A stretch of 64,000 bases of DNA from Orobanche coerulescens (taxonomy: Eukaryota; Streptophyta; Magnoliopsida; Lamiales; Orobanchaceae), in assembly GCA_033398695.1 (NCBI GenBank), contig CM065817.1, positions 65,088,001 to 65,152,000 of the forward strand, written 5' to 3'. The notes beneath the pieces were generated by a model. That model worked only from the letters and a program-made list of their open reading frames with translations, was not told the DNA's origin and searched no databases. This document shows positions 1-64,000 of the stretch, in pieces. Made by a program: the position numbers and the translations under genes. How positions within the stretch are numbered: position 1 is the first letter of the stretch; each line of letters begins with the position of its first letter.

Positions 1-201
1 TCGAGTTCGGTATCCAAAGGTAGTAGGCCTTCGTTACCGAATTTTCTCATGCACTACGCGAAAGATCCTGAAAGAAAAAACAAATAAATAAATAAAATTA
101 AATACACGAAAATAAGTAAATAAAAACGTTCAAACTAAGACTAGAAATACTGAAATCGATATTAGCAAAAATTTCAGTCCCCGGCAACGGCACCAAAAAC
201 T
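1..201 (-). mobile_element. Element C, 5' end of internal region
   Basis: AT-rich noncoding leader of a minus-strand LTR retrotransposon whose body lies beyond the left edge. It directly abuts the primer-binding site at 178-195 and the LTR beginning at 202. No ORF of note is seen. The lineage cannot be assigned from this leader; a tRNA-Asp type primer site is common in Athila/Tat-like and related non-autonomous plant elements. Confidence 0.7.
178..195 (-). promoter_or_regulatory. Primer-binding site of element C (tRNA-Asp type)
   Basis: The plus strand reads tccccggcaacggcacca, which matches the 3' end of plant tRNA-Asp (known sequence ending ..CGGCAACGGCGCCA) with one difference. The complement on the minus strand is therefore the minus-strand DNA primer site. 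It lies 6 bp from the LTR end, as expected. Confidence 0.85.
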
Positions 202-1204
202 TGTTGCGATATTTCTTAAATGCAAGTGCACGTTATCGTATACAAGTAATAAAGTGATGAGTGAATATCGTTCCCACGAGGACTGAATCACTAACTACCG
301 ATTTTTATGTATTCTAGTTTTATTTGAACAATCGAACTTTGGTTTCGCAATTAATTACTAAAAGAATTAATAAAAGACTAAACAGTAAAAACGATAGCTT
401 GAAGAAAGAGAATCAAATGATGAATAAGTCTAGGATTCTGAATCCACCTCGGTTTATCCGAATTTACTCTCGATTATCTGAAGTTAATGATTTTCCCAAT
501 TTATTGAAGGCGAATATTGCTAATATACTCTACCACCTCTCCCGAGGTCAATAGATTTTTCTAAAGGCGAATAACGCACTCTATCCCTAGGTGAATTAAT
601 TCGTCAATAGGCAAAAAACATAAAATCTCCAAAAGGCCACGTAGTTCCTATGAGTATATTGTAATATCCGCAATTTTCGATTTTCGGTAATTTTCTTTTT
701 TCGGCGAGAGTCCGTTTTGACGACTCGATTATGACCGTTTCATCGTTCTGAGAATAATTAATTCTACACTTTTTGACATCCGAGATCGTTTCGGTGTCGT
801 TTTGTTGAGTTCCGTGCTTTTTAGCGACTTTTCCGCACTTGAGTTCGATTCTTGCGAATCTCGTTCGAAACTGTTGTTTCGAGTTTCCTGTAAGTCCGTT
901 TAACTTTGTTAGACGTGTTGTGAACTTCAGTTTGGTCATTCGATCACGTATCGTGATTTCCGGGCGTTTTGGGCCATTTTGTAATTTCTTAAAAGTTACG
1001 GGTATCCGTATCTGTAATTGTTGTCTCGACCCGTATCTTGGTCGCGTATGATTAATTATTGCATTATGTTTTCATTTGAATTCGTTGATGTTGTCAGGAA
1101 CTTTTTCGTCGTGTTCGTTAAAATGCGTTTTGAAATCGAGTCGTCGAGCCACAGTGTCCAGAAACCTTTGGCCGGACGGTTGCGGGATGGCCGGACGATT
1201 GCGG

Positions 1205-1505
1205 GCACCGGTCGGACGGGTGCGGCGAACCGGCGTGGCGTACGCTTCGGCCGGAAGGCTGCGCGCGCTACCGGCAGTGTAGCGCACGCCTTATCAGTGC
1301 AGACGGTTAGTCACGGGGTTACGGAATCGGTTAGGCTCGGCGAGTAGCGCACGCTTCTTGTCGGGCCAGCTGCGTATGCTACGGCCGGCAGTGCACGCCT
1401 TCTGGCCGGAAGAGGCTGCGCTACTGGCGGCAGTCTAGTCGATGGGAGCCTTTGGATTGCGGCACAGGCGATAGCGCACGCTAGCTCGGCGACTAGCGCG
1501 CGCTA
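1205..1505. repeat. Degenerate CpG-rich palindrome array, A LTR U3
   Basis: Repeated gcgcacgc / gcgcgcgcta / ggccgg words lie in a GC-rich block that ends immediately before the TATA box at 1515. It is a decayed version of the clean arrays in elements E and G. The counterpart in the 3' LTR is split between 6840-7098 and 21413-21480. Confidence 0.7.
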
Positions 1506-1514
1506 GTCCAAAGA

Positions 1515-1522
1515 TATAAATA
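1515..1522 (+). promoter_or_regulatory. TATA box of element A LTR
   Basis: TATAAATA lies directly downstream of the GC-rich palindrome block and about 80 bp before the conserved Met-Leu-Phe-Asn-Asn leader sequence. The 3' LTR copy is at about 21488-21496. Confidence 0.75.
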
Positions 1523-1683
1523 TGACAGAGCAGTCACATTTCATCTCGTTTTTCATTTCCTACCTTTCTCTTCCGCGGCTGGAGACTTAGAGATCGAGGA
1601 TCCATGTTGTTTAACAACAAATCCATGAAGTTCTTGAGGTTATATCATCTATCAATCATCCGTTATCATCCTTTGATCCAGCG

Positions 1684-1700
1684 AATCAAGGTAGTCTTCC
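1684..1700 (+). promoter_or_regulatory. Candidate 5' splice site in LTR leader
   Basis: The sequence AATCAAG followed by GTAGTC at 1690/1691 fits a plant donor site. It lies about 170 bp downstream of the TATA box. Equivalent sites at the same relative place occur in B (26645/26646), E (12266/12267), G (minus strand, 34147/34148 and 41337/41338) and the copia LTR H (47896/47897). Function is inferred from position and conservation only. Confidence 0.5.
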
Positions 1701-2593
1701 TTAGAACCCTAATTTCGTGAATTTGGGGGTTTTTGCATTTTTGTCCGATTCGTTCCGTGTTGTTGATTAATTCATGATGGGTATGATTAATCTTGGTAGT
1801 ATTCTTGTGTTTAGCATCATTTAATCTATTGTTCTTCGTCGAATCGAAGTATATTTCTTGATTTCCTTCGAATCGACTTTTTGGGGGATTTGTTCTCGAT
1901 CTCGTTTTTCATCCGTTTTTAATGGATCGATTATGATTAAATGATGTTGTTAAACATATTCTATGGATTGTATATCCATATTTCAACTTGGAATTCTGTT
2001 TTCGTGTTTTGTCGGGACGAATCGTGTTCTTGGCCGTTTTGGGGGAAATCCTTGAACCTTCGTCATTTGTTCTTTAAATTCAACGGCTTTAAGTCGTGCT
2101 ATGGAATTCATTTTCATTGTTGTTATTGTCCTTCGTAGTTTATTACCGCGAGTTGGCGATCGGTGTAGTCGGCGGGTTCGTAGTCGGTTCGGGCCAACCT
2201 ACTTCGGTCGATTCTCCGCATTGTGGTTGTTCGAGGCAAGTACCTTGTTCATACAATTCTTGTTTTATGGATACGATAGTTAGTAATCGTCTAAATGTGG
2301 TTGTTTGGTCGTTTGAATGGAACTTTCAAAAGATGCGGTTTAACCTTGTTAAAGGCTTGCTTTCAAAACGCGCGTGTTTTGTGAATAGTGTGGTTTGTGA
2401 ATAACTATGTGAATTCTATGGATATGTTTGGTGTTGATGTTGCACTTGGTATTGCGTGTGGACGTATATTATTTCATTTCGGTGTGTTGTGGATTGACGT
2501 GGTGTTTTGCTAAGTGTTTGATGTCTCAGGCGGGTGTTTGAATATCCTTGATGTGATATGTTATTTGTGTGAATGTGTGGATATGGTTGAAGG

Positions 2594-2739
2594 TCTACGG
2601 TGACACATGGCACGTGATCATGTGGTCAGGATGCAACAAGTGATTGATCCAACCGTGAGAGCCTGAGATAATCTACGGTGGCACATGGCATGTGATCATG
2701 TGGCCAGGATGCAACAAGCGATTGATCCAACCGTGAGAT
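2594..2739 (+). repeat. 78-bp tandem duplication in A LTR
   Basis: Two copies of a unit containing tctacggtg, gcaacaag and gattgatccaaccgtgag are seen with a 78-bp period (2594 and 2672). The 3' LTR carries the same duplication (about 22570-22715), so it predates insertion. Confidence 0.85.
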
Positions 2740-3600
2740 GTGTGTGATTTGTTTAGCTAGCCAGCTCGGGAGGGTCCTTTGAGGCCTCGGGCGGGATCAA
2801 TGGTATTACCCTGTTCCCAAGGCGATGCGCGTGCGCGATTATGTTTTGTTGATTTTTATGTCCGTCGAGGACACGTGATGTTGGGCTCGCCTGTGGTGTT
2901 ATCGGTTTTCTATTCGCGAAAACAAAACCTTTGGGGCGGTGACCCCTTTCGTCTTTTGGATTTTGAAAAGCGGGATTTGATAATCCTAAATTGTTTTCCA
3001 TTAAAACTCTCGATGGCATTTTAAACCGTTTTATCAATTGTTTTTCCCTTGATTTGTGATCTTTCGGTTTTGAAGTGTTTTACCCAAACTCATGCCTCGG
3101 GAAGTACTTTTCATTACGTTTGATTCTTTGAGGATTTCCTGGTTATTGATATTCGTGGAATGTGAATTGTATGGCTCGTATTTGCACTTTGTTCTTGCAC
3201 TAGCAAAACAGTGGAGTTTTGCTAACCCCCGAGTATTCGGGGGGTGGATGTCTATTTTTGCATTCAGGTTTTGGAGCATAGCACAGAGTCGGCACGAAGG
3301 ATGATGAAAGATGAGCGATACTAATCACGAGGATCCGTATGAGGTCATTGGTTTAGTTGTATTTTATTTCATTTGATATTCTTTCCCCGTTGTACGGGAG
3401 TGTGTTGTATTCGACCACTGCGTGGGCATGTATTGTAATTGAGTTGTATGTATTTATTGAAAGACCAAATCGGTCTACTGAGTCATTTTAGCCTTAAAGG
3501 CGTTGTTGAGTTGTTCGGTTTTGTTACCAGCCTGGTAGAACCTTGAGGAAAGGTTCTACGGCATGTAATATCCCTGAGCGGATTGGGGGTGTTACATAAA

Positions 3601-3612
3601 TGGTATCGGAGC
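3601..3612 (+). promoter_or_regulatory. Primer-binding site of element A (tRNA-iMet)
   Basis: TGGTATCGGAGC, five bases after the LTR end, complements the 3' end of initiator tRNA-Met apart from one base. This is the usual primer in chromoviruses and many Ty3/gypsy and copia elements. Confidence 0.9.
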
Positions 3613-6330
3613 TTAGGTTGTGGAAACCTAGGCTGTCGGGTTTAGTGGTGTCTGTTGAGTTTTTGTCTCGTCAGAATTTGTCTGACTGAGTCGTGTCGCG
3701 ACGCGTCGTCTGAGTTTGTTGTTCGTGATTAGTATCGTGGGGCGATCATCATCTTCGTGCGACCTGTGGTTGTAAGTCTCCCTTCTTTGTGTTGTGCCTC
3801 GTGCGACACGAGCTATTTTTATGATTATTTGATTAGTGACGGAATCCTCTTATGGATTTTGATTTCTTGATATGTGGTTATTTGACTCTCATATTTCGTT
3901 CATATGAGGAGTAGTGTTGCTGGATTGTGTATCTTGGACTGTAATTTTTTTTTTCCCGCTGCGTGAGTTCTTTCAAATGGCTTTCGGCCTTTTGCCAATT
4001 GAGTTTGATTTCAAAAACTGATTCCTTTAACCGAGTTTTTGGCGTTATTGCCTTGATCGTTTTGGCAAAATTCTTGTGACGGTACTTAGTATTTTGTAAA
4101 TGGCTTTTGTGAGTTTTTAAAATATTACCGTCATCGGCCTTTTTAACGTTGTAAATGGTTTTTAGCCTGGTGAGTTCCGGCACGGGACCCACAGCGCTAT
4201 AATGTTTTGCGTAATTACCTGAAGTTTTTGGGCATTCTAGCCCATTGAATTATCTTTGAAAACCTTGAGTATCTTAGAAAATTCAAATTCGAGACGTACT
4301 TTTAAAACGAATTATTTTCTTGCGGTGTTTTTAAGGTGCTTTCTAATGCCGCAATACATTTCAAAATTTTTCCAATTGAGGACCAAAAACATTTTGAGAT
4401 ATTCTCAAATGCAGTTGCTTAGACCCAAGGGTCGAATATTTTTGAAAGTTTTTCACTAAAAGAAAGGTGTCCTCATTTTTATTCAAACGCAAGATGATTT
4501 TCAAAGTCTCGAAAATGATGTTTGTTCAACTTTTTGTAAAATGATACTCAAGATCAACTGGTGTTTCCAAACTGTCTTCAAAAGGTGGTTTTCGTTTTAA
4601 AACCCATCATTTCCTGCTTGTGGTCGGAGAAGGTGTGTATGATGTTGGTATTGTTGTTAGGGTGTTAGCCCTCCGAATTGTGATTGAATTGGTGTGAACG
4701 TTGAGTCGTTCGCCACGCATATGTTTTTGTTGTCCCTTTGTGGGAGGTGTTATGACGATCTTTAATGTTGTCATTTCGTGGTGACTTGCGTGTTATCGCA
4801 CCTGTGTGAGCTGTTAAAGCTTGGGTTTGTACGTTTGTGTACATGTGTGATTGTTTCATGATGTTTGTAATTATGTGCTCGTTATTGTTCGGGCCGTTAA
4901 GGTTGCCGAACGATACCGTCGTTACTGTATTGTTTGTGTGTGTATTACTTTACGATGGAAATCGTTGTATATGATATGTGTTATGATTCTTTGTTGTGCT
5001 GAGTTGGCATCTCTGCTATGTTGTTTTGCGACGTTATGCCCCATTATATCTAGCATTTTGTATTTTCGGTATGCCGAGCCGAGACGTTTCAACCGTGATG
5101 TGCTGGGGCATGCACGTGTAAATTGTCCCTCTCGTCGGTAACACATTTCAAGTGCGGACTCGAGGGACACCGAATTCAGTTTTGCGAATTGGCTACCGAG
5201 ACTTTCGGAGTTCGCACTTCAGCACAGTTATCAGGATCGGCTCTAAGAGGCTTAGTGGATATTTTTCTGTCGGTTGCATTTTGTGTGGTTAACTTGTTTC
5301 CGTTGTTGTGAGCTGCGGGGACGACATTTCTTTTATAATAGGTCGGATATAATACCCGTATTATTTTTGGCTTCTGCATTTTCTCTTTCTCAATTCTATC
5401 GACTCGCTCGTGTTCGTTGTTACTTTCTGAACTTGTTCTGTATTTCGGTTTCATCGTCCGAACGAACTGTGATCTTGTTGTGGGTCGATCTGGTTATCGT
5501 TGTGACTTTTTCGAGTTCGGTTCGATTCTTGTGAACCTTGTTCGGGAGTGACATCATCTGGTTCTATTAGTTCTTTTATTCGAAGTGGATCGGATTTGGA
5601 ACTCTTGTGTTTTCGACTCTGTCGACTCGTTTATGTTCGTTGACATTTCTAGGCTTGTCCCGCCCCTTGCTTTTGTTGATCGAACGAGTGTGCTATTATT
5701 TCGGAACAACTCGTTTGTCGTTGTGACTTTTCAATCGCTATTCCTTTTCCAGTGGATCTTATGGGAATGCATGTCTTGTAGTTCTCACCAGATCGTCCTG
5801 GGAGTTGTTGTTTGAATTTTATTATCCTTCGTGTTTCGGACATGATTGTTCGATTTTTGTTGTCTCGATCGTTTGTTTGTTCGGTTTTGTTCTCGTTTCG
5901 TGATTGTTGAGCGTTCAGGCTCCTTCCTAATTCCCTTAAGTTCGGGAAGTTAGTCTCGTTTTCAATCTTCCAACCCTTGGGCGGTGGAATTCCGTATTTG
6001 TTCAGCGGTTGGCTCGCGTTTTGATTGATGTACCGTTGGGTTGGTCAATCCTATTGATTTTCGTTCGTTGTGTTTTGTGATTGTCCGGATAATCGACTCG
6101 ATTGTATTGTCTGTTTGATGACGCTTGTCACTTGTTGATTTTATTATGTTTCTACCGGTGGCGTTGTATTGGTCACCGTGGGGCGTGTTTTCACGCCGTA
6201 TGTCTCTTTACGTTGCTTGTGGCATTCCGTCGTTGGCGCGAGTTTCGGTTTTTGTGTATCTCGTTGAGTGTTTTCTGGCGGTATGTTTCTCCTCCCTACT
6301 TATTTAAAGTTTCGGGACGAAACTTCTTTT
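3613..6330 (+). mobile_element. Element A internal region, no intact coding sequence
   Basis: 2.7 kb of T-rich sequence without any long frame. A relic of a gag zinc knuckle is present (separate entry). The stretch 4600-6343 is similar to the interior of element B (24470-25771), so the two belong to one family. No protease, reverse transcriptase or integrase motif is seen. Confidence 0.8.
5123..5248 (+). pseudogene. Relic gag zinc-knuckle segment in element A
   Basis: The reading frame contains HFKCGLEGHRIQFC (5144-5185), i.e. the CX2CX4HX4C knuckle with its first cysteine replaced by histidine. It resembles the knuckle of element G (CFNCGLQGHRNRQC). A retroviral-type knuckle packages element RNA in the Gag shell. 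Here there is no flanking gag frame, so this is only a fossil. It shows that the A family derives from a gag-bearing chromovirus-like ancestor. Confidence 0.6.
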
Positions 6331-6343
6331 AAGGAGGGTAGAA
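6331..6343 (+). promoter_or_regulatory. Polypurine tract of element A
   Basis: AAGGAGGGTAGAA directly precedes the 3' LTR at 6344 and follows ttcgggacgaaac. It is the site of plus-strand DNA priming. The same arrangement is seen in B, E and (on the minus strand) G. Confidence 0.85.
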
Positions 6344-7328
6344 TGTAATATCCGCAATTTTCGATTTTCGGTAATTTTCTTTTTTCGGCGAGAGTCCGTT
6401 TTGACGACTCGATTATGACCATTTTATCGTTCTGAGAATAATTAATTCTACACTTTTTGACATCCGAGATCGTTTCGGTGTCGTTTTGTTGAGTTCCGTG
6501 CTTTTTAGCGACTTTTCCGCACTTGAGTTCGATTCTTGCGAATCTCATTCAAAGCTTGTTTGAGTTTCTGTAAGTCCGTTTAACTTTGTTAGACGTGTTG
6601 TGAACCGGTTTGGTAATTCGATCATGTATCGTGATTTAGGGCGTTTTGGGCCATTTTGTAATTTCTTAAAAGTTACGGGTATCCGTATACGTAATTGTTG
6701 TCTCGACCGTATCTTGGTCGCGTATGATTAATTATTGCATTATGTTTTCATTTGAATTCGTTGATGTTGTCCGTGAACTTTTTCGTGTTCGTTAAAATGC
6801 GTTTTGAAATCGAGTCGTCGAGCCACAGTGTTCGAGCAACGGCGGACGGTTGCGGGACTAGCCGGACGATTGCGGGCCTTTGGTCGGACGGGTGCGGCGA
6901 GAACCGGCGTAGCGTGCGCTCTGGCCGGAAGGTTGCCTTGCGCGCTACCGGCAGTGTAGCGCCGCTTCTCGGAGTGCAGACAGTGGAGTCCTGGGGTTCT
7001 AGAATCGATTAGGCTCGGCAGGTAGCGCACGCTACTGTCGGACGCTGCGTACGCTACGGCCGGCAGGTAACGCATGCTACGGCCGGAAGGCTGTGCAGTG
7101 TCACGGGGTTGGGTTTGAGCACTCGAAAGCTCCTCGGACCCGTGCGGCACTAGACTAGAATTGCCTCGATCTAGCTAGTAAGCCTAACTCACTCGGTTGC
7201 TAAGTGTGTAAGAAGGGGTTTAATACTTGGGAGTTGAGAGTAAAAGACTTCACTATTTCACAAACTTTACAAGTACACAAGAATGTTGAGTCTTTGAGGG
7301 TTGGTTGCAAATGAGCCTCCCCCTCACC

Positions 7329-7336
7329 TATTTATA
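7329..7336 (-). promoter_or_regulatory. TATA box of element D LTR
   Basis: TATAAATA on the minus strand. The same box is at about 10343-10350 in the 5' LTR, which is the copy that would drive the element. Confidence 0.75.
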
Positions 7337-7350
7337 CTACTCCTAAGAAC

Positions 7351-7364
7351 CTAGAACCTTCTAC
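7351..7364 (-). promoter_or_regulatory. Candidate heat-shock element upstream of D TATA box
   Basis: CTAGAACCTTCTAC matches the classical heat-shock consensus CTNGAANNTTCNAG at every specified base but the last. It sits 15 bp upstream of the TATA box, with further TTCTAGAA / TCTAGAA words within 200 bp. The 5' LTR holds the identical site (about 10365-10378). Heat induction is inferred, by analogy with known heat-responsive copia LTRs. Confidence 0.5.
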
Positions 7365-7770
7365 TCCACCTCCTCATTTGGAGGGTTCTAGACCTATCTA
7401 CAACATTACAATTCTAGAACCTAACTCTAGAATCATCCACACTTGTCTACAATATACAAGTCTTACAAATACATGTCTAGAGTATTCTACAAGTACAAGG
7501 CATACAATCATCTAGAATACTCTATATTATTCCAGCACTACATCCTTCTAGGAGTTTCCTAGAGGCTTCTCTTCCATTCCAGGCGCCCGGCCCGTCTTTG
7601 TCCGTCCCGGCCCGTATCGGCCCGTCCCGGCCCGTCTCGGCCCGTCTCGGCCCGACCATCTGGGCCCGTCTCTACAATGTTCCAGACTCTTCCCGAACCT
7701 CCTGGACCAAGCCGGTCTGCTTCTAGTTGCTTCCGGTCGAGTCTTTCCTGCTGAGAGGCTCCTCAGCTTT

Positions 7771-10032
7771 TCAATGTCTACTGCCCCCACAAGGCTTTTT
7801 CCGTCTAAGCCTATTATAGGGGGGGAGGGTCTCCCTCGCACCTCGCGCGCGCGCCCGCGCACGCCGGCCGCGCCCGGCATCCCACGCCGGCGTCCGGCCG
7901 CCCAGCTCGAGTCTTGTTCCCAGACTCGGCCTTGTCCCGTCGTGCCTTGTCCCACACGACTGCTGCTCGTCCGGCCTTGCCCGCGCCCCCTGCGCTGCCG
8001 GACAGTCCCGAACATGTCCAGTCCAGAATGCCCCTTGGGCGATCCGCTTCCCACAGCGGCGTCCGTGCTCCCACGGCTTACTCGCGTGATTCTCCGTCCG
8101 ATCACGCCGTCCTGAAGGCTGAATATCCCCATGCAGCCCGATGCCATCCATGGCGTCCTGCTCGTGCCGGTCCCTCGGCACCCTGTGCGACCGTCTGCGC
8201 ACACCTGTCTCGTTGTCGACTGTCGGCCGTGACATTCTCCCCCGCCCATTTCGTCGACGTCCTCGGCGACGTGGCGGCCCCTCGACGAACCGAACTGCTC
8301 CAAGGTGGTAACTCGGCTCCTCCTCAAGCTTCCTCACGTACTTGAGTGCCGACATGGCTTGTCTCGAAGGCTCTGTGATCAAGCGTATTTCCTGCATATT
8401 GGCTTGATCACACACGTACAGCGCCCTCTTATGCGGAACAACGCCAACATTATTCTTCCTCAGGAAGTCCATGCCCAGTATTATGTCTCGATCATACATG
8501 CTCGTCACCTTGAAGTGCACGCGCGGTTCCCACATGCCTATCTTTAGTCGCACCCCATTAGCGACTCCTGTAACCCGAACGGGTGGTGCATTATTCGACT
8601 TCATCCAGCCCCGTCCCTCGATGACCTGATGCCCCAACCTCTGTGCTTCAGCCTCGTCAATGTAGTTGTAATCGGCCCCTGTGTCGACCAACGCCTTGAC
8701 GGGTTTCCCATTGATCAGCCCCGTCGCATACAACAAGTTTCCCTCCAGCGGTGCTCCGTCCCGCGATGCCATCCCTATGGCTGAGTTCAACACCTGAAGC
8801 GCCATCGATGTCCCATCACCCTCGGCATCGTCCCGTGCCTTGGTGTACTCCATGGCGGCTACCCTCGGAAACTTCGAGCATTGCCTCGTCGAATGCTCCG
8901 TGCTCCAGCAAATCTCACATTTCTTCTTCTTCGGACACGCTGCTACGAGATGGTCTGCACTCCCGCACCCATGGAAAGTCCGAGCCCATCCTGACTGCTT
9001 GCCGTCCTTGGGCCTGGCCATCCTCGCGCCCCTATCCGTACCCTGGTACGACTTGTCCTGCGTACCAATGCCGTCCTCATCCCTCCTGGACTTCCGGCTC
9101 TCCCCGGCTGGTTTTAACTCGATCAGCCGCTCCGCTATCGCAATCGCCTCGGACACATTCTGTGCCTTGGCCCTCTGCACCTCTAACTTTGCCCACGGTT
9201 TTAGTCCATCCACGAACGCGATCAAAGCTTCCTGCTCACTAAGGATAGGCAACTCCAGCACGATCTCCTGGAACTCCTTCACATAGTCCTTGATCGCCTT
9301 GCTGTGTGTCAACTCCTTCAACCTAGCCCGGACCTCAAACTCAACATTCTCCGGGTAAAACTGCCGCTTGAACTCGGCCTTGAAATCCTCCCATGTCTCC
9401 ATCCGACATGTACCACGCGCGATCTCTGTTTCGCGCCTTCTCCACCATAACAGCGCCACATCTGCTAAGAAGAATGGAGCCGTCTGCAACTTGGTCGCAT
9501 CATCTGCTATCCACGATGCACCAAAGTAACGCTCCATGTTCCATAGGAAGTCGTCCACTTCCCTACCATTCCGCGATCCTTGAAATGAACACGGCCGGGG
9601 GATGTCGATTCGATGGGGTGCCGCACCCCGCTGGTCCCTACCGTGGGCCATCGCCCGCTCGTACAATGTTGTCCTTCCTTCGATGGTCTCGATCCTCCCT
9701 ACGATCTCCTCTCGAAAGGCTACGATCTTCGACCAAACCTCCTTCCTGACAGCTTCAAGGATCTCCTCACATAAGTCGCGTCGCAACGCGTTAAGGGTTC
9801 CCGTCACCCGATTCTCAAGCTCCACCAACGACTCGCTCATCTCCGTCACCTGGTCGGCCACTCTGCTCCATGCCTCGAGAGCATCTTCGTGTCTGCCCAT
9901 GGTTTCCTCCAGCCGAGCCACTCGGGCTTCCATGGCAACACCTCTTTCCACGGACTTGTCCCTAGACCCTTTTCTGGACTTGTCCTTCTCCTGGCCGGGT
10001 TGAACTTTGGTGACGCTGGACGTAGTCTCCAT
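7771..10032 (-). CDS. Gag-aspartic protease polyprotein of element D
   Basis: An uninterrupted 753-codon frame from ATG at 10032. Residues about 35-120 are helical and coiled-coil-like. The Retrotrans_gag domain lies at about 140-300 (WNMERYF, LLWWRRRE, QFYPENVEF). A degenerate knuckle (353-366) is followed by a perfect CX2CX4HX4C knuckle at 372-385. The retropepsin active site ALVDTGADYNYI has Asp450, and ILGMDFL at about 518-524 is the second protease signature. Gag forms the particle and the protease matures it. After residue about 595 the frame runs through the purine tract and 140-150 codons into the 3' LTR, so the natural C terminus is LTR-encoded or the tail is incidental. No polymerase follows. 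The ATG at 10032 is chosen because it lies just inside the leader; the frame is open further upstream but through the primer site. Confidence 0.85.
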   Translation of the reverse strand: METTSSVTKVQPGQEKDKSRKGSRDKSVERGVAMEARVARLEETMGRHEDALEAWSRVADQVTEMSESLVELENRVTGTLNALRRDLCEEILEAVRKEVWSKIVAFREEIVGRIETIEGRTTLYERAMAHGRDQRGAAPHRIDIPRPCSFQGSRNGREVDDFLWNMERYFGASWIADDATKLQTAPFFLADVALLWWRRRETEIARGTCRMETWEDFKAEFKRQFYPENVEFEVRARLKELTHSKAIKDYVKEFQEIVLELPILSEQEALIAFVDGLKPWAKLEVQRAKAQNVSEAIAIAERLIELKPAGESRKSRRDEDGIGTQDKSYQGTDRGARMARPKDGKQSGWARTFHGCGSADHLVAACPKKKKCEICWSTEHSTRQCSKFPRVAAMEYTKARDDAEGDGTSMALQVLNSAIGMASRDGAPLEGNLLYATGLINGKPVKALVDTGADYNYIDEAEAQRLGHQVIEGRGWMKSNNAPPVRVTGVANGVRLKIGMWEPRVHFKVTSMYDRDIILGMDFLRKNNVGVVPHKRALYVCDQANMQEIRLITEPSRQAMSALKYVRKLEEEPSYHLGAVRFVEGPPRRRGRRRNGRGRMSRPTVDNETGVRRRSHRVPRDRHEQDAMDGIGLHGDIQPSGRRDRTENHASKPWEHGRRCGKRIAQGAFWTGHVRDCPAAQGARARPDEQQSCGTRHDGTRPSLGTRLELGGRTPAWDAGRGRRARARARGARETLPPYNRLRRKKPCGGSRH
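8235..8248 (-). promoter_or_regulatory. Polypurine tract of element D
   Basis: On the minus strand TGGGCGGGGGAGAA abuts the 3' LTR start TGTCACGG. The tract lies within the open gag-protease frame. Confidence 0.85.
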
Positions 10033-10098
10033 CGGTCCTCCTTGCACAAAACCTCTCAGCAACGTCTCAATGCGGAAGCTCCGTGAACCACTAGCGTG

Positions 10099-10110
10099 TC
10101 TCTGATACCA
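10099..10110 (-). promoter_or_regulatory. Primer-binding site of element D (tRNA-iMet)
   Basis: On the minus strand TGGTATCAGAGA begins two bases after the 5' LTR end at 10113. It matches the initiator tRNA-Met primer site. Confidence 0.9.
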
Positions 10111-10112
10111 CT

Positions 10113-11250
10113 TGTCACGGGGTTGGGTTTGAGCACTCGAAAGCTCCTCGGACCCGTGCGGCACTAGACTAGAATTGCCTCGATCTAGCTAGTAAGCCTA
10201 ACTCACTCGGTTGCTAAGTGTGTAAAAAGGGGTTTAATACTTGGGAGTTGAGAGTAAAACACTTCACTATTTCACAAACTTTACAAGTACACAAGAATGT
10301 TGAGTCTTTGAGGGTTGGTTGCAAATGAGCCTCCCCCTCACCTATTTATACTACTCCTAATAACCTAGAACCTTCTACTCCACCTCCTCATTTGGAGGGT
10401 TCTAGACCTATCTACAACATTACAATTCTAGAACCTAACTCTAGAATCATCCACACTTGTCTACAATATACAAGTCTTACAAATACATGTCTAGAGTATT
10501 CTACAAGTACAAGGCATATAATCATCTAGAATACTCTATATTATTCCAGCACTACATCCTTCTAGGAGTTTCCTAGAGGGTTCTCTTCCATTCCGGGCGC
10601 CCGGCCCGTCTTTGTCCGTCCCGGCCCGTATCGGCCCGTCCCGGCCCGTCTCGGCCCGTCTCGGCCCGACCATCTGGGCCCGTCTCTACAATGTTCCAGA
10701 CTCTTCCCGAACCTCCTGGACCAAGCCGGTCCGCTTCTAGTTGCTTCCGGTTGAGTCTTTCCTGCTGACTGGCTCCTCAGCTTTTCAATGTCTACTGCCC
10801 CCAGAAGGCTTTTTCCGTCTAAGCCTATTATAGGGGGGGAGGGTCTCCCTCGCACCTCACGCGCGCGCGCCCGCGCACGCCGGCTGCGCCCGGCATCCCA
10901 CGCCCGCGTCCGGCCGCCCAGCTCGAGTCTTGTTCCCAGACTCGGCCTTGTCCCGTCGTGCCTTGTCCCACACGACTGCTGCTCATCCGGCCTTGCCCGC
11001 GCCCCCTACGCTGCCGGACAGTCCCGAACATGTCCAGTCCGGAATGCCCCTTGGGCGATCCACTTCCCACAGCGGCGTCCGTGCTCCCACGGCTTACTCG
11101 CGTGATTCTCCGTCCGATCACGCCGTCCTGAAGGCTGATTATCCCCATGCAGCCCGATGCCATCCATGGCGTCCTGCTCGTGCCGGTCCCTCGGCACCCT
11201 GTGCGACCGTCTGCGCACACCTGTCTCGTTGTCGACTGTCGGCCGTGACA
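10113..11250 (-). repeat. Element D 5' LTR
   Basis: Nearly identical copy of 7099-8234, 1,138 bp, starting TGTCACGG and ending CCGTGACA on the plus strand. It is followed by A-derived sequence at 11251. Confidence 0.9.
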
Positions 11251-11510
11251 GCACGCTACCTGGCCGAGCAGTCTATGTAATACCCGGTTGTAATTCAGTA
11301 ATTATCACTCAGTAATTATCATTCAGTAATTGATACTCAGTAATCTCATTCATCATTGATCATTTGTCACTCATATTCAGTCATGGTATTTATCATTCAG
11401 AGTAATTGTATCGTGTATCAATCGTCATTCATCACTAATCTGATTGGAGTTTCGTGCCGTGTTTATCATCATTGTCATTTTCGTTGCAAGCTGTGCTTGA
11501 GGAGTAGCGC

Positions 11511-12072
11511 ACGCTACATACTCCTTTTAGCGTACGCTAATTGGGTATAGGTAGCGCACGCTACCGCTCAGCTTTAGCGTACGCTAAGGCTACCTTGGGC
11601 TGCGATCCGTAAGGTACTAGACTGCGGTGAGAATATTTGTAGCGCACGCTACGAGTGGTAAGTAGCGCGCGCTAATGGGTTGTAGTAGCGCACGCTATAT
11701 GTGTGGAGTAGCGCACGCTAGGGACGGATCGGGTTGAGTCCGGTGGCTCTTTGGATCGCCGGGTTTATTCATAGCGCACGCTATGCATTGTTGTTAGCGT
11801 ACCTGTGAGATATATTAGCGCACGCTAAATAATGGTTGTAGCGCACGTTATCGAGTTAGATCGGAGGCGGATGGTTTTACGGACTCCCGATCTTGGGCGT
11901 CAAATATTTCGCTAGCGCACGCTAACAATGGATATTAGCGCACGCAAGTAGTATGGCCGAAGAGCACCCTACAAAGAGCTACGTAGCTCGCGCTACAGTG
12001 TTCGGACGGTGGAGTCTTGGACTACCCAAATTACTCGTTAGCGCACGCTATGCACAAGGGCTAGCGCACGCT
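11511..12072. repeat. TAGCGCACGCTA palindrome array in E 5' LTR
   Basis: Roughly twenty copies of a 12-bp palindrome (TAGCGCACGCTA, TAGCGTACGCTA, TAGCGCGCGCTA and single-base variants) are spread over 560 bp at irregular spacing. The array stops 14 bp before the TATA box. Both orientations of the central YR/RY step occur. The 3' LTR copy of the array is 19171-19741. Confidence 0.95.
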
Positions 12073-12085
12073 AACCTGGACTGAG

Positions 12086-12092
12086 TATAAAT
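12086..12092 (+). promoter_or_regulatory. TATA box of element E LTR
   Basis: gTATAAATtgg directly follows the palindrome array. The 3' LTR copy is at 19754-19760. Confidence 0.75.
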
Positions 12093-13747
12093 TGGACAGT
12101 TTAGTCAGAGTTCGTCATTTTTAATCTCATTTCATTCCTTCGGTATTTTTGGGCGATTTCGAGCGATTCAGAGGGGATTCTTCGAGGTGTAATCATCAAT
12201 CATCATCTTCAAGCTCATCTTTCGGATTAATCATCATTTCATCATCTTCATCACATCGGATCAAAGGTATTAATCTCTTGGATCTAGAATTTCGGATTTT
12301 TGGGTTTTCCTTCCGATTTCTTCGTGTAAGCTTGGATTATCATTGGGATATGTTAGTTATGGATTATCTACTTGGATAAATATATTCCTACGGATTTAAT
12401 GGTTATTTTCGGAATTGTTTTCAAGAACCCTTGGGGTTGACTTCGGTTAATTGGGGATTTTCCGATTGATGTAGTCGTAATCATGAATTATGGATTCCTA
12501 ATGGATTATTGATATCATTGACGTGTTTTGTTAGTTCGAAGTACTCATTTTGGTGTGGGTTTCGACATATTCGGGATTGGGTATTTCCGAAGTTGTGTGG
12601 TCGGTTATGTATTCGTTGGAATGCCTATGAGTTTGATTATCGTTGTTTCGACCCTTGGGTTAGTCGTGTTTGGTTGTTTGATACGTGTATTGAACGATTG
12701 TTGGTAATTATTGTTATTCAAGGTTGTTCGAGCGACCGGTGTTTCCCTTAGGACGTTGTTCGTGGACGGACATTCTTCATCGGTATTGAGTAAGTTAAAT
12801 CTTACTCGGTTAAAAGGATACTCATTCCTTTTGTTGTTGATTGCTCATAATCATAATTCATTCATCATAATAATAATCATTTTGAGACTTGTAATTGTCG
12901 AATAATCATTTCATTCACGAGGAACGACGGTTCCAAATCATTTCATTGGGTTATCAATCACATCACTATTACTTTCATATCGGTGAGTCATCTTGGCCTT
13001 GTCTAATTATTATTCATTGATATTCATCATGGTCATTCTCGTTCATGTGACCTTCCGGGTTCATATTGCGTGGCCGGGTGTGGCTGTGTGGAATTTTTAG
13101 TCGGGCACACGATGGTCATGTATTGGGTTCACCGATACATCGGACCGTGCACACGGTAACGCTTACCTCCGTGAGACTAATTAGGTACAAGGATGGGTGT
13201 GTCCGGTCATTCGTCTTGTACACTTGCACAGAACATTACGGGCGTACTATGATACTCCTCTTGGCGTAATTCATAATTAAGAATATTTCATCACTTGATT
13301 AATTCATGATTGTGTAATCTCAACTCTTGAGGATTGTTGTTACGTATGGCCCGGCCCGTTGGGGGATTTTGTTTTCAGGTCACGGCAAGGCAAAGGCACG
13401 GGAAGAGCATGTTGACGGCGACGAGTCCCAGTGATACTAGTAGGGGGCCCCAGTCTGTTCAATCATTCATTCAGTCATTTATGTTTCCTTTATTCATTCC
13501 GCTGCAGAAATTCCGTTTGAGATGTTCATTTATTCAGGGTGGTGTATTTTATCTCCATATAAAATATACTAGTATTCTGTTTTGTCCTGGTGTAATGTAC
13601 TTAAACTCCTCATCGGAGTATTTGGTAATATAATGTGGTTCGGTACTACAATTATATTATTTAATTCATCATTTTCATTCGCCTGGTGGGTCCCAGTCAG
13701 GGATCCACGGCACTGTAATATCCGCCTAGTTTGGGGTGTTACAGAGT

Positions 13748-13759
13748 TGGTACCAGAGA
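13748..13759 (+). promoter_or_regulatory. Primer-binding site of element E (tRNA-iMet)
   Basis: TGGTACCAGAGA four bases after the LTR end resembles the initiator tRNA-Met site TGGTATCAGAGC with two changes. Confidence 0.8.
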
Positions 13760-14235
13760 GTGGTTTTGAATACTACCCTCCAAGTCATGTCTCATTTGAA
13801 ATCATCGTCATCGGACTAGTATCATTGGACTTTCGCGTCACGTGTGACCTGTGCAAATGCCGAGCCAATCAGACCAAGAACTGTAAGATTTCTAATGTCA
13901 TGGTATAATTTCTGGCATTAATCATTCATTCATAATTCAGCAGTTAACAATCCTCAATCATCATTGTCATTTTGACCGGGACGGTCAGGTTAACTCATTA
14001 ATCAGTCAATTCATTTCATTGTTCAGTTGTTGATCAGGAAGATCGGATCATTAATCTTGTTAACTCATCCAAGATAATCATTTCAGTAACTTCATCAGAT
14101 AATCATGTCACGTCAATCAATCATTCATGTAATCGCTGTATTTGAGTGCGTATGCTCATTTTCATCATTTCATAATATAATCATAATGTGATACTCATGC
14201 GAGATGTATAATCATCATATGACTTTCCACTTCAG

Positions 14236-15350
14236 TATGGAAAGGGCTGGCAGAGGACGTGGAGGACGAGGCCGTGGAGCGGGCCGAATCCAGGAACTCG
14301 TGCGAATACCCGTCAAATGCCGGGAATAATGCTAACTCATCGAGCGGCGGCGCCGCCACTCACTCACAGGACGCGATCATTCATCGTCGAGGAGTCGTAC
14401 CGGGACACGGCTCGGTCGGAGGGTGTCCGGTCGACCCACTCGCATTTATGCAGGGCATGATGGCCCAAATGACCCGAGATGGCTCGGTTGATGGAGGCGA
14501 TGCATAACTCCGTCAATCAAAATCAGCGGGCTCCTCCGCCGCCACCTCGGAGGCAAGAGAGGGGTGTAAGCAATATCATTAGCGATATCTCTCGCCGACC
14601 ACCTACTTTTGAGGGCTCATCGGCCGGCGGATATTGTTCATTGGCTTGAGCATTTTGAGAAGTTATTTGCTATGGTGGATTGCCCTGAAGGGCATAAAGT
14701 TTCAGTTGCGGGTTACTATCTCGGTAAGAGCGCTCATTCATGGTGGTTATCGTTGAAGCCCACAGACGGAACATGTACTTGGGATCAGTTCAAGACTCTC
14801 ATGATGGAGAGGTACTATCCGGCCCCACTCAGGGAGGCCAAGTTGTCGGAATTACTCACTCCCGACTTTTCGGCGGATGATGATGTTCTCGCCATCGCCG
14901 AAAAATTTCAGGAACTTCTTCCGTTCGCCTCATCTATCATTCACTCAGAAGCGGACAAGATCAAGTATTTCAGCAAGAGGCTGAAACCCCGTATGAAACT
15001 TCAGTTACTTAATCATAATTGCACCACGTTGGCCGAGTTCATTGAGAAGGCTCTTACTTACGAGCTTACGGCTAAGGAAATTGCTAAGCAGCAACCTTCG
15101 TATGCTAGCAAGAAGTCCAAGAACCGTAATCAGTCTGACGGGAGTCAGGCCACTTTCAAGAAACCGCGGGCGGGCTCTACTTTACGAGCGACCTCCCTAG
15201 CATCTAAACCGCGGAATCTCGGTCGCGAGCGGCGATTCGGTCATCACTGTTTCAAGCTGGGGAACTTGGTCACCTCGGTACCAAGTGTCAGGCGAGACTA
15301 TCACATGTCATAATTGTGGAATTCTTTGGGCATAAGGCCCGTTTTGCCGT
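14236..15350 (+). pseudogene. gag of element E (frameshifted)
   Basis: Begins with a Met followed by an Arg/Gly-rich segment (14236 on) that quickly goes out of frame. The main Retrotrans_gag domain is open from about 14609 to 15313: HWLEHFEKLFAM, HSWWLSLKP, FKTLMMERYYPAP, then a lysine-rich tail. The C-terminal zinc knuckle is recognisable (HHCFK.. near 15247-15300) but needs a frame change and has lost a cysteine. Gag would build the virus-like particle. The lesions make it non-functional. Confidence 0.8.
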
Positions 15351-15559
15351 AGGGACTCCAAACCTACTCGAGACGTCATCTCGGGCCCCTAAGCGGTCGG
15401 CCGTTCGAATCGAGCCACTCAATCGGCGTCGTTTAAAAGCAGCGGGAGCGACTAAAGGTGGAGCTTTTAGCCGCCAGACGGAGCGTCACGGTGCAGGACT
15501 AGCAAGCCCGGATTTATGAGATGAAGAAGACCGATGATCAGAGGCCCGAATGATCTCGG

Positions 15560-15909
15560 TACACTCGATATTCTATCTCAACTTTGTGTGTACTCTTTTC
15601 GATACGGTGCATCACATTCATTCATTTCCGATTCATGTTTGAGTAGACTACGTGCAGGTAGTGCTACTAGTTGTGAGCCTTATGTCATTGGCCTACCCGA
15701 TGGTAGACGAATTATCGTGTCGTGAGATTGATTGTCGATTGATTTCATGGTCGTGTATGGCGGCGGACCTAATCGTGGTAGATTTGCCAAGGGACGACGT
15801 CATCTTGGGTATTGATTGGATGGATCGTCATGATGCCATCATTAATGTCCGTAAGCGTATGGTCACTATCATTTCGACGATGGAGTTGAATGTGTGTTTC
15901 GGGAGGTAA
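15560..15909 (+). pseudogene. Aspartic protease of element E (frameshifted)
   Basis: The active-site region reads FRYGASHSFIS near 15597-15630, where relatives have an Asp-Thr/Ser-Gly-Ala. A small indel in the codons disrupts the catalytic triplet. The downstream half is in another frame (15652-15909) and keeps DDVILGIDWMDRHDA, the second conserved protease block. It would mature Gag-Pol. Non-functional as it stands. Confidence 0.75.
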
Positions 15910-16049
15910 TCCCGGTACATTGCAGTAAGGTCATTAATTCAATGAAAGCGATAAGGTTACTCAATCGGGGATGTGTCGGTTATTGGTGCTACATGGCCAA
16001 AACCAGAAGTCATCGATAATGTTAACGGATATTCCGGTGGTGAGGGAAT

Positions 16050-16750
16050 ATGCCGATGTTTTCAGACGAGTTACGGTTTGCCTCCACGGAGGATGTGGAA
16101 TTCACGATTGAGTTGGAACACAGTCGTCCCGATATCGAAGGCGCCGTCTGGATGGCCCCGACCGAAATGCGGGAATTAAAGAACCAACTTGAAGAGTTGT
16201 TCGAGAAGGGTTATATTCGACCGAGTGCGTCCCGTGGGGAGCACCGGTGTTATTTGTCAAGAAGAAGGATGGTTCATTCCGCTTATGTATTGATTATCGG
16301 GAGTTGAACAGGTGACGATCAAGAATAAGTATCCCTTACCCCGTATTGACGATCTCTTAGATCAACTTCAGGAGCTTCGTATTTTCCAAGATCGACTTAA
16401 GATCTGGATATCATCGATTGCGGATTCGAGAGTCGGATATCGCGAGGACGGCGTTCGAACACGCTATGGTCATTATGAGTTTGTGGTTATGCCGTTCGGA
16501 TTGACTAATGCACTGCGGTATTCATGGAGTTAATGAATCGGGTTTTCATCGACTTTTGGATCGGTTTGTTGTTGTCTTCATCGATGACATTTTGATTTAT
16601 TCTCGTGGCCAGGAGGAACACGAGTTTCACCTTCATCTAGTGCTCGACGTGTTGAGACGAGAACAACTTTATGGGAAGTTTTCTAAATGTGAGTTACGGA
16701 TGTCAGTGACTTTTCTCGGACATGTAATTTCATCGAGACGGAGTTCGTGA
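16050..16750 (+). pseudogene. Reverse transcriptase of element E (multiple frameshifts)
   Basis: Recognisable blocks are the Glu-rich linker before the polymerase, [17 protein letters not shown] (16318 on), [11 protein letters not shown] (about 16477-16512) and the catalytic FIDDILIYS (about 16576-16602). These lie in at least three frames. The YxDD-type catalytic aspartates are still encoded. A decayed copy that cannot make one polypeptide. Confidence 0.85.
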
Positions 16751-17417
16751 CGATCCACAGAAGACGGAGGCTATTCGAGATTGGCTACCTCCGAAGAACG
16801 TTAAGGAAATCCGAAGTTTCCTCGGATTAGCGGGTTATTATCGGCGATTTGTAGAGGGATTTTCTCGAATCGCTCAACCCTTAACGAACCTTTTGCGGAA
16901 GGATAAGAAATACACGTGGTCCGACGCGTGTCAACGGAGTTTTGAGGAACTCAAGAGCCGGTTAATGTCAGCACCTGTACTTTCCTTTCCGCAGGGGACG
17001 GAAGGATTTGTGGTCTATAGTGATGCGTCCGGACAGGGTCTCGGATGTGTACTCATGCAGAACGGGAAAGTTATTGCCTATGCTTCACGGCAATTGAGGC
17101 CTTACGGGGTTAATTATCCGACCCACGACCTGGAGCTAGCAGCCGTGGTGTTCGCTTTGAAGATTTGGCGTCATTACCTTTATGGCGTCACCTGTCAGAT
17201 ATTCACCGATCATAAGAGTTTAAAGTATATATTTACTCAGAAGGAGTTAAATATGCGTCAGAGACGGTGGTTGGAATTAATCAAAGATTATGATATCGAG
17301 ATCCTCTACCACCCGGGCAAGGCGAACGTTGTCGCCGACGCCTTGAGTCGTAAGTCCGTTCGAGAGCGGATGCTTGCCCGTTTGCGATTCGTAAAGAGCT
17401 TGACAGGAATTCCTTAG
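16744..17417 (+). pseudogene. RNase H domain of element E
   Basis: Open segment from the RT connection ([18 protein letters not shown]) through RNase [17 protein letters not shown] carries the first catalytic Asp, [16 protein letters not shown] the Glu, and [11 protein letters not shown] and NVVADALSR the two further acidic sites. The enzyme removes the RNA strand during cDNA synthesis. The domain itself is intact but is cut off by a stop at 17415-17417. Confidence 0.85.
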
Positions 17418-17599
17418 ACCCGAGATCGAGTGCAGCCGGCGAGTTCGAGGGCGACTTTGTATGTTAGAGATTTCATCATCACTCGAGGAGGCAATTCGAG
17501 AGAATCGGGGTTCGGACCCATCATTGTTGCGCATCCGAGAGGATGTGGCTCGAGGAAAGCCCACTGATTTGTGGTCCACGAGGATGGACTTTTGAGGTT

Positions 17600-18909
17600 T
17601 AAGAATCGGTTGTGCGTCTGGCAAATGACGAGTTGAAAAACTCGATTTTGAAAGAAGCTCATGCTACCCCTTATTCCGTTCATCCGGTCTAGCAAGATGT
17701 ACAAGGACTTGAAACAAAATTCTTGGTGGAGTAATATGAAGCGAGAAGTCGCAGAATTTGTTTCGAGATGCTTAACTCATCAACAAGTTAAGATTGAACA
17801 TCGACAGCCGGCGGGTATCTTTGAAACCTCTTCCTATTCCCGAATGGAAGTGGGAAGACATTTCTATGGATTTCATCACGAGTTTGCCGACGAGTCGTCG
17901 TGGCATGAATACGATCTGGGTGATCATGGACCGCTTAACTAAATCAGCTCATTTCCTTGAGATCAAGGATATGTGGGGTCCCGAGAGACTTGCGCAACTG
18001 TTCATCAAAGAGATAGTCAGACTGCACGGTACTCCTAAAAGTATCGTTTACGATCGTGACGGACGGTTTGTGTCGCATTTTTGGAAATCAGTTCATCGTG
18101 CTATGGGAACTCAGCTTAATCTCAGTACCGCTTTTCATCCTCAGTCCGACGGACAATCAGAGAGGACCATTCAGACATTAGAGGACATGTTGAGGGCATG
18201 CGTCCTCGATTGGAAACACGATTGGGAAGCCCAACTACCATTGATCGAGTTCACGTATAATAATAGTTGGCATGCTTCGATCAAGATGGCACCTTACGAG
18301 GCCTTGTATGGTCGTCGTTGTCGATCTCCGTTGTGTTGGGACGACTTATCAGAATCATTGGGCACCGAGCCCGATATGCTTATAGCCGCCCGTGAGAAGG
18401 TAGCTTTGATCAGGAGTCGTTTGTTGACAGCTCAGAGTCGACAAAAATCATATGCAGATAACCGTCGTCGACCATTAGAGTTCGAGACAGGTGACCACGT
18501 GTTGGTCAAGGTATCCCCGAGTCGTGGTATCTTCCGTTTTGGGAAGAAGGGGAAGTTGAGTCCGAGATTCATTGGACCGTTTGAGATTTTGGATCGAGTA
18601 GGCGAGTTAGCTTATCGATTGGCTTTACCTCCGGCGTTGAGCCGAATTCATAATGTGTTTCATGTCTCTCAGTTGCGGAAGTATGTTGCCGACCCGAGTC
18701 ACATACTTCAGTTCGATGAAATCGAGATTGCCGATGATCATTCATATGAGGAACGTCCTATACGAGTTTTAGAGCGGCGAATCAAACAGTTGAGGAATAA
18801 GACGATTCCTTTGGTTAAAATTCAGTGGTCTAGACACGGAGTCGAAGAGGCTACTTGGGAAACCGAGGATAGTATGCGGGAGAGTTATCCCGAGCTGTTT
18901 GACCCTTAG
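17600..18909 (+). pseudogene. Integrase with C-terminal chromodomain, element E
   Basis: The N-terminal zinc-binding part (17640-17800) is frameshifted, and the last finger cysteine is replaced (CLTHQQ instead of CLTCQQ). From about 17815 to the stop at 18909 the frame is open for some 365 codons. All three catalytic acids are present: Asp in ISMDFITSLP, Asp in YDRDGRFVSHFW and Glu in DGQSERTIQTLE. The GPF motif (FIGPFEIL) and a chromodomain (IKQLRNKTIPLVKIQWS..EEATWE) follow. The chromodomain marks it as a chromovirus and is known to steer insertion to heterochromatin. Confidence 0.88.
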
Positions 18910-18930
18910 TTTCGGGGACGAAACTCTCTT

Positions 18931-18943
18931 AAGGGGGGGTGTA
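18931..18943 (+). promoter_or_regulatory. Polypurine tract of element E
   Basis: AAGGGGGGGTGTA abuts the 3' LTR and follows ttcggggacgaaac, as in A, B and G. Confidence 0.85.
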
Positions 18944-21407
18944 TGTAATACCCGGTTGTAATTCAGTAATTATCACTCAGTAATTATCATTCAGTAATTG
19001 ATACTCAGTAATCTCATTCATCATTGATCATTTGTCACTCATATTCAGTCATGGTATTTATCATTCAGAGTAATTGTATCGTGTATCAATCGTCATTCAT
19101 CACTAATCTGATTGGAGTTTCGTGTCGTGTTTATCATCATTGTCATTTTCATTGCAAGCTGTGCTTGAGGAGTAGCGCACGCTACATACTCCTTTTAGCG
19201 TACGCTAATTGGGTATAGGTAGCGCACGCTACCGCTCAGCTTTAGCGTACGCTAAGGCTACCTTGGCTGCGATCCGTAAGGTACCGGACTGCAGTGAGAA
19301 TATTTGTAGCGCACGCTACGAGTGGTAAGTAGCGCGCGCTAACGGGTTGTAGTAGCGCACGCTATATGTGTGGAGTAGCGCGCGCTACGGACGTATCAGG
19401 TTGAGTCCAGTGGCTCTTTGGGATCGCAAGGTTTATTCATAGCGCACGCTATGCATTGTTGTTAGCGTACGCAACCGATATATTAGCGCACGCTAAATAA
19501 TGGTTGTAGCGCACGTTATCGAGGTTAGATCAGAGGGCAGATGGTTTTCTGGACTCCAGTACTGGGCGTCAAATATTTCGCTAGCGCACGCTAACAATGG
19601 ATATTAGCGCACGCTAGTAGTATGGCCGTAGCGCACGCTACAAAGAGGTACGTAGCGCGCGCTACCGTGTTCGGACAGTGGGTACTGGACTACCCAAATT
19701 ACTCGTTAGCGCACGCTATGCACAAGGGCTAGCGCACGCTAACCTGGACTGAGTATAAATTGGACAGTTTAGTCAGAGTTCGTCATTTTTCATCTCATTT
19801 CATTCCTTCGGTATTTTTGGGCGATTTCGAGCGATTCAGAGGGGATTCTTCGAGGTGTAATCACCAATCATCATCTTCAAGCTCATCTTTCGGATTAATC
19901 ATTATTTCATCATCTTCATCACATCGGATCAAAGGTATTAATCTCTTGGATCTAGAATTTCGGATTTTTGGGTTTTCCTTCCGATTTCTTCGTGTAAGCT
20001 TGGATTATCATTGGGATATGTTAGTTATGGATTATCTACTTGGATAAATATATTCTTACGGATTTAATGGTTATTTTCGGAATTGTTTTTAAGAACCCTT
20101 GGGGTTGACTTCGGTTAATTGGGAATTTTCCGATTGATGTTGTCGTAATCATGAATTATGGATTCCTAATGGATTATTGATATCATTGACGTGTTTTGTT
20201 AGTTCGAAGTACTCATTTTGGTGTGGGTTTCGACATATTCGGGATTGGGTATTTCCGAAGTTGTGTGGTCGGTTATGTATTCGTTGGAATGCCTATGAGT
20301 TTGATTATCGTTGTTTCGACCCTTGGGTTAGTCGTGTTTGGTTGTTTGATACGTGTATTGAACGATTGTTGGTAATTATTGTTATTCAAGGTTGTTCGAG
20401 CGACCGGTGTTTCCCTTAGGACGTTGTTCGTGGACGGACATTCTTCATCGGTATTGAGTAAGTTAAATCTTACTCGGTTAAAAGGATACTCATTCCTTTT
20501 GTTGTTGATTGCTCATAATCATAATTCATTCATCATAATAATAATCATTTTGAGACTTGTAATTGTCGAATAATCATTTCATTCACGAGGAGCAGCGGTT
20601 CCAAATCATTTCATTGGGTTATCAATCACATCACTATTACTTTCATATCGGTGAGTCATCTTGGCCTTGTCTAATTATTATTCATTGATATTCATCATGG
20701 TCATTCTCGTTCATGTGACCTTAGGGTTCATATTGCGTGGCGGGTGTGGGTGTGTGGAATTTTTAGTCGGGCACACGATGGTCATGTATTGGGTTCACCG
20801 ATACATCGGACCGTGCACACGGTAACGCTTACCTCCGTGAGACTAATTAGGTACAAGGATGGGTGTGTCCGGTCATTCGTCTTGTACACTTGCACGAGAA
20901 CATTACGGGCGTACTATGATACTCCTCTTCAGCGTAATTCATAATTAAGAATATTTCATCACTTGATTAATTCATGATTGTGTAATCTCAACTCTTGAGG
21001 ATTGTTGTTACGTATGGCCGGCCCGTTGGGGATTTTGTTTTCAGTCACGGCAAGGCAAAGGCACGGGAAGAGCATGTTGACGGCGACGAGTCCCAGTGAT
21101 ACTAGTAGGGGGCCCCATCTGCTCAATCATTCATTCATCATTTATGTTTCCTTTATTCATTCCATTGCAGAAATTCCGTTTGAGATGTTCATTTATTCGG
21201 GGTGGTGTATTTTATCTCCATATAAAATATACTAGTATTCTGTTTTGTCCTGGTGTAATGTACTTAAACTCCTCATCGGAGTATTTGGTAATATAATGTG
21301 GTTCGGTACTACAATTATATTATTTAATTCATCATTTTCATTCGCACAGTGGGTCCCGATCGAGGATCCACGGCAACCGTAATATCCGCCTAGTTTGGGG
21401 TGTTACG
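18944..21407 (+). repeat. Element E 3' LTR
   Basis: 2,464 bp against 2,468 bp for the 5' copy. Several substitutions and small indels distinguish the two, notably within the palindrome array (19171-19741). The terminal A is changed to G at 21407. Confidence 0.92.
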
Positions 21408-24122
21408 GTCTAGTCTAGTAGAACCTTTGGATTGCGGCACGGGCCGATAGCACGCTAGCTCGGCACTTAGCGCGCTAGTCCGGCCCAGTATAAATGTGAC
21501 AGAGCAGTCACATTTCATCTCGTTTTTCATTTCCTACCTTTCTCTTCCGCGGCTGGAGACTTAGAGATCGTGGAGCCATGTTGTTTAACAACAAATCCAT
21601 GAAGTTCTTGAGGTTATATCATCTATCAATCATCCGTTATCATCCTTTGATCCAGCGAATCAAGGTAGTCTTCCTTAGAACCCTAATTTCGTGAATTTGG
21701 GGGTTTTTGCATTTTTGTCCGATTCGTTCCATGTTGTTGATTAATTCATGATGGGTATGATTAATCTTGGTAGTATTCTTGTGTTTAACATCATTTAATC
21801 CATTGTTCTTCGTCGAATCGAAGTATATTTCTTGATTTCCTTCGAATCGACTTTTTGGGGGATTTGTTCTCGATCTCGTTTTTCATCCATTTTTGATGGA
21901 TCGATTATGATTAAATGATGTTGTTAAACATATTCTATGGATTGTATATCCATATTTCAACTTGGAATTCCGTTTTCGTGTTTTGTCGGGACGAATCGTG
22001 TTCTTGGCCGTTTTGGGGGAAATCCTTGAACCTTCGTCATTTGTTCTTTAAATTCAACGGCTTTAAGTCGTGCTATGGAATTCATTTTCATTGTTGTTAT
22101 TGTCCTTCGTAGTTTATTACCGCGAGTTGGCGATCGGTGGAGTCGGCGGGTTCGTAGTCGGTTCGGGCCAACCTACTTCGGTCGATTCTCCGCGTTGTGA
22201 TTGTTCGGGGCAAGTACCTTGTTCATACAATTCTTGTTTTATAGATACGATAGTTAGTAATCGTCTAAATGTGGTTGTTTGGTCGTTTGAATGGAACTTT
22301 CAAAAGATGCGGTTTAACCTTGTTAAAGGCTTGCTTTCAAAACGCGCGTGTTTTGTGAATGGTGTGGTTTGTGAATAACTATGTGAATTCTATGGATATG
22401 TTTGGTGTTGATGTTGCACTTGGTATTGTGTGTGGACGTATATTATTTCATTTCGGTGTGTTGTGGATTGACGTGGTGTTTTGCTAAGTGTTTGATGCCT
22501 CTGGGCGAATTGTTTGAATATCCTTGATGTGATATGTTATTTGTGGGAATGTGTGGATATGGTTGAAGGTCTACGGTGACACATGACACGTGATCATGTG
22601 GTCAGGATGCAACAAGTGATTGATCCAACCGTGAGAGCCTCAGATAATCTACGGTGGCACATGGCATGTGATCATGTGGCCAGGATGTAACAAGCGATTG
22701 ATCCAACCGTGAGATGTGTGTGATTTGTTTAGCTAGCCAGCTCGGGAGGGTCCTTTGAGGCCTCGGGCGGGATCAATGGTATTACCCTGTTCCCAAGGCG
22801 ATGCGCGTGCGCGATTATGTTTTGTTGATTTTTATGTCCGTCGAGGACACGTGATGTTGTGCTCTGGCCCTATGAATTGTTATCGGTTTTTCTATTCGCG
22901 AAAACAAAACCTTTGGGGCGGTGACCCCTTTCGTCTTTTGGATTTTGAAAAGCGGGATTTGATAATCCTAAATTGTTTTCAATTAAAACTCTCGATGGTA
23001 TTTTAAACCATTTTATCAATTGTTTTTCCCTTGATTTGTGATCTTTCGGTTTTGAAGTGTTTTACCCAAACTCATGCCTCGGGAAGTACTTTTCATTACG
23101 TTTGATTATTTGAGGATTTCCTGGTTATTGATATTCGTGGAATGTGAATTGTATGGCTCGTATTTGCACTTTGTTCTTGCACTAGCAAAACAGTGGAGTT
23201 TTGCTAACCCCCGAGTATTCGGGGGGTGGATGTCTATTTTTGCATTCAGGTTTTGGAGCATAGCACAGGGTCGGCACGAAGGATGATGAAAGATGAACGA
23301 TACTAATCACACGAGGATCCGTATGAGGTCATTGGTTTAGTTGTATTTTATTTCCGCTGCAGTATTCTTTCCCCGTTGTACGGGAGTGTGTTGTATTCGA
23401 CCCCTGCGTGGGCATGTATTGTAATTGAGTTGTATGTATTTATTGAAAGACCAAATCGGTCAACTGAGTCATTTTAGCCTTAAAGGCGTTGTTGAGTTGT
23501 TCGGTTTTGTTACCAGCCTGGTAGAACCTTGAGGAAAGGTTCTACGGCGTGTAATATCCCTGAGCGGATTGGGGGTGTTACATATATTCCTATCTCACAA
23601 GATAAAACGGTCCTCACCAATAGTTCCTCACCAACTCTCCTCTCCCGATTCGAATTGAATGATTAAAACAATGCAACTATTGGCCAGATAATTGAAAGCA
23701 TTAAACACGATTGGGAAAACTCAACAAAAAGGGAATTAAATAGATAATCTCAAGCAAATCCGTCAAAACATAGGTTTCATCAAAATCCTAGATTAGGGTT
23801 TTAGCCTGACATGCTGAATAATGAAAATACAGAATTAATAAATAAAAGTATGAAAATCAAACGCAGATGAAGAGCTCGGATTCCTCCGTTCTTCTGGCTT
23901 CCGCCCTCTGCCCTTGATCTCTTCTGCTTCTCTCCTCTGCGATAGTCTTCTGTGATCCTTCTTTTCCCAGGACTCCAAGATTTCAAGATTTCCAAGATGA
24001 TTAATTAGGGTCTTAAACCCTTATTTGTAGCTCTCACAGTCTCCAAATCGCGTCCATATGAGTAGGTCGAGAACTGGCTTCAAAACGGCCCAAATCCGCG
24101 CGGAGCACACCAAAACCGCTAA

Positions 24123-24302
24123 GTGTGCCGCGGCTCACTTAATCCGTGCCGCGGCACATGGCGTGTAATTCAAAACCTGGGCGCTGGGTGTTACGTCTGG
24201 GCCGCGGCTCACCTGGACTGTGCCGCGGCACAGAGTACAGTCTACTCTGGTGCCCGCTGGTTGCCTTCCTGTGCCGCGGCCCTACTGCCTTGTACCGCGG
24301 CT
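24123..24302. repeat. GTGCCGCGGCAC palindrome array in C LTR U3
   Basis: Six copies of a perfect or near-perfect palindrome with a CCGCGG core occur within 180 bp, e.g. around 24126, 24151, 24200, 24222, 24271 and 24293. The spacing is irregular. Read on the minus strand, the array lies upstream of a weak TATA-like CAAATAA near 24026-24032. It stands out in GC content from the AT-rich remainder of the LTR. Confidence 0.8.
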
Positions 24303-26309
24303 CACTACCAAAATTCATCGTTTTCGCCCGTTTTGCCTCGTTTTAGCTTCCGAACTCCAATCTCCTGACAAACATACAAGATTAAGGCATTAAAAGCTCA
24401 TTGATGCAAATTTACGCGCCAAAATAATACAAAATAATGATAAATAAGCGTATAAAAATACGCCTAACACATTCCCGTTTGAGGGCTGGGAATGTATGTA
24501 TGATGTTCGCGTTGTCATTATGATGTTTACTCCCGAGTATGATTGAATTGGAGGTGTAAGCGTTGAGTCGTTTTCCACACATTTGTTGCGATAGCCCGAT
24601 GTTGGTATTGAATATTGTCGCCTCGTAGTGATTTCTGCATTGTCGCGCATGTGCGAGCTGTTAGAGCTTGGTATGGTATGACCGTGTGCATCGGTGATGG
24701 TTCCGTCATGTGTCGTTTGTTTAATGTCTTGTTACCTTGCTCCCGTTTTTGTGAATTTCGTGGACGAGGTCGGAGGTAATACCCGTATTATTTTGACTTC
24801 GGTATTTTCTCTTTCTCCAGTCTATCGATTCGCTCATGTTCGTTGATACTTTATGAACTTGTTCTGTATTTTGGTTTCATCGTCCGAACGAGCTGTGATC
24901 TTATTGTGGGTCGATCTAGTTATCGCTGTGACTTTTTCGAGTTTGGTTCGATTCTTGTGAACCTTGTTCGGAAGTGACATCTTTTGGTTCTACTAATTCT
25001 TTTATTCGAAGTGGATCGGATTTGGAACTCCTGTGTTTTCGACTCTGTCAACTCGTTTATGCTCGTTAACATTTCTGAACTTTCCCTATCCCTTGCTTTT
25101 GTTGATCGAACGAGTGTGGTATTATTTCGGAATAACTCGTTTGTCGTTGTGACTTTTCAATCTCTATTCCCTTTCCTGTGGATCTTATGGGAATGCATGT
25201 CTTGTAGTTCTCACCAGATCATCCTGGGAGTTGTTGTTTGAATTTTATTATCCTTCGTATTTCGGACAAGATTGTTCGATTTTTATTATCTCGATCGTTT
25301 GTTTGTTCGGTTTTTGTTCTCGTTTCGTGATTGTTGAGCATTCAGGCTCCTTCATAATTCCCTTAAGTTCGGGAAATTAGTCTCGTTTTCGATCTTCCAA
25401 CCCTTAGGCGGTGGAATTCCGTATTTGTTCAGCGTTTGGCTCGCGTTTTGATTGATGAACCGTTGGGTTGGTCAATCGTATTGATTTTCGTTCGTGTGTC
25501 TTGTGACTGTTCGGATAATTGACTTGGCTATATTATCCGTTTTATGATGCTTGTCATTTGTTGGTTTTATTACATTTCTAACGGCGACGTTGTGTTGGTC
25601 GCCGTGGAGCGTGTTTTCACACCGTATATTCCTTTGTGTTGCTTGTAACGTTTCGCCGTTGGGCATGAGTTACGCGCTTCTTGTGTATCTCGTTGAGTTT
25701 TCCTGGCGGGATATTTCTTCTCCCTACTTGTTTTAAGTTTCGGGACGAAACTTCTTTTAAGGAGGGTAGAATGTAATACCCGTAATTTCGATTTCCGGTA
25801 ATTTCTTTTTTTTTTCGGCGGAAGTCTATTTTGACGACTCGTTCATGACCGTTTCGTCATTCTGAGAATGATTAATTCTACACTTTTTGTCATCCGAGTT
25901 CGTTTCGGTGTTGTTTTGTTGAGTTCCGTGCTTTTTAGCGACTTTTCCGCACTTGAGTTCGATTCTTGCGAATCTCGTTCAAAACTACTGTTTCGAGTTT
26001 TCCGTAAGTCCGTTTAACTTTGTTAAACGTGTTGTGAACTTCGGTTTGGTATTTCGATCATGTATCGTGTATTTCAGACGTTTTGGGCCATTTTCGTAAT
26101 TTCCTAAAGTTTGGGGTAATTACTTTCTGTTGTCGAATTTCGAGCCTTCGAGTGGTCGGAATCGTGTGTTCTCTTAGTGCTCGAGTTCGTCTTTGCGAGT
26201 ACTTCGTAACCGTATCTTCGATTCATATTCAGATTCGAGTTTCGGGGTCGTTCGGGCCATCGGAGTTGGCCCCGGCCGAGTCATGGCCGGGCAGTTTGGG
26301 CCAGGTAAG

Positions 26310-26465
26310 CCGCGGCGAGTTACGTGCGTTAGTACTCGGCGATTACGTGCGTAAGGGCGATTACGTCGTAAGGCATCGGCCGGTAACGCACGTAGCGGGC
26401 AGCGATTTTGGGGCGATGACTTCGGTTACGTCGTAAGCCTTGGCCGATTCGTCGTAACCCGGCGT
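26310..26465. repeat. TTACGTGCGTAA-type palindrome array in B LTR
   Basis: Words such as gttacgtgcgttag, attacgtgcgtaag, attacgtcgtaag, gtaacgcacgta and cgtcgtaa recur over 150 bp and end just before the TATA box. The position equals that of the A array, but the word is different. Confidence 0.8.
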
Positions 26466-26471
26466 GACGGC

Positions 26472-26478
26472 ATATAAG
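26472..26478 (+). promoter_or_regulatory. TATA box of element B LTR
   Basis: gcATATAAGgc directly downstream of the palindrome array and upstream of the CTCTTCCGCGGCT leader motif shared with A. Confidence 0.65.
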
Positions 26479-29125
26479 GCCCTGCAGACGGGATTTTGGC
26501 CATTTTTCTCCTTCTTCTCCTTCTCTTCCGCGGCTGAGGGTGTTCTTATCATGGAGCCATGTTGTTTAACAACAAATCCATGAAGTTCTTGAGGTTATAT
26601 CATTGATCAATCATCCGTTATCATCCTTTGATCCAGCGAATCAAGGTAATCTTCCTTAGAACCCTAAATTCTTGAATTTGGGGGTTTTTGCATTTTTGTC
26701 CGATTCGTTCCGTATTGTTGATTAATTCATGATGTGTATGATTAATCTTGATAGTATTCTTGTGTTTAACATCATTTAATCCATTGTTCTTCGTCGAATC
26801 GAAGTATATTTCTTGATTTCCTTCGAATCAACTTTTTGAGGGATTTGTTCTCGATCTCGTTTTCCATCCATTTTGATGGATCGATTGTGGTTAAATGATG
26901 TTGTTAAACATATTCTATGGATTGTATATCCATATTTCAACTTGGAATTCCGTTTTCGTGTTTTGTCGGGACGAATCGTGTTCTTGACCGTTTTGGGGAA
27001 AACACTTGAACTTTCGTCGTTCGTTATTTGAATTCAACGGCTTTGAGTCATGCTAGGGAATTCATTTTCATTGTTGTTATTGTCCTCTGTAGTTTATTAT
27101 CGCGAGTTGGCATTCGGTGGAGTCGGCGGGTTCGTAGTCGGTTCGTGCCAACCTACTCCGGTCGATTCTCCGCGTTGTGGTTGTTCAAGGCAAGTACCTT
27201 GTCCATACTATTCTTGTTTTGTGGATATGATAATTGGTGATCATCTTGGTGTGTTTGTTTATTTGTTTGAAATGAGTTTTCAAAGGATTCGGCTAGCCTC
27301 GTTAAAGGCTCACTTTCAAAACGCGTGTGTTTTGTAAATTGTGTGGGTTGTAAGTGACTACGTGAATCCTTTGGATATATTTGGTGTTGATGTTGCGCTT
27401 GATAATGCGTGTGTACGTATATTGCTTATTTCCGTCGCGTTATGGTTGACGTGCGTGTTGTTATTTATTCGTGTGGTCGTGGACTGACGGATGAATTATG
27501 TGAATTGGTGTATTGATTTGATAATTGTTACGACGATGACTGTGTACTTGATGTTTGTGACAATGTGAATACTTGTTGTGAGAGACGTCATATCCGGGAG
27601 CCTCTGAGGGCGGGGCGTGCGATCTCCGGCCTGGTGTACGCTGCAATGTGCGGCTCCATATGGTTGATAAACGCCGGTGTTTACCTGATGCGCGTGCAAG
27701 GGGCGGCTCTTATGGGAATGACGTCGGTGCGGTGGACACGGACAATGTGCGGCTGACATGTGGAGTGAACGCCGGTGCACAGGCGTTTCAGTGGAGGCGC
27801 CTGGCAGGCTTATTGGTAACGGATATTTGAGTGTTTAGCTAAGACCCCGTTACCGAATGATTATCGTATTTCAAATTCTTTCAACTCTTTTCAAATGCTG
27901 GTCTCGATATAGACCGTGATTCATGTTTTCTGAAAGTGCGTTTTAACTTGTTTTTAAAGGTTGGTATCAGGGTTAATTAACCAAGGACATTTGACGAGAT
28001 CTCCGAGGGTTAATTAATCAGGGGTCTTGAGCAGTTTTTGGGCGGACGGAAGGCTGTGTCCTTGATTATACTGTGTTGTCATTTTGTGTTTTGGGTCGAG
28101 GACCCCGTGTGATGTTGAGATGTTTGAACTCATGTTGATATTATTTGTATTGGGTCGAGGACCCCGTGTGATGTTGAGATGTTGTAATTTGTTTAGCTAG
28201 CTAGCTCGGGAGGGTCCTTCGAGGCCTCAGGTGGGATCTATGGTATTACCCTGTTCCCAAGGCGATGCATGTGTGTGATTTGTTCCGCTAGCCAGCTCGG
28301 GAGGGTCCTTCGAGGCCTCGAGTGGGATTTGTGGCTTCGTCCCGGTCCTAGGCGATGCGCGTGCGCGATTATGTTTTGTTGATTTTTATGTCCGTCGAGG
28401 ACACGTGATATTGGGCTCTGGCCCTGTGAATTTTTGTCGGTTTTTTATTTTCGAAAACAAAACCTTTGGGTTGTGACCCCTGTTGATTTTGGAAAGAGAA
28501 GGATTCAGAAATCCTAAATTGTTTTCTATTAAAACTCTCGATGTCATTTTAAACTGTTTTATAAATTGTTTCCCTTGATTTGTGACCTTTCGGTTTTGGA
28601 ATGTCTTACCAAACTTATGCCTCGGGAAGTGCTTTTCGTTATGTTTGGAACCTTTAGGATCCCTGGTTATTGTTATTCGTGGAATGTAAATTGTATGACT
28701 CGTATTTTGGCACTTGTACTTGCACTAGCAAAACAGTGGAGTTTTGCTAACCCCCGAGTATTCGGGGGGTGGATGTCTATTTTTGCATTCAGGTTTTGGA
28801 GCATAACACAGGGTTGGTACGAAGGATAATGAAATATGATCGATACTAATCCCATGAGGAACCGTACATTGTTTATCGGTTCAGTTGTACTTTATTTTCC
28901 GCTGCTATATTTTTCCCATTGTGCGGGTGTGGTTGCGTTTTGACCCCTGCGTGGGCATGAGTTGTATTTGAGTTGTATGCATTTATTGAAAGACCAAATC
29001 GGTCTACTGAGTCATCTTAGCCTTAAAGGCATGATTGAGTTGTTATATGTTGTTAGCAGCCTGGTAGATCCTTGAGGTAAGGTTCTACGACGTGTAATAT
29101 CCCTGAGCGGATTGGGGGTGTTACA

Positions 29126-29913
29126 GCAATAAACTCCCTTAACAACATATGCTATACCACTATTACACAAGTCACTCAAGAACACAACTGTGTTCTTCAC
29201 ACAAAAAGAAAATATTACAAAAAGTGGAAAAATACAAGATGAATGATGATGGATGATGTATCTAAGGGGTCTATTTATACACCTAAAGTCATCTAATAGC
29301 TCCAAAACTCCAGCATTATTACATTAGATCGGATCAATGCCAGTCATCCCCTCAATAATAGACCAAAAGTATAAAAAATTAGACAATGATAAAAAATCTG
29401 TCAAGAGTTACGGCCGTAACTTTGAGGAGTTACGACCGTAACTATGAGGACTTACGACCGTAACATTGAGGAGTTACGGCCGTAACATGACTACGGCTTT
29501 TTGCACATTAGTTGCTTTGTGAGTTAAGCCCGTAACTTTTAGATGTTACGCCCGTAAGGAGTTTCAGACTTCATTTTTAGCCCAGAATTTCTGACTTTTG
29601 CGTTTTTGCCCCAAATCTTCTTCGGATGATAACTTTTGATATATAACTCTGATTTTGAATCCGGAAAGACTGCCGAACTCGTCTCGGAAAGACCTACAAC
29701 ATGAATACATAAAAATTCACAAAGATAATATTTTATAAACATGTTATTTCTTGAGTAAATCAGTAATTCAATTCGATTAAGACTAGATTTACATCTTCAT
29801 CCGATAAAAATAAAATTATTAAAATTAAAAGCAAAAACGAGTAGACTAGCTCAATTATGGGTGAAATATATCGATACAAACTATGGATAAGTATATAAAA
29901 TTAACACTTATCA
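29126..29913 (-). repeat. Element F 3' LTR (part, U3)
   Basis: Matches 43617-44434 of the 5' LTR. The remainder lies beyond element B and is out of the window. It contains TATA (complement of 29272-29279) and the palindrome array at about 29406-29490. The LTR start TGATAAGTG is at 29913 on the minus strand. Confidence 0.9.
29406..29570. repeat. TTACGGCCGTAA palindrome array, F 3' LTR
   Basis: Four to five copies of gTTACGGCCGTAAc or one-base variants lie at about 20-bp spacing, plus related ttacgcccgtaa words further on. On the minus strand the array lies upstream of the TATA box. The 5' LTR copy (43895-44070) has five clean units. Confidence 0.9.
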
Positions 29914-29946
29914 CACCCCCAAACTTGAATTCTTGCTAGTCCCGAG
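29914..29946 (-). promoter_or_regulatory. Polypurine tract of element F
   Basis: On the minus strand CAAGTTTGGGGGTG abuts the LTR start TGATAAG. It is preceded by ctcggga at fixed spacing. This is the usual form of purine tract in plant tRNA-Asp-primed elements. Confidence 0.85.
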
Positions 29947-30380
29947 CAAGACTCTTTATTATTCACACTCCAAAAATAAAAATAAGACATAAATAATAAT
30001 ACACACATAAATTAAGAAAAAAAATATAAAAGGAGAAAAGGAGATCAAAATGCCATTAATACACAACAACCAGCTTTATATAGTAGATAGAAATGAATCA
30101 AGATTCAAAATAAATCTACTAATGATTTTGAAGTTAAAACACTGTTTTATTTTGTAATTTCAAAATGCAAGGTTTTCCCCCAAAAGGTTGATTATTTCTT
30201 TCCCACTCGTGACACACACAACTCCCTTTAATGCTTGCTCTCGATCACTCGTTTATTTTTCGACTCAATATGAAGAAGAATTTCATTGGCGTCATCAAAT
30301 ATTGTGATTTTTCACGAAATTGTGTGTATTGAAATTCAGCCGCTAATTAATTCAGATCTGCTCATAAACTACATCCCTTA

Positions 30381-30677
30381 GTGATAGCTTTCACACCGTT
30401 ATTTGCTAACGTGTAGCTCTTTTCACCAACACAATTTCTATCTTTTTTTTAAGGTGATAGCTTTCACACTGTTATTTGCTAACGTGTACCTCTTTTCACC
30501 AACTTTTTTGTGAGACGGCATCTACGCACCAACAATGGTTAGTCCTTTATTTTTCGCAAAATTTTAGGATCCCCAAAATTAGGCAGTTGTTGCTTCTCAA
30601 CACTTCTCCTTTTTGTCATTTTTTTAGGTGATAGCTTTCACACCGTTATTTGCTAACGTGTAGCTCTTTTCACCAAT
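30381..30677. repeat. Three dispersed copies of a 47-50 bp hairpin repeat
   Basis: Copies start at 30381, 30454 and 30628. Each runs from gtgatagctttcacacc to ctcttttcacc and contains a stem formed by ACACCGTTA and TAACGTGT around a short loop; outer GGTGA/TCACC also pair. The copies are separated by T-rich spacers of variable length, so this is not a simple tandem array. Confidence 0.85.
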
Positions 30678-31126
30678 GACTCCTTTTTTTAGGTAATAGA
30701 ATTTTTGCAGAAAATCGTTTATTAGCTAAGCATGAAAAATCAAAAACTCCACAAATTAAGTAAATTTCAGTGCTATTTTTCAGCAACCGACTGATTCTTT
30801 TTTTCTCAAGGTAACGAATGACTCGATTTTATATGATAACTACAAGGCTTGGAAAGAGAGATTAAGGCTCAAAAATTTTGGAATATACAATTTTTTTACC
30901 AGTTAAAACGATTTTAGAAGCATGTATATAGCTAACTTATTGGTGTTATGGCCAGATCTAGAAATCTCATATATATATATATATACACTAAAAAAAATCG
31001 ATGCCAAATAATAAAAATAATCAAAACACACCACAAACTACATGAAAAATAACACAGTCATACGATTCAAAACAAAATAAACACCACAGTTCAAAAACAA
31101 ACAAAATAAACACAAAAGTTTTTAAA

Positions 31127-31159
31127 CACCCCCAAACTTGAAAATAAAACTGTCCCGAG
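31127..31159 (-). repeat. Internal second copy of F purine-tract module
   Basis: The 14-bp cacccccaaacttg at 31127-31140 and tcccgag at 31153-31159 repeat the terminal module at 29914-29946 with the same 26-bp spacing. It could be a relic of an earlier element end or a central purine tract. Confidence 0.75.
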
Positions 31160-31580
31160 TTTTTAAAAAAAAAAATAAAAATAGAAAAAATAAAATAAAT
31201 AAAAATAAAAAATAAAATAAAAGGCAATTGAGAAAAGCAGAATACTCCCTGTTTATGAAAATTGATGCTTGAGCTAACGCCTTTTAGAATCTGCAAGAGA
31301 ATAAATATACGAGGCACACAACAAAAGAAAATAAAATATACTCGGAAGTATAACATAATTTTTAAGATGCGCTTCAAGAAAGTCCGAAGAGTCGCCTTAC
31401 GCTGCCATCAATGCTTTTATAAAAAACAAACAATAAAAATTACAGCAATAAAATAACAATACATAAATCACGAATAGATGCGCGTCAAGAGATCAAGAAG
31501 AAACTCCTTAAGCTGCCATCATTTAGCACGATTTTTACACACAACAGAAAATAAAAATACAAGAGGTCCGACATGGGTTA

Positions 31581-32237
31581 TCAAAGGGAGAGGAATGAAT
31601 CCACTTTTCGTTTTCTCACGGTAAAATCTTCCATCCAGACAATTTTAGCTAGAGCTGGATCTGGTTGAGGAACAAATTCATTGAGTTTTTTGATTAGTTC
31701 TTATGGTGTTGTTGCAACGACTATGATTCGTTTAGCACGCTCGGAAATAAAACCCTTTTCAGCAGAGTAATCGATGAAAGATAGTAAACCATCAAAGAAA
31801 CCATTGACATTAAGCAGACCTATTGGTTTTTGATGAACATTTAGCTGGGCTCTGGTAACCACATGAAAAAGTTCCTCAAGGGTGCCAAAACCACCGGGAA
31901 GGGTGATAAAGGCGCCAGAATTATTTATCATGTGAGCTTTGCGATCTTCCATATTTACAGATCTAAACTCATCTCCAATAGTTGCCCCGGTGATTTTACT
32001 TTCAGCTAGAGGTTTTGAAATTATTCCCAACACTCTTACTCCTTCCATATAGGCAGAAGCAGCAGCTCGTCCCATTAATCCTAGACTTCCTCCTCCGTAA
32101 ACTACATGAATGCATTTTTCTCCTAAGGTACGACCCAAGTTGTGGGCTGCTTCAGTAAAGCATGCCTCTTTTCCATAACTAGCTCCACCAAAAATGCAGA
32201 CTGTGCTAAATTTTTTTGTGGAAGATGATGATTCCAT
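31581..32237 (-). pseudogene. LOG-like: LOG-family cytokinin riboside 5'-monophosphate phosphoribohydrolase, one in-frame stop
   Basis: LOG enzymes release active cytokinin bases from their riboside monophosphates in one step in the cytosol or nucleus. The frame opens at ATG 32237 and reads 178 codons to TAA at 31701-31703. The same frame then stays open for 39 more codons to TGA at 31581-31583, giving about 217 codons, the usual LOG length. Motifs: GGGSLGLMG at residues 48-56, DRKAHM at 98-103, PGGFGTLEE at 114-122, HQKPIGLLNVNGFFDGLLSF at 135-154. The conserved Arg of RKA and the Glu of the PGGxGTxxE motif are both kept. No intron interrupts the frame, whereas most plant LOG genes have several, so a retrocopy or cDNA capture is inferred. 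It lies inside element F in the same orientation, 345 bp after the zinc-finger ORF. A TATAAATA lies 80 bp upstream. The stop removes the C-terminal helix region; whether the short form works is unknown. Confidence 0.88.
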
Positions 32238-32317
32238 TTTTGAAAAGAAATTTTATAGCGAGAAAAAAGAGAAAAGTACAAGTTTGAGGGATGAATAAAA
32301 GAAACAAGCACAATGCT

Positions 32318-32325
32318 TATTTATA
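32318..32325 (-). promoter_or_regulatory. TATA-like box upstream of LOG-like gene
   Basis: TATAAATA on the minus strand, 80 bp before the LOG-like ATG. It suggests the gene may have its own promoter inside F rather than depending on LTR read-through. In AT-rich sequence a chance match is possible. Confidence 0.45.
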
Positions 32326-32582
32326 GAAAAAAAATGAGGTAAAATTGTTTAACAAGTTTGTGATTGTGTTCATTGCGCTTCAACTACTCAATAGAATAAT
32401 GAATGCATTTATTGCGTATCACCTTTCTTTATTCAAAAAATCTCACCACACGAAAAAAATAAATGATACTCACGTGTATGTACAGTATTTGTGATTGTGG
32501 CTCACATCTTTCTCTGATTTTACGTTCAGAAACGGCCTAAACGCCTTCTATGAGTCGGGAAGAAGCTTCCCATCCAATTTTC

Positions 32583-32918
32583 TTACAAATTGGCAAAAGG
32601 GTCTTTTAACGTCAGATTCCCAAGACGTTGTTCATATTCTGGTTTGAATTTATTCCACAAACATCGAATTCCGTAATGTACGAGTCTACTAGGATGCGTG
32701 TCAAGAGAAATTTCGATATTATCTAAATTCTCTTTATTCAGACCATCCTTAATGAACTGAATTTTATCTTCTCTGTTTGTAGATGGAATTCCTAAAGATC
32801 GACATTTTAAATTACAGTTCCATCTAGCACATTTATAGCAAACGACTATTATCTTTGCTCGCCGTTTCTTGGCATATGAACTTTTTCCTAGCCCTGGTAA
32901 AAATCTAGTAGGTTTTTC
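32583..32918 (-). pseudogene. Carlavirus NABP-like zinc-finger ORF of element F, C-terminal part
   Basis: 111 sense codons ending at TAA 32583-32585. It starts at the junction with element G. A basic motif GKSSYAKKRRAK (32853-32888) is followed directly by a four-cysteine cluster with C-2-C-4-C-3-C spacing (32802-32840). This order is the hallmark of the 3'-proximal cysteine-rich nucleic-acid-binding protein of carlaviruses, known in the family as RNA-binding proteins and silencing modulators. The loop between the cysteine pairs is shorter than in those viruses, and the tail after the finger is longer. The remaining N-terminal part is at 42351-42529. Similarity was judged by eye. Alternatives are an unrelated plant zinc finger or an element-specific gag-like protein. 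Confidence 0.6.
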
Positions 32919-35166
32919 TATAACACCCCGAGATATTCGGAGTATATTACAGCGCCGTGGACCCCTACATGGGACCCACCAGGCTATAACAAGAAAACAC
33001 CACTCGACTAACCATCTCGGTTAGCGAGGACACACATTTAAATAATATGACATATAAAGATACGCCCGGAGCAACCGGCGAAATAAACATCATCCGACAA
33101 TGTGACAATTTAAAGTAATACAATACGGAGTTTGAAATGAAAAGCCTAAGTACTCGCGAGTACTATCTATGAGTTTATAACTGTGGGAACAACCATATCG
33201 AAATGGACAAAAGAAATAAGAAGACCCAAATGCACATGTCAACGACCCTGGCCGACATCCTCGTACTGTCCCGGTGCTCGCTCGTCCGGATAATCATAAC
33301 CTGAAATCCATAACAAGAATTTCCCCAAAATGGGTCCCCAAAGGGGTTAGAAATTACGCTAGTACAAGTTATCAAGGCAAACCAATCGCTTACACATTTC
33401 ATAGTACAATGCACCAAAGTCAATTTCAAAAGTCAAAACCAGACATGTCTTTTCCGGAAACAAACAGTCAAACAATTTGCCTTGGGAACAGGGTAATACC
33501 ATTGATCCTGCCCGAGGCCTCTAAGGACCCTCCTGAGCTGGCCATATCGTAAAACAAAACACGCACATGCATCGCCTTGGGAACAGGGTAATACCATTGA
33601 TCCCGCCCAAGGCCTCTAAGGACCCTCCCGAGCTGGCTAGCTAAACAAACTCATGAATCCAGGACTCAACCCTTTGGACTCCCTCCGTGATCCCGTCGGA
33701 CCATCCCGAGGTGAGCAAATCACACACAAAATACATTACCATTCCATGTTAAGCATAAAGGTTTCCAAAAATACTTGCCTTGAATAATTGGTGACGCAAC
33801 GAACGGAAAGAATAATCATCGACGAACGCTAGGAATCAACGAGATCGAACCTATAGATTCGAAGAACAAAATCACAACCAACTCTAGATGAATACGGAAA
33901 TGGAATACCCCCGTAAACCCGCCTACGATTCATGTATATTCGTACAAAAATAACAACGAGGGCGGACCACAACCAAACCCTCTCGATTTCGCAAAACCAT
34001 GAAAATATACCATGAATCCGTAGGAAAACTAATAATATTGACAAGATTAACCATATTCATCATGAATCCACCAACAAAACGGAACGAATCAGACGAAAAT
34101 CCCAAAACCCCCAATTTATCTAAAAGTAGGGTTCTAAGAGATTTTACCTTGGATTAGGATGAAAGATTCGTGTTGATGTTGTTATAATACACCAAGAACT
34201 CAAGGAAGATGTTGGATGAGATGATTGGAAGAAGAAATCGCCAAGAATCGCCCAAAATCGCCAAAGGAGCTCTAAGCCGCGGGGAAGAGAAGAAATGAAC
34301 ATAATACGTTCATCTAGGTCAACTCCCTGGTTTATATAGCCAGGGAGTGTTAGCGCGCGCTAATCCTCAAGGTTAGCATGCGCTAATGGGATAAAACTAC
34401 AGACCATACAGTTAGCGTCCCAGTCCAGTAGCCAGATTTCTGGCCGTTAGCGTGCGCTACTCGAAACGTAGTGTGCGCTAATAATCTCTCGGTAGCGCGC
34501 GCTATCGACCAATAGCGTGTGCTACCTGGACATCAGCCGAGTCCAGAAGCAACTGTCCAGTACACACCTGATCCAGTTAGCGCGCGCTATCCACCAAACG
34601 TAGCGTGCGCTAAAGTGTATCGGTAGCACGCGCTATCGACCAATAACGTGCGCTACCTGGGCAGCAGATTGAGTCCAGTAGCAAACTAGCCTATACTGGA
34701 CACTCACGCTAGCGCACGCTACCGGGAATCTCAGCGTGCGCTAGCCCCCGACATTAGCGTGCGCTAGACTACGTAGCGTATGCTAATTCGCCAGTCCAGG
34801 GGGCTGGAAACAGCACTGCCACTCCCAGGGCTTGCTCTCTAGCGCGTGCTACGAAGCAGTCGTAGCGTGCGCTACTAAGTGACCCCTAGCGTGCGCTATG
34901 CAGAAAAGATAGCGTGCGCTAGGTACGAAATATAAACGGTCCAAACCACCGAAATACGAACGAAACGTCAAACGGAACATCTCAAGATGCATCAAAACAT
35001 AGAATGGATCCACGGCAACCCCGAAACAGCAGTTCCGCACAACAATAATGAGAATCAGATCAATAGATGACGGGAAAGATACACTGTAAGGTACACGAGG
35101 GTCACTACGACTGAGAAATACACCGAAAAAGAAAATACAAGGGGAAAGAAAAATGCGGATATTACA
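32919..35166 (-). repeat. Element G 3' LTR
   Basis: 2,248 bp. The plus-strand start is TATAACACC where the partner LTR has TGTAACACC, and the end is GATATTACA. Minus-strand TATA (TATATAAA) is the complement of about 34330-34338. The palindrome array occupies 34350-34922 and a candidate splice donor lies at 34147/34148. A 70-bp module is duplicated at about 33478 and 33571. Confidence 0.9.
34350..34922. repeat. TAGCGYRCGCTA palindrome array in G 3' LTR
   Basis: More than fifteen copies of tagcgcgcgcta / tagcgtgcgcta and variants over 570 bp, upstream of the minus-strand TATA box and separated from it by about 15 bp. The word is the same as in E, although the LTR backbones differ. The second copy is at 41540-42107 in the 5' LTR. 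Confidence 0.95.
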
Positions 35167-35179
35167 TTCTACCCCTCTA
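35167..35179 (-). promoter_or_regulatory. Polypurine tract of element G
   Basis: On the minus strand TAGAGGGGTAGAA abuts the 3' LTR. It is preceded by ttcgggacgaaac, as in A, B and E. Confidence 0.85.
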
Positions 35180-35201
35180 AAAATAAGTTTCGTCCCGAAA
35201 C

Positions 35202-36341
35202 TTAAGAAACAAACAACTCAGGGTACCTAACACGCATGCTATCCTCGGTTTCCCAAGTTGCCTCCTCGACACCGTGCCTCGACCACTGCACCTTGACCAA
35301 AGGGATGATCTTACGCCTCAGTCGTTTCTCACAATGCTCTAAAATCTTCAAAGGACGCTCCTCAAAAGTAATATCCTCGACGACATCAATCTCACCATAA
35401 TTGATGACGTGACTAGGATCCGGGACATATTTCCTCAGTTGGGAAACATGAAAAATGCTATGAACATGACTCAGGGCCGGAGGTAACGCCAAACGGTATG
35501 CTAACCCACCGACTCGCTCGAGAATCTCGAAGGGTCCAATAAATCTCGGGCTCAACTTCCCCTTCTTCCCGAAACGGAAAACTCCTCTCGTCGGCGACAC
35601 TTTCAGCAAAACGTGGTCTCCCACCTCGAATTCTAAAGGTCGACGATGGACATCGGCGTATGACTTCTGTCGACTCTGGGCAGTCAACATCCATTCCCGA
35701 ATCAATTCTATCTTCCGCCTCGTCTCTAAAATGACATCCGGTTCGGTCCCGACCAAATCGGAAGCCTCATTCCAACAAATCGGCGATTGACAACGCCGCC
35801 CGTAGAGCGCCTCATACGGTGCCATTCGAATTGATGCGTGCAAACTATTGTTGTACGTGAATTCGATTAATGGCAAATGCTCCTCCCAGTCACTACTCCA
35901 ATCGAGAGCACAAGCACGCAACATATCCTCGAATGTCTGGATAGTGGGTTCCGACTGTCCATCTGACTGGGGATGAAAAGAGGTACTCAAACGCAAACAA
36001 GTACCCAACGCTTTATGCACCGCCTGCCAAAAGTGCGATACAAATAGGCCATCACGATCCAAAACAATAGACTTCGGAGTACCGTGAAGCCTCACAATCT
36101 GCGCGATAAACACACGAGCCAACTTCTCCGGGCCCCAAGTGTCCTTGATGCCCAGAAAATGTGCCGATTTGGTCAGACGATCAACAATCACCCATACCAT
36201 ATTCATGCCCGACCTCGATCTCGGCAAACTCGTAACGAAATTCATCGATATGTCTTCCCATTTCCATTCCGGAACGGGAAGTGACTGCAATAACCCAGCC
36301 GGTCGCTGATGCTCAATTTTGACCTGCTGACAAGTCAATCA
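35202..36341 (-). pseudogene. Integrase core and chromodomain of element G
   Basis: 378 codons open after a TGA at 36339-36341 that replaces the first finger cysteine (..AR*LTCQQVK). The first catalytic Asp is changed to Asn (ISMNFVTSLP, codon 36240-36242). The second Asp (VLDRDGLFVSHFW) and Glu (SDGQSEPTIQTFE) remain. The GPF motif and chromodomain (LRRKIIPLVKVQWS..EEATWE) are intact. Integrase joins cDNA to chromosomal DNA; with Asn at the first position it should be inactive. Confidence 0.88.
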
Positions 36342-37358
36342 TCTCGCTACAAACTGCGCGACTTCTTCCTTCATATCATTCCACCAGAAATTCCTCCTCA
36401 GGTCCTTGTACATCTTGCTCGAACCAGGATGAACGGAATAAGGTGTAGCATGGGCCTCACGCAGAATACTCTGTCTCAATTCTAAGTCGTTCAGTACACA
36501 AATCCGACTCTGGAATCTCAAAACACCATCCTCATGAATCACAAACCCAGGAGACTTTCCCTTAAGAACGTTCTCTCGGATTTGAGTAATCATCGGATCC
36601 TCTAACTGCTTCAGCTTAATTTCATCGATCAAAGACGACAAAATATCTAAAGCACAAAGTTGCCCGACAGCTCCAGGCAACAAAACCTCAACATCTAACT
36701 CGATCAAAGCCCGCCGAAGCTCAGACTGAGACGTAAGGACCTCAAGCGTTCGCAACGCAATCGGTTTCTGACTCAAGGCGTCGGCCACGACGTTCGCCTT
36801 GCCCAGATGATAAAGGATTTCGAGGTCATAATCCTTAATCAGCTCTAACCACCTCCTCTGCCTCATATTCAACTCCCGCTGAGTAAATATGTATTTCAGA
36901 CTTTTATGATCGGTAAAAATCTGACATGCAGATCCGAAAAGGTAGTGACGCCAAATCTTGAGCGCAAAAACAACTGCCGCTAACTCCAAATCATGAGTAG
37001 GGTAGTTCAGCTCATACGACCTCAACTGTCTCGACGCGTAGGCAATGGTCTTGCTGTGCTGCATCAATACGCACCCAAGACCCTGACCCGAAGCATCACT
37101 ATAAATCGCAAAACCCTCGTTGCCACATGGCAACGCCAAAACCGGGGCTGAGGTCAAACGCTTCTTCAGTTCCTCAAAACTCAACTGCCTCTCGTCATTC
37201 CAGACGAACTTCTCGGATTTCTGGAGCAACTGTGTAAGTGGCCGAGCTAATTTCGAGAAACCCTTGACGAACCTACGGTAGTAACCGGCCAAGCCCAAGA
37301 AACTACGGATCTCCTTCACATTCTTGGGCGGCGCCCAATCCAACACTGCCTCAATCTT
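36339..37358 (-). pseudogene. RNase H and integrase zinc-finger region of element G
   Basis: Open between TAG at 37359-37361 and TGA at 36339-36341. Contains the RT connection ([18 protein letters not shown]), RNase H blocks [42 protein letters not shown] and NVVADALSQ, and then the first half of the integrase finger ([15 protein letters not shown]). RNase H catalytic residues appear intact. Confidence 0.88.
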
Positions 37359-38035
37359 CTACGGATCCACACAAACCCCCTCGGCTGAAATCACGTGTCC
37401 TAAGAACATCACTTCCTTCAGCCAGAACTCACATTTCGAGAACTTCGCATAGAGTTGCTTGGTCCTCAAAATGTCTAACACTACTCGTAAATGATGGGCA
37501 TGCTCCTCCTCGTTCCTCGAATAAATAAGAATATCGTCAATGAAGACGACGACACACTTATCCAAATACTCGATAAAGACTTTATTCATCAACTGCATGA
37601 ACACCGTCGGCGCATTAGTTAACCCGAAAGGCATAACTACGAACTCATAATGTCCGTATCTCGTCCGAAAAGCTGTTTTCGGCACGTCGGACTCCCTCAC
37701 CCGAAGCTTATAGTACCCCGATTTCAAATCAATCTTCGAGAATACCGCAGCTCCCTGCAACTGATCGAACAAGTCATCAATACTCGGCAAAGGATACTTG
37801 TTCTTGATGGTCACTTGTTTAGTTCGCGATAGTCGATGCACAAACACAGTGAACCATCCTTCTTCCGAACGAACAAAACCGGTGCGCCCCAAGGCGAAGC
37901 ACTCGGTCAAATATAACCCGACTCAAGAAGCTCACTCAACTGCTTCTTCAGCTCGGCCATCTCTGAAGGTGCCATGCGATACGGCGCCTTCGAAATCGGA
38001 GACGCACTCGGCTCTAACTCTATAACAAACTCAAC
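37359..38035 (-). pseudogene. Reverse transcriptase of element G
   Basis: Blocks in order: [15 protein letters not shown], then TGA at 37907-37909 in place of an Arg codon, then [13 protein letters not shown] and DYRELNK, a one-base loss near 37815, then [35 protein letters not shown] and the catalytic FIDDILIYS. From 37359 to about 37815 the frame is open. The polymerase cannot be made as one chain. Confidence 0.88.
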
Positions 38036-38836
38036 CTAATGATCCGGTGGCAATCCCGGTAACTCGTCAGGAAATACATCAGGAAACTCACTAACGACTG
38101 GAATCGACGAAAGCTCGACTCCACCACCCTCCGCCTTCAAGGCGTAGCACCAATAACCAGTACACCCCTTTCGCAAGAGTCTCATCGCCTTCAAGGCGTT
38201 AATAACTAACTTCTGGTTTCCCCTCTTTCGCCCCGCGAAAGAGTGCTCGGTGCCGTCCTCGGCTAACATAGTGATGATCCTCATGCGGTAGTTCATGATT
38301 GCACCATGGCGCTCGAGCCAATCATCCCCGAGAATCAAATCCTCACCCTTAATACCCACAACAATAAGATTAGAGGGCCAGACCCTCTCACAAATAAACA
38401 CAGAACAGTCCCGGACCTCTCGATCACCGAAAATTCTATCACCGTTAGGAAGTTTAATGATGAAAGGCTCGCAAGGTGACAAGCAGTCGAGACTCAAACG
38501 GCGTACACACTCTAGAGAAATGAATGAATGCGTAGCACCCGAATTAAAAAGCACACTGACAGGATGGGAATGAATATGAACGGTACCTGTCGCCACAGTA
38601 GCTGCTGGGTCATCGGCCCTCCTCATCTCATAGATACGCGGATGGGCAGAGCCGACATTGGAAGCTCCTCCCCTAGCGGGCTGACCCCGACCCCGACCCC
38701 TACCTCGGCCGGCACTCGGTGGAGGCGGCGGAGCAAATGAGCCCTGGTTCACACTCGGCTCCATAGGTGTTGGGTAAGAAGGACGGGCGCCGCGAAGCCG
38801 TCTGAACTGATCACAAAAGAGGGCCTTGGGGCCCAA
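38036..38836 (-). pseudogene. Aspartic protease region of element G
   Basis: 266 codons between TAG at 38837-38839 and TAG at 38036-38038. A Gly/Arg/Pro-rich linker precedes the protease. The active site reads LFNSGATHSFI, with Asn (38543-38545) where retropepsins need Asp, so it is predicted dead. ILGDDWLERHGAI is the second conserved block. It continues to the RT linker FPDVFPDELPGLPP. Confidence 0.88.
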
Positions 38837-39842
38837 CTATCCACAAGTATGACAAGTAAACTTCGGATGAGGACACTGCCGGTTCCTATGGCCCTGCAGA
38901 CCACAGTTAAAGCATGTGGGTTCACGAGCGGAGGTTCCGGCGGTACCCCGAAAGCTCCCAGAGAAACGAGCCGAACCGTCCGTAGAAATATTTGCAGCCT
39001 GAGATTTCTGCTGGCCTCCACTCTTGGGACCAGAAAAATTTCCGACCGACTTCTGCTTCTTGCTCTCACGAGCCACATCACTAGCCGTCACCGACATATC
39101 ATAAGCGAGGGCCCTACTCTGATAATCCTTCAAAGTAGTGCAGACGAGTCCAGACATATAGTCCCGAATGGATAGTTTCATCCTCCTGGAAAAATGGAAA
39201 ATTTTGTCGCTCTCTTCGACAACTTGGGTCTTCACATAGCCCAACTCCTTGTTAAAATCGGCAATGGCTTGGGATACGGGAATATCCCAAGGTTGAGCAT
39301 CGTAGAAAGCATGGACTCGATCCTGTCTAACTGGCCACGGACAATATTCAGTCTCCATCAGCTCCTGAAATTCGGCCCACGAAGCAACATGATCTTTGGG
39401 CCCCACGGCCTCCCACCAATCCATAGCGTCCCCAGTGAGAAAGTACTGGGCAATAGGGACCTTACGGTATTCGGGACAGTTGGTGGCAACGAAGACCTTA
39501 GATATCTCCTTGATCCACCCCTCCCAGCCGATCGGGTCTGATGCTCCCGAAAACTGAGGAGGATGCATCTTAATGACATCTTGGAGCCAACGGTCTGCTC
39601 CGCCCCGATTAGCATGGGCCTGATCGGGGTTTTGAACTATTTGAGCTATCGCCGCCATTTAGTTTACCATTTGCTGCATAACGGCCGCAATACCAAGGTC
39701 GGCGCGCTCTTGAGAAGAAGCATGACTATGACGGTCGCCGGTACTGCCGGCTCCCGAAGAATGCGATGTGGCCGCCCCCACCGGATGCCCCACGTCCTCG
39801 GCCGTGTCCACGACCACGACCACGGTTTCCTCCAGCATCCAT
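38837..39842 (-). pseudogene. gag of element G
   Basis: The likely original start is ATG at 39842, opening an Arg/Gly-rich tract that then shifts frame. A further stop precedes ATG 39658, from which 273 codons are open. Retrotrans_gag motifs: FSGASDPIGWEGWIKEISKVF, DAMDWWEAVG, FQELMETEYCP. A perfect zinc knuckle CFNCGLQGHRNRQC and a second half-knuckle CHTCG end at the TAG. Gag would package the element RNA. Confidence 0.85.
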
Positions 39843-40090
39843 ACTGGTGTTAAGAGATAACAGAAGTATATCGAGGATGAGTAAGGGAGGAAAAAGCAAC
39901 TACGATGATAAGCAAAAGAGGGAGAATAACCACAGTTCAAGAAATGGAATACAGTACAAGAAAGTAAAGAATCGAGTAAGGAAACTTACGAACACTGGAA
40001 GTACTGAGATGCCGGCAGGGGTGTGACAATGTGTAAAACAAAACACGACTAGACCCAAATAACCGACAAGCCTAGGTATCCATAAACCTA

Positions 40091-40104
40091 GGGCTCCGAT
40101 ACCA
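40091..40104 (-). promoter_or_regulatory. Primer-binding site of element G (tRNA-iMet)
   Basis: Minus-strand TGGTATCGGAGCCC, five bases from the LTR end at 40110; the same variant site as element A. Confidence 0.88.
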
Positions 40105-40109
40105 TTTTC

Positions 40110-42350
40110 TGTAACACCCCGAGATATTCGGAGTATATTACAGCGCCGTGGACCCCTACATGGGACCCACCAGGCTATAACAAGAAAACACCACTCGACT
40201 AACCATCTCGGTTAGCGAGGACACACATTTAAATAATCTGACATATAAAGATACGCCCGGAGCAACCGGCGAAATAAACATCATCCGAGAATGTGACAAT
40301 ATAAAGTAATACAATACGGAGTTTGAAATGAAAAGACTAAGTACTAGCGAGTACTATCTATAAGTTTATAACTGTGGGAACAACCATATCGAAATGGAAA
40401 AAAGAAATAAGAAGACCCAAATGCACATGTCAACGACCTTGGCCAACATCCTCGTACTGTCCCGGTGCTCGCTCGTCCGGATAATCATAACCTGAAATCC
40501 ATAACAAGAATTTCCCCAAAACGGGTCCCCAAAGGGGTTAGCAATTACGCTAGTGCATGTAATCAAGGCAAATCAATCGCTTACACATTTCATAGTACAA
40601 TACACCAAAGTCAATTTCAAAAGTCTAAACCAGACATGTCTTTTCCGGAAACAAACAGTCAAACAATTTGCCTTGGGAACAGGGTAATACCATTGATCCC
40701 GCCCGAGGCCTCTAAGGACCCTCCCGAGCTGGCCATATCATAAAACAAAACACGCACATGCATCGCCTTGGGAATTAGGTAATACCATTGATCCCGCCCG
40801 AGGCCTCTAAGGACCCTCCTGAGCTGGCTAGCTAAACAAACTCATGAATCCAGGACTCAACCCTTTGGACTCCCTCCGTGATCTCGTCGGCCATCCCGAG
40901 GTGAGCAAATCACACACAAAATACATTACCATTCCACGTTAAGCATAAAGGTTTTCAAAAATACTTGCCTTGAATAATTGGTGACGCAACAAACGGAAAG
41001 AATAATCACCGACGAATGCTAGGAATCAATGGGATCGAACCTAACGATTCGAAGAACAAAATCACAACCAACTCTAGATGAATACGGAAATGGAATACCC
41101 CCATAAACCCGCCTACGATTCATGTATATTCGTACAAAAATAACAACGAGGGCGGACCACAAGCAAACCCTCTCGATTTCGCAAAACCATGAAATTATAC
41201 CATGAATCCGTAGGAAAACTAATAATATTGACAAGATTAACCATATTCATCATGAATCCACCAACAAAACGGAACGAATCGGACGAAAATCCCAAAACCC
41301 CCAATTCATCTAAAAGTAGGGTTCTAAGAGATTTTACCTTGGATTATGATGAAAGATTCGTGTTGATGTTGTTATAATACACCAAGAACTCAAGGAAGAT
41401 GTTGGATGAGATGATTGGAAGAAGAAATCGCCAAGAATCGCCCAAAATCGCCAAAGGAGCTCTAAGCCGCGGGGAGGAGAAGAAATGAACGTAATACGTT
41501 CATCTGGGTCAACTCCCTGGTTTATATAGCCAGGGAGTGTTAGCGCGCGCTAATCCTCAAGGTTAGCGTGCGCTAACGAGATAAAACTACAGGCCATACA
41601 GTTAGCGTCCCAGTTCAGTAGCCAGATTTCTGCCCGTTAGCGTGCGCTACTCGAAACGTTGTGTGCGCTAATAATCTCTCGGTAGCGCGTGCTATCGACC
41701 AATAGCGTGCGCTATCTGGACATCAGTCGAGTCCAGAAGCAACTGTCCAGTACACACATGATCCAGTTAGCGCGCGCTATCCACCAAACGTAGCGTGCGC
41801 TAAAGTGTATCGGTAGTGCGCGCTATCGACCAATAACGTGCGCTACCTGGGCAACAGATTGAGTCCAGTAGCAAAATGTCCTGTACTGGACACTCACGCT
41901 AGCGCACGCTACCGGGAATCTCAGCGTGCGCTAGCCCCCGACATTAGCATGCGCTAGACTACATAGCGTACGCTAATTCGCCGATCCGGCTGGAAAGCAG
42001 CCGCCACTCCTGTGGCTTGCTCTCTAGCGCACGCTTCTGGCGATCGTAGCGTGCGCTACTAAGTGACCCCTAGCGTGCGCTATGCAGAAAAGATAGCGTG
42101 CGCTAGGTACGAAATATAAACGGTCCAAAACACCGGAATACGAACGAAACGTCAAACGGAACATCTCAAGACGCATCAAAATATAAAATGGATCCACGGC
42201 AACCCCGAAACAGCGGTTCCGCACAACAATAACGAGAATCGGATCAATATATGACGGGAAAGATACACTGTAAGGTACACGAGGGTCACTACGACCGAGA
42301 AATACACCGAAAAAGAAAATACAAGGGGAAAGAAAAATGCGGATATTACA
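40110..42350 (-). repeat. Element G 5' LTR
   Basis: 2,241 bp, TGTAACACCC to GATATTACA on the plus strand. Highly similar to 32919-35166, with scattered transitions. The palindrome array is 41540-42107 and the splice-donor candidate is at 41337/41338. Confidence 0.9.
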
Positions 42351-42529
42351 ACTTCTGTGAATTCACCTGCTAGTCTCACTTTGGCTTCAATTATGAATCT
42401 AATGTCAAAAGGTATGCTTTTATTCATAAGCAACCTCATCCTTTCAAGACTTGTCTTGTAAATTTTTAAAATGACATTTTTGCTCAGAAAGGGAAATCTT
42501 TTTTCAATTTTATTCAAAGTTTCTTCCAT
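42351..42529 (-). pseudogene. Carlavirus NABP-like zinc-finger ORF of element F, N-terminal part
   Basis: 59 codons from ATG 42529 to the junction with element G, 245 bp inside F's 5' LTR. The part is helical and basic and has no cysteines, ending in ..EAKVRLAGEFTE. Its frame matches that of the downstream part at 32583-32918, with 58 whole codons before the 5-bp junction. The ORF of about 169 codons was therefore open before G inserted. An N-terminal helical region before a basic motif and Cys cluster also fits the carlavirus protein layout, though it is longer here. The start is chosen as the first ATG after the F leader. Confidence 0.6.
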
Positions 42530-42750
42530 GATAAAAAAAAAATAAAAAAATAAAATGAAAATAATTGAAGAAAATATCTACAAATATCAGTTGTTGTGGG
42601 AAACTAAAAATTCCAACTTTAGTAGTCACGGAGTACCGTTATCCGCCACTTGACCGGACAAACACAATTGAGTACTAAGTTACAACGTCGAGAAATTTGT
42701 ACCTATAAAAATAGTTTACAATGTAAGATTTCAAATATAACACTTATACT
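42530..42750 (-). mobile_element. Element F leader
   Basis: About 220 bp of AT-rich noncoding sequence between the primer site and the zinc-finger ORF start. It includes an A-rich run at about 42531-42560 on the plus strand. Nothing else recognisable. Confidence 0.6.
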
Positions 42751-42768
42751 TCCCCGGAAACGGCGCCA
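42751..42768 (-). promoter_or_regulatory. Primer-binding site of element F (tRNA-Asp type)
   Basis: The plus strand reads tccccggaaacggcgcca, one base different from the tRNA-Asp 3' end. It lies 6 bp from the 5' LTR. Confidence 0.85.
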
Positions 42769-42774
42769 AAAACT

Positions 42775-44434
42775 TGACACAGTCTTTAGTGTAACTATCG
42801 CAAGTGCATGATATCGTATCAAGTAGTAAGCGGACTTTTTCAGTCCGGTTTATCGATCCCATGAGGAAGTTTGGTTATTTGTTGAATTATACACTATTAG
42901 TCTATTTGTTATAGATATTTATATGATTGAAACACACAAATTAAGAGTTTTGTTTAACAATTGCAAAGAAAATGCAATAATAGTTCCAATATTCAAGGAA
43001 ATAAAAGATTGCACTATAATAGATTAATAAAAGATAAATTAAATAGTTGGGATTATAGACTTAGTTCATCATTAGTTATAGAAGATGTATAGAAGATTAT
43101 AAGATGAATTTACTTATTATGTTGTGTAGATTCGATTTTCCTTTAAAAGACGGTTTCTCTTTCGAACTATAAAACGCCCCTTATATATTGAATCAATCCA
43201 CTATATTTCTATATTGATTGGCTTCAATACATAGCATTAGGTTTTATGAAAATAACTCAAAGAACCATCCAAGGTCTAGAGGTATATTTCTATCCCCTAG
43301 AACAACTTAGAGTGAAGATCATTTGATCTAATCAAACATATTTTCTTTCAAAATATATGAAGACCATAAATATCGTCATTTATTGGCCAAATAAATAAAG
43401 ATTGTTAAAACAATGAAAATCACACACAATAATAAGTAATTCATAATATATCTTTATACAAACTTAAATAACATGACTAACCTTGTTTATAATCCCAACT
43501 AAGGTAACTTAGCCCATGAAGGGTTTACTAAACATAATACAAGCTTGAGTGATCATTATTAGTTGAAAAAGAGAAAGAATTGATCCTAACTCCCTTAGTA
43601 GATAATGGAGAAAGAAGCAATAAACTCCCTTAACAACATATGTTATACCACTATTACACAAGTCACTCAAGAACACAAGTGTGTTCTTCACACAAAAAGA
43701 AAATATTACAAAAAGTGGAAAAATATAAGATGAATGATGATGGATGATGGATCTAAGTGGTCTATTTATACACCTAAAGTCATCTAATAGCTCCCAAACT
43801 CCAGCATTATTACATTAGATCGGATCAATGCCAGCCATCCCCTCAATAATAGACCAAAAGTATAAAAAATTAGATAATGATCAAAAATCTGTCAAGGTTA
43901 CGGCCGTAACTTTGAGGAGTTACGGCCGTAACTATGAGGACTTACGGCCGTAACATTGAGGAGTTACGGCCGTAACATTGAGGAGTTACGTCCGTAACAT
44001 GGCTACGGCTTTTTGCACATTAGTTGCTTTATGAGTTACGCCCGTAACTTTTAGATGTTACGCCCGTAAGGAGTTTCAAACTTCATTCTTAGCCCAGAAT
44101 TTCTGACTTTTGCGTTTTTGCCCCAAATCTTCTTCGGATGATAACTTTTGATATATAACTCTGATTTTGAATCCGGAAAGACTGCCGAAATTGTCTCGGA
44201 AATCCCTACAACATGAATACATAAAAATTCACAAAGAGAATATTTTATAAACATGTTATTTCTTGAGTAAATCAGTAATTCAATCCGATTAAGACTAGAT
44301 TTACATCTTCATCCGATAAAAATAAAATTATTAAAAACTAATTAATTAAAAGCAAAAACGAGTAGACTAGCTCAATTATGGGTGAAATATATCGATACAA
44401 ACCATGGATAAGTGTATAAAATTGACACTTATCA
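42775..44434 (-). repeat. Element F 5' LTR
   Basis: 1,660 bp, plus-strand TGACACAG to CACTTATCA. Minus-strand TATA (TATAAATA) is the complement of 43763-43770. The palindrome array TTACGGCCGTAA (43895-44070) lies upstream of it. The part 43617-44434 matches the partner LTR 29126-29913. Confidence 0.9.
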
Positions 44435-44860
44435 ATCTGATCATGGTGGCGAATATCTTAGTGGAGAGTTTTTGGATTTCTTGGCACATGAGGGGATTAC
44501 TTCCCAGCTCACTGCACCTGGTACACCACAACAAAATGGTGTTGCTGAACGAAGGAATCATACTTTATTTGAGATGGTTAGATCAAAGATGAGTTATTCT
44601 AATTTGCCTATTTCATTTTGGGGATACGCCTTGGAAACAGCAGTGTACATTCTAAACTTGGTGCCTTCGAAATCAGTTCCAATAACACCCACAGAACTAT
44701 GGAATGGGCGCAAGCCCAGTATAGGACATGTTCGGAGTTGGGGTTCACCAGCACACGTGCTGGATAAGGAAGCTGATAAGTTAGCATCTCGTACAGAAGT
44801 ACGAGTGTTTGTAGGGAACGAAGGGTGGCTTATTCTACAGTCCTAAAGATCAGAAGGTCA
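44435..44860 (+). pseudogene. Ty1/copia integrase fragment (element H)
   Basis: Starts within the catalytic core at [12 protein letters not shown], which carries the second catalytic Asp, and continues to [13 protein letters not shown] with the catalytic Glu. This order and spacing is typical of copia integrases. The upstream half is beyond element F and out of the window. A frame break occurs near 44830. It shows H is the host of F. Confidence 0.85.
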
Positions 44861-44949
44861 TTGTTAGCACCAATGCCCGGTTCTTAGAGAAGGACTATAT
44901 AATAAGCCACAAGCCTGGGAGTGAGGTCATTCTAGAAGAACTTAGGGGC

Positions 44950-45850
44950 AAGATTTTGACAATACCAGTTGTACAAACACCTAGTGTACCACATATCGAC
45001 ACCATTATAGATACGCAAACCAAGGACACGCCTCGTCATAGTGGGAGGGTTGTTCGTCAACCTGAACGTTTCATCGGCGTGGGATCGTATTTGGATCACT
45101 CCCCGAACCAGGATGAAATGGATCCATGTACGTATAAGCAGGCAGTTCAAGACAAGGATGCTGAATCCTGGCAAACAACATTGGAATGCGAAATGGGATC
45201 TATGGATTCTAATCAAATGTGGGAGCTAGTAGAGCTACCAAATGGGGTAAAACCCATTAGAAGTAAGTGGGTATACAAGCGTAAGAGAGGATTGAAAGGG
45301 AAGGTTGAAACCTTCAAAGCAGGGCTTGTTGTGAAAGGTTACACTCAGAAGGAGGGCATCGACTACGATGAGACCTTTTCGCCAATAGCCATGCTTAAAT
45401 CGATCCGGATTATCTTAGCTATAGCTGCGCATTTGGATATGGAGATTTGGCAGATGGATGTCAAGACTGCGTTCTTGAATGGGAGTCTTGATAAGGAAAT
45501 CTATATGCGTCAACCTGAGGGATTCATTGCTGAAGGAGAGGAGCACTTAGTATGCAAGCTTAAAAGAGCCATTTATGGTCTCAAGCATGCATCAAGGTCT
45601 TGGAACATGTGATTTGATGAGGTCATTCAATCGTATAGTTTTGAATAGTGTCCTAGTGAGGTTTGTGTATACAAAAAGTATGATGGAAATGTGCTAGTGT
45701 TTCTTGTACTGTACGTAGATGATATAATTCTGATTAGAAACAATGTGAAGGTATTATCAGACGTAAGGGTATGGCTGTCTGAGCAATTCGATATGAAGGA
45801 TTTGGGAGAAGCTGGGCACATCCTTGGTATTAGGATCTTTCGAGATCGAA
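44950..45850 (+). pseudogene. Ty1/copia reverse transcriptase (element H)
   Basis: Open to a TGA at 45610-45612, then continuing in frame with further stops near 45645 and 45868. Blocks: MWELVELPNGVKPI, SKWVYKRK, ETFKAGLVVKGYTQKEGIDYDETFSPIA, QMDVKTAFLNGSLDKEIYM, IYGLKHASRSWN, and the catalytic YVDD at 45712-45723. Copia polymerases follow the integrase, as here. The stops at Arg/Trp positions make it a pseudogene. Confidence 0.88.
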
Positions 45851-45859
45851 AGGAAAGGA

Positions 45860-46460
45860 TGTTGTGCTGATCTCAAACATCCTATATCGATACGGTGCTA
45901 AAGCGGTTTATTATGGAGAATTCCAAGAAAGGTTTCTTGCCTTACAGACATGGAATTCAGCTATCTAAGGCTATGTGTCCTAAGACACAGAAGGAGATAG
46001 ATGACATGAAGCTGGTCCCTTATGCTTCGGTAGCGGGAAGCCTCATGTATGCTATGCTTTGCACTAGGCCTGATATCTGTCATGCTATAGGCATGGTGGC
46101 GAGATATCAGTCGAACCCAGGACCGGGACATTGGATTGATGTCAAGCATATACTCAAGTACCTGAGAAGGACTAGGGAGCATATGCTTGTATATCTTTGT
46201 CCTTTGGATTACACTAACTCAGATTTCCAGTCGGACAAAGTTAAGCTTAAGTCAACCCCGAGATATATTTTTGTTGGACTTAGATGTGGTTCTTGGTTTG
46301 CATAGAAGTATCACAATTTTATTGTGGCAATATTGGTGCATTTATAAACCCGGAGGAACCACAAGCCCATAGAGCAAGAAAACATATCAGTCGCAAGTAA
46401 TGTTGTAAAACGAAGGAACGTAGTGTTGTTCAAGATTGCATCTGGAAACAACCTAGTTGA
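45860..46460 (+). pseudogene. Ty1/copia RNase H (element H)
   Basis: VAGSLMYAMLCTRPDICHA and HWIDVKHILKYLRRT are the conserved connection blocks. The catalytic segment reads YTNSDFQSDKVKLKSTPRYIF where copia elements have an Asp after YT, so the first acid is lost. The reading frame decays after 46305. Confidence 0.8.
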
Positions 46461-46573
46461 TTCTTTCATGTAGAAGGAATGGGGTTGAGATGTATGGCAC
46501 AATTGCTTTGAGTATAAGTAGGAGATAGATAGACACAGTCTAGATAGTATACTTCAAAAGCATGATTTGAGTA

Positions 46574-48039
46574 TAAGTGGGAGATTGTTATGGTTGTATA
46601 CGTCAAAGCATACTTTATGCTTGTATTACCTAATTTCCCGGTCTTTATCTATGAGAATATTTAATTCATTCATCACATGTTTTGCATATTTATTCATGCT
46701 ATTGTTATGCAAATGTTGTCTAAATTATTTTATATTGTAGATAATGTGGTGTGTCGAGTCACACACAAGATCACATTATCGGTTCCTAATATAGTAATAT
46801 TTAGTTCACAACCTATATAATATTAGACCGTTATGTGAGAGGTTGTAGTATATGCTTGAGATTGGTTGGTCTTAACCATTAACATATATTAGCATATTCG
46901 GTATACGTTGAACAGGATCGAGGTGAGATAGATTCTTCTGTACTGACTATAAGAAGAACGTACATCTCGGACAATTATTATTTCTTAATTCTAGTGATTA
47001 ATATTTAATTATATATATTTAATATTTATTGCTTTGATTTATCATGGGTGAGGCAGAATGATTGACTCAATATGCTCGATATTTTGGGCAATATTATTAT
47101 TTATATTATAATTAATATTATAGCTAGAAATCGTGTCCCGACCAGTTGGGTTGATCATGTCCTTTGAGGCACTCGAAAGGATTATTATATTAAACCCTGC
47201 AGGTGGAATTAATTTTCCGATATAATAATAAAGGTCGAGTGGTATACTCATGTATAATGTATTAATTAATTAAAAGCTGTGAGTAGCTTAAATTAATTAA
47301 TGGACATGGAATATCTTAAACACGGGAAATAATTACTTCAAAAAGAAGTCCAATTTCGTAATTTGGGATTTTGGTAGGAAGTGCAATATCAACTTTTTAG
47401 TGGACTAAGTTGATATTTAATAGAGTCATTATATTAGGAAGAGTTCTAATATAGGAAGATGACATCTATTAAGAGTCCGTACCATATCCTCCTTAAGGTT
47501 CTCAGAGTAGCCAAAACACCTATAAATAGGATGCATGAGGTGGCCGATTTTATCATCATAATTTGAGCCAAAATTTTCGATTTTTTTGTGTGTGTTTAAT
47601 TGTGGATCTTGACTTGTGTCTTGGATTCCATAATTTAGTTAACACAATATTTTTCTAAAATACCACAAATATTCAAGAAAAATAGAGAGAAAATCGAAAG
47701 GAATTTTGGAAGAACAATTCGGACGATCCTTGTTGCTGTCCAAGTAGTCCGGTAGATTTTTATCTACACGACATCCGAATAATAGGCAGGATATACTCCA
47801 GAAGACTTTGAGTTAGAAATACAAGTAGATCGAAGAAGAATAGAGGGAGTAGTTCGATCGATCCAAGGAGGGAATTTCTACCACTTCGCGTCAAAGGTAT
47901 TAATTACCGACTCCCATGCATAAATATATTTATTTGATTGTTTATTAATATGTTTAGTTAATTAATTGACAAGCCTAAATAGATCCGGTTTTTATGTTGG
48001 TTACTTTATAAAACCGTTTATAAAATATTTTCACCAACT
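46574..48039 (+). repeat. Ty1/copia 3' LTR and purine tract (element H)
   Basis: AAGTGGGAGATT (46574-46585) is a copia-type purine tract. The LTR starts TGTTATGG at 46586. TATA (CTATAAATAGG) lies near 47520-47529 and a tcaaag/gtatta splice-donor-like motif at 47896/47897. The 3' end is taken at about 48039 (..ccaacta) and is uncertain because the terminal CA appears mutated and the 5' LTR is not in the window. Confidence 0.7.
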
Positions 48040-48893
48040 AGCTTCCGTTGAGTTTTACATTTCAACATTTTCTTCTCATCCTGCAATTTACAGCCGATTT
48101 TTATTATTCTGTACGTAGTTTACCTCAGGCACTAGAAAAAACTCAACAAACCGAATTCAAAACCTCACCCGATTATACAACCCTCACAGTGAACCTGACC
48201 CAGATTTCTAGAACTCGCGGCCCGAACTCGTGAACATGAAACCATCAACCTTCCCTTCAGTCGGCCAAAACTGTATTCAACCCTCAAATGCTTTATTATC
48301 AGTTTTATGTTCATATTCCATTATGTTATATACAACCAAACATTACAAAACTAGAAATTTTAATCACAAAGGTGAAATACCGTGACCTCGAGTCCCAGCC
48401 CGGACAAAGAATCCAGAAACTTGAACATGATAAATCGACCTGAACACATAAATTACCAAACCCGAGTTGTTCAAACCCTGTTGCATAACCCGAATCTAAA
48501 ACCACCAGCCGAAGTTAGCTATCCCCTGATCCGAAATCATCGCCGGACCTGCACTGTACCATGAGCTCCCCGTCGAAAAATCGCCACACTGTCAATCATC
48601 GCCGCCGTCCTTTTGTTGTGAGGTGCGAACTTTTGTGTGATTGTCTGATTGTCTGTGTGTATGTCTTTCGGCCATTCTATTTCCGACCGAGAAGAAATTG
48701 TTTAGTGAGAGAGAATGAGACGGGAAGAAATTAGAGAGAGAGAGGAGAGGGCAGAGTGAGGGAGGGGATTCACGGGAGGTGAGAAAATGAGTTGGTGTCG
48801 GCTGAGGGTTAGATTTAGGGGTTTTATACCCGTGACTTTTTAGGGTAATTCAATTAAGCCCCCAAATTCTCAGATACTTCAATTTAACCCCAG

Positions 48894-48898
<5 letters not shown>
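48040..48898. other. Unresolved noncoding region, possibly LTR U3
   Basis: No convincing gene. A GA-rich stretch (48690-48780) and a ttttatacc TATA-like word at about 48831 are followed by an AT-rich leader. It may be the left half of an LTR that ends at 51126. Short frames here, such as the one at 48382-48564, have no recognisable domain. Confidence 0.4.

Positions 48899-48960
<62 letters not shown>
48899..48960. repeat. (TA)n microsatellite, about 31 units
   Basis: Uninterrupted TA dinucleotide run directly abutting the left end of the inverted-repeat element at 48961. Confidence 0.95.
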
Positions 48961-48963
<3 letters not shown>

Positions 48964-50015
48964 ATAGGTTCAGGTAGGAAAACTTTTTTCCGTAAGAAAT
49001 AAGAATGATTCTACCCGATCTTTGGTGATTAATGATCATGATTTGTGCACGTTGTCTTAAAGATTTAAGCTAAGTGTGCTTCTGGGATATTTTTGATGGG
49101 ATATTTTTGTAATTATACAGATTTTATGTTTGGTATTTCCTACAATCATGGGATTTCATATCCCACTTCTTATCTCTTCCCAAATTTTAGCACCTTTGAT
49201 AATATTGTTTTGATAATTATTGTGATGTCATTTATGTGATAGTTAGCACTTAAATCTGTAAAATTTTGCATTGTTAATACATTTTATTTCTGTTAATATT
49301 TTAATAGTAGAGTTTAGCATTAAAATGTTATTTGTATTAGCACATTTAATAGGTAATACTAGCATATATGGTATGTAATGCTTGCATAGGAGTTTATGGG
49401 ATTTACAAATGGAGTCTTATTGTATTTATTGTATTTTTTTTAGTAAATGACGCGAAAATCATTTTGTACCTATACTTGAAAACGAGTATGATTATTTATC
49501 TTCCAAAAAAATAAAGCACAACACATTGTATCAAAATTGACTGTATTGTACACAATAAAGCATAACAAAAAATCACATAATTGGAATATAACCAGAACTG
49601 CACTCTGTTTTCCAATTTGCAGCACACACAAAACAAATGGTTAGCACAACAGTTCCGATTTTTAAAAATAAAAATCAAATAGAAAAAAAGATAATGTTAG
49701 TTTTTACAAAATAAAAATAAATACACCAAAAATATAAAATATTTGAATGACTAAAAAATATGAAATCCCATAAAAAATAGATATTAACCTAAAATATGAA
49801 ATCCCATGCATATAGGAACTTCCCATGATTTTAGTAACTTCCCATAAGATAAATTAATCAAATTACATTGGTACCCTCAATAATTAAATTCGTTAGCACT
49901 CTTAGTTTCCCGTATTAGCACAGCAGAACGAAATCTGGGTCATTAATCTCCAAGGATTAATGGCTCACAATCATTCCTATTTCTTACACTTATATCATTT
50001 CACTCCATAACCCAC

Positions 50016-50018
<3 letters not shown>
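48961..50018. mobile_element. Micron-like inverted-repeat element inside a (TA)n microsatellite
   Basis: 1,058 bp with (TA)n on both sides. Terminal sequences gggataggttcagg and the complement of the right end (ggggtgggttatgg) are degenerate inverted repeats. Subterminal GTAAGAAATAAGAATGATT (about 48993-49011) pairs with GTAAGAAATAGGAATGATT on the right at 18 of 19 bases, followed by further pairing around gattaatga. No transposase frame. This fits the micron type of TA-microsatellite-targeting elements described in rice; a Stowaway-like MITE with TA duplication is an alternative. Confidence 0.7.

Positions 50019-50056
<38 letters not shown>
50019..50056. repeat. (TA)n microsatellite, about 19 units
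   Basis: Right-hand TA run flanking the inverted-repeat element. Confidence 0.95.
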
Positions 50057-50059
<3 letters not shown>

Positions 50060-51126
50060 CCTCCAATTGACCCCAATCAGCTTTTCATCTCATTCAGTTT
50101 CAGCCTCAAGTTCCTAATTCGTGCATATTTAATCCAATCAACTTTTCAATAATTAAGATTCAATCCTAATTATGACCAAGACATTAAAATGTTGACTTTC
50201 AATTAATATTAATAATTAATCTAAATTTATGCATATATATTTTAATTTCAGTCATTATATCGTAATATTTTATAATAATTAAATTATTATTATATGTAGA
50301 CTTTATCGAGGATTTACGGGCTTAGGACTGTGAGTCGAGCATCTTCATATTCAAGTCAGACATCATCATTTATTGAGGTGGAAATTTTCACTATCACTTT
50401 AATTGGATTGTATATATGATATTCTATTCATGTTTAAAATTATGATGCACGTTGTAAATTAGGCTCACCTGTATATGTGTAAAGAGGCTATCTTAAGATA
50501 TATGTTGTTGCGAGGACACCTGCGCAACCTCAATATTCACATACGTGCTCGATTCATGTTATATGTGGTATTGTGTGTATGTTTAATGTTGTTGCGGGGG
50601 CACCTGCGCAACCTCAATATTCATGTTATGCGTGCTGGATTCATGCTATACGTAATATTGTGTGTATGCATTAACGTTGAGGAAAAGATATGATAGATTA
50701 TTCATGTTATGCTTTCCATGAGATTGCATATTACTGTGATCAGTGTGATTTCCACAAGCTGAAGGAAGCTCACCCCCACCTTTATTGATCCCGCAGGTTA
50801 AACCGATCCGGATGGACGAAGGAGCGAGCCGAGAGGGCAAATGAATGAGAATTTATTACATGATGTTCATCGTTATGTCTAATGTTTTGAAACTTATTTG
50901 GGGAAACTTTGACTAGAAATTTATAATTTATTCTTCCACCGTAAATTTTTATCTCATATTTATGACGTATTGTTGTCTTATTTAAAGGTATTTAATTTAT
51001 GTCATTGTAACGACTCGACTTTGTAGGCTAGAATTTCAATATTCTCAGAAGAAAATATTTTTGTCAAAATTTACCTTTTTATTTATTTTCCCCAATAAAT
51101 ACCCCTAGAAAGTCGGGGCGTTACAT
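50057..51126 (+). repeat. Probable 3' portion of a Ty3/gypsy LTR
   Basis: Ends GTCGGGGCGTTACA, and TGTAACGACTCG occurs 120 bp before the end, the same terminal arrangement as in the A, B, E and G LTRs. An 84-bp tandem duplication (50502-50585, 50586-50669) and a cccgcaggttaaacc segment echo the layout of those LTRs. No internal region or second LTR is recognised, so this could be a solo or truncated LTR. Flanked on the right by LINE sequence. Confidence 0.5.
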
Positions 51127-51497
51127 TAGTCCTAAAAGAGACACTAGACTTATGAGAATTAACGAGTTGCCCCGAGGCCTTTTCGTACGCCACCAGACAA
51201 CTCTTCACCGCTTCAAATTCATCATTGGCAGCCCTTAAGAATAAGAGGCTATCATACGCAAAAAAATAAGTGTGAAACTGACGGAGCACGTCTCGAAACA
51301 CGACAACTATGGATGGGCCCTAACCGTTCGGCATTGGACAACGGCCTGGATAAACCTACAGCACAATTAATAAATAGTGCAGGAGAAAGGGGATCCCCTT
51401 GACGCAACTTGCGAGTAGGAATGACCTCGTTAGTACGAGATCCTCAAATATTAAAATGATATCTAACCGTGGTTAGGCACAACATAATATTATCAAT
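51127..51497 (-). pseudogene. LINE (L1-type) reverse transcriptase fragment
   Basis: On the minus strand RQGDPLSP, FINCAVGLSRPL and then FFAYDSLLFLRA, which corresponds to the FADDSLLF catalytic block with one Asp changed to Tyr. It is followed by VKSCLVAYEKASGQLVNSHKSS, a typical plant L1 continuation. About 370 bp remain. It is cut on the left by LTR sequence and on the right by element I. Confidence 0.8.
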
Positions 51498-53860
51498 TGT
51501 TGTTAGTTGATTCTTTAGTCTAATACTCGTAAGCGCACGATTTGTTCGATGTAGATATGCGGTGCAAGGTCGATTCCACAGAGAGGACTATGATAGTGAA
51601 GTAAATATAGTCCTACCGTTTTGAACCAAATTATATTAAATTCTAACATAGTCCCAAATAATTTGATTTTTTATTGGTTATAATAATTGCAATAAATAAC
51701 AGTAATTTTTAAGTAGATTTTAGGTAAATTGATTTTAAATAATTTATTAGGGTTTAGAATCCACCAATGTCTATTTATTATATAATTTATATTCTAATTC
51801 CAAGAAATTCAGGGAATAGATTCTGAAATAAATCTCACTATTTCCCTATAGATTTGACAATAAGTTCAAATTATAATTCAAATATAGATTTTCCTTCGCT
51901 TGAAAAATGTAATTTCTAAGCATTATATGTATCCAATTTAATGGAAAACAAATAATCAAAGAAATTAACTAATATCAATAATCACAAAGCAATGGGGAAT
52001 TTATAACTATCAAAAATACGTGATATAATTGATGAAATAATATTCCCCTATTGAAGCGAAAATCATAATCGTTAAAAATATTTATTTGGAATTAATATAT
52101 AAATATTAATAATAATATAGACATGGTTTCATCATAACCCCAGTAAAAGAAAATTACTCACTCATAATAACAACACAAATAAATAAAAATTCCATAATAT
52201 TATTACACAAATATAATTTTATTACACAATATTTTTATTTCTCTCCCTTACAATAATATCTCTCTATTTTTTCTCTTTTTTTCTCCTCCCCAAACACTAC
52301 ACATTCATCCCCTATTTATACTACTTCAAAATCAATAAAATAATAATTTTTACAATTTTAAAATCCCACCACCTAATAATTCACGGCTGCCCATGAGGTG
52401 CTGATGTCATGGATGGCATCAGCACAGAGTTGAAATTCCGGTCCAATCAGGTGTTAACACGTGGCACAATATGGTCCGTCTATTTAATTGTCCTTCGAAC
52501 GGTCATAACTTCTTCATACGAACTCGGATTCGGGTGAATTTTTTTTTAAAACAATCGTCTCGACGAGACGAACAAAGTGAGACCAGTCGTGACTATATTT
52601 GAATTTTGTAAAAATATCGCCCTTGAACCAATTGATCTGTCTTGTACCGGTTGGTTAACCTGCAGATATAATTTAATTCCAATTAATTATCCAAAAATGA
52701 CATAAAATTATAGAAAATTCTAACAAAATGAAATAATATAAATATATGGTAAAACGAATAAATTATCACACAAAACACACAATTATATACATAAAATACT
52801 AATAAAAATATTACTCAAAATATACTAAACAAATTTCCCCACACTTATCTTTTGCACGTCCTCGGGCAAATCTTATACCCGAGTTGTAATACTCATATGC
52901 TGAAAAAATTATGACAAAACCAATATCAAGAGAGAACAAGTGATCATGACCCAAGTGAGATCAGAGAAAAATAGGATGTCGCACCAAATTCTAACAACTT
53001 CATTGAGAATCGAATGCCAAAAGATTCAATACCCTCACAGTGGATATCACTCTTCACTCAAGTGTATATACCAGATATTCGAGAAGAGTTCACTCATATC
53101 AAAGCATAATGTGTCATTACCATATGCTTGGTCAAAAATCAAATCTCCACTACTTAAAAATAAACTCATGCATAAATCAAAAGATCTTTTCTTTTGGTTG
53201 TAACGTGGCTTTGGGTATGGGTAGGATAAAGGGAAAATTATGAGGTTTGCTAGCCAAGATCAATTGTGAATTTAGATGCATAACAAATCCTATAAATAAC
53301 AATCAACACCCCCCTTCTGTAATGAAAACTCTCAAACCATCATCCCCAAGTTATTCTGTACATGGTAATTGAATATTCATCTGGTAAGGTCATACTCTTG
53401 TGTAAAAAAAAATATGCAATGGATCTTCTGGAAGGAATTATGTATCACTCAAGGGATAGTTCAAGTGCTATTTTATGTATATAGTGATGATTTTCGCACT
53501 TGACCTCCCGATTTTTTTTTTCAGGCCGGTTTTTTTTTTGCCTTTATTTATATATTTTTTTCTCGGTTCAATACTCCAATGTACTTCACACCCTTAATCT
53601 CCACAATACTCTTATAAACATCGGCCCCTATTTGTCACACATCTAGTTCACAATTAAATCTTTGACTAGATGGTGCAAATGGATGAGTCATCAACAAGAA
53701 TGGATAATGGCTAAAGTAATGTGCTTGATCAAAGAAATAGGTTCAGGCTCAATGGGGTTTCTAAGGATAAAATGTAATGGGTGGAAAAAATATAAGCCAA
53801 CAAGGGGTTAATCCTAATTGCCTTTATCATCTTAATGCACGAGTTTATGAATGTAGTCTC
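51498..53860 (-). mobile_element. Element I: minus-strand LTR element, 3' end
   Basis: The LTR is at about 51498-52831 (TGTTGTTAG to TACTAAACA). Minus-strand TATA is the complement of 52313-52320. The purine tract GTGTGGGGAAATT at about 52832-52845 makes this the 3' LTR. The interior 52846-53860 is AT-rich with no credible frame and includes long T runs near 53515-53570. It is broken at 53861 by element J. Lineage not assigned. Confidence 0.65.
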
Positions 53861-54802
53861 TGTTGTTACCCAAAATATTATCCGGAGATAGTATTGCTGG
53901 AACGATCGAGTAACAAACAAAATGCGAGAACACTTCCGTGGGAAAATGGATAACACAAGATTTGCCGGGGTTGTTAGTCCCGGGCTTGAATGCTCTCGCG
54001 AGATGTTATTAATAAATATACTGTCGAGTACAAATATTAATGTTAGAATCTAATACAATGAGTGTAAAAGCTTCTAGTTATCTAGGCTTTAGAGCGCGTA
54101 GATTGCCGGAAGAACCAGATGGATGAATCTGTGAGTTCTTGCTTGGACTTTATGATGAATGTGAGTGAATGTCACTATGAATATGTTAGTGCTTGCCAAA
54201 AGAGCCTTTTGTTCTCTCTTTGGTGTGTATTTTTGCACTTAATTCGTGGTATCTTTTTTTTTTGGCCGCAACCGTGAGTTCTCTATTTATAGGGGACTAA
54301 GTAGTTGGGATCCCTCGGGCGATCGCGGGCGATCGCCGTTTTCTATATTAAAATAAACTGCCGATCGTCCGATCCGTGGGCCTGTTCCCTTGAGGTCCGA
54401 GGTTGCGATTGGAGGCCACTGGGTGAACGATGGGAAGCCGGCCACGCGTCGCAGTCGCCGTCAGGGGGTCCACCGTACCTTTCGGCGGCCTTGTCGGTAG
54501 GTGCGGTAGGTGACAGTGGGTCAATGATCCTTTTGTTGGTATCCTACGAAGATCGCGGGTGGGCCCTCGTCCAAGATTCGGTCTTCGGCGACTTTGACGG
54601 ATCTTTGGGTCCCCACGTGGCATGAGACGATCGCCTCGAACCGTTAGACAAAGACGATCGCCAGTATCAAAAGACGATCGGGTTACCAAAAGACGATCAT
54701 TGTATTATGCCGGACTTTAGGTGTTCGTCCGAGTTGGCTTCTATGTTTGACTTTTCGGGAGGTCGCGATCGCCTATTCCAGCGAGTTAATCGTCGCACAA
54801 CA
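53861..54802 (-). repeat. Element J 3' LTR
   Basis: 942 bp, plus-strand TGTTGTTACC to GCACAACA, i.e. 6-bp inverted ends. Minus-strand TATA (TATAAATA) is the complement of 54284-54291. GCGATCGC-type palindromes occur at about 54314-54340, 54625-54690 and 54764-54776, upstream of the TATA box. The purine tract CGAAATGGGGCAAT lies at about 54804-54818. Confidence 0.8.
54314..54776. repeat. GCGATCGC palindrome cluster in J LTR U3
   Basis: gcgatcgc, gacgatcgcc, gacgatcg and tcgcgatcgcc words recur upstream of the minus-strand TATA box, the closest about 22 bp away. Confidence 0.75.
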
Positions 54803-55127
54803 ATTGCCCCATTTCGCCTTGATGTTGAAAACACGGGGTGAGGTGGCACTTTGGCGATCGCCGATGTTTAGACGACGGCCGATCTGAATTCAAATATGGA
54901 CGATCTTCTTTCGCGTCGGGAAGCGGGGGAAAAGAAGGCGGGCCTTTCATAAACAGGCCGACACGCGTCGTCTTTGCCGTTGGGGAATCAAGCGGTTTGT
55001 CGGACTGTCAGTGGCATGCCCTCGAAAAGACGCGTATGCGGGATTCGAGGCCGCATTTAATGCGTCCCCACGTGGTTCGATTGATCCCGAGGTTTCTCCT
55101 TTTTGCACTTAGGCCCTCGTTCCCATC

Positions 55128-55135
55128 TATAAAAA
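55128..55135 (+). promoter_or_regulatory. TATA box of the antisense gene in element J
   Basis: ctATAAAAAggg on the plus strand, about 50 bp before the first ATG at 55178 and 150 bp before the better start at 55278. It is followed by a pyrimidine-rich stretch suitable for transcription initiation. Confidence 0.55.
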
Positions 55136-55177
55136 GGGGGCTTCTTCTCCTTCACTTTTACGCACCCCTTAGCATCC

Positions 55178-57909
55178 ATGGCAATTTACTGCGAAATTTG
55201 GAGCCTTTGAGTGCCGATCTTCTTCTTTTTCTAGGTAAGATTAAATTTAACCTTCTCCTTATCTTTACTTTCCAATATGTCGGGAGGATCGAAAACCTTC
55301 GAGACCGGAAGTTCTTCCATTGCCGCGCGTTGCACGAGCAGGAGGAGGTTCCGTTAGAGTGGATATGGAGACGGCACTGAAGCTATTCGAGCGGGATTGC
55401 ACCGAAGAACTCGAAAAACTTTTCAACGAGGCCGAGGCGGGACGGCGGAGCGAGGGGTTCGCCGGTGGATGAAGACGATCCAGTGCGGGAGGCACGGGAG
55501 AGAGAGAGCGGATTCGGCCCCTCCTATGTGGCTTTTGCTCGGATGATGGAGATGATCACTGGACCTTGCCCGAATTCGATTTCGAGGCCTACTCCGCCGC
55601 TCACCCTTACAAACATGTGAATCGGACGGTCTTTGAGGCCGTCCCGTCCGTGGACTCTCGGCCGATCCGAGATACGGCGACCAAGAATGACTCCGAGCGG
55701 CCGGAGGGCCAAATATCACATCCCCTCGACGTCTCCCTTCACGTGCCTTTGGAGAATGAGCGCGCCGACCAACCGCCCCGTGGTATGGTCGCCGTCAACG
55801 AGATGATTATGGAGGCGGGTGCGATTCCGTTGCCACTCGCCGTCTCCTATTCTTGATCGCTGGAATTTGGCGCCTCTTCAAGCCCGCCGAATGCTTGGTG
55901 AGATCATCTGCACGTTGACCTTGTTCGGCGGTCACCGGTTATTTAAATCACCTTAGCGCTACGGAGATGAATTATCTGTTTAAATTAGTGTGAGAAAGGG
56001 ACGATCGGCGGTTATCATATCCAGGCCGAATCGGGAGAGTGGTTCTTGGCGTGCGAATAAGACCGAGGCGACACAGCAAAATGGTGTTGTCGGCGGGGCA
56101 TGGCGATCGGCGTTGAGTGAAGGGCCGAATGAAGAGTTGGAGATTCCCACTATTTTAGGAGAGGAATCCGAGTAAGGATTTAAACTCTCCCTTTGATTGA
56201 GCTTGTCTTGGGTGATCTAATTTCGTTTTCTTTTTGCGGGACCTCTTGTACGTGACGGCGACCTCCCATTTGATTTCTTGATCGTTTGGGAGCGTATTCG
56301 TGCGTTGCGAACTCCTTTATTGACGTTCGATCGCTTGCTGAAGCTCATCGGTTGGGGGATCGTTTGTTTTGATACCCTCGTCACTTGAATGTTCATGGTA
56401 TGTGGTTAAATGGTGTTTCCTTTCTTTGTGGATCGTCTCCAAGATGTTGTTTTATTTTATCTAACTTGTTTGCACCTTTTCTTTGTGAGAGGCTTACTTT
56501 CCCCGAATCGCGAACCTCGCCGAGAGATAGCTATGTCGGACTTGGGAGTTCTTGGTCGCCTTAATTTGGGCAAGCGGTGAGTCGCGTTCTGCGACAGCGT
56601 CACAACTGCCCGGTGGCGAGACCCGGCCCGAGGCGCCGGTCGCCAAGCCGGTGGTCGAGGAGGAAACGCTCAACGCCGCAAGAGGCGGAGGTCGGAGTCC
56701 CGTCGATCTCGAGGCGGGCGTGTCGATTCTTGAGCCTCCGTCAGCTGCGGCTCCTATCTCCGCCATCCCGATGATGGAGCGTTCGGCGCCAAGTCCACGG
56801 TCACCGGACCCGGTCATCAGCGGCTCGGCGAAGAAGATGGCGATCGCCGATGCGGAGACACCGGGGCAAGCCTTTTTCGGACGTGACCCGAGGTGGTCAA
56901 CAGTAAGAGTGGGTCAAAAATTTTTCCGAGTTAGGCATTAGAGCATGGTATGGGCTAACTCCTTGATTTCCTTGGTTTGCGCTGCAGGTTCGCCTCGCCG
57001 ACCGGACGTCGCCCCCATGGTCTTTGGATTTCTGTCGAGCAAGGCTCCACAAGGTCTTTGTCGAAGTCCACCTTACGTTCGCCAGCAACCACTTCCCTGC
57101 CCAAGGCTTGGGCGACCGACCTTGACGCGATCGCTCGTCGGCGATCTGGAGATGCCATGCGGCGGCCGTCGCCCTGGCTCTTCAGCGGCGGCGATGGCCG
57201 TCCAAGCCGCTCGGGATTTTGAGGGGCGACCCTCCACCGCTCATCTCCATCGCGAGCTCGAGACCGCCCGGAATGTAAATATCGAGGATGCGAACCGGAT
57301 TCGGTCGATGGAGAAAGAGTATGAGGAGACCGCCAAGCGGGCTAAGCAGGACGTGGATCGATTGAAGCAGGAGCTGAGTCGCTCCAAGGAAGCTGCCGAT
57401 CGATCCTGTAATAAGGAGAAGGAGACTCGCCAGAAGCTCGAGGCTTCGCAGGAGGAGGCGACCGGGCTGAAGGCTGCGGTGGATCGGCTCAGTGGTGAGC
57501 TGGAGGCGGCGAAGAGAGAGCTGGAGAAGGCCGGGCGAGAATGTTGCCAAGGCGGCCGAATCAAGCGGAGGTCGAGAAGACGGCGGCGGATCTGAAAGGG
57601 CAGCTGAAGGCGATCGAGGTCGATCCCTACCTTAACGTCGGGCACGTCGGCGAGTTCGCTTACTATTTGGCCTATGCTGACGCTGTCCGAGTTGCTAAAA
57701 GGGCAGGGGTCGAGACCGGTCCTCTGATGGAAAGCTTCAGATCCTATGTCTCCAAGCATCCTCTGCATCCAGAATTCTCTCTGCCGATCCTTGACTTGGT
57801 CGACCTCGGGATTGACTTGAGTTGGTATACCGGCAAACTCATTCATCCCGAGGCCGATGCCCAAGCCGATCCGCGACCCGAGGGCGAAGACCAGCAGGCG
57901 GGGCTTTGA
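55178..57909 (+). pseudogene. Antisense ORF (aORF) of element J
   Basis: Segments in several plus-strand frames lie opposite to pol, between integrase and 3' LTR, the place where Tat elements are known to carry antisense ORFs. Pieces: 55278 onward (Ser/Arg-rich start), 55566-55856, 56552-56941 (Pro/Ala/Glu-rich), 57180-57540 (Glu/Lys/Arg-rich coiled coil with EKEYEETAKRAKQDVDRLKQ) and 57570-57909, which ends in a compact conserved-looking domain (HVGEFAYYLAYADAVRVAK..LDLVDLGIDLSWYTGK). A splice acceptor-like ttgcgctgcag ends near 56987, and a donor-like tag/gtaag is at 55234. Frameshifts and stops occur throughout. Function is unknown; related ORFs have been labelled putative gypsy-type transposon or plant mobile domain proteins. 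Confidence 0.65.
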
Positions 57910-57993
57910 GAGGCTTTTTGTTTTTCCTCTGTAATTTGTACTTTTTTGTTGTAATGCCTTCAGGCCTTGAAATGTATGAAGCTTGTGTTTATG

Positions 57994-57999
57994 AATAAA
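57994..57999 (+). terminator. Poly(A) signal downstream of the antisense gene
   Basis: AATAAA 85 bp after the stop at 57907-57909. Together with the TATA box at 55128 it gives the antisense gene a complete plus-strand transcription unit. Confidence 0.5.
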
Positions 58000-58091
58000 A
58001 TACTCCTTTTCTCATTCCGCGTAATACATTATATGCGATCGCCTTTGACTACTTGTGTGCAATTTTTTCGAGTATGCGTATATTTGCTTTC

Positions 58092-58128
<37 letters not shown>

Positions 58129-58988
58129 TTCGTCCGGCCGATTGTCTGAGTGTTGAAAGTATTGACATGTTTTGAATTGGAATTCTTACTTGTAATTTTC
58201 GTCGGACGATCTCGATCATCTACTGTTTTTGAGCGGCCGTCGAATATGGTTTCTCTTTGTTCGATCGTATTTGAGAGTAGCTCGGCTATCCTGCCCCCTT
58301 GTTTTTGTTCACTTATTGTAAGTAAGGGAACAAAGACTAGTCTGTCTGGCGAGCTATCTTCATTTCGCCGGTCGAGGAGTCATGTGTGGTTGCGGTGTTC
58401 GATGGACCGATCTCCCAATCGTGTCTTCGTGTGCGCGGGATATTTAGTATCCTGCGACTCACTTTGTGAGGGTCCTCCGTTAGGCTACGCCGCCTCGTGT
58501 TAAAAGCGAAGGCGGGCGATCTCGGTCTGGAGGAGTCCTTGCGCGGAGTGTTGTCGGCTTATTCGACACCACGTCCGCGGCTTGTCAGCTCTGCTTCCAC
58601 CTCGGCCCGCCATGAAGATGGCGATCCTCGACGGTGTACGTTGAGACGGGGGTAACGGCACGTCGCATTGTTCGGGTTCACCATGTTAGATGGTGTACCT
58701 TGAGAACGTGCGATCGCGCCGACTGACTATTTTGGAGGGTCCTTCGGCTACGTCGACCTCGTATTTAAACGAAGGGCGGACGATCTTAGCCCAGAGGAAC
58801 CTTGCATGGGCGAAGCTGTCGGTTCCATCGACCTCCAGGACTATGGCTGCAATAATTTTACTTAGGATCGTCGTGATCAGCGATCGTCGGTGATATGCGA
58901 TGTCTGGTGGGGCGATCGCCATAACAGATGGGATAACAAAAAATCTCATTATATTCCTTGTACATCATTGAAATCGAATACAAATTTT
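58000..58988. mobile_element. Element J spacer between antisense gene and integrase
   Basis: No supported coding region. A pure T run lies at about 58096-58127. The rest is gatcg-rich sequence typical of this element. Confidence 0.6.
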
Positions 58989-60116
58989 TCACTGATAGTA
59001 TTTTTTCAGATGCACGGCGTTCCAGGGGTATTGGTCGGATCTAGTCAGGATGTTCCATTCGTAGGCTCCTTTAGTTAACCATCTGGATACTCGAAAGGTC
59101 CTTCCTATTTGGACCAAAGACGCCTGTATGGGTTTGGATTTTCTTGAGGACGAGATCGCCCACTTGAAATCTTCTCTCTCGACCTTTGAATTGAAGAACT
59201 TCTCGGCTCTCCTTTTGTGGATTGTGTTCTTCATTTAAGGTCGGCCGTCTTTCTTCAAGCATGTCTAGGTCGATTCGCGGGCTACATCGTTGTCGGTCGT
59301 CATCTCTGTTCGGTTCGATGGCGAGACGGCGATCTCGAAGGAATCACCGCCATTCGAAGGTAAGGGCGAACGGGGTTTCGCCGGTTGAATTGCGGGTCGT
59401 CGTTCGGTAGGACCATAAAGCGTCTGGGAGCTCGCTCGCCCATCTTCCTTGCACGGATTCGAGTCGTGCTTTGATCGTGTGTTTGAGGATCTTATTCACC
59501 GCCTCTACGCCCGTTCGTCGAGGGTGATAGGGCGAGAATAACCTTTTGACTCCCACTTTTCACGAATTGCATGACTTCTAAGCCGTCAACTGTTTCCGTT
59601 GTCGGAGATGATGGCACAGGGCAACCGAATCGGCATATTATGTTTTTCCATATAAACTTGATCACTTGTTCTTGGCGATCTTGTTGAGCGGTTCGGCCTC
59701 AGCCCATTTGGTGAAATAATCGACCCCAACGATGGCGAACTTACAGCCCCCTGGAGCCGTCGGCAAGGGACCTATAAGGTCGATGCCCCATTGCGCAAAT
59801 GGCCAAGGGCTGTACATGGAGGTGAGCTGTTCGGGTGATAGTTTTATGTTGGGGCCCATTATCTGACATCTATGACAAGATCTGGCATAAGCGATCGCAT
59901 CTTTCGAAGTGATGGCGAGAAGAATCCTTGTCTCGTCGTCTTATGGAGGAGGGCTCGTCGCCGCGTGGTTCCCACAAATCCGTCATGGATTTCAGCTAAA
60001 GCGAGCCGACCTTCCTCGGTGTAATACACTTGAGGAGGAAGGCTGGCTCGCTTGTAAAGCCGATCGTCGATAGGGTATATCGGTCGCGCGAAGGCCGGGT
60101 TGGCGAGCTTTAACAC
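58989..60116 (-). pseudogene. Integrase of element J
   Basis: From right to left: EIHDGFVGTT..ALLHKTTRQGFF (zinc-finger His pair and linker, 59940-60080), the Cys part near 59860, WGIDLIGPLPTAPGG with the first catalytic Asp and VGVDYFTKWAEAE (59680-59830), then the core in other frames (SPYHPRRTGVEAVNKILKHTI, DALWSYRTT, 59380-59560), with a Val where Gln is usual next to the catalytic Glu. The C-terminal GPY-type tail FQVGDLVLKK ends with NAVHLKKYYQ at 58989. At least three frame changes are present. Confidence 0.85.
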
Positions 60117-60202
60117 GGTCGTCGGGGACCGTTCCGTCTTTTAAGTATTTGATGAGCGGAGTCATCGATTCTCTTCGGCGATGGCGACCGTGGTAACCAA
60201 AT

Positions 60203-60640
60203 TCACTGTCGATCGCCGGCCTTGCGACTTAGTGATTTGGATGTTGGAGAAGTCGGTGCCCCATCCGATGATGCTAGTTTGGAAAGTGCATCGGCACGGG
60301 AGTTGTGCTCTCTCGGGACTTGCTCGATTAGTACTTCTTCAAATTTTGTGCACATTTCGGCGACCGGCTCTTGGTATTTGACCATCATTGCGCGTGCCTC
60401 ATATTCCCCCTTGACTTGGTTCACGACCAAAGGGAGTCCATGTAGATATGTAGGCGTCGAACATCTAGGGCGAGGCTAGATCAAGCCCGCCTACGGGGCT
60501 TCGTATTCGGCTTCATTGTTGGTCGCACGAAAACCGAAAGCACGGCATTTGTGAAACTCGACCGTCACGGGCTAATGAGGACAATCCACCTTTGCTCTCG
60601 CATTGGTCGCCGAGCCATCCACGTATAATTTCAGCGGAGT
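60203..60640 (-). pseudogene. Archaeal-type second RNase H (aRNH) of element J
   Basis: LKLYVDGSATN near 60610-60640 supplies the first acid. FRATNNEAEYEA at about 60500-60535 carries the conserved Glu block, and VPREHNSRADALSKLAS ends the domain at about 60280-60330. Frames change several times. A second RNase H between RNase H and integrase is the defining feature of Tat-lineage Ty3/gypsy elements. Confidence 0.8.
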
Positions 60641-60973
60641 CGGCCGACTGGGTGTTGTGAGGAACGTTAATTCCACCACGAAGTCCGCGAGCTTGGCCTT
60701 TGATCGCCGTGCGAGAGCGTAAGTGATACCGTATTGTGCGATCTCCGGCGACCACTTGAGGAGTCGCCCGTTGGTGTCCGGTCGGTGCGGGACTTGTCTT
60801 AGAGGTAGAGTGGTTAGGACCTCCACAGTGATCGAAGAAGTAAGCTCTCGGTTTCGTACACTCATGACAAGGGCATGGCGATCTTCTCCAATGGTGTGTA
60901 ACGTGTCTCGGCGTCGTGGAGCGCACTGGCTAACATAGTAGATCGGCAAGTGGGCTTGCCCCTCTGCTCGCAC
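60640..60973 (-). pseudogene. RNase H of element J
   Basis: PIYYVSQCAPRRRDTLHTI..ALVMSVRN matches the shared RNase H block of Tat elements. LLKWSPEIAQYGITYALARRSKAKLADFVVELTF is the C-terminal block. Some key residues differ from consensus and the frame shifts upstream. Confidence 0.8.
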
Positions 60974-61085
60974 TGAGCGGCACTCGGTCGACCTCAGAGC
61001 CGCTAAGTAAAGGAATAATTTCTCATAGGGATCGGCTTTGCCGAGGATCGGGGTTGGATAGATATTCCTTTATTTTGGCGAATGC

Positions 61086-62247
61086 TTATCGGCTTTCTTT
61101 CGTCCATGCGAACTTCTTGTTCTTGATGGTCGCGAAGAAAGGCTTGCTTTTATCGCGAGCCGTGATATGAAAGCGGTTGAGGCGGCTAGACACTGTGAGG
61201 CGTTGCACTGTTTGATGTTTGCGGTTCCTGCATGTCAAGGATCGCTCGTATCTTGGCGGGTTCGCCTCGATCCCCCTTTGGCTCACTATGTGCCCCAAGA
61301 ACTTCCGGAGCCCACCCCGAAGTTGCATTTCTTGGGGTTGACTTCATGTTAAACTTCTCAAGGATGGCGAACGTCTCGGCAAGATCGTTGAGGTGATCTT
61401 CCTTCTTGAGGCTTTTGACCACGATATCGTCAATGTAGACCTCCATGGTCTTGCCGATCTGATCGGCGAACATCCTGTTGACTAATCGCGGTAGGTCGCC
61501 CTGCGTTTTCAAGCGAGCGGCATTCGACCCAAAAGTATATGTCTTTTACGTGTGGAAAGATGTGTGTTTTATGTCTTCCTCGCCGCCGGGATTTGATGAT
61601 ATCCGTGAAGGCATCCATAAACGACATCATTTCGCAACTGCCGTCTTGCTCGACCGGATGATCGATATGAGGCATTGGGAAGTGATCTTTTGGACATGCG
61701 CGTTGAGGTCGGTGAAGTCTATGCATAATCTCCGAGGCAGTCGGCTTTTTGGCGAGCACGCGTTGGCGACCCTCTGTGGTTCGTTAGTTGCTACTCCGTC
61801 GATCATTTGCCGAGTAACCACGGACTTCTATGTCGGCGCTGCGTATTTCTCGGGACCGAACTTCCTACGCTTCGGTGAGCAGGTTTCATTGTCGGTCGAT
61901 CTTGAGATAATGGCGGCGTGTTCGGGACTTATGCCAACCATATCTTGATGCGACCGAGCAAAGACACCGATGTTCTTACGTAGCAAGTTGATCGATCTCC
62001 CTTTAATTCGCGGTCGATGCTCGCGCCGATCTGTACCTCCCGTTCGATGATCCGGATCCATCGTAATGCTTTCTAACTCTTCGACAGAACAGTCGCCTCT
62101 CGTTTGGTACGATCTCCGGACTCGGTCCTTGGATCGATGTCGAGACTTGGCTCGAAACCGATCCTTGGCTCGATGTCGTCCGTCGATCGATGAGAGATGG
62201 CGTCCCGAGTCGGGTTGGTACGAAGTCTCGGGCTCGTCGATCTCCAT
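61086..62247 (-). pseudogene. Reverse transcriptase of element J
   Basis: NIGVFARSHQDMVGISPEHAAI (about 61950) is the pre-polymerase linker. CIDFTDLNAH (about 61720), MSFMDAFTD (about 61610), RLVNRMFADQIGKTMEVYIDDIVVKSLKKEDHL (61390-61490) with the catalytic YIDD, and FAILEKFNMK follow. The domain is spread over three frames. A region at 62030-62230 encodes a charged repeat-like Arg/Asp/Ser linker. Confidence 0.85.
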
Positions 62248-62431
62248 GGGTTGATCGTCGGTCGCTTCAATGTTACATACGGACGGGAAGTATTGAAAGA
62301 ATTAACAACATAGGAGTAACTCAAACATCTCTTTGCCATTAGTTGATCTCCTTTTACGATGCAGACCGTCCCATCGGCGGTGGGGAATTTGATACGATAA
62401 AAGAAAGATGAGGCGACCGCCTCGAAGGTTT

Positions 62432-62935
62432 CTAAAAGGGGCGACCTAGGAACCCATTATAGATCTTTGGCCTATCTATGATTACAAAGCTTAGGTTCCT
62501 AGTAATCCTAACCTTGGGATCATAAAAGCATACTAGCTCGACGGAGAGCTTGATCCTCCCGTAGGCTTGGACTGTGTTGTCGCCGAACCCTTGAAGTACG
62601 GTGTCGAAGGGCTTGATGAATTTGATCAGGTTGCCGAGTTGGTCTAGGGCGGATTTGAATATGATGTTGCAAAAACTCCCATTGTCGACCAACACGCGAT
62701 CGACCGTCTTTCCAAGGATGCAAGCGGAGATCACTAGTGCATCCTCCTTGGGACATTGCACTCCTTCCCTGTCCTTGTTGGAAAAGGTGATGAGCGCGTC
62801 TCTAGAGATGGTCGGTTCCGGGGGTACAACGACGTGGACCCCGGCGAATGCCCTCAGCTCGGCTTTTCGTTTCCTGTTCGACATGGTGGAAACCGGGGAA
62901 AGACCCCCGAGGTTTCCACCTCCCGCTTGGAGCAT
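62432..62935 (-). pseudogene. Aspartic protease region of element J
   Basis: ITFSNKDREGVQCPKEDALVISACILGKTVDRVLVDNGSFCNIIF contains the Tat-type active site VDNGS with the catalytic Asp retained. It continues to YNGFLGRPF, the second conserved block. 167 codons are open. This is one of the best-preserved J segments. Confidence 0.85.
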
Positions 62936-63298
62936 GTTGACCCGGCCGCCAGAGTTGATCGGTGGGACCGAATCATCAGAGTATTCCGGCTCATGCTCAG
63001 TGCAGCGGCCGGATTGGGAGGAGTTCTCTCGTGTTGCGCTCGCGCCCTCGGTCCTTTCCGTCCTTGGTTCGGCTTGGTGACCAAGTTGTCAGTTGCCTTC
63101 CTCAAACAATCGCGAGTTGCACGAGGAGATCGCGGCCTTGGCTAGTGTTGTGGCGGGACTCTTATGATAGGCACAGAATTTGCTACGGTCTAGGTGACCG
63201 TGGTCCCTTATTGGCTTTGGCTTGAAAGCCACTCGCGACCCTTGATCGCGTTGAAGATGTGGGCGGAGATAAGTTGAGGTTGTGAAGAAGGTGGACCT

Positions 63299-63995
63299 CT
63301 ACATCCTCGAAGGCTTTGAACTCGCCAGCGGCTTGGCGATCGCCTTTCCGGGCTTGGCGACCGCCTTCTTACGGACATGGGAGGGTGCTTTTCCTTCTTC
63401 GGATGGTCCCTCTTCTAAGCGGAGTGAGAGCATCCTCTGTCGGCCAGAACCGGCGGCCTTGTTGCGGAAAATCGAATAGGTCGGGGGATATCCTTTGTGA
63501 GATGCTGAACATGGGCGGCGTCCGTGGAATCCGCTCATAATCGAGTTGAGAGCGATCTCGTCCGACGGGCTCACCGGTGAGGACTATCTTGTCTACCGGT
63601 CGATGTAATCCTCATCCGATTCGTCCTTCCCTGCTGATTTTTATCATGCGGTGAGGACCTTCAGGCGAACGACTTTGGCGGCGAAGTATGACTGAAGTCG
63701 TTCGCTAGCTTCTCAAAGCAATTGATTGAGCGAGATGGTAGTGAGGTGTACCATCCGTAGGCGAGGTCGCCCGAGTTAACGGGAACATACGACATCTCGT
63801 CGCATCTGAAGCTCCGCACCGGTCATGTAGATCCGGAATTTGCTTAAGTGGGTTTCGGATCCGATTTCCTCGTATAAAGGTGTTTGTGGGGGATTGATAG
63901 TTGGTTGGGTAGGCGCGCTCGATTCGAGTCGTGAGTGGTTCGCTTGAACCAATGATCGATCTCTGGCGCTGCCCATTTTCCATGAGCGCCTTCAT
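63299..63995 (-). pseudogene. gag of element J (fragment)
   Basis: LKQIPDLHDRCGASDATRCRMFPLT is a degraded form of the Retrotrans_gag core seen in Tat elements (substrate block ending in ..MCRAFPLT). The frame is broken near 63700, and a Lys/Ala/Pro-rich tail continues to about 63299. The 5' end is outside the window. Confidence 0.65.
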
Positions 63996-64000
63996 CTCGT

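Follow-up and report, generated by a model that had tools for sequence, protein, structure and literature searches.

Can a plant retrotransposon that has neither gag nor pol carry two genes with recognisable relatives, one virus-like and one of the LOG family, as lasting cargo rather than as the trace of a single capture? The window, i.e., the whole 64,000-nucleotide stretch of the Orobanche coerulescens genome analysed here, holds such an element, designated F. LOG enzymes activate cytokinins, and the cysteine-rich proteins of carlaviruses bind nucleic acid and modulate silencing; on this background, the initial annotation of the window had proposed that F, if other copies keep the pair, may manipulate its host by raising local cytokinin and dampening silencing.

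Anatomy of element F

F is a non-autonomous LTR retrotransposon on the minus strand, and its copy in the window (29126..44434) is dead. In agreement with the initial annotation, it has LTRs, recovered by repeat search, as well as a primer binding site (PBS) and a polypurine tract (PPT), both read in the sequence; the LTRs are paired and have TG..CA ends. The LTR length of about 800 bp given earlier had to be corrected, the 5' LTR being 1,660 bp and the 3' LTR being cut here by another element; other F copies are bounded by complete LTRs of about 1.6 kb. Copies of full structure, such as those at loci L013, L014 and L019, have the order LTR-C4-LOG-LTR, where C4 is ORF1. Target duplications of 5 bp were seen by eye in two of three non-tandem loci (L014 and L019, not L013), L022 being a tandem.

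The earlier statement that gag and pol are absent is true of F itself, but a Ty3 element is nested in its interior, bringing LTRs, gag, protease, RT-RNaseH and integrase of its own, and it is only there that Pfam detected gag-pol ORFs in the window copy. The nested element splits ORF1 and is flanked by the 5-mers GAAGT and GAAAA, an imperfect target duplication. Comparison with an intact copy shows, in addition, a frameshift close to the end of ORF1, and the LOG frame is 40 codons short, so that neither gene is intact in the window copy, which had been credited with both ORFs as its cargo. An origin of F as a reverse-transcribed spliced RNA was considered and rejected, as the 5' junction has no convincing splice donor.

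Table 1. Positions of the parts of F, and of the element nested in it, within the window
Feature	Position	Strand	Basis or remark
5' LTR of F, 1,660 bp, ends TGATAAGTG...GTGTCA	42775..44434	(-)	Repeat search, sequence, whole-LTR matches in other copies
Primer binding site (PBS) TGGCGCCGTTTCCGGGGA	42751..42768	(-)	Read in sequence; 5' LTR extends to PBS
31-nt leader upstream of C4, same letters in plant contig L035	42625..42655	(-)	
ORF1 (C4, betaflexivirus NABP-like), first part	42351..42529	(-)	ORF list; uninterrupted in other copies
Nested Ty3 LTR element, inside C4, not part of F	32919..42350	(-)	gag-pol ORFs 35202-39658
C4, second part, with basic/CxxCx4Cx3C stretch	32583..32918	(-)	PF01623 E 2.6e-5; frameshift near end
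Conserved stretch 3' of C4 stop, three putative hairpins	32466..32556	(-)	
LOG frame	31581..32237	(-)	TAA after codon 178; open 32237-31701; open in other copies
Polypurine tract AAGTTTGGGGGTG	29914..29926	(-)	Read in sequence
3' LTR of F, truncated by another element at 29126	29126..29913	(-)	Repeat search and sequence

Two loci, L010 and L021, have the same LTR as F and also share the final 1.2 kb of its 3' region. By Pfam, L010 carries RT (RVT_1), RNaseH, integrase (rve) and a PF20167 ORF, and pol ORFs similar to these were recognised by eye in L021. Gag-pol elements of the L010 type, sharing the LTR and 3' end of F, are likely to be its helpers. We take the PBS of F to be of the Athila/Tat type, and the helpers are presumed, from their traits (PBS and PF20167 ORF), to belong to the Athila lineage.

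C4, LOG and their recurrence as a pair

The basic/Cys4 ORF, in element sense, was rightly called virus-like, as it matched the Carla_C4 model with 24.5 bits (cut-off 20.9); such profile matches place ORF1 in the nucleic-acid-binding protein family of betaflexiviruses. Among 70 C4 homologues, 67 matched Carla_C4 (PF01623) and 69 matched Viral_NABP (PF05515) with an E-value of 0.01 or better; P0001 and P0122-P0124 scored above the Carla_C4 cut-off, and P0128 just under it (20.3 versus 20.9). At least 120 homologues cover 80-100% of the query, and the named ones, hosted by Orobanche, Populus, Acer, Xanthoceras and Rhamnella, are 52-85% identical to it, all but one with a precomputed PF01623 assignment. 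In plant contig L035, C4 lies directly behind pol (an integrase ORF), with no LOG ORF within the 983 nt available there, and the leader upstream of C4 is identical to that of F at 31 of 31 nucleotides, while the dS of C4 is 0.78-0.95. The predicted C4 model had a pLDDT of 65.5 and gave a weak fold search (best E 0.11, none at 0.001 or better), in which the seven best structural matches were five viral proteins, presumably of betaflexiviruses, one unnamed entry and one phage protein. No meaningful C4 match was found in the PDB by sequence or fold, no C4 relative or exact leader core in viral contigs, no C4 relative in phage records, and no Rfam match in L035 and L019.

The assignment of the other ORF to the LOG family was also upheld: read in element sense on the minus strand, it matched the Lysine_decarbox model (PF03641, E 1.3e-34) and has At2g37210 as its best solved relative (E 1.2e-50). 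Its nearest LOG relatives, among the matches listed, are from Orobanche. Within 36 F-type LOG copies, the PGGxGTxxE motif of LOG enzymes was present as PGGFGTLEE in 20, and YGGGSLGLMG was present in 28; seven copies were free of stops and deletions (insertions not counted). A second, diverged C4 family exists in the same genome, and LOG adjoins it in all four loci examined, one of which is broken. The LOG of this family has lost the YGGGxxGLMG and arginine motifs; in L062 and L063, its LOG-like frame is open, and D replaces G in PGGxGT, a motif retained in L061.

A genome-wide count of exact matches to the 26-nt core of the ORF1 leader gave 3,135, compared to zero for the reversed-pattern control; the F cassette is therefore not a product of chance. 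When 20 F loci were selected by 3' DNA similarity, ten carried both genes almost whole (several with stops, frameshifts or rearrangement), six had all or part of LOG but no full C4, and four helper-type loci had neither. The recurrence of both ORFs, which the initial annotation had set as a test, was largely borne out. In 20 loci selected by C4, a whole LOG adjoined in 16, with 583 of 658 nt in L038, 69 nt in L046, and none in two. The genome held 11,350 C4 candidates, and all 150 that were scored were full length, 146 being stop-free; of 14,568 LOG candidates, 150 were likewise scored, nearly all spanning residues 1-218 and 29 having stops, it being noted that the ranked lists of scored C4, second-family C4 and LOG places favour intact copies. 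At least 13 of the scored LOG places, found by eye and then checked, adjoin scored C4 places. The pair also occurs in Orobanche minor, under neighbouring locus tags (OROMI_020768/020769 and 009435/009434), and a 5' end of another kind, likewise with a PBS, also precedes the cassette. Recurrence in very many copies, the second 5' end and the diverged second family together document that the cassette is not the one-off capture that had been named as the refuting alternative, although some elements do keep LOG without C4, namely L017, L018 and the gag-plus-LOG elements L011 and L025. An attempt to place C4 and LOG on one contig from equal-sized ENA records was dropped, as two of the five coincidences (905 and 1161) were too short for both.

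Selection on C4 and LOG

Replacement rates below neutral were observed in shared variants of both genes, clearly for C4 and moderately for LOG. The values given here come from real copies, and are weaker than those of a version in which each column was represented by its majority letter (0.55 for shared LOG variants, 0.34 for C4). In the variant-sharing tests, which treat copies without regard to kinship, the dN/dS-like ratio for C4 was 0.43 in shared variants, next to 1.30 and 1.40 in the UTR3 and MID controls, and was also somewhat low (0.68) in singletons. The dN/dS of the L035 C4 against three F copies was 0.32, 0.40 and 0.40. For LOG, variants found in 2-3 of 36 copies had a ratio of 0.46 (0.7% of simulations as low) and singletons one of 1.00; the ratio was 0.62 for variants in four or more copies and 0.73 in a 17-copy set, each with 30% of simulations as low, and the MID control of the 36-copy test gave 0.73 and 7.47 in its two shared classes. 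The anticipated dN/dS below 1 therefore holds for shared variants of both genes, but not in every test.

Competing explanations and relation to known systems

We consider it fairly probable that F is a non-autonomous element moved in trans by Athila-type helpers and carrying a constrained leader-C4-LOG cassette. Mobilisation in trans would probably be the work of gag-pol elements of Athila type, whose LTR and 3' end F shares, the load of F being the conserved non-coding leader, the small basic zinc-finger protein C4, and LOG; element RNAs encoding working C4 and LOG would be copied more often. The most likely role of C4, which would occupy the env position in an autonomous relative, would be to bind RNA or DNA of the element and to lower silencing or help expression. 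In cells that express it, LOG would set free active cytokinin or else act on some other nucleotide, to the advantage of dividing cells, from which new insertions would be inherited. For an action of C4 against silencing, the odds appear somewhat less than even, and an action of LOG through cytokinin is doubtful; the second family has lost LOG motifs. A broader generalisation, to which we assign a rather low probability, is that retrotransposons of several eudicot orders keep C4 as a viral-type silencing suppressor in env position and that, in Orobanche, it has been welded to LOG in a cassette that swaps LTR partners, a selfish toolkit shielding RNA and pushing host division.

An alternative that is unlikely but deserves serious thought is that C4 is the working gene and that LOG, if it works, has a non-cytokinin role, such as binding nucleotides or interfering with nucleotide signalling, and is tied to the hormone by name only. 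The open frames of L062 and L063, with their lost motifs and the D in PGGxGT, agree with such a LOG, while the presence of C4 without a LOG ORF in the available stretch of L035, and the clearer selection on C4, speak for C4 as the working gene; nonetheless, the motif counts in the F-type LOG copies are as expected of an enzyme source, and L011 and L025 retained LOG, not C4. A neutral passenger origin, with a single capture of a host LOG transcript and a virus fragment followed by amplification, would explain why the three codon positions differ equally in pairwise comparison of 17 LOG copies and why 29 of the 36 copies are damaged, and such extra domains are treated as acquired in PMC9289625. 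This origin is nevertheless improbable, given the wide coverage by C4 homologues, the open C4 in nearly all scored places, shared variants below neutral where LOG singletons are neutral, and the renewed C4-LOG pairing in the diverged family. Lastly, the Pfam relationship of C4 to viral families and its mostly viral structural matches might suggest an endogenous betaflexivirus remnant lying beside retrotransposons; this is very improbable indeed, since C4 lies between LTRs with a PBS and PPT and, in two of three non-tandem loci, 5-bp duplications (by eye), follows an integrase ORF in L035, and has no replicase or coat ORF beside it among the ORFs listed for the copies inspected.

To our knowledge, extra genes in plant LTR retrotransposons are mostly without recognisable function, whereas both genes of F have recognisable relatives, are maintained as a pair and evolve under constraint; as far as literature and database searches show, the C4 family has so far been known from RNA viruses. 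These features make testable the defence of retrotransposons against silencing with virus-type proteins, the exchange of C4 between viruses and retroelements and its direction, and the action of mobile elements on a host hormone. If the toolkit reading were true, thousands of copies in a holoparasite could feed the hormone biology of parasitism. Judging from cluster sizes, the genes annotated as LOG in Orobanche genomes may for the most part be copies within transposons; this would be misleading for work on the cytokinin genes of parasites.

Among known systems, the betaflexivirus cysteine-rich/NABP proteins share with C4 a basic stretch followed by CxxCx4Cx3C, but C4 is encoded by a retrotransposon, has about 182 residues and is conserved in its flanks. 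The Athila lineage with a 3' env-position ORF resembles F in the LTR and 3' end found in L010 and L021 and in the C4 behind pol of L035; it differs in that F is without gag-pol and the helper has a PF20167 ORF, not C4, in that place, the lineage name being presumed from traits such as the PBS. Domains of the m6A demethylase kind are also met in plant RNA viruses. Two Athila-like elements similar to LOGL4 were reportedly described by Steinbauerova et al. in 2011. Neither C4 in retrotransposons nor a stable C4-LOG pair was found in the open-access literature among the matches listed, which is weak evidence of absence, and a search on a carlavirus protein and cell proliferation yielded nothing usable. 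Of the candidate undescribed system, this leaves C4 and the stable pair, a LOG (YgdH/LOG) domain in Ty3/gypsy elements of Citrus and Populus being already in print in PMC9289625, which cites Steinbauerova et al. 2011. In those cases, too, a LOG-family domain lies inside plant Ty3 elements, but the passages concerned describe no C4, pairing, selection test or conserved leader. The Ty3/gypsy elements of orchids that carry an m6A demethylase domain, described in section 12 of PMC9289625, are again a retrotransposon group that gained an extra domain, differing from F in that the domain is another one, a single gene is involved, and the hosts are two Phalaenopsis species.

The window copy of F and its recurrence in the genome

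F is a non-autonomous LTR retrotransposon carrying C4, a small basic zinc-finger gene resembling the nucleic acid-binding proteins of betaflexiviruses, and then LOG, a gene resembling cytokinin-activating enzymes. In the window copy, C4 has a frameshift near its end besides being split by a nested Ty3 element, and the LOG frame is ended early by a stop following codon 178. The LTR pair diverges by K2P 0.034 (790 sites), which makes this a fairly young copy, although a dead one. The insertion was apparently into a Ty1/copia element, because an ORF at window 44412-44846 (plus strand), which by eye looks like a copia-type integrase, abuts the 5' end of F. At 29125 and below, another minus-strand element, starting TGTAACACCCCC, truncates the 3' LTR. 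The nested Ty3 LTRs each hold a 94-nt unit twice (33462-33650 and 40653-40841), and an inverted copy of this unit lies at 28188-28284.

Features of the window copy of F (window positions)
Feature	Position	Strand	Remark
5' LTR	44434-42775	minus	
PBS	42768-42751	minus	
Leader	42655-42625	minus	
C4 start	42529	minus	
LOG	32237-31581	minus	
Purine tract	29926-29914	minus	
3' LTR	29913-29126	minus	cut at 29126 by another element
Nested Ty3 element splitting C4	about 42350-32919		gag, protease, RT-RNaseH, integrase

The genome (G000, 3.65 Gb), in which the window is C17:65088001-65152000, was searched with 1 kb of the F 3' region, and the best 40 of 4,720 candidates were scored; these were the window and 39 other places, with a 28-nt match in addition. 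Twenty of the 39 were examined for C4 and LOG by tblastn and blastn. Recurrence of both ORFs in other copies of F, a check proposed in the initial annotation, was seen in ten of these loci, where both were near whole length (L012-L016, L019, L022, L023, L027, L028), but six had LOG or part of it without a full C4 (L011, L017, L018, L024, L025, L026) and four had neither (L009, L010, L020, L021). Several of the ten two-gene loci carry stops, frameshifts or a deletion, LOG being rearranged in L028, and L024 is interrupted by another insertion. Gag and protease precede LOG in L011 and L025. Both L010 and L021 have pol ORFs, together with the LTR and last 1.2 kb of F, and are thus its likely helpers; L010 encodes RT, RNaseH, integrase and a PF20167 ORF (Pfam). 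A 5-bp target duplication, read by eye, was found in two of three non-tandem loci (L014 and L019, not L013); L022 is a tandem. Tandem LOG derivatives with LTRs in common and a shared stop in LOG occupy L017 1-7262 and L018 4244-9665, with C4, or all but its end, absent.

Searches with the genes themselves gave 11,350 first-look candidates for C4, the best 150 of which were all full length at 94-100%, with no stop in 146, and 14,568 for LOG, the best 150 of which scored 94-100%, nearly all across residues 1-218, with stops in 29 by our count; both lists were ordered by score, which favours intact copies. Between these two scored lists, at least 13 LOG places adjoin C4 places (found by eye, distances checked). 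The exact 26-nt core of the leader, a conserved 31-nt stretch upstream of C4, occurs 3,135 times in the genome. When 20 of the 150 scored C4 places were examined for a neighboring LOG, 16 had a complete LOG some 310 nt downstream. A partial LOG was seen in L038 (583 of 658 nt) and L046 (69 nt), and none was found in the stretch examined at L039 and L055. In L042, L050, L053 and L056, homology to F starts only at the leader, in front of which lies a different, PBS-bearing 5' end; L048 has the same arrangement with an insertion. This 5' end had no blastn match to the LTR of F and likely represents a second LTR family, the 3' LTR being cut off in the one copy followed.

Selection on C4 and LOG

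Differences at the three codon positions were equal in 17 LOG copies (0.045, 0.045, 0.043) and unequal in 10 C4 copies (0.052, 0.045, 0.086). Variants were sorted by the number of copies carrying them, and each class was set against random placement of the same mutations, each real copy serving as background in turn, to give dN/dS-like ratios. For the 10 C4 copies, shared variants gave 0.43, a value reached or undercut by 3% of simulations (10.5% with the worst reference), and single variants 0.68. For the 17 LOG copies, single variants gave 0.87 and shared variants 0.73, or 0.41 when four LOG-only tandem copies were removed (5.5% of simulations as low, worst 22%). The control regions UTR3 and MID gave 1.30 and 1.40 for shared, and 0.85 and 0.80 for single variants. 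In a 36-copy LOG set, in which 17 of the added copies had been selected via C4, the ratio was 1.00 for single variants, 0.46 for those in two or three copies (as low in 0.7% of simulations, and in 4% with the worst reference) and 0.62 for those in four or more (30% as low); the corresponding MID values were 1.08, 0.73 and 7.47. Ratios below 1, a check proposed in the initial annotation, were thus seen for shared variants of both genes, though not clearly in every LOG test, since 30% of simulations were as low for the shared variants of the 17 LOG copies and for those in four or more of the 36. The evidence for constraint is good for C4 and moderate for LOG, and the dependence on sharing in the 36-copy set suggests that LOG is constrained in multiplying copies and free once inserted.

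Relatives of C4 outside F

An intact C4 copy (P0122) retrieved 279 homologs, the 120 listed spanning 80-100% of it, and a Xanthoceras C4 query retrieved 557. Among the matches listed, the nearest relatives of both LOG and C4 were from Orobanche minor, hederae and gracilis, and the named C4 hosts were Orobanche, Xanthoceras, Acer, Populus and Rhamnella, the rest being metagenome or short contigs. The C4 alignment contains a basic stretch and CxxCx4Cx3C, and at a cutoff of E 0.01, 69 of 70 homologs matched Viral_NABP (best 1.1e-8) and 67 matched Carla_C4 (best 3.7e-8). The structure model was poor (pLDDT 65.5), and a viral fold search with it returned no significant match (best E 0.11); five of the top seven matches, none significant, were proteins of viruses that we take to be betaflexiviruses.

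In L035, a 3.3-kb contig with a plant-type pol that is filed under a bacterial MAG, C4 lies directly behind the integrase end, and the ORF list for the 983 nt after C4 includes none that is LOG-like. (The record containing this plant retrotransposon contig, DAIEQH010000041.1, is a Candidatus Nomurabacteria MAG.) Homology between L035 and F begins about 6 nt ahead of the leader, spans C4 and ends some 90 nt beyond the C4 stop. While dS between C4 of L035 and that of three F copies is 0.78-0.95 (dN/dS 0.32-0.40), the leader is identical to that of the window at 31 of 31 nt, and has at most one mismatch in nine further matching G000 loci. Three short putative hairpins lie behind the C4 stop; in one of them, both partners of two pairs differ between L035 and F, a result equalled or exceeded by 14 of 500 shuffles. 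These paired changes are modest evidence for the hairpin, because only two lineages are compared and the structure was derived from the same sequences.

Another C4 group was found with P0225, a protein 52% identical to the C4 of F: of 10,584 candidates, the best 150 scored 91-95%, 13 having stops by our count. Four loci were inspected. In L060, what stands after C4 is the relic of a broken LOG, and the leader was not found; imperfect repeats of type TGCCTCGTTAAAAACCTTGCTAGGAAAACCCA lie upstream of C4 (1044-1567). In L061, L062 and L063, C4 is followed by a LOG-like stretch aligned across 180-222 residues at 31-40%, and reversed query sequences gave no match. The open frames, stop to stop, are 166, 225 and 224 codons, respectively, and match PF03641 at 5e-20 to 1e-23. 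L062 and L063 lack the YGGGxxGLMG nucleotide motif as well as the arginine, both of which have a role in the cytokinin activity of LOG, making such activity doubtful there.

Ancestry of LOG and earlier reports

A LOG tree of 38 rows was built from 33 of 120 listed proteins, three G000 copies and two Arabidopsis LOGs, Lamiales host LOGs being absent. The Orobanche, Rehmannia and Paulownia rows nest about as the plants do, and the Arabidopsis LOGs fall outside (branch 0.57). Predicted Orobanche LOG proteins cluster in groups of up to 328 members, and are probably transposon copies annotated as genes.

Overall, the C4-LOG pair is real and recurrent and is, at least in part, under selection; its proposed function is inferred. 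The terms lysine decarboxylase, cytokinin and carla have zero occurrences in the main texts of PMC11963269, PMC7264820 and PMC11728184. LOG-domain Ty3 elements as such have been named before, in Citrus and Populus, in a passage of PMC9289625 that cites a 2011 survey.
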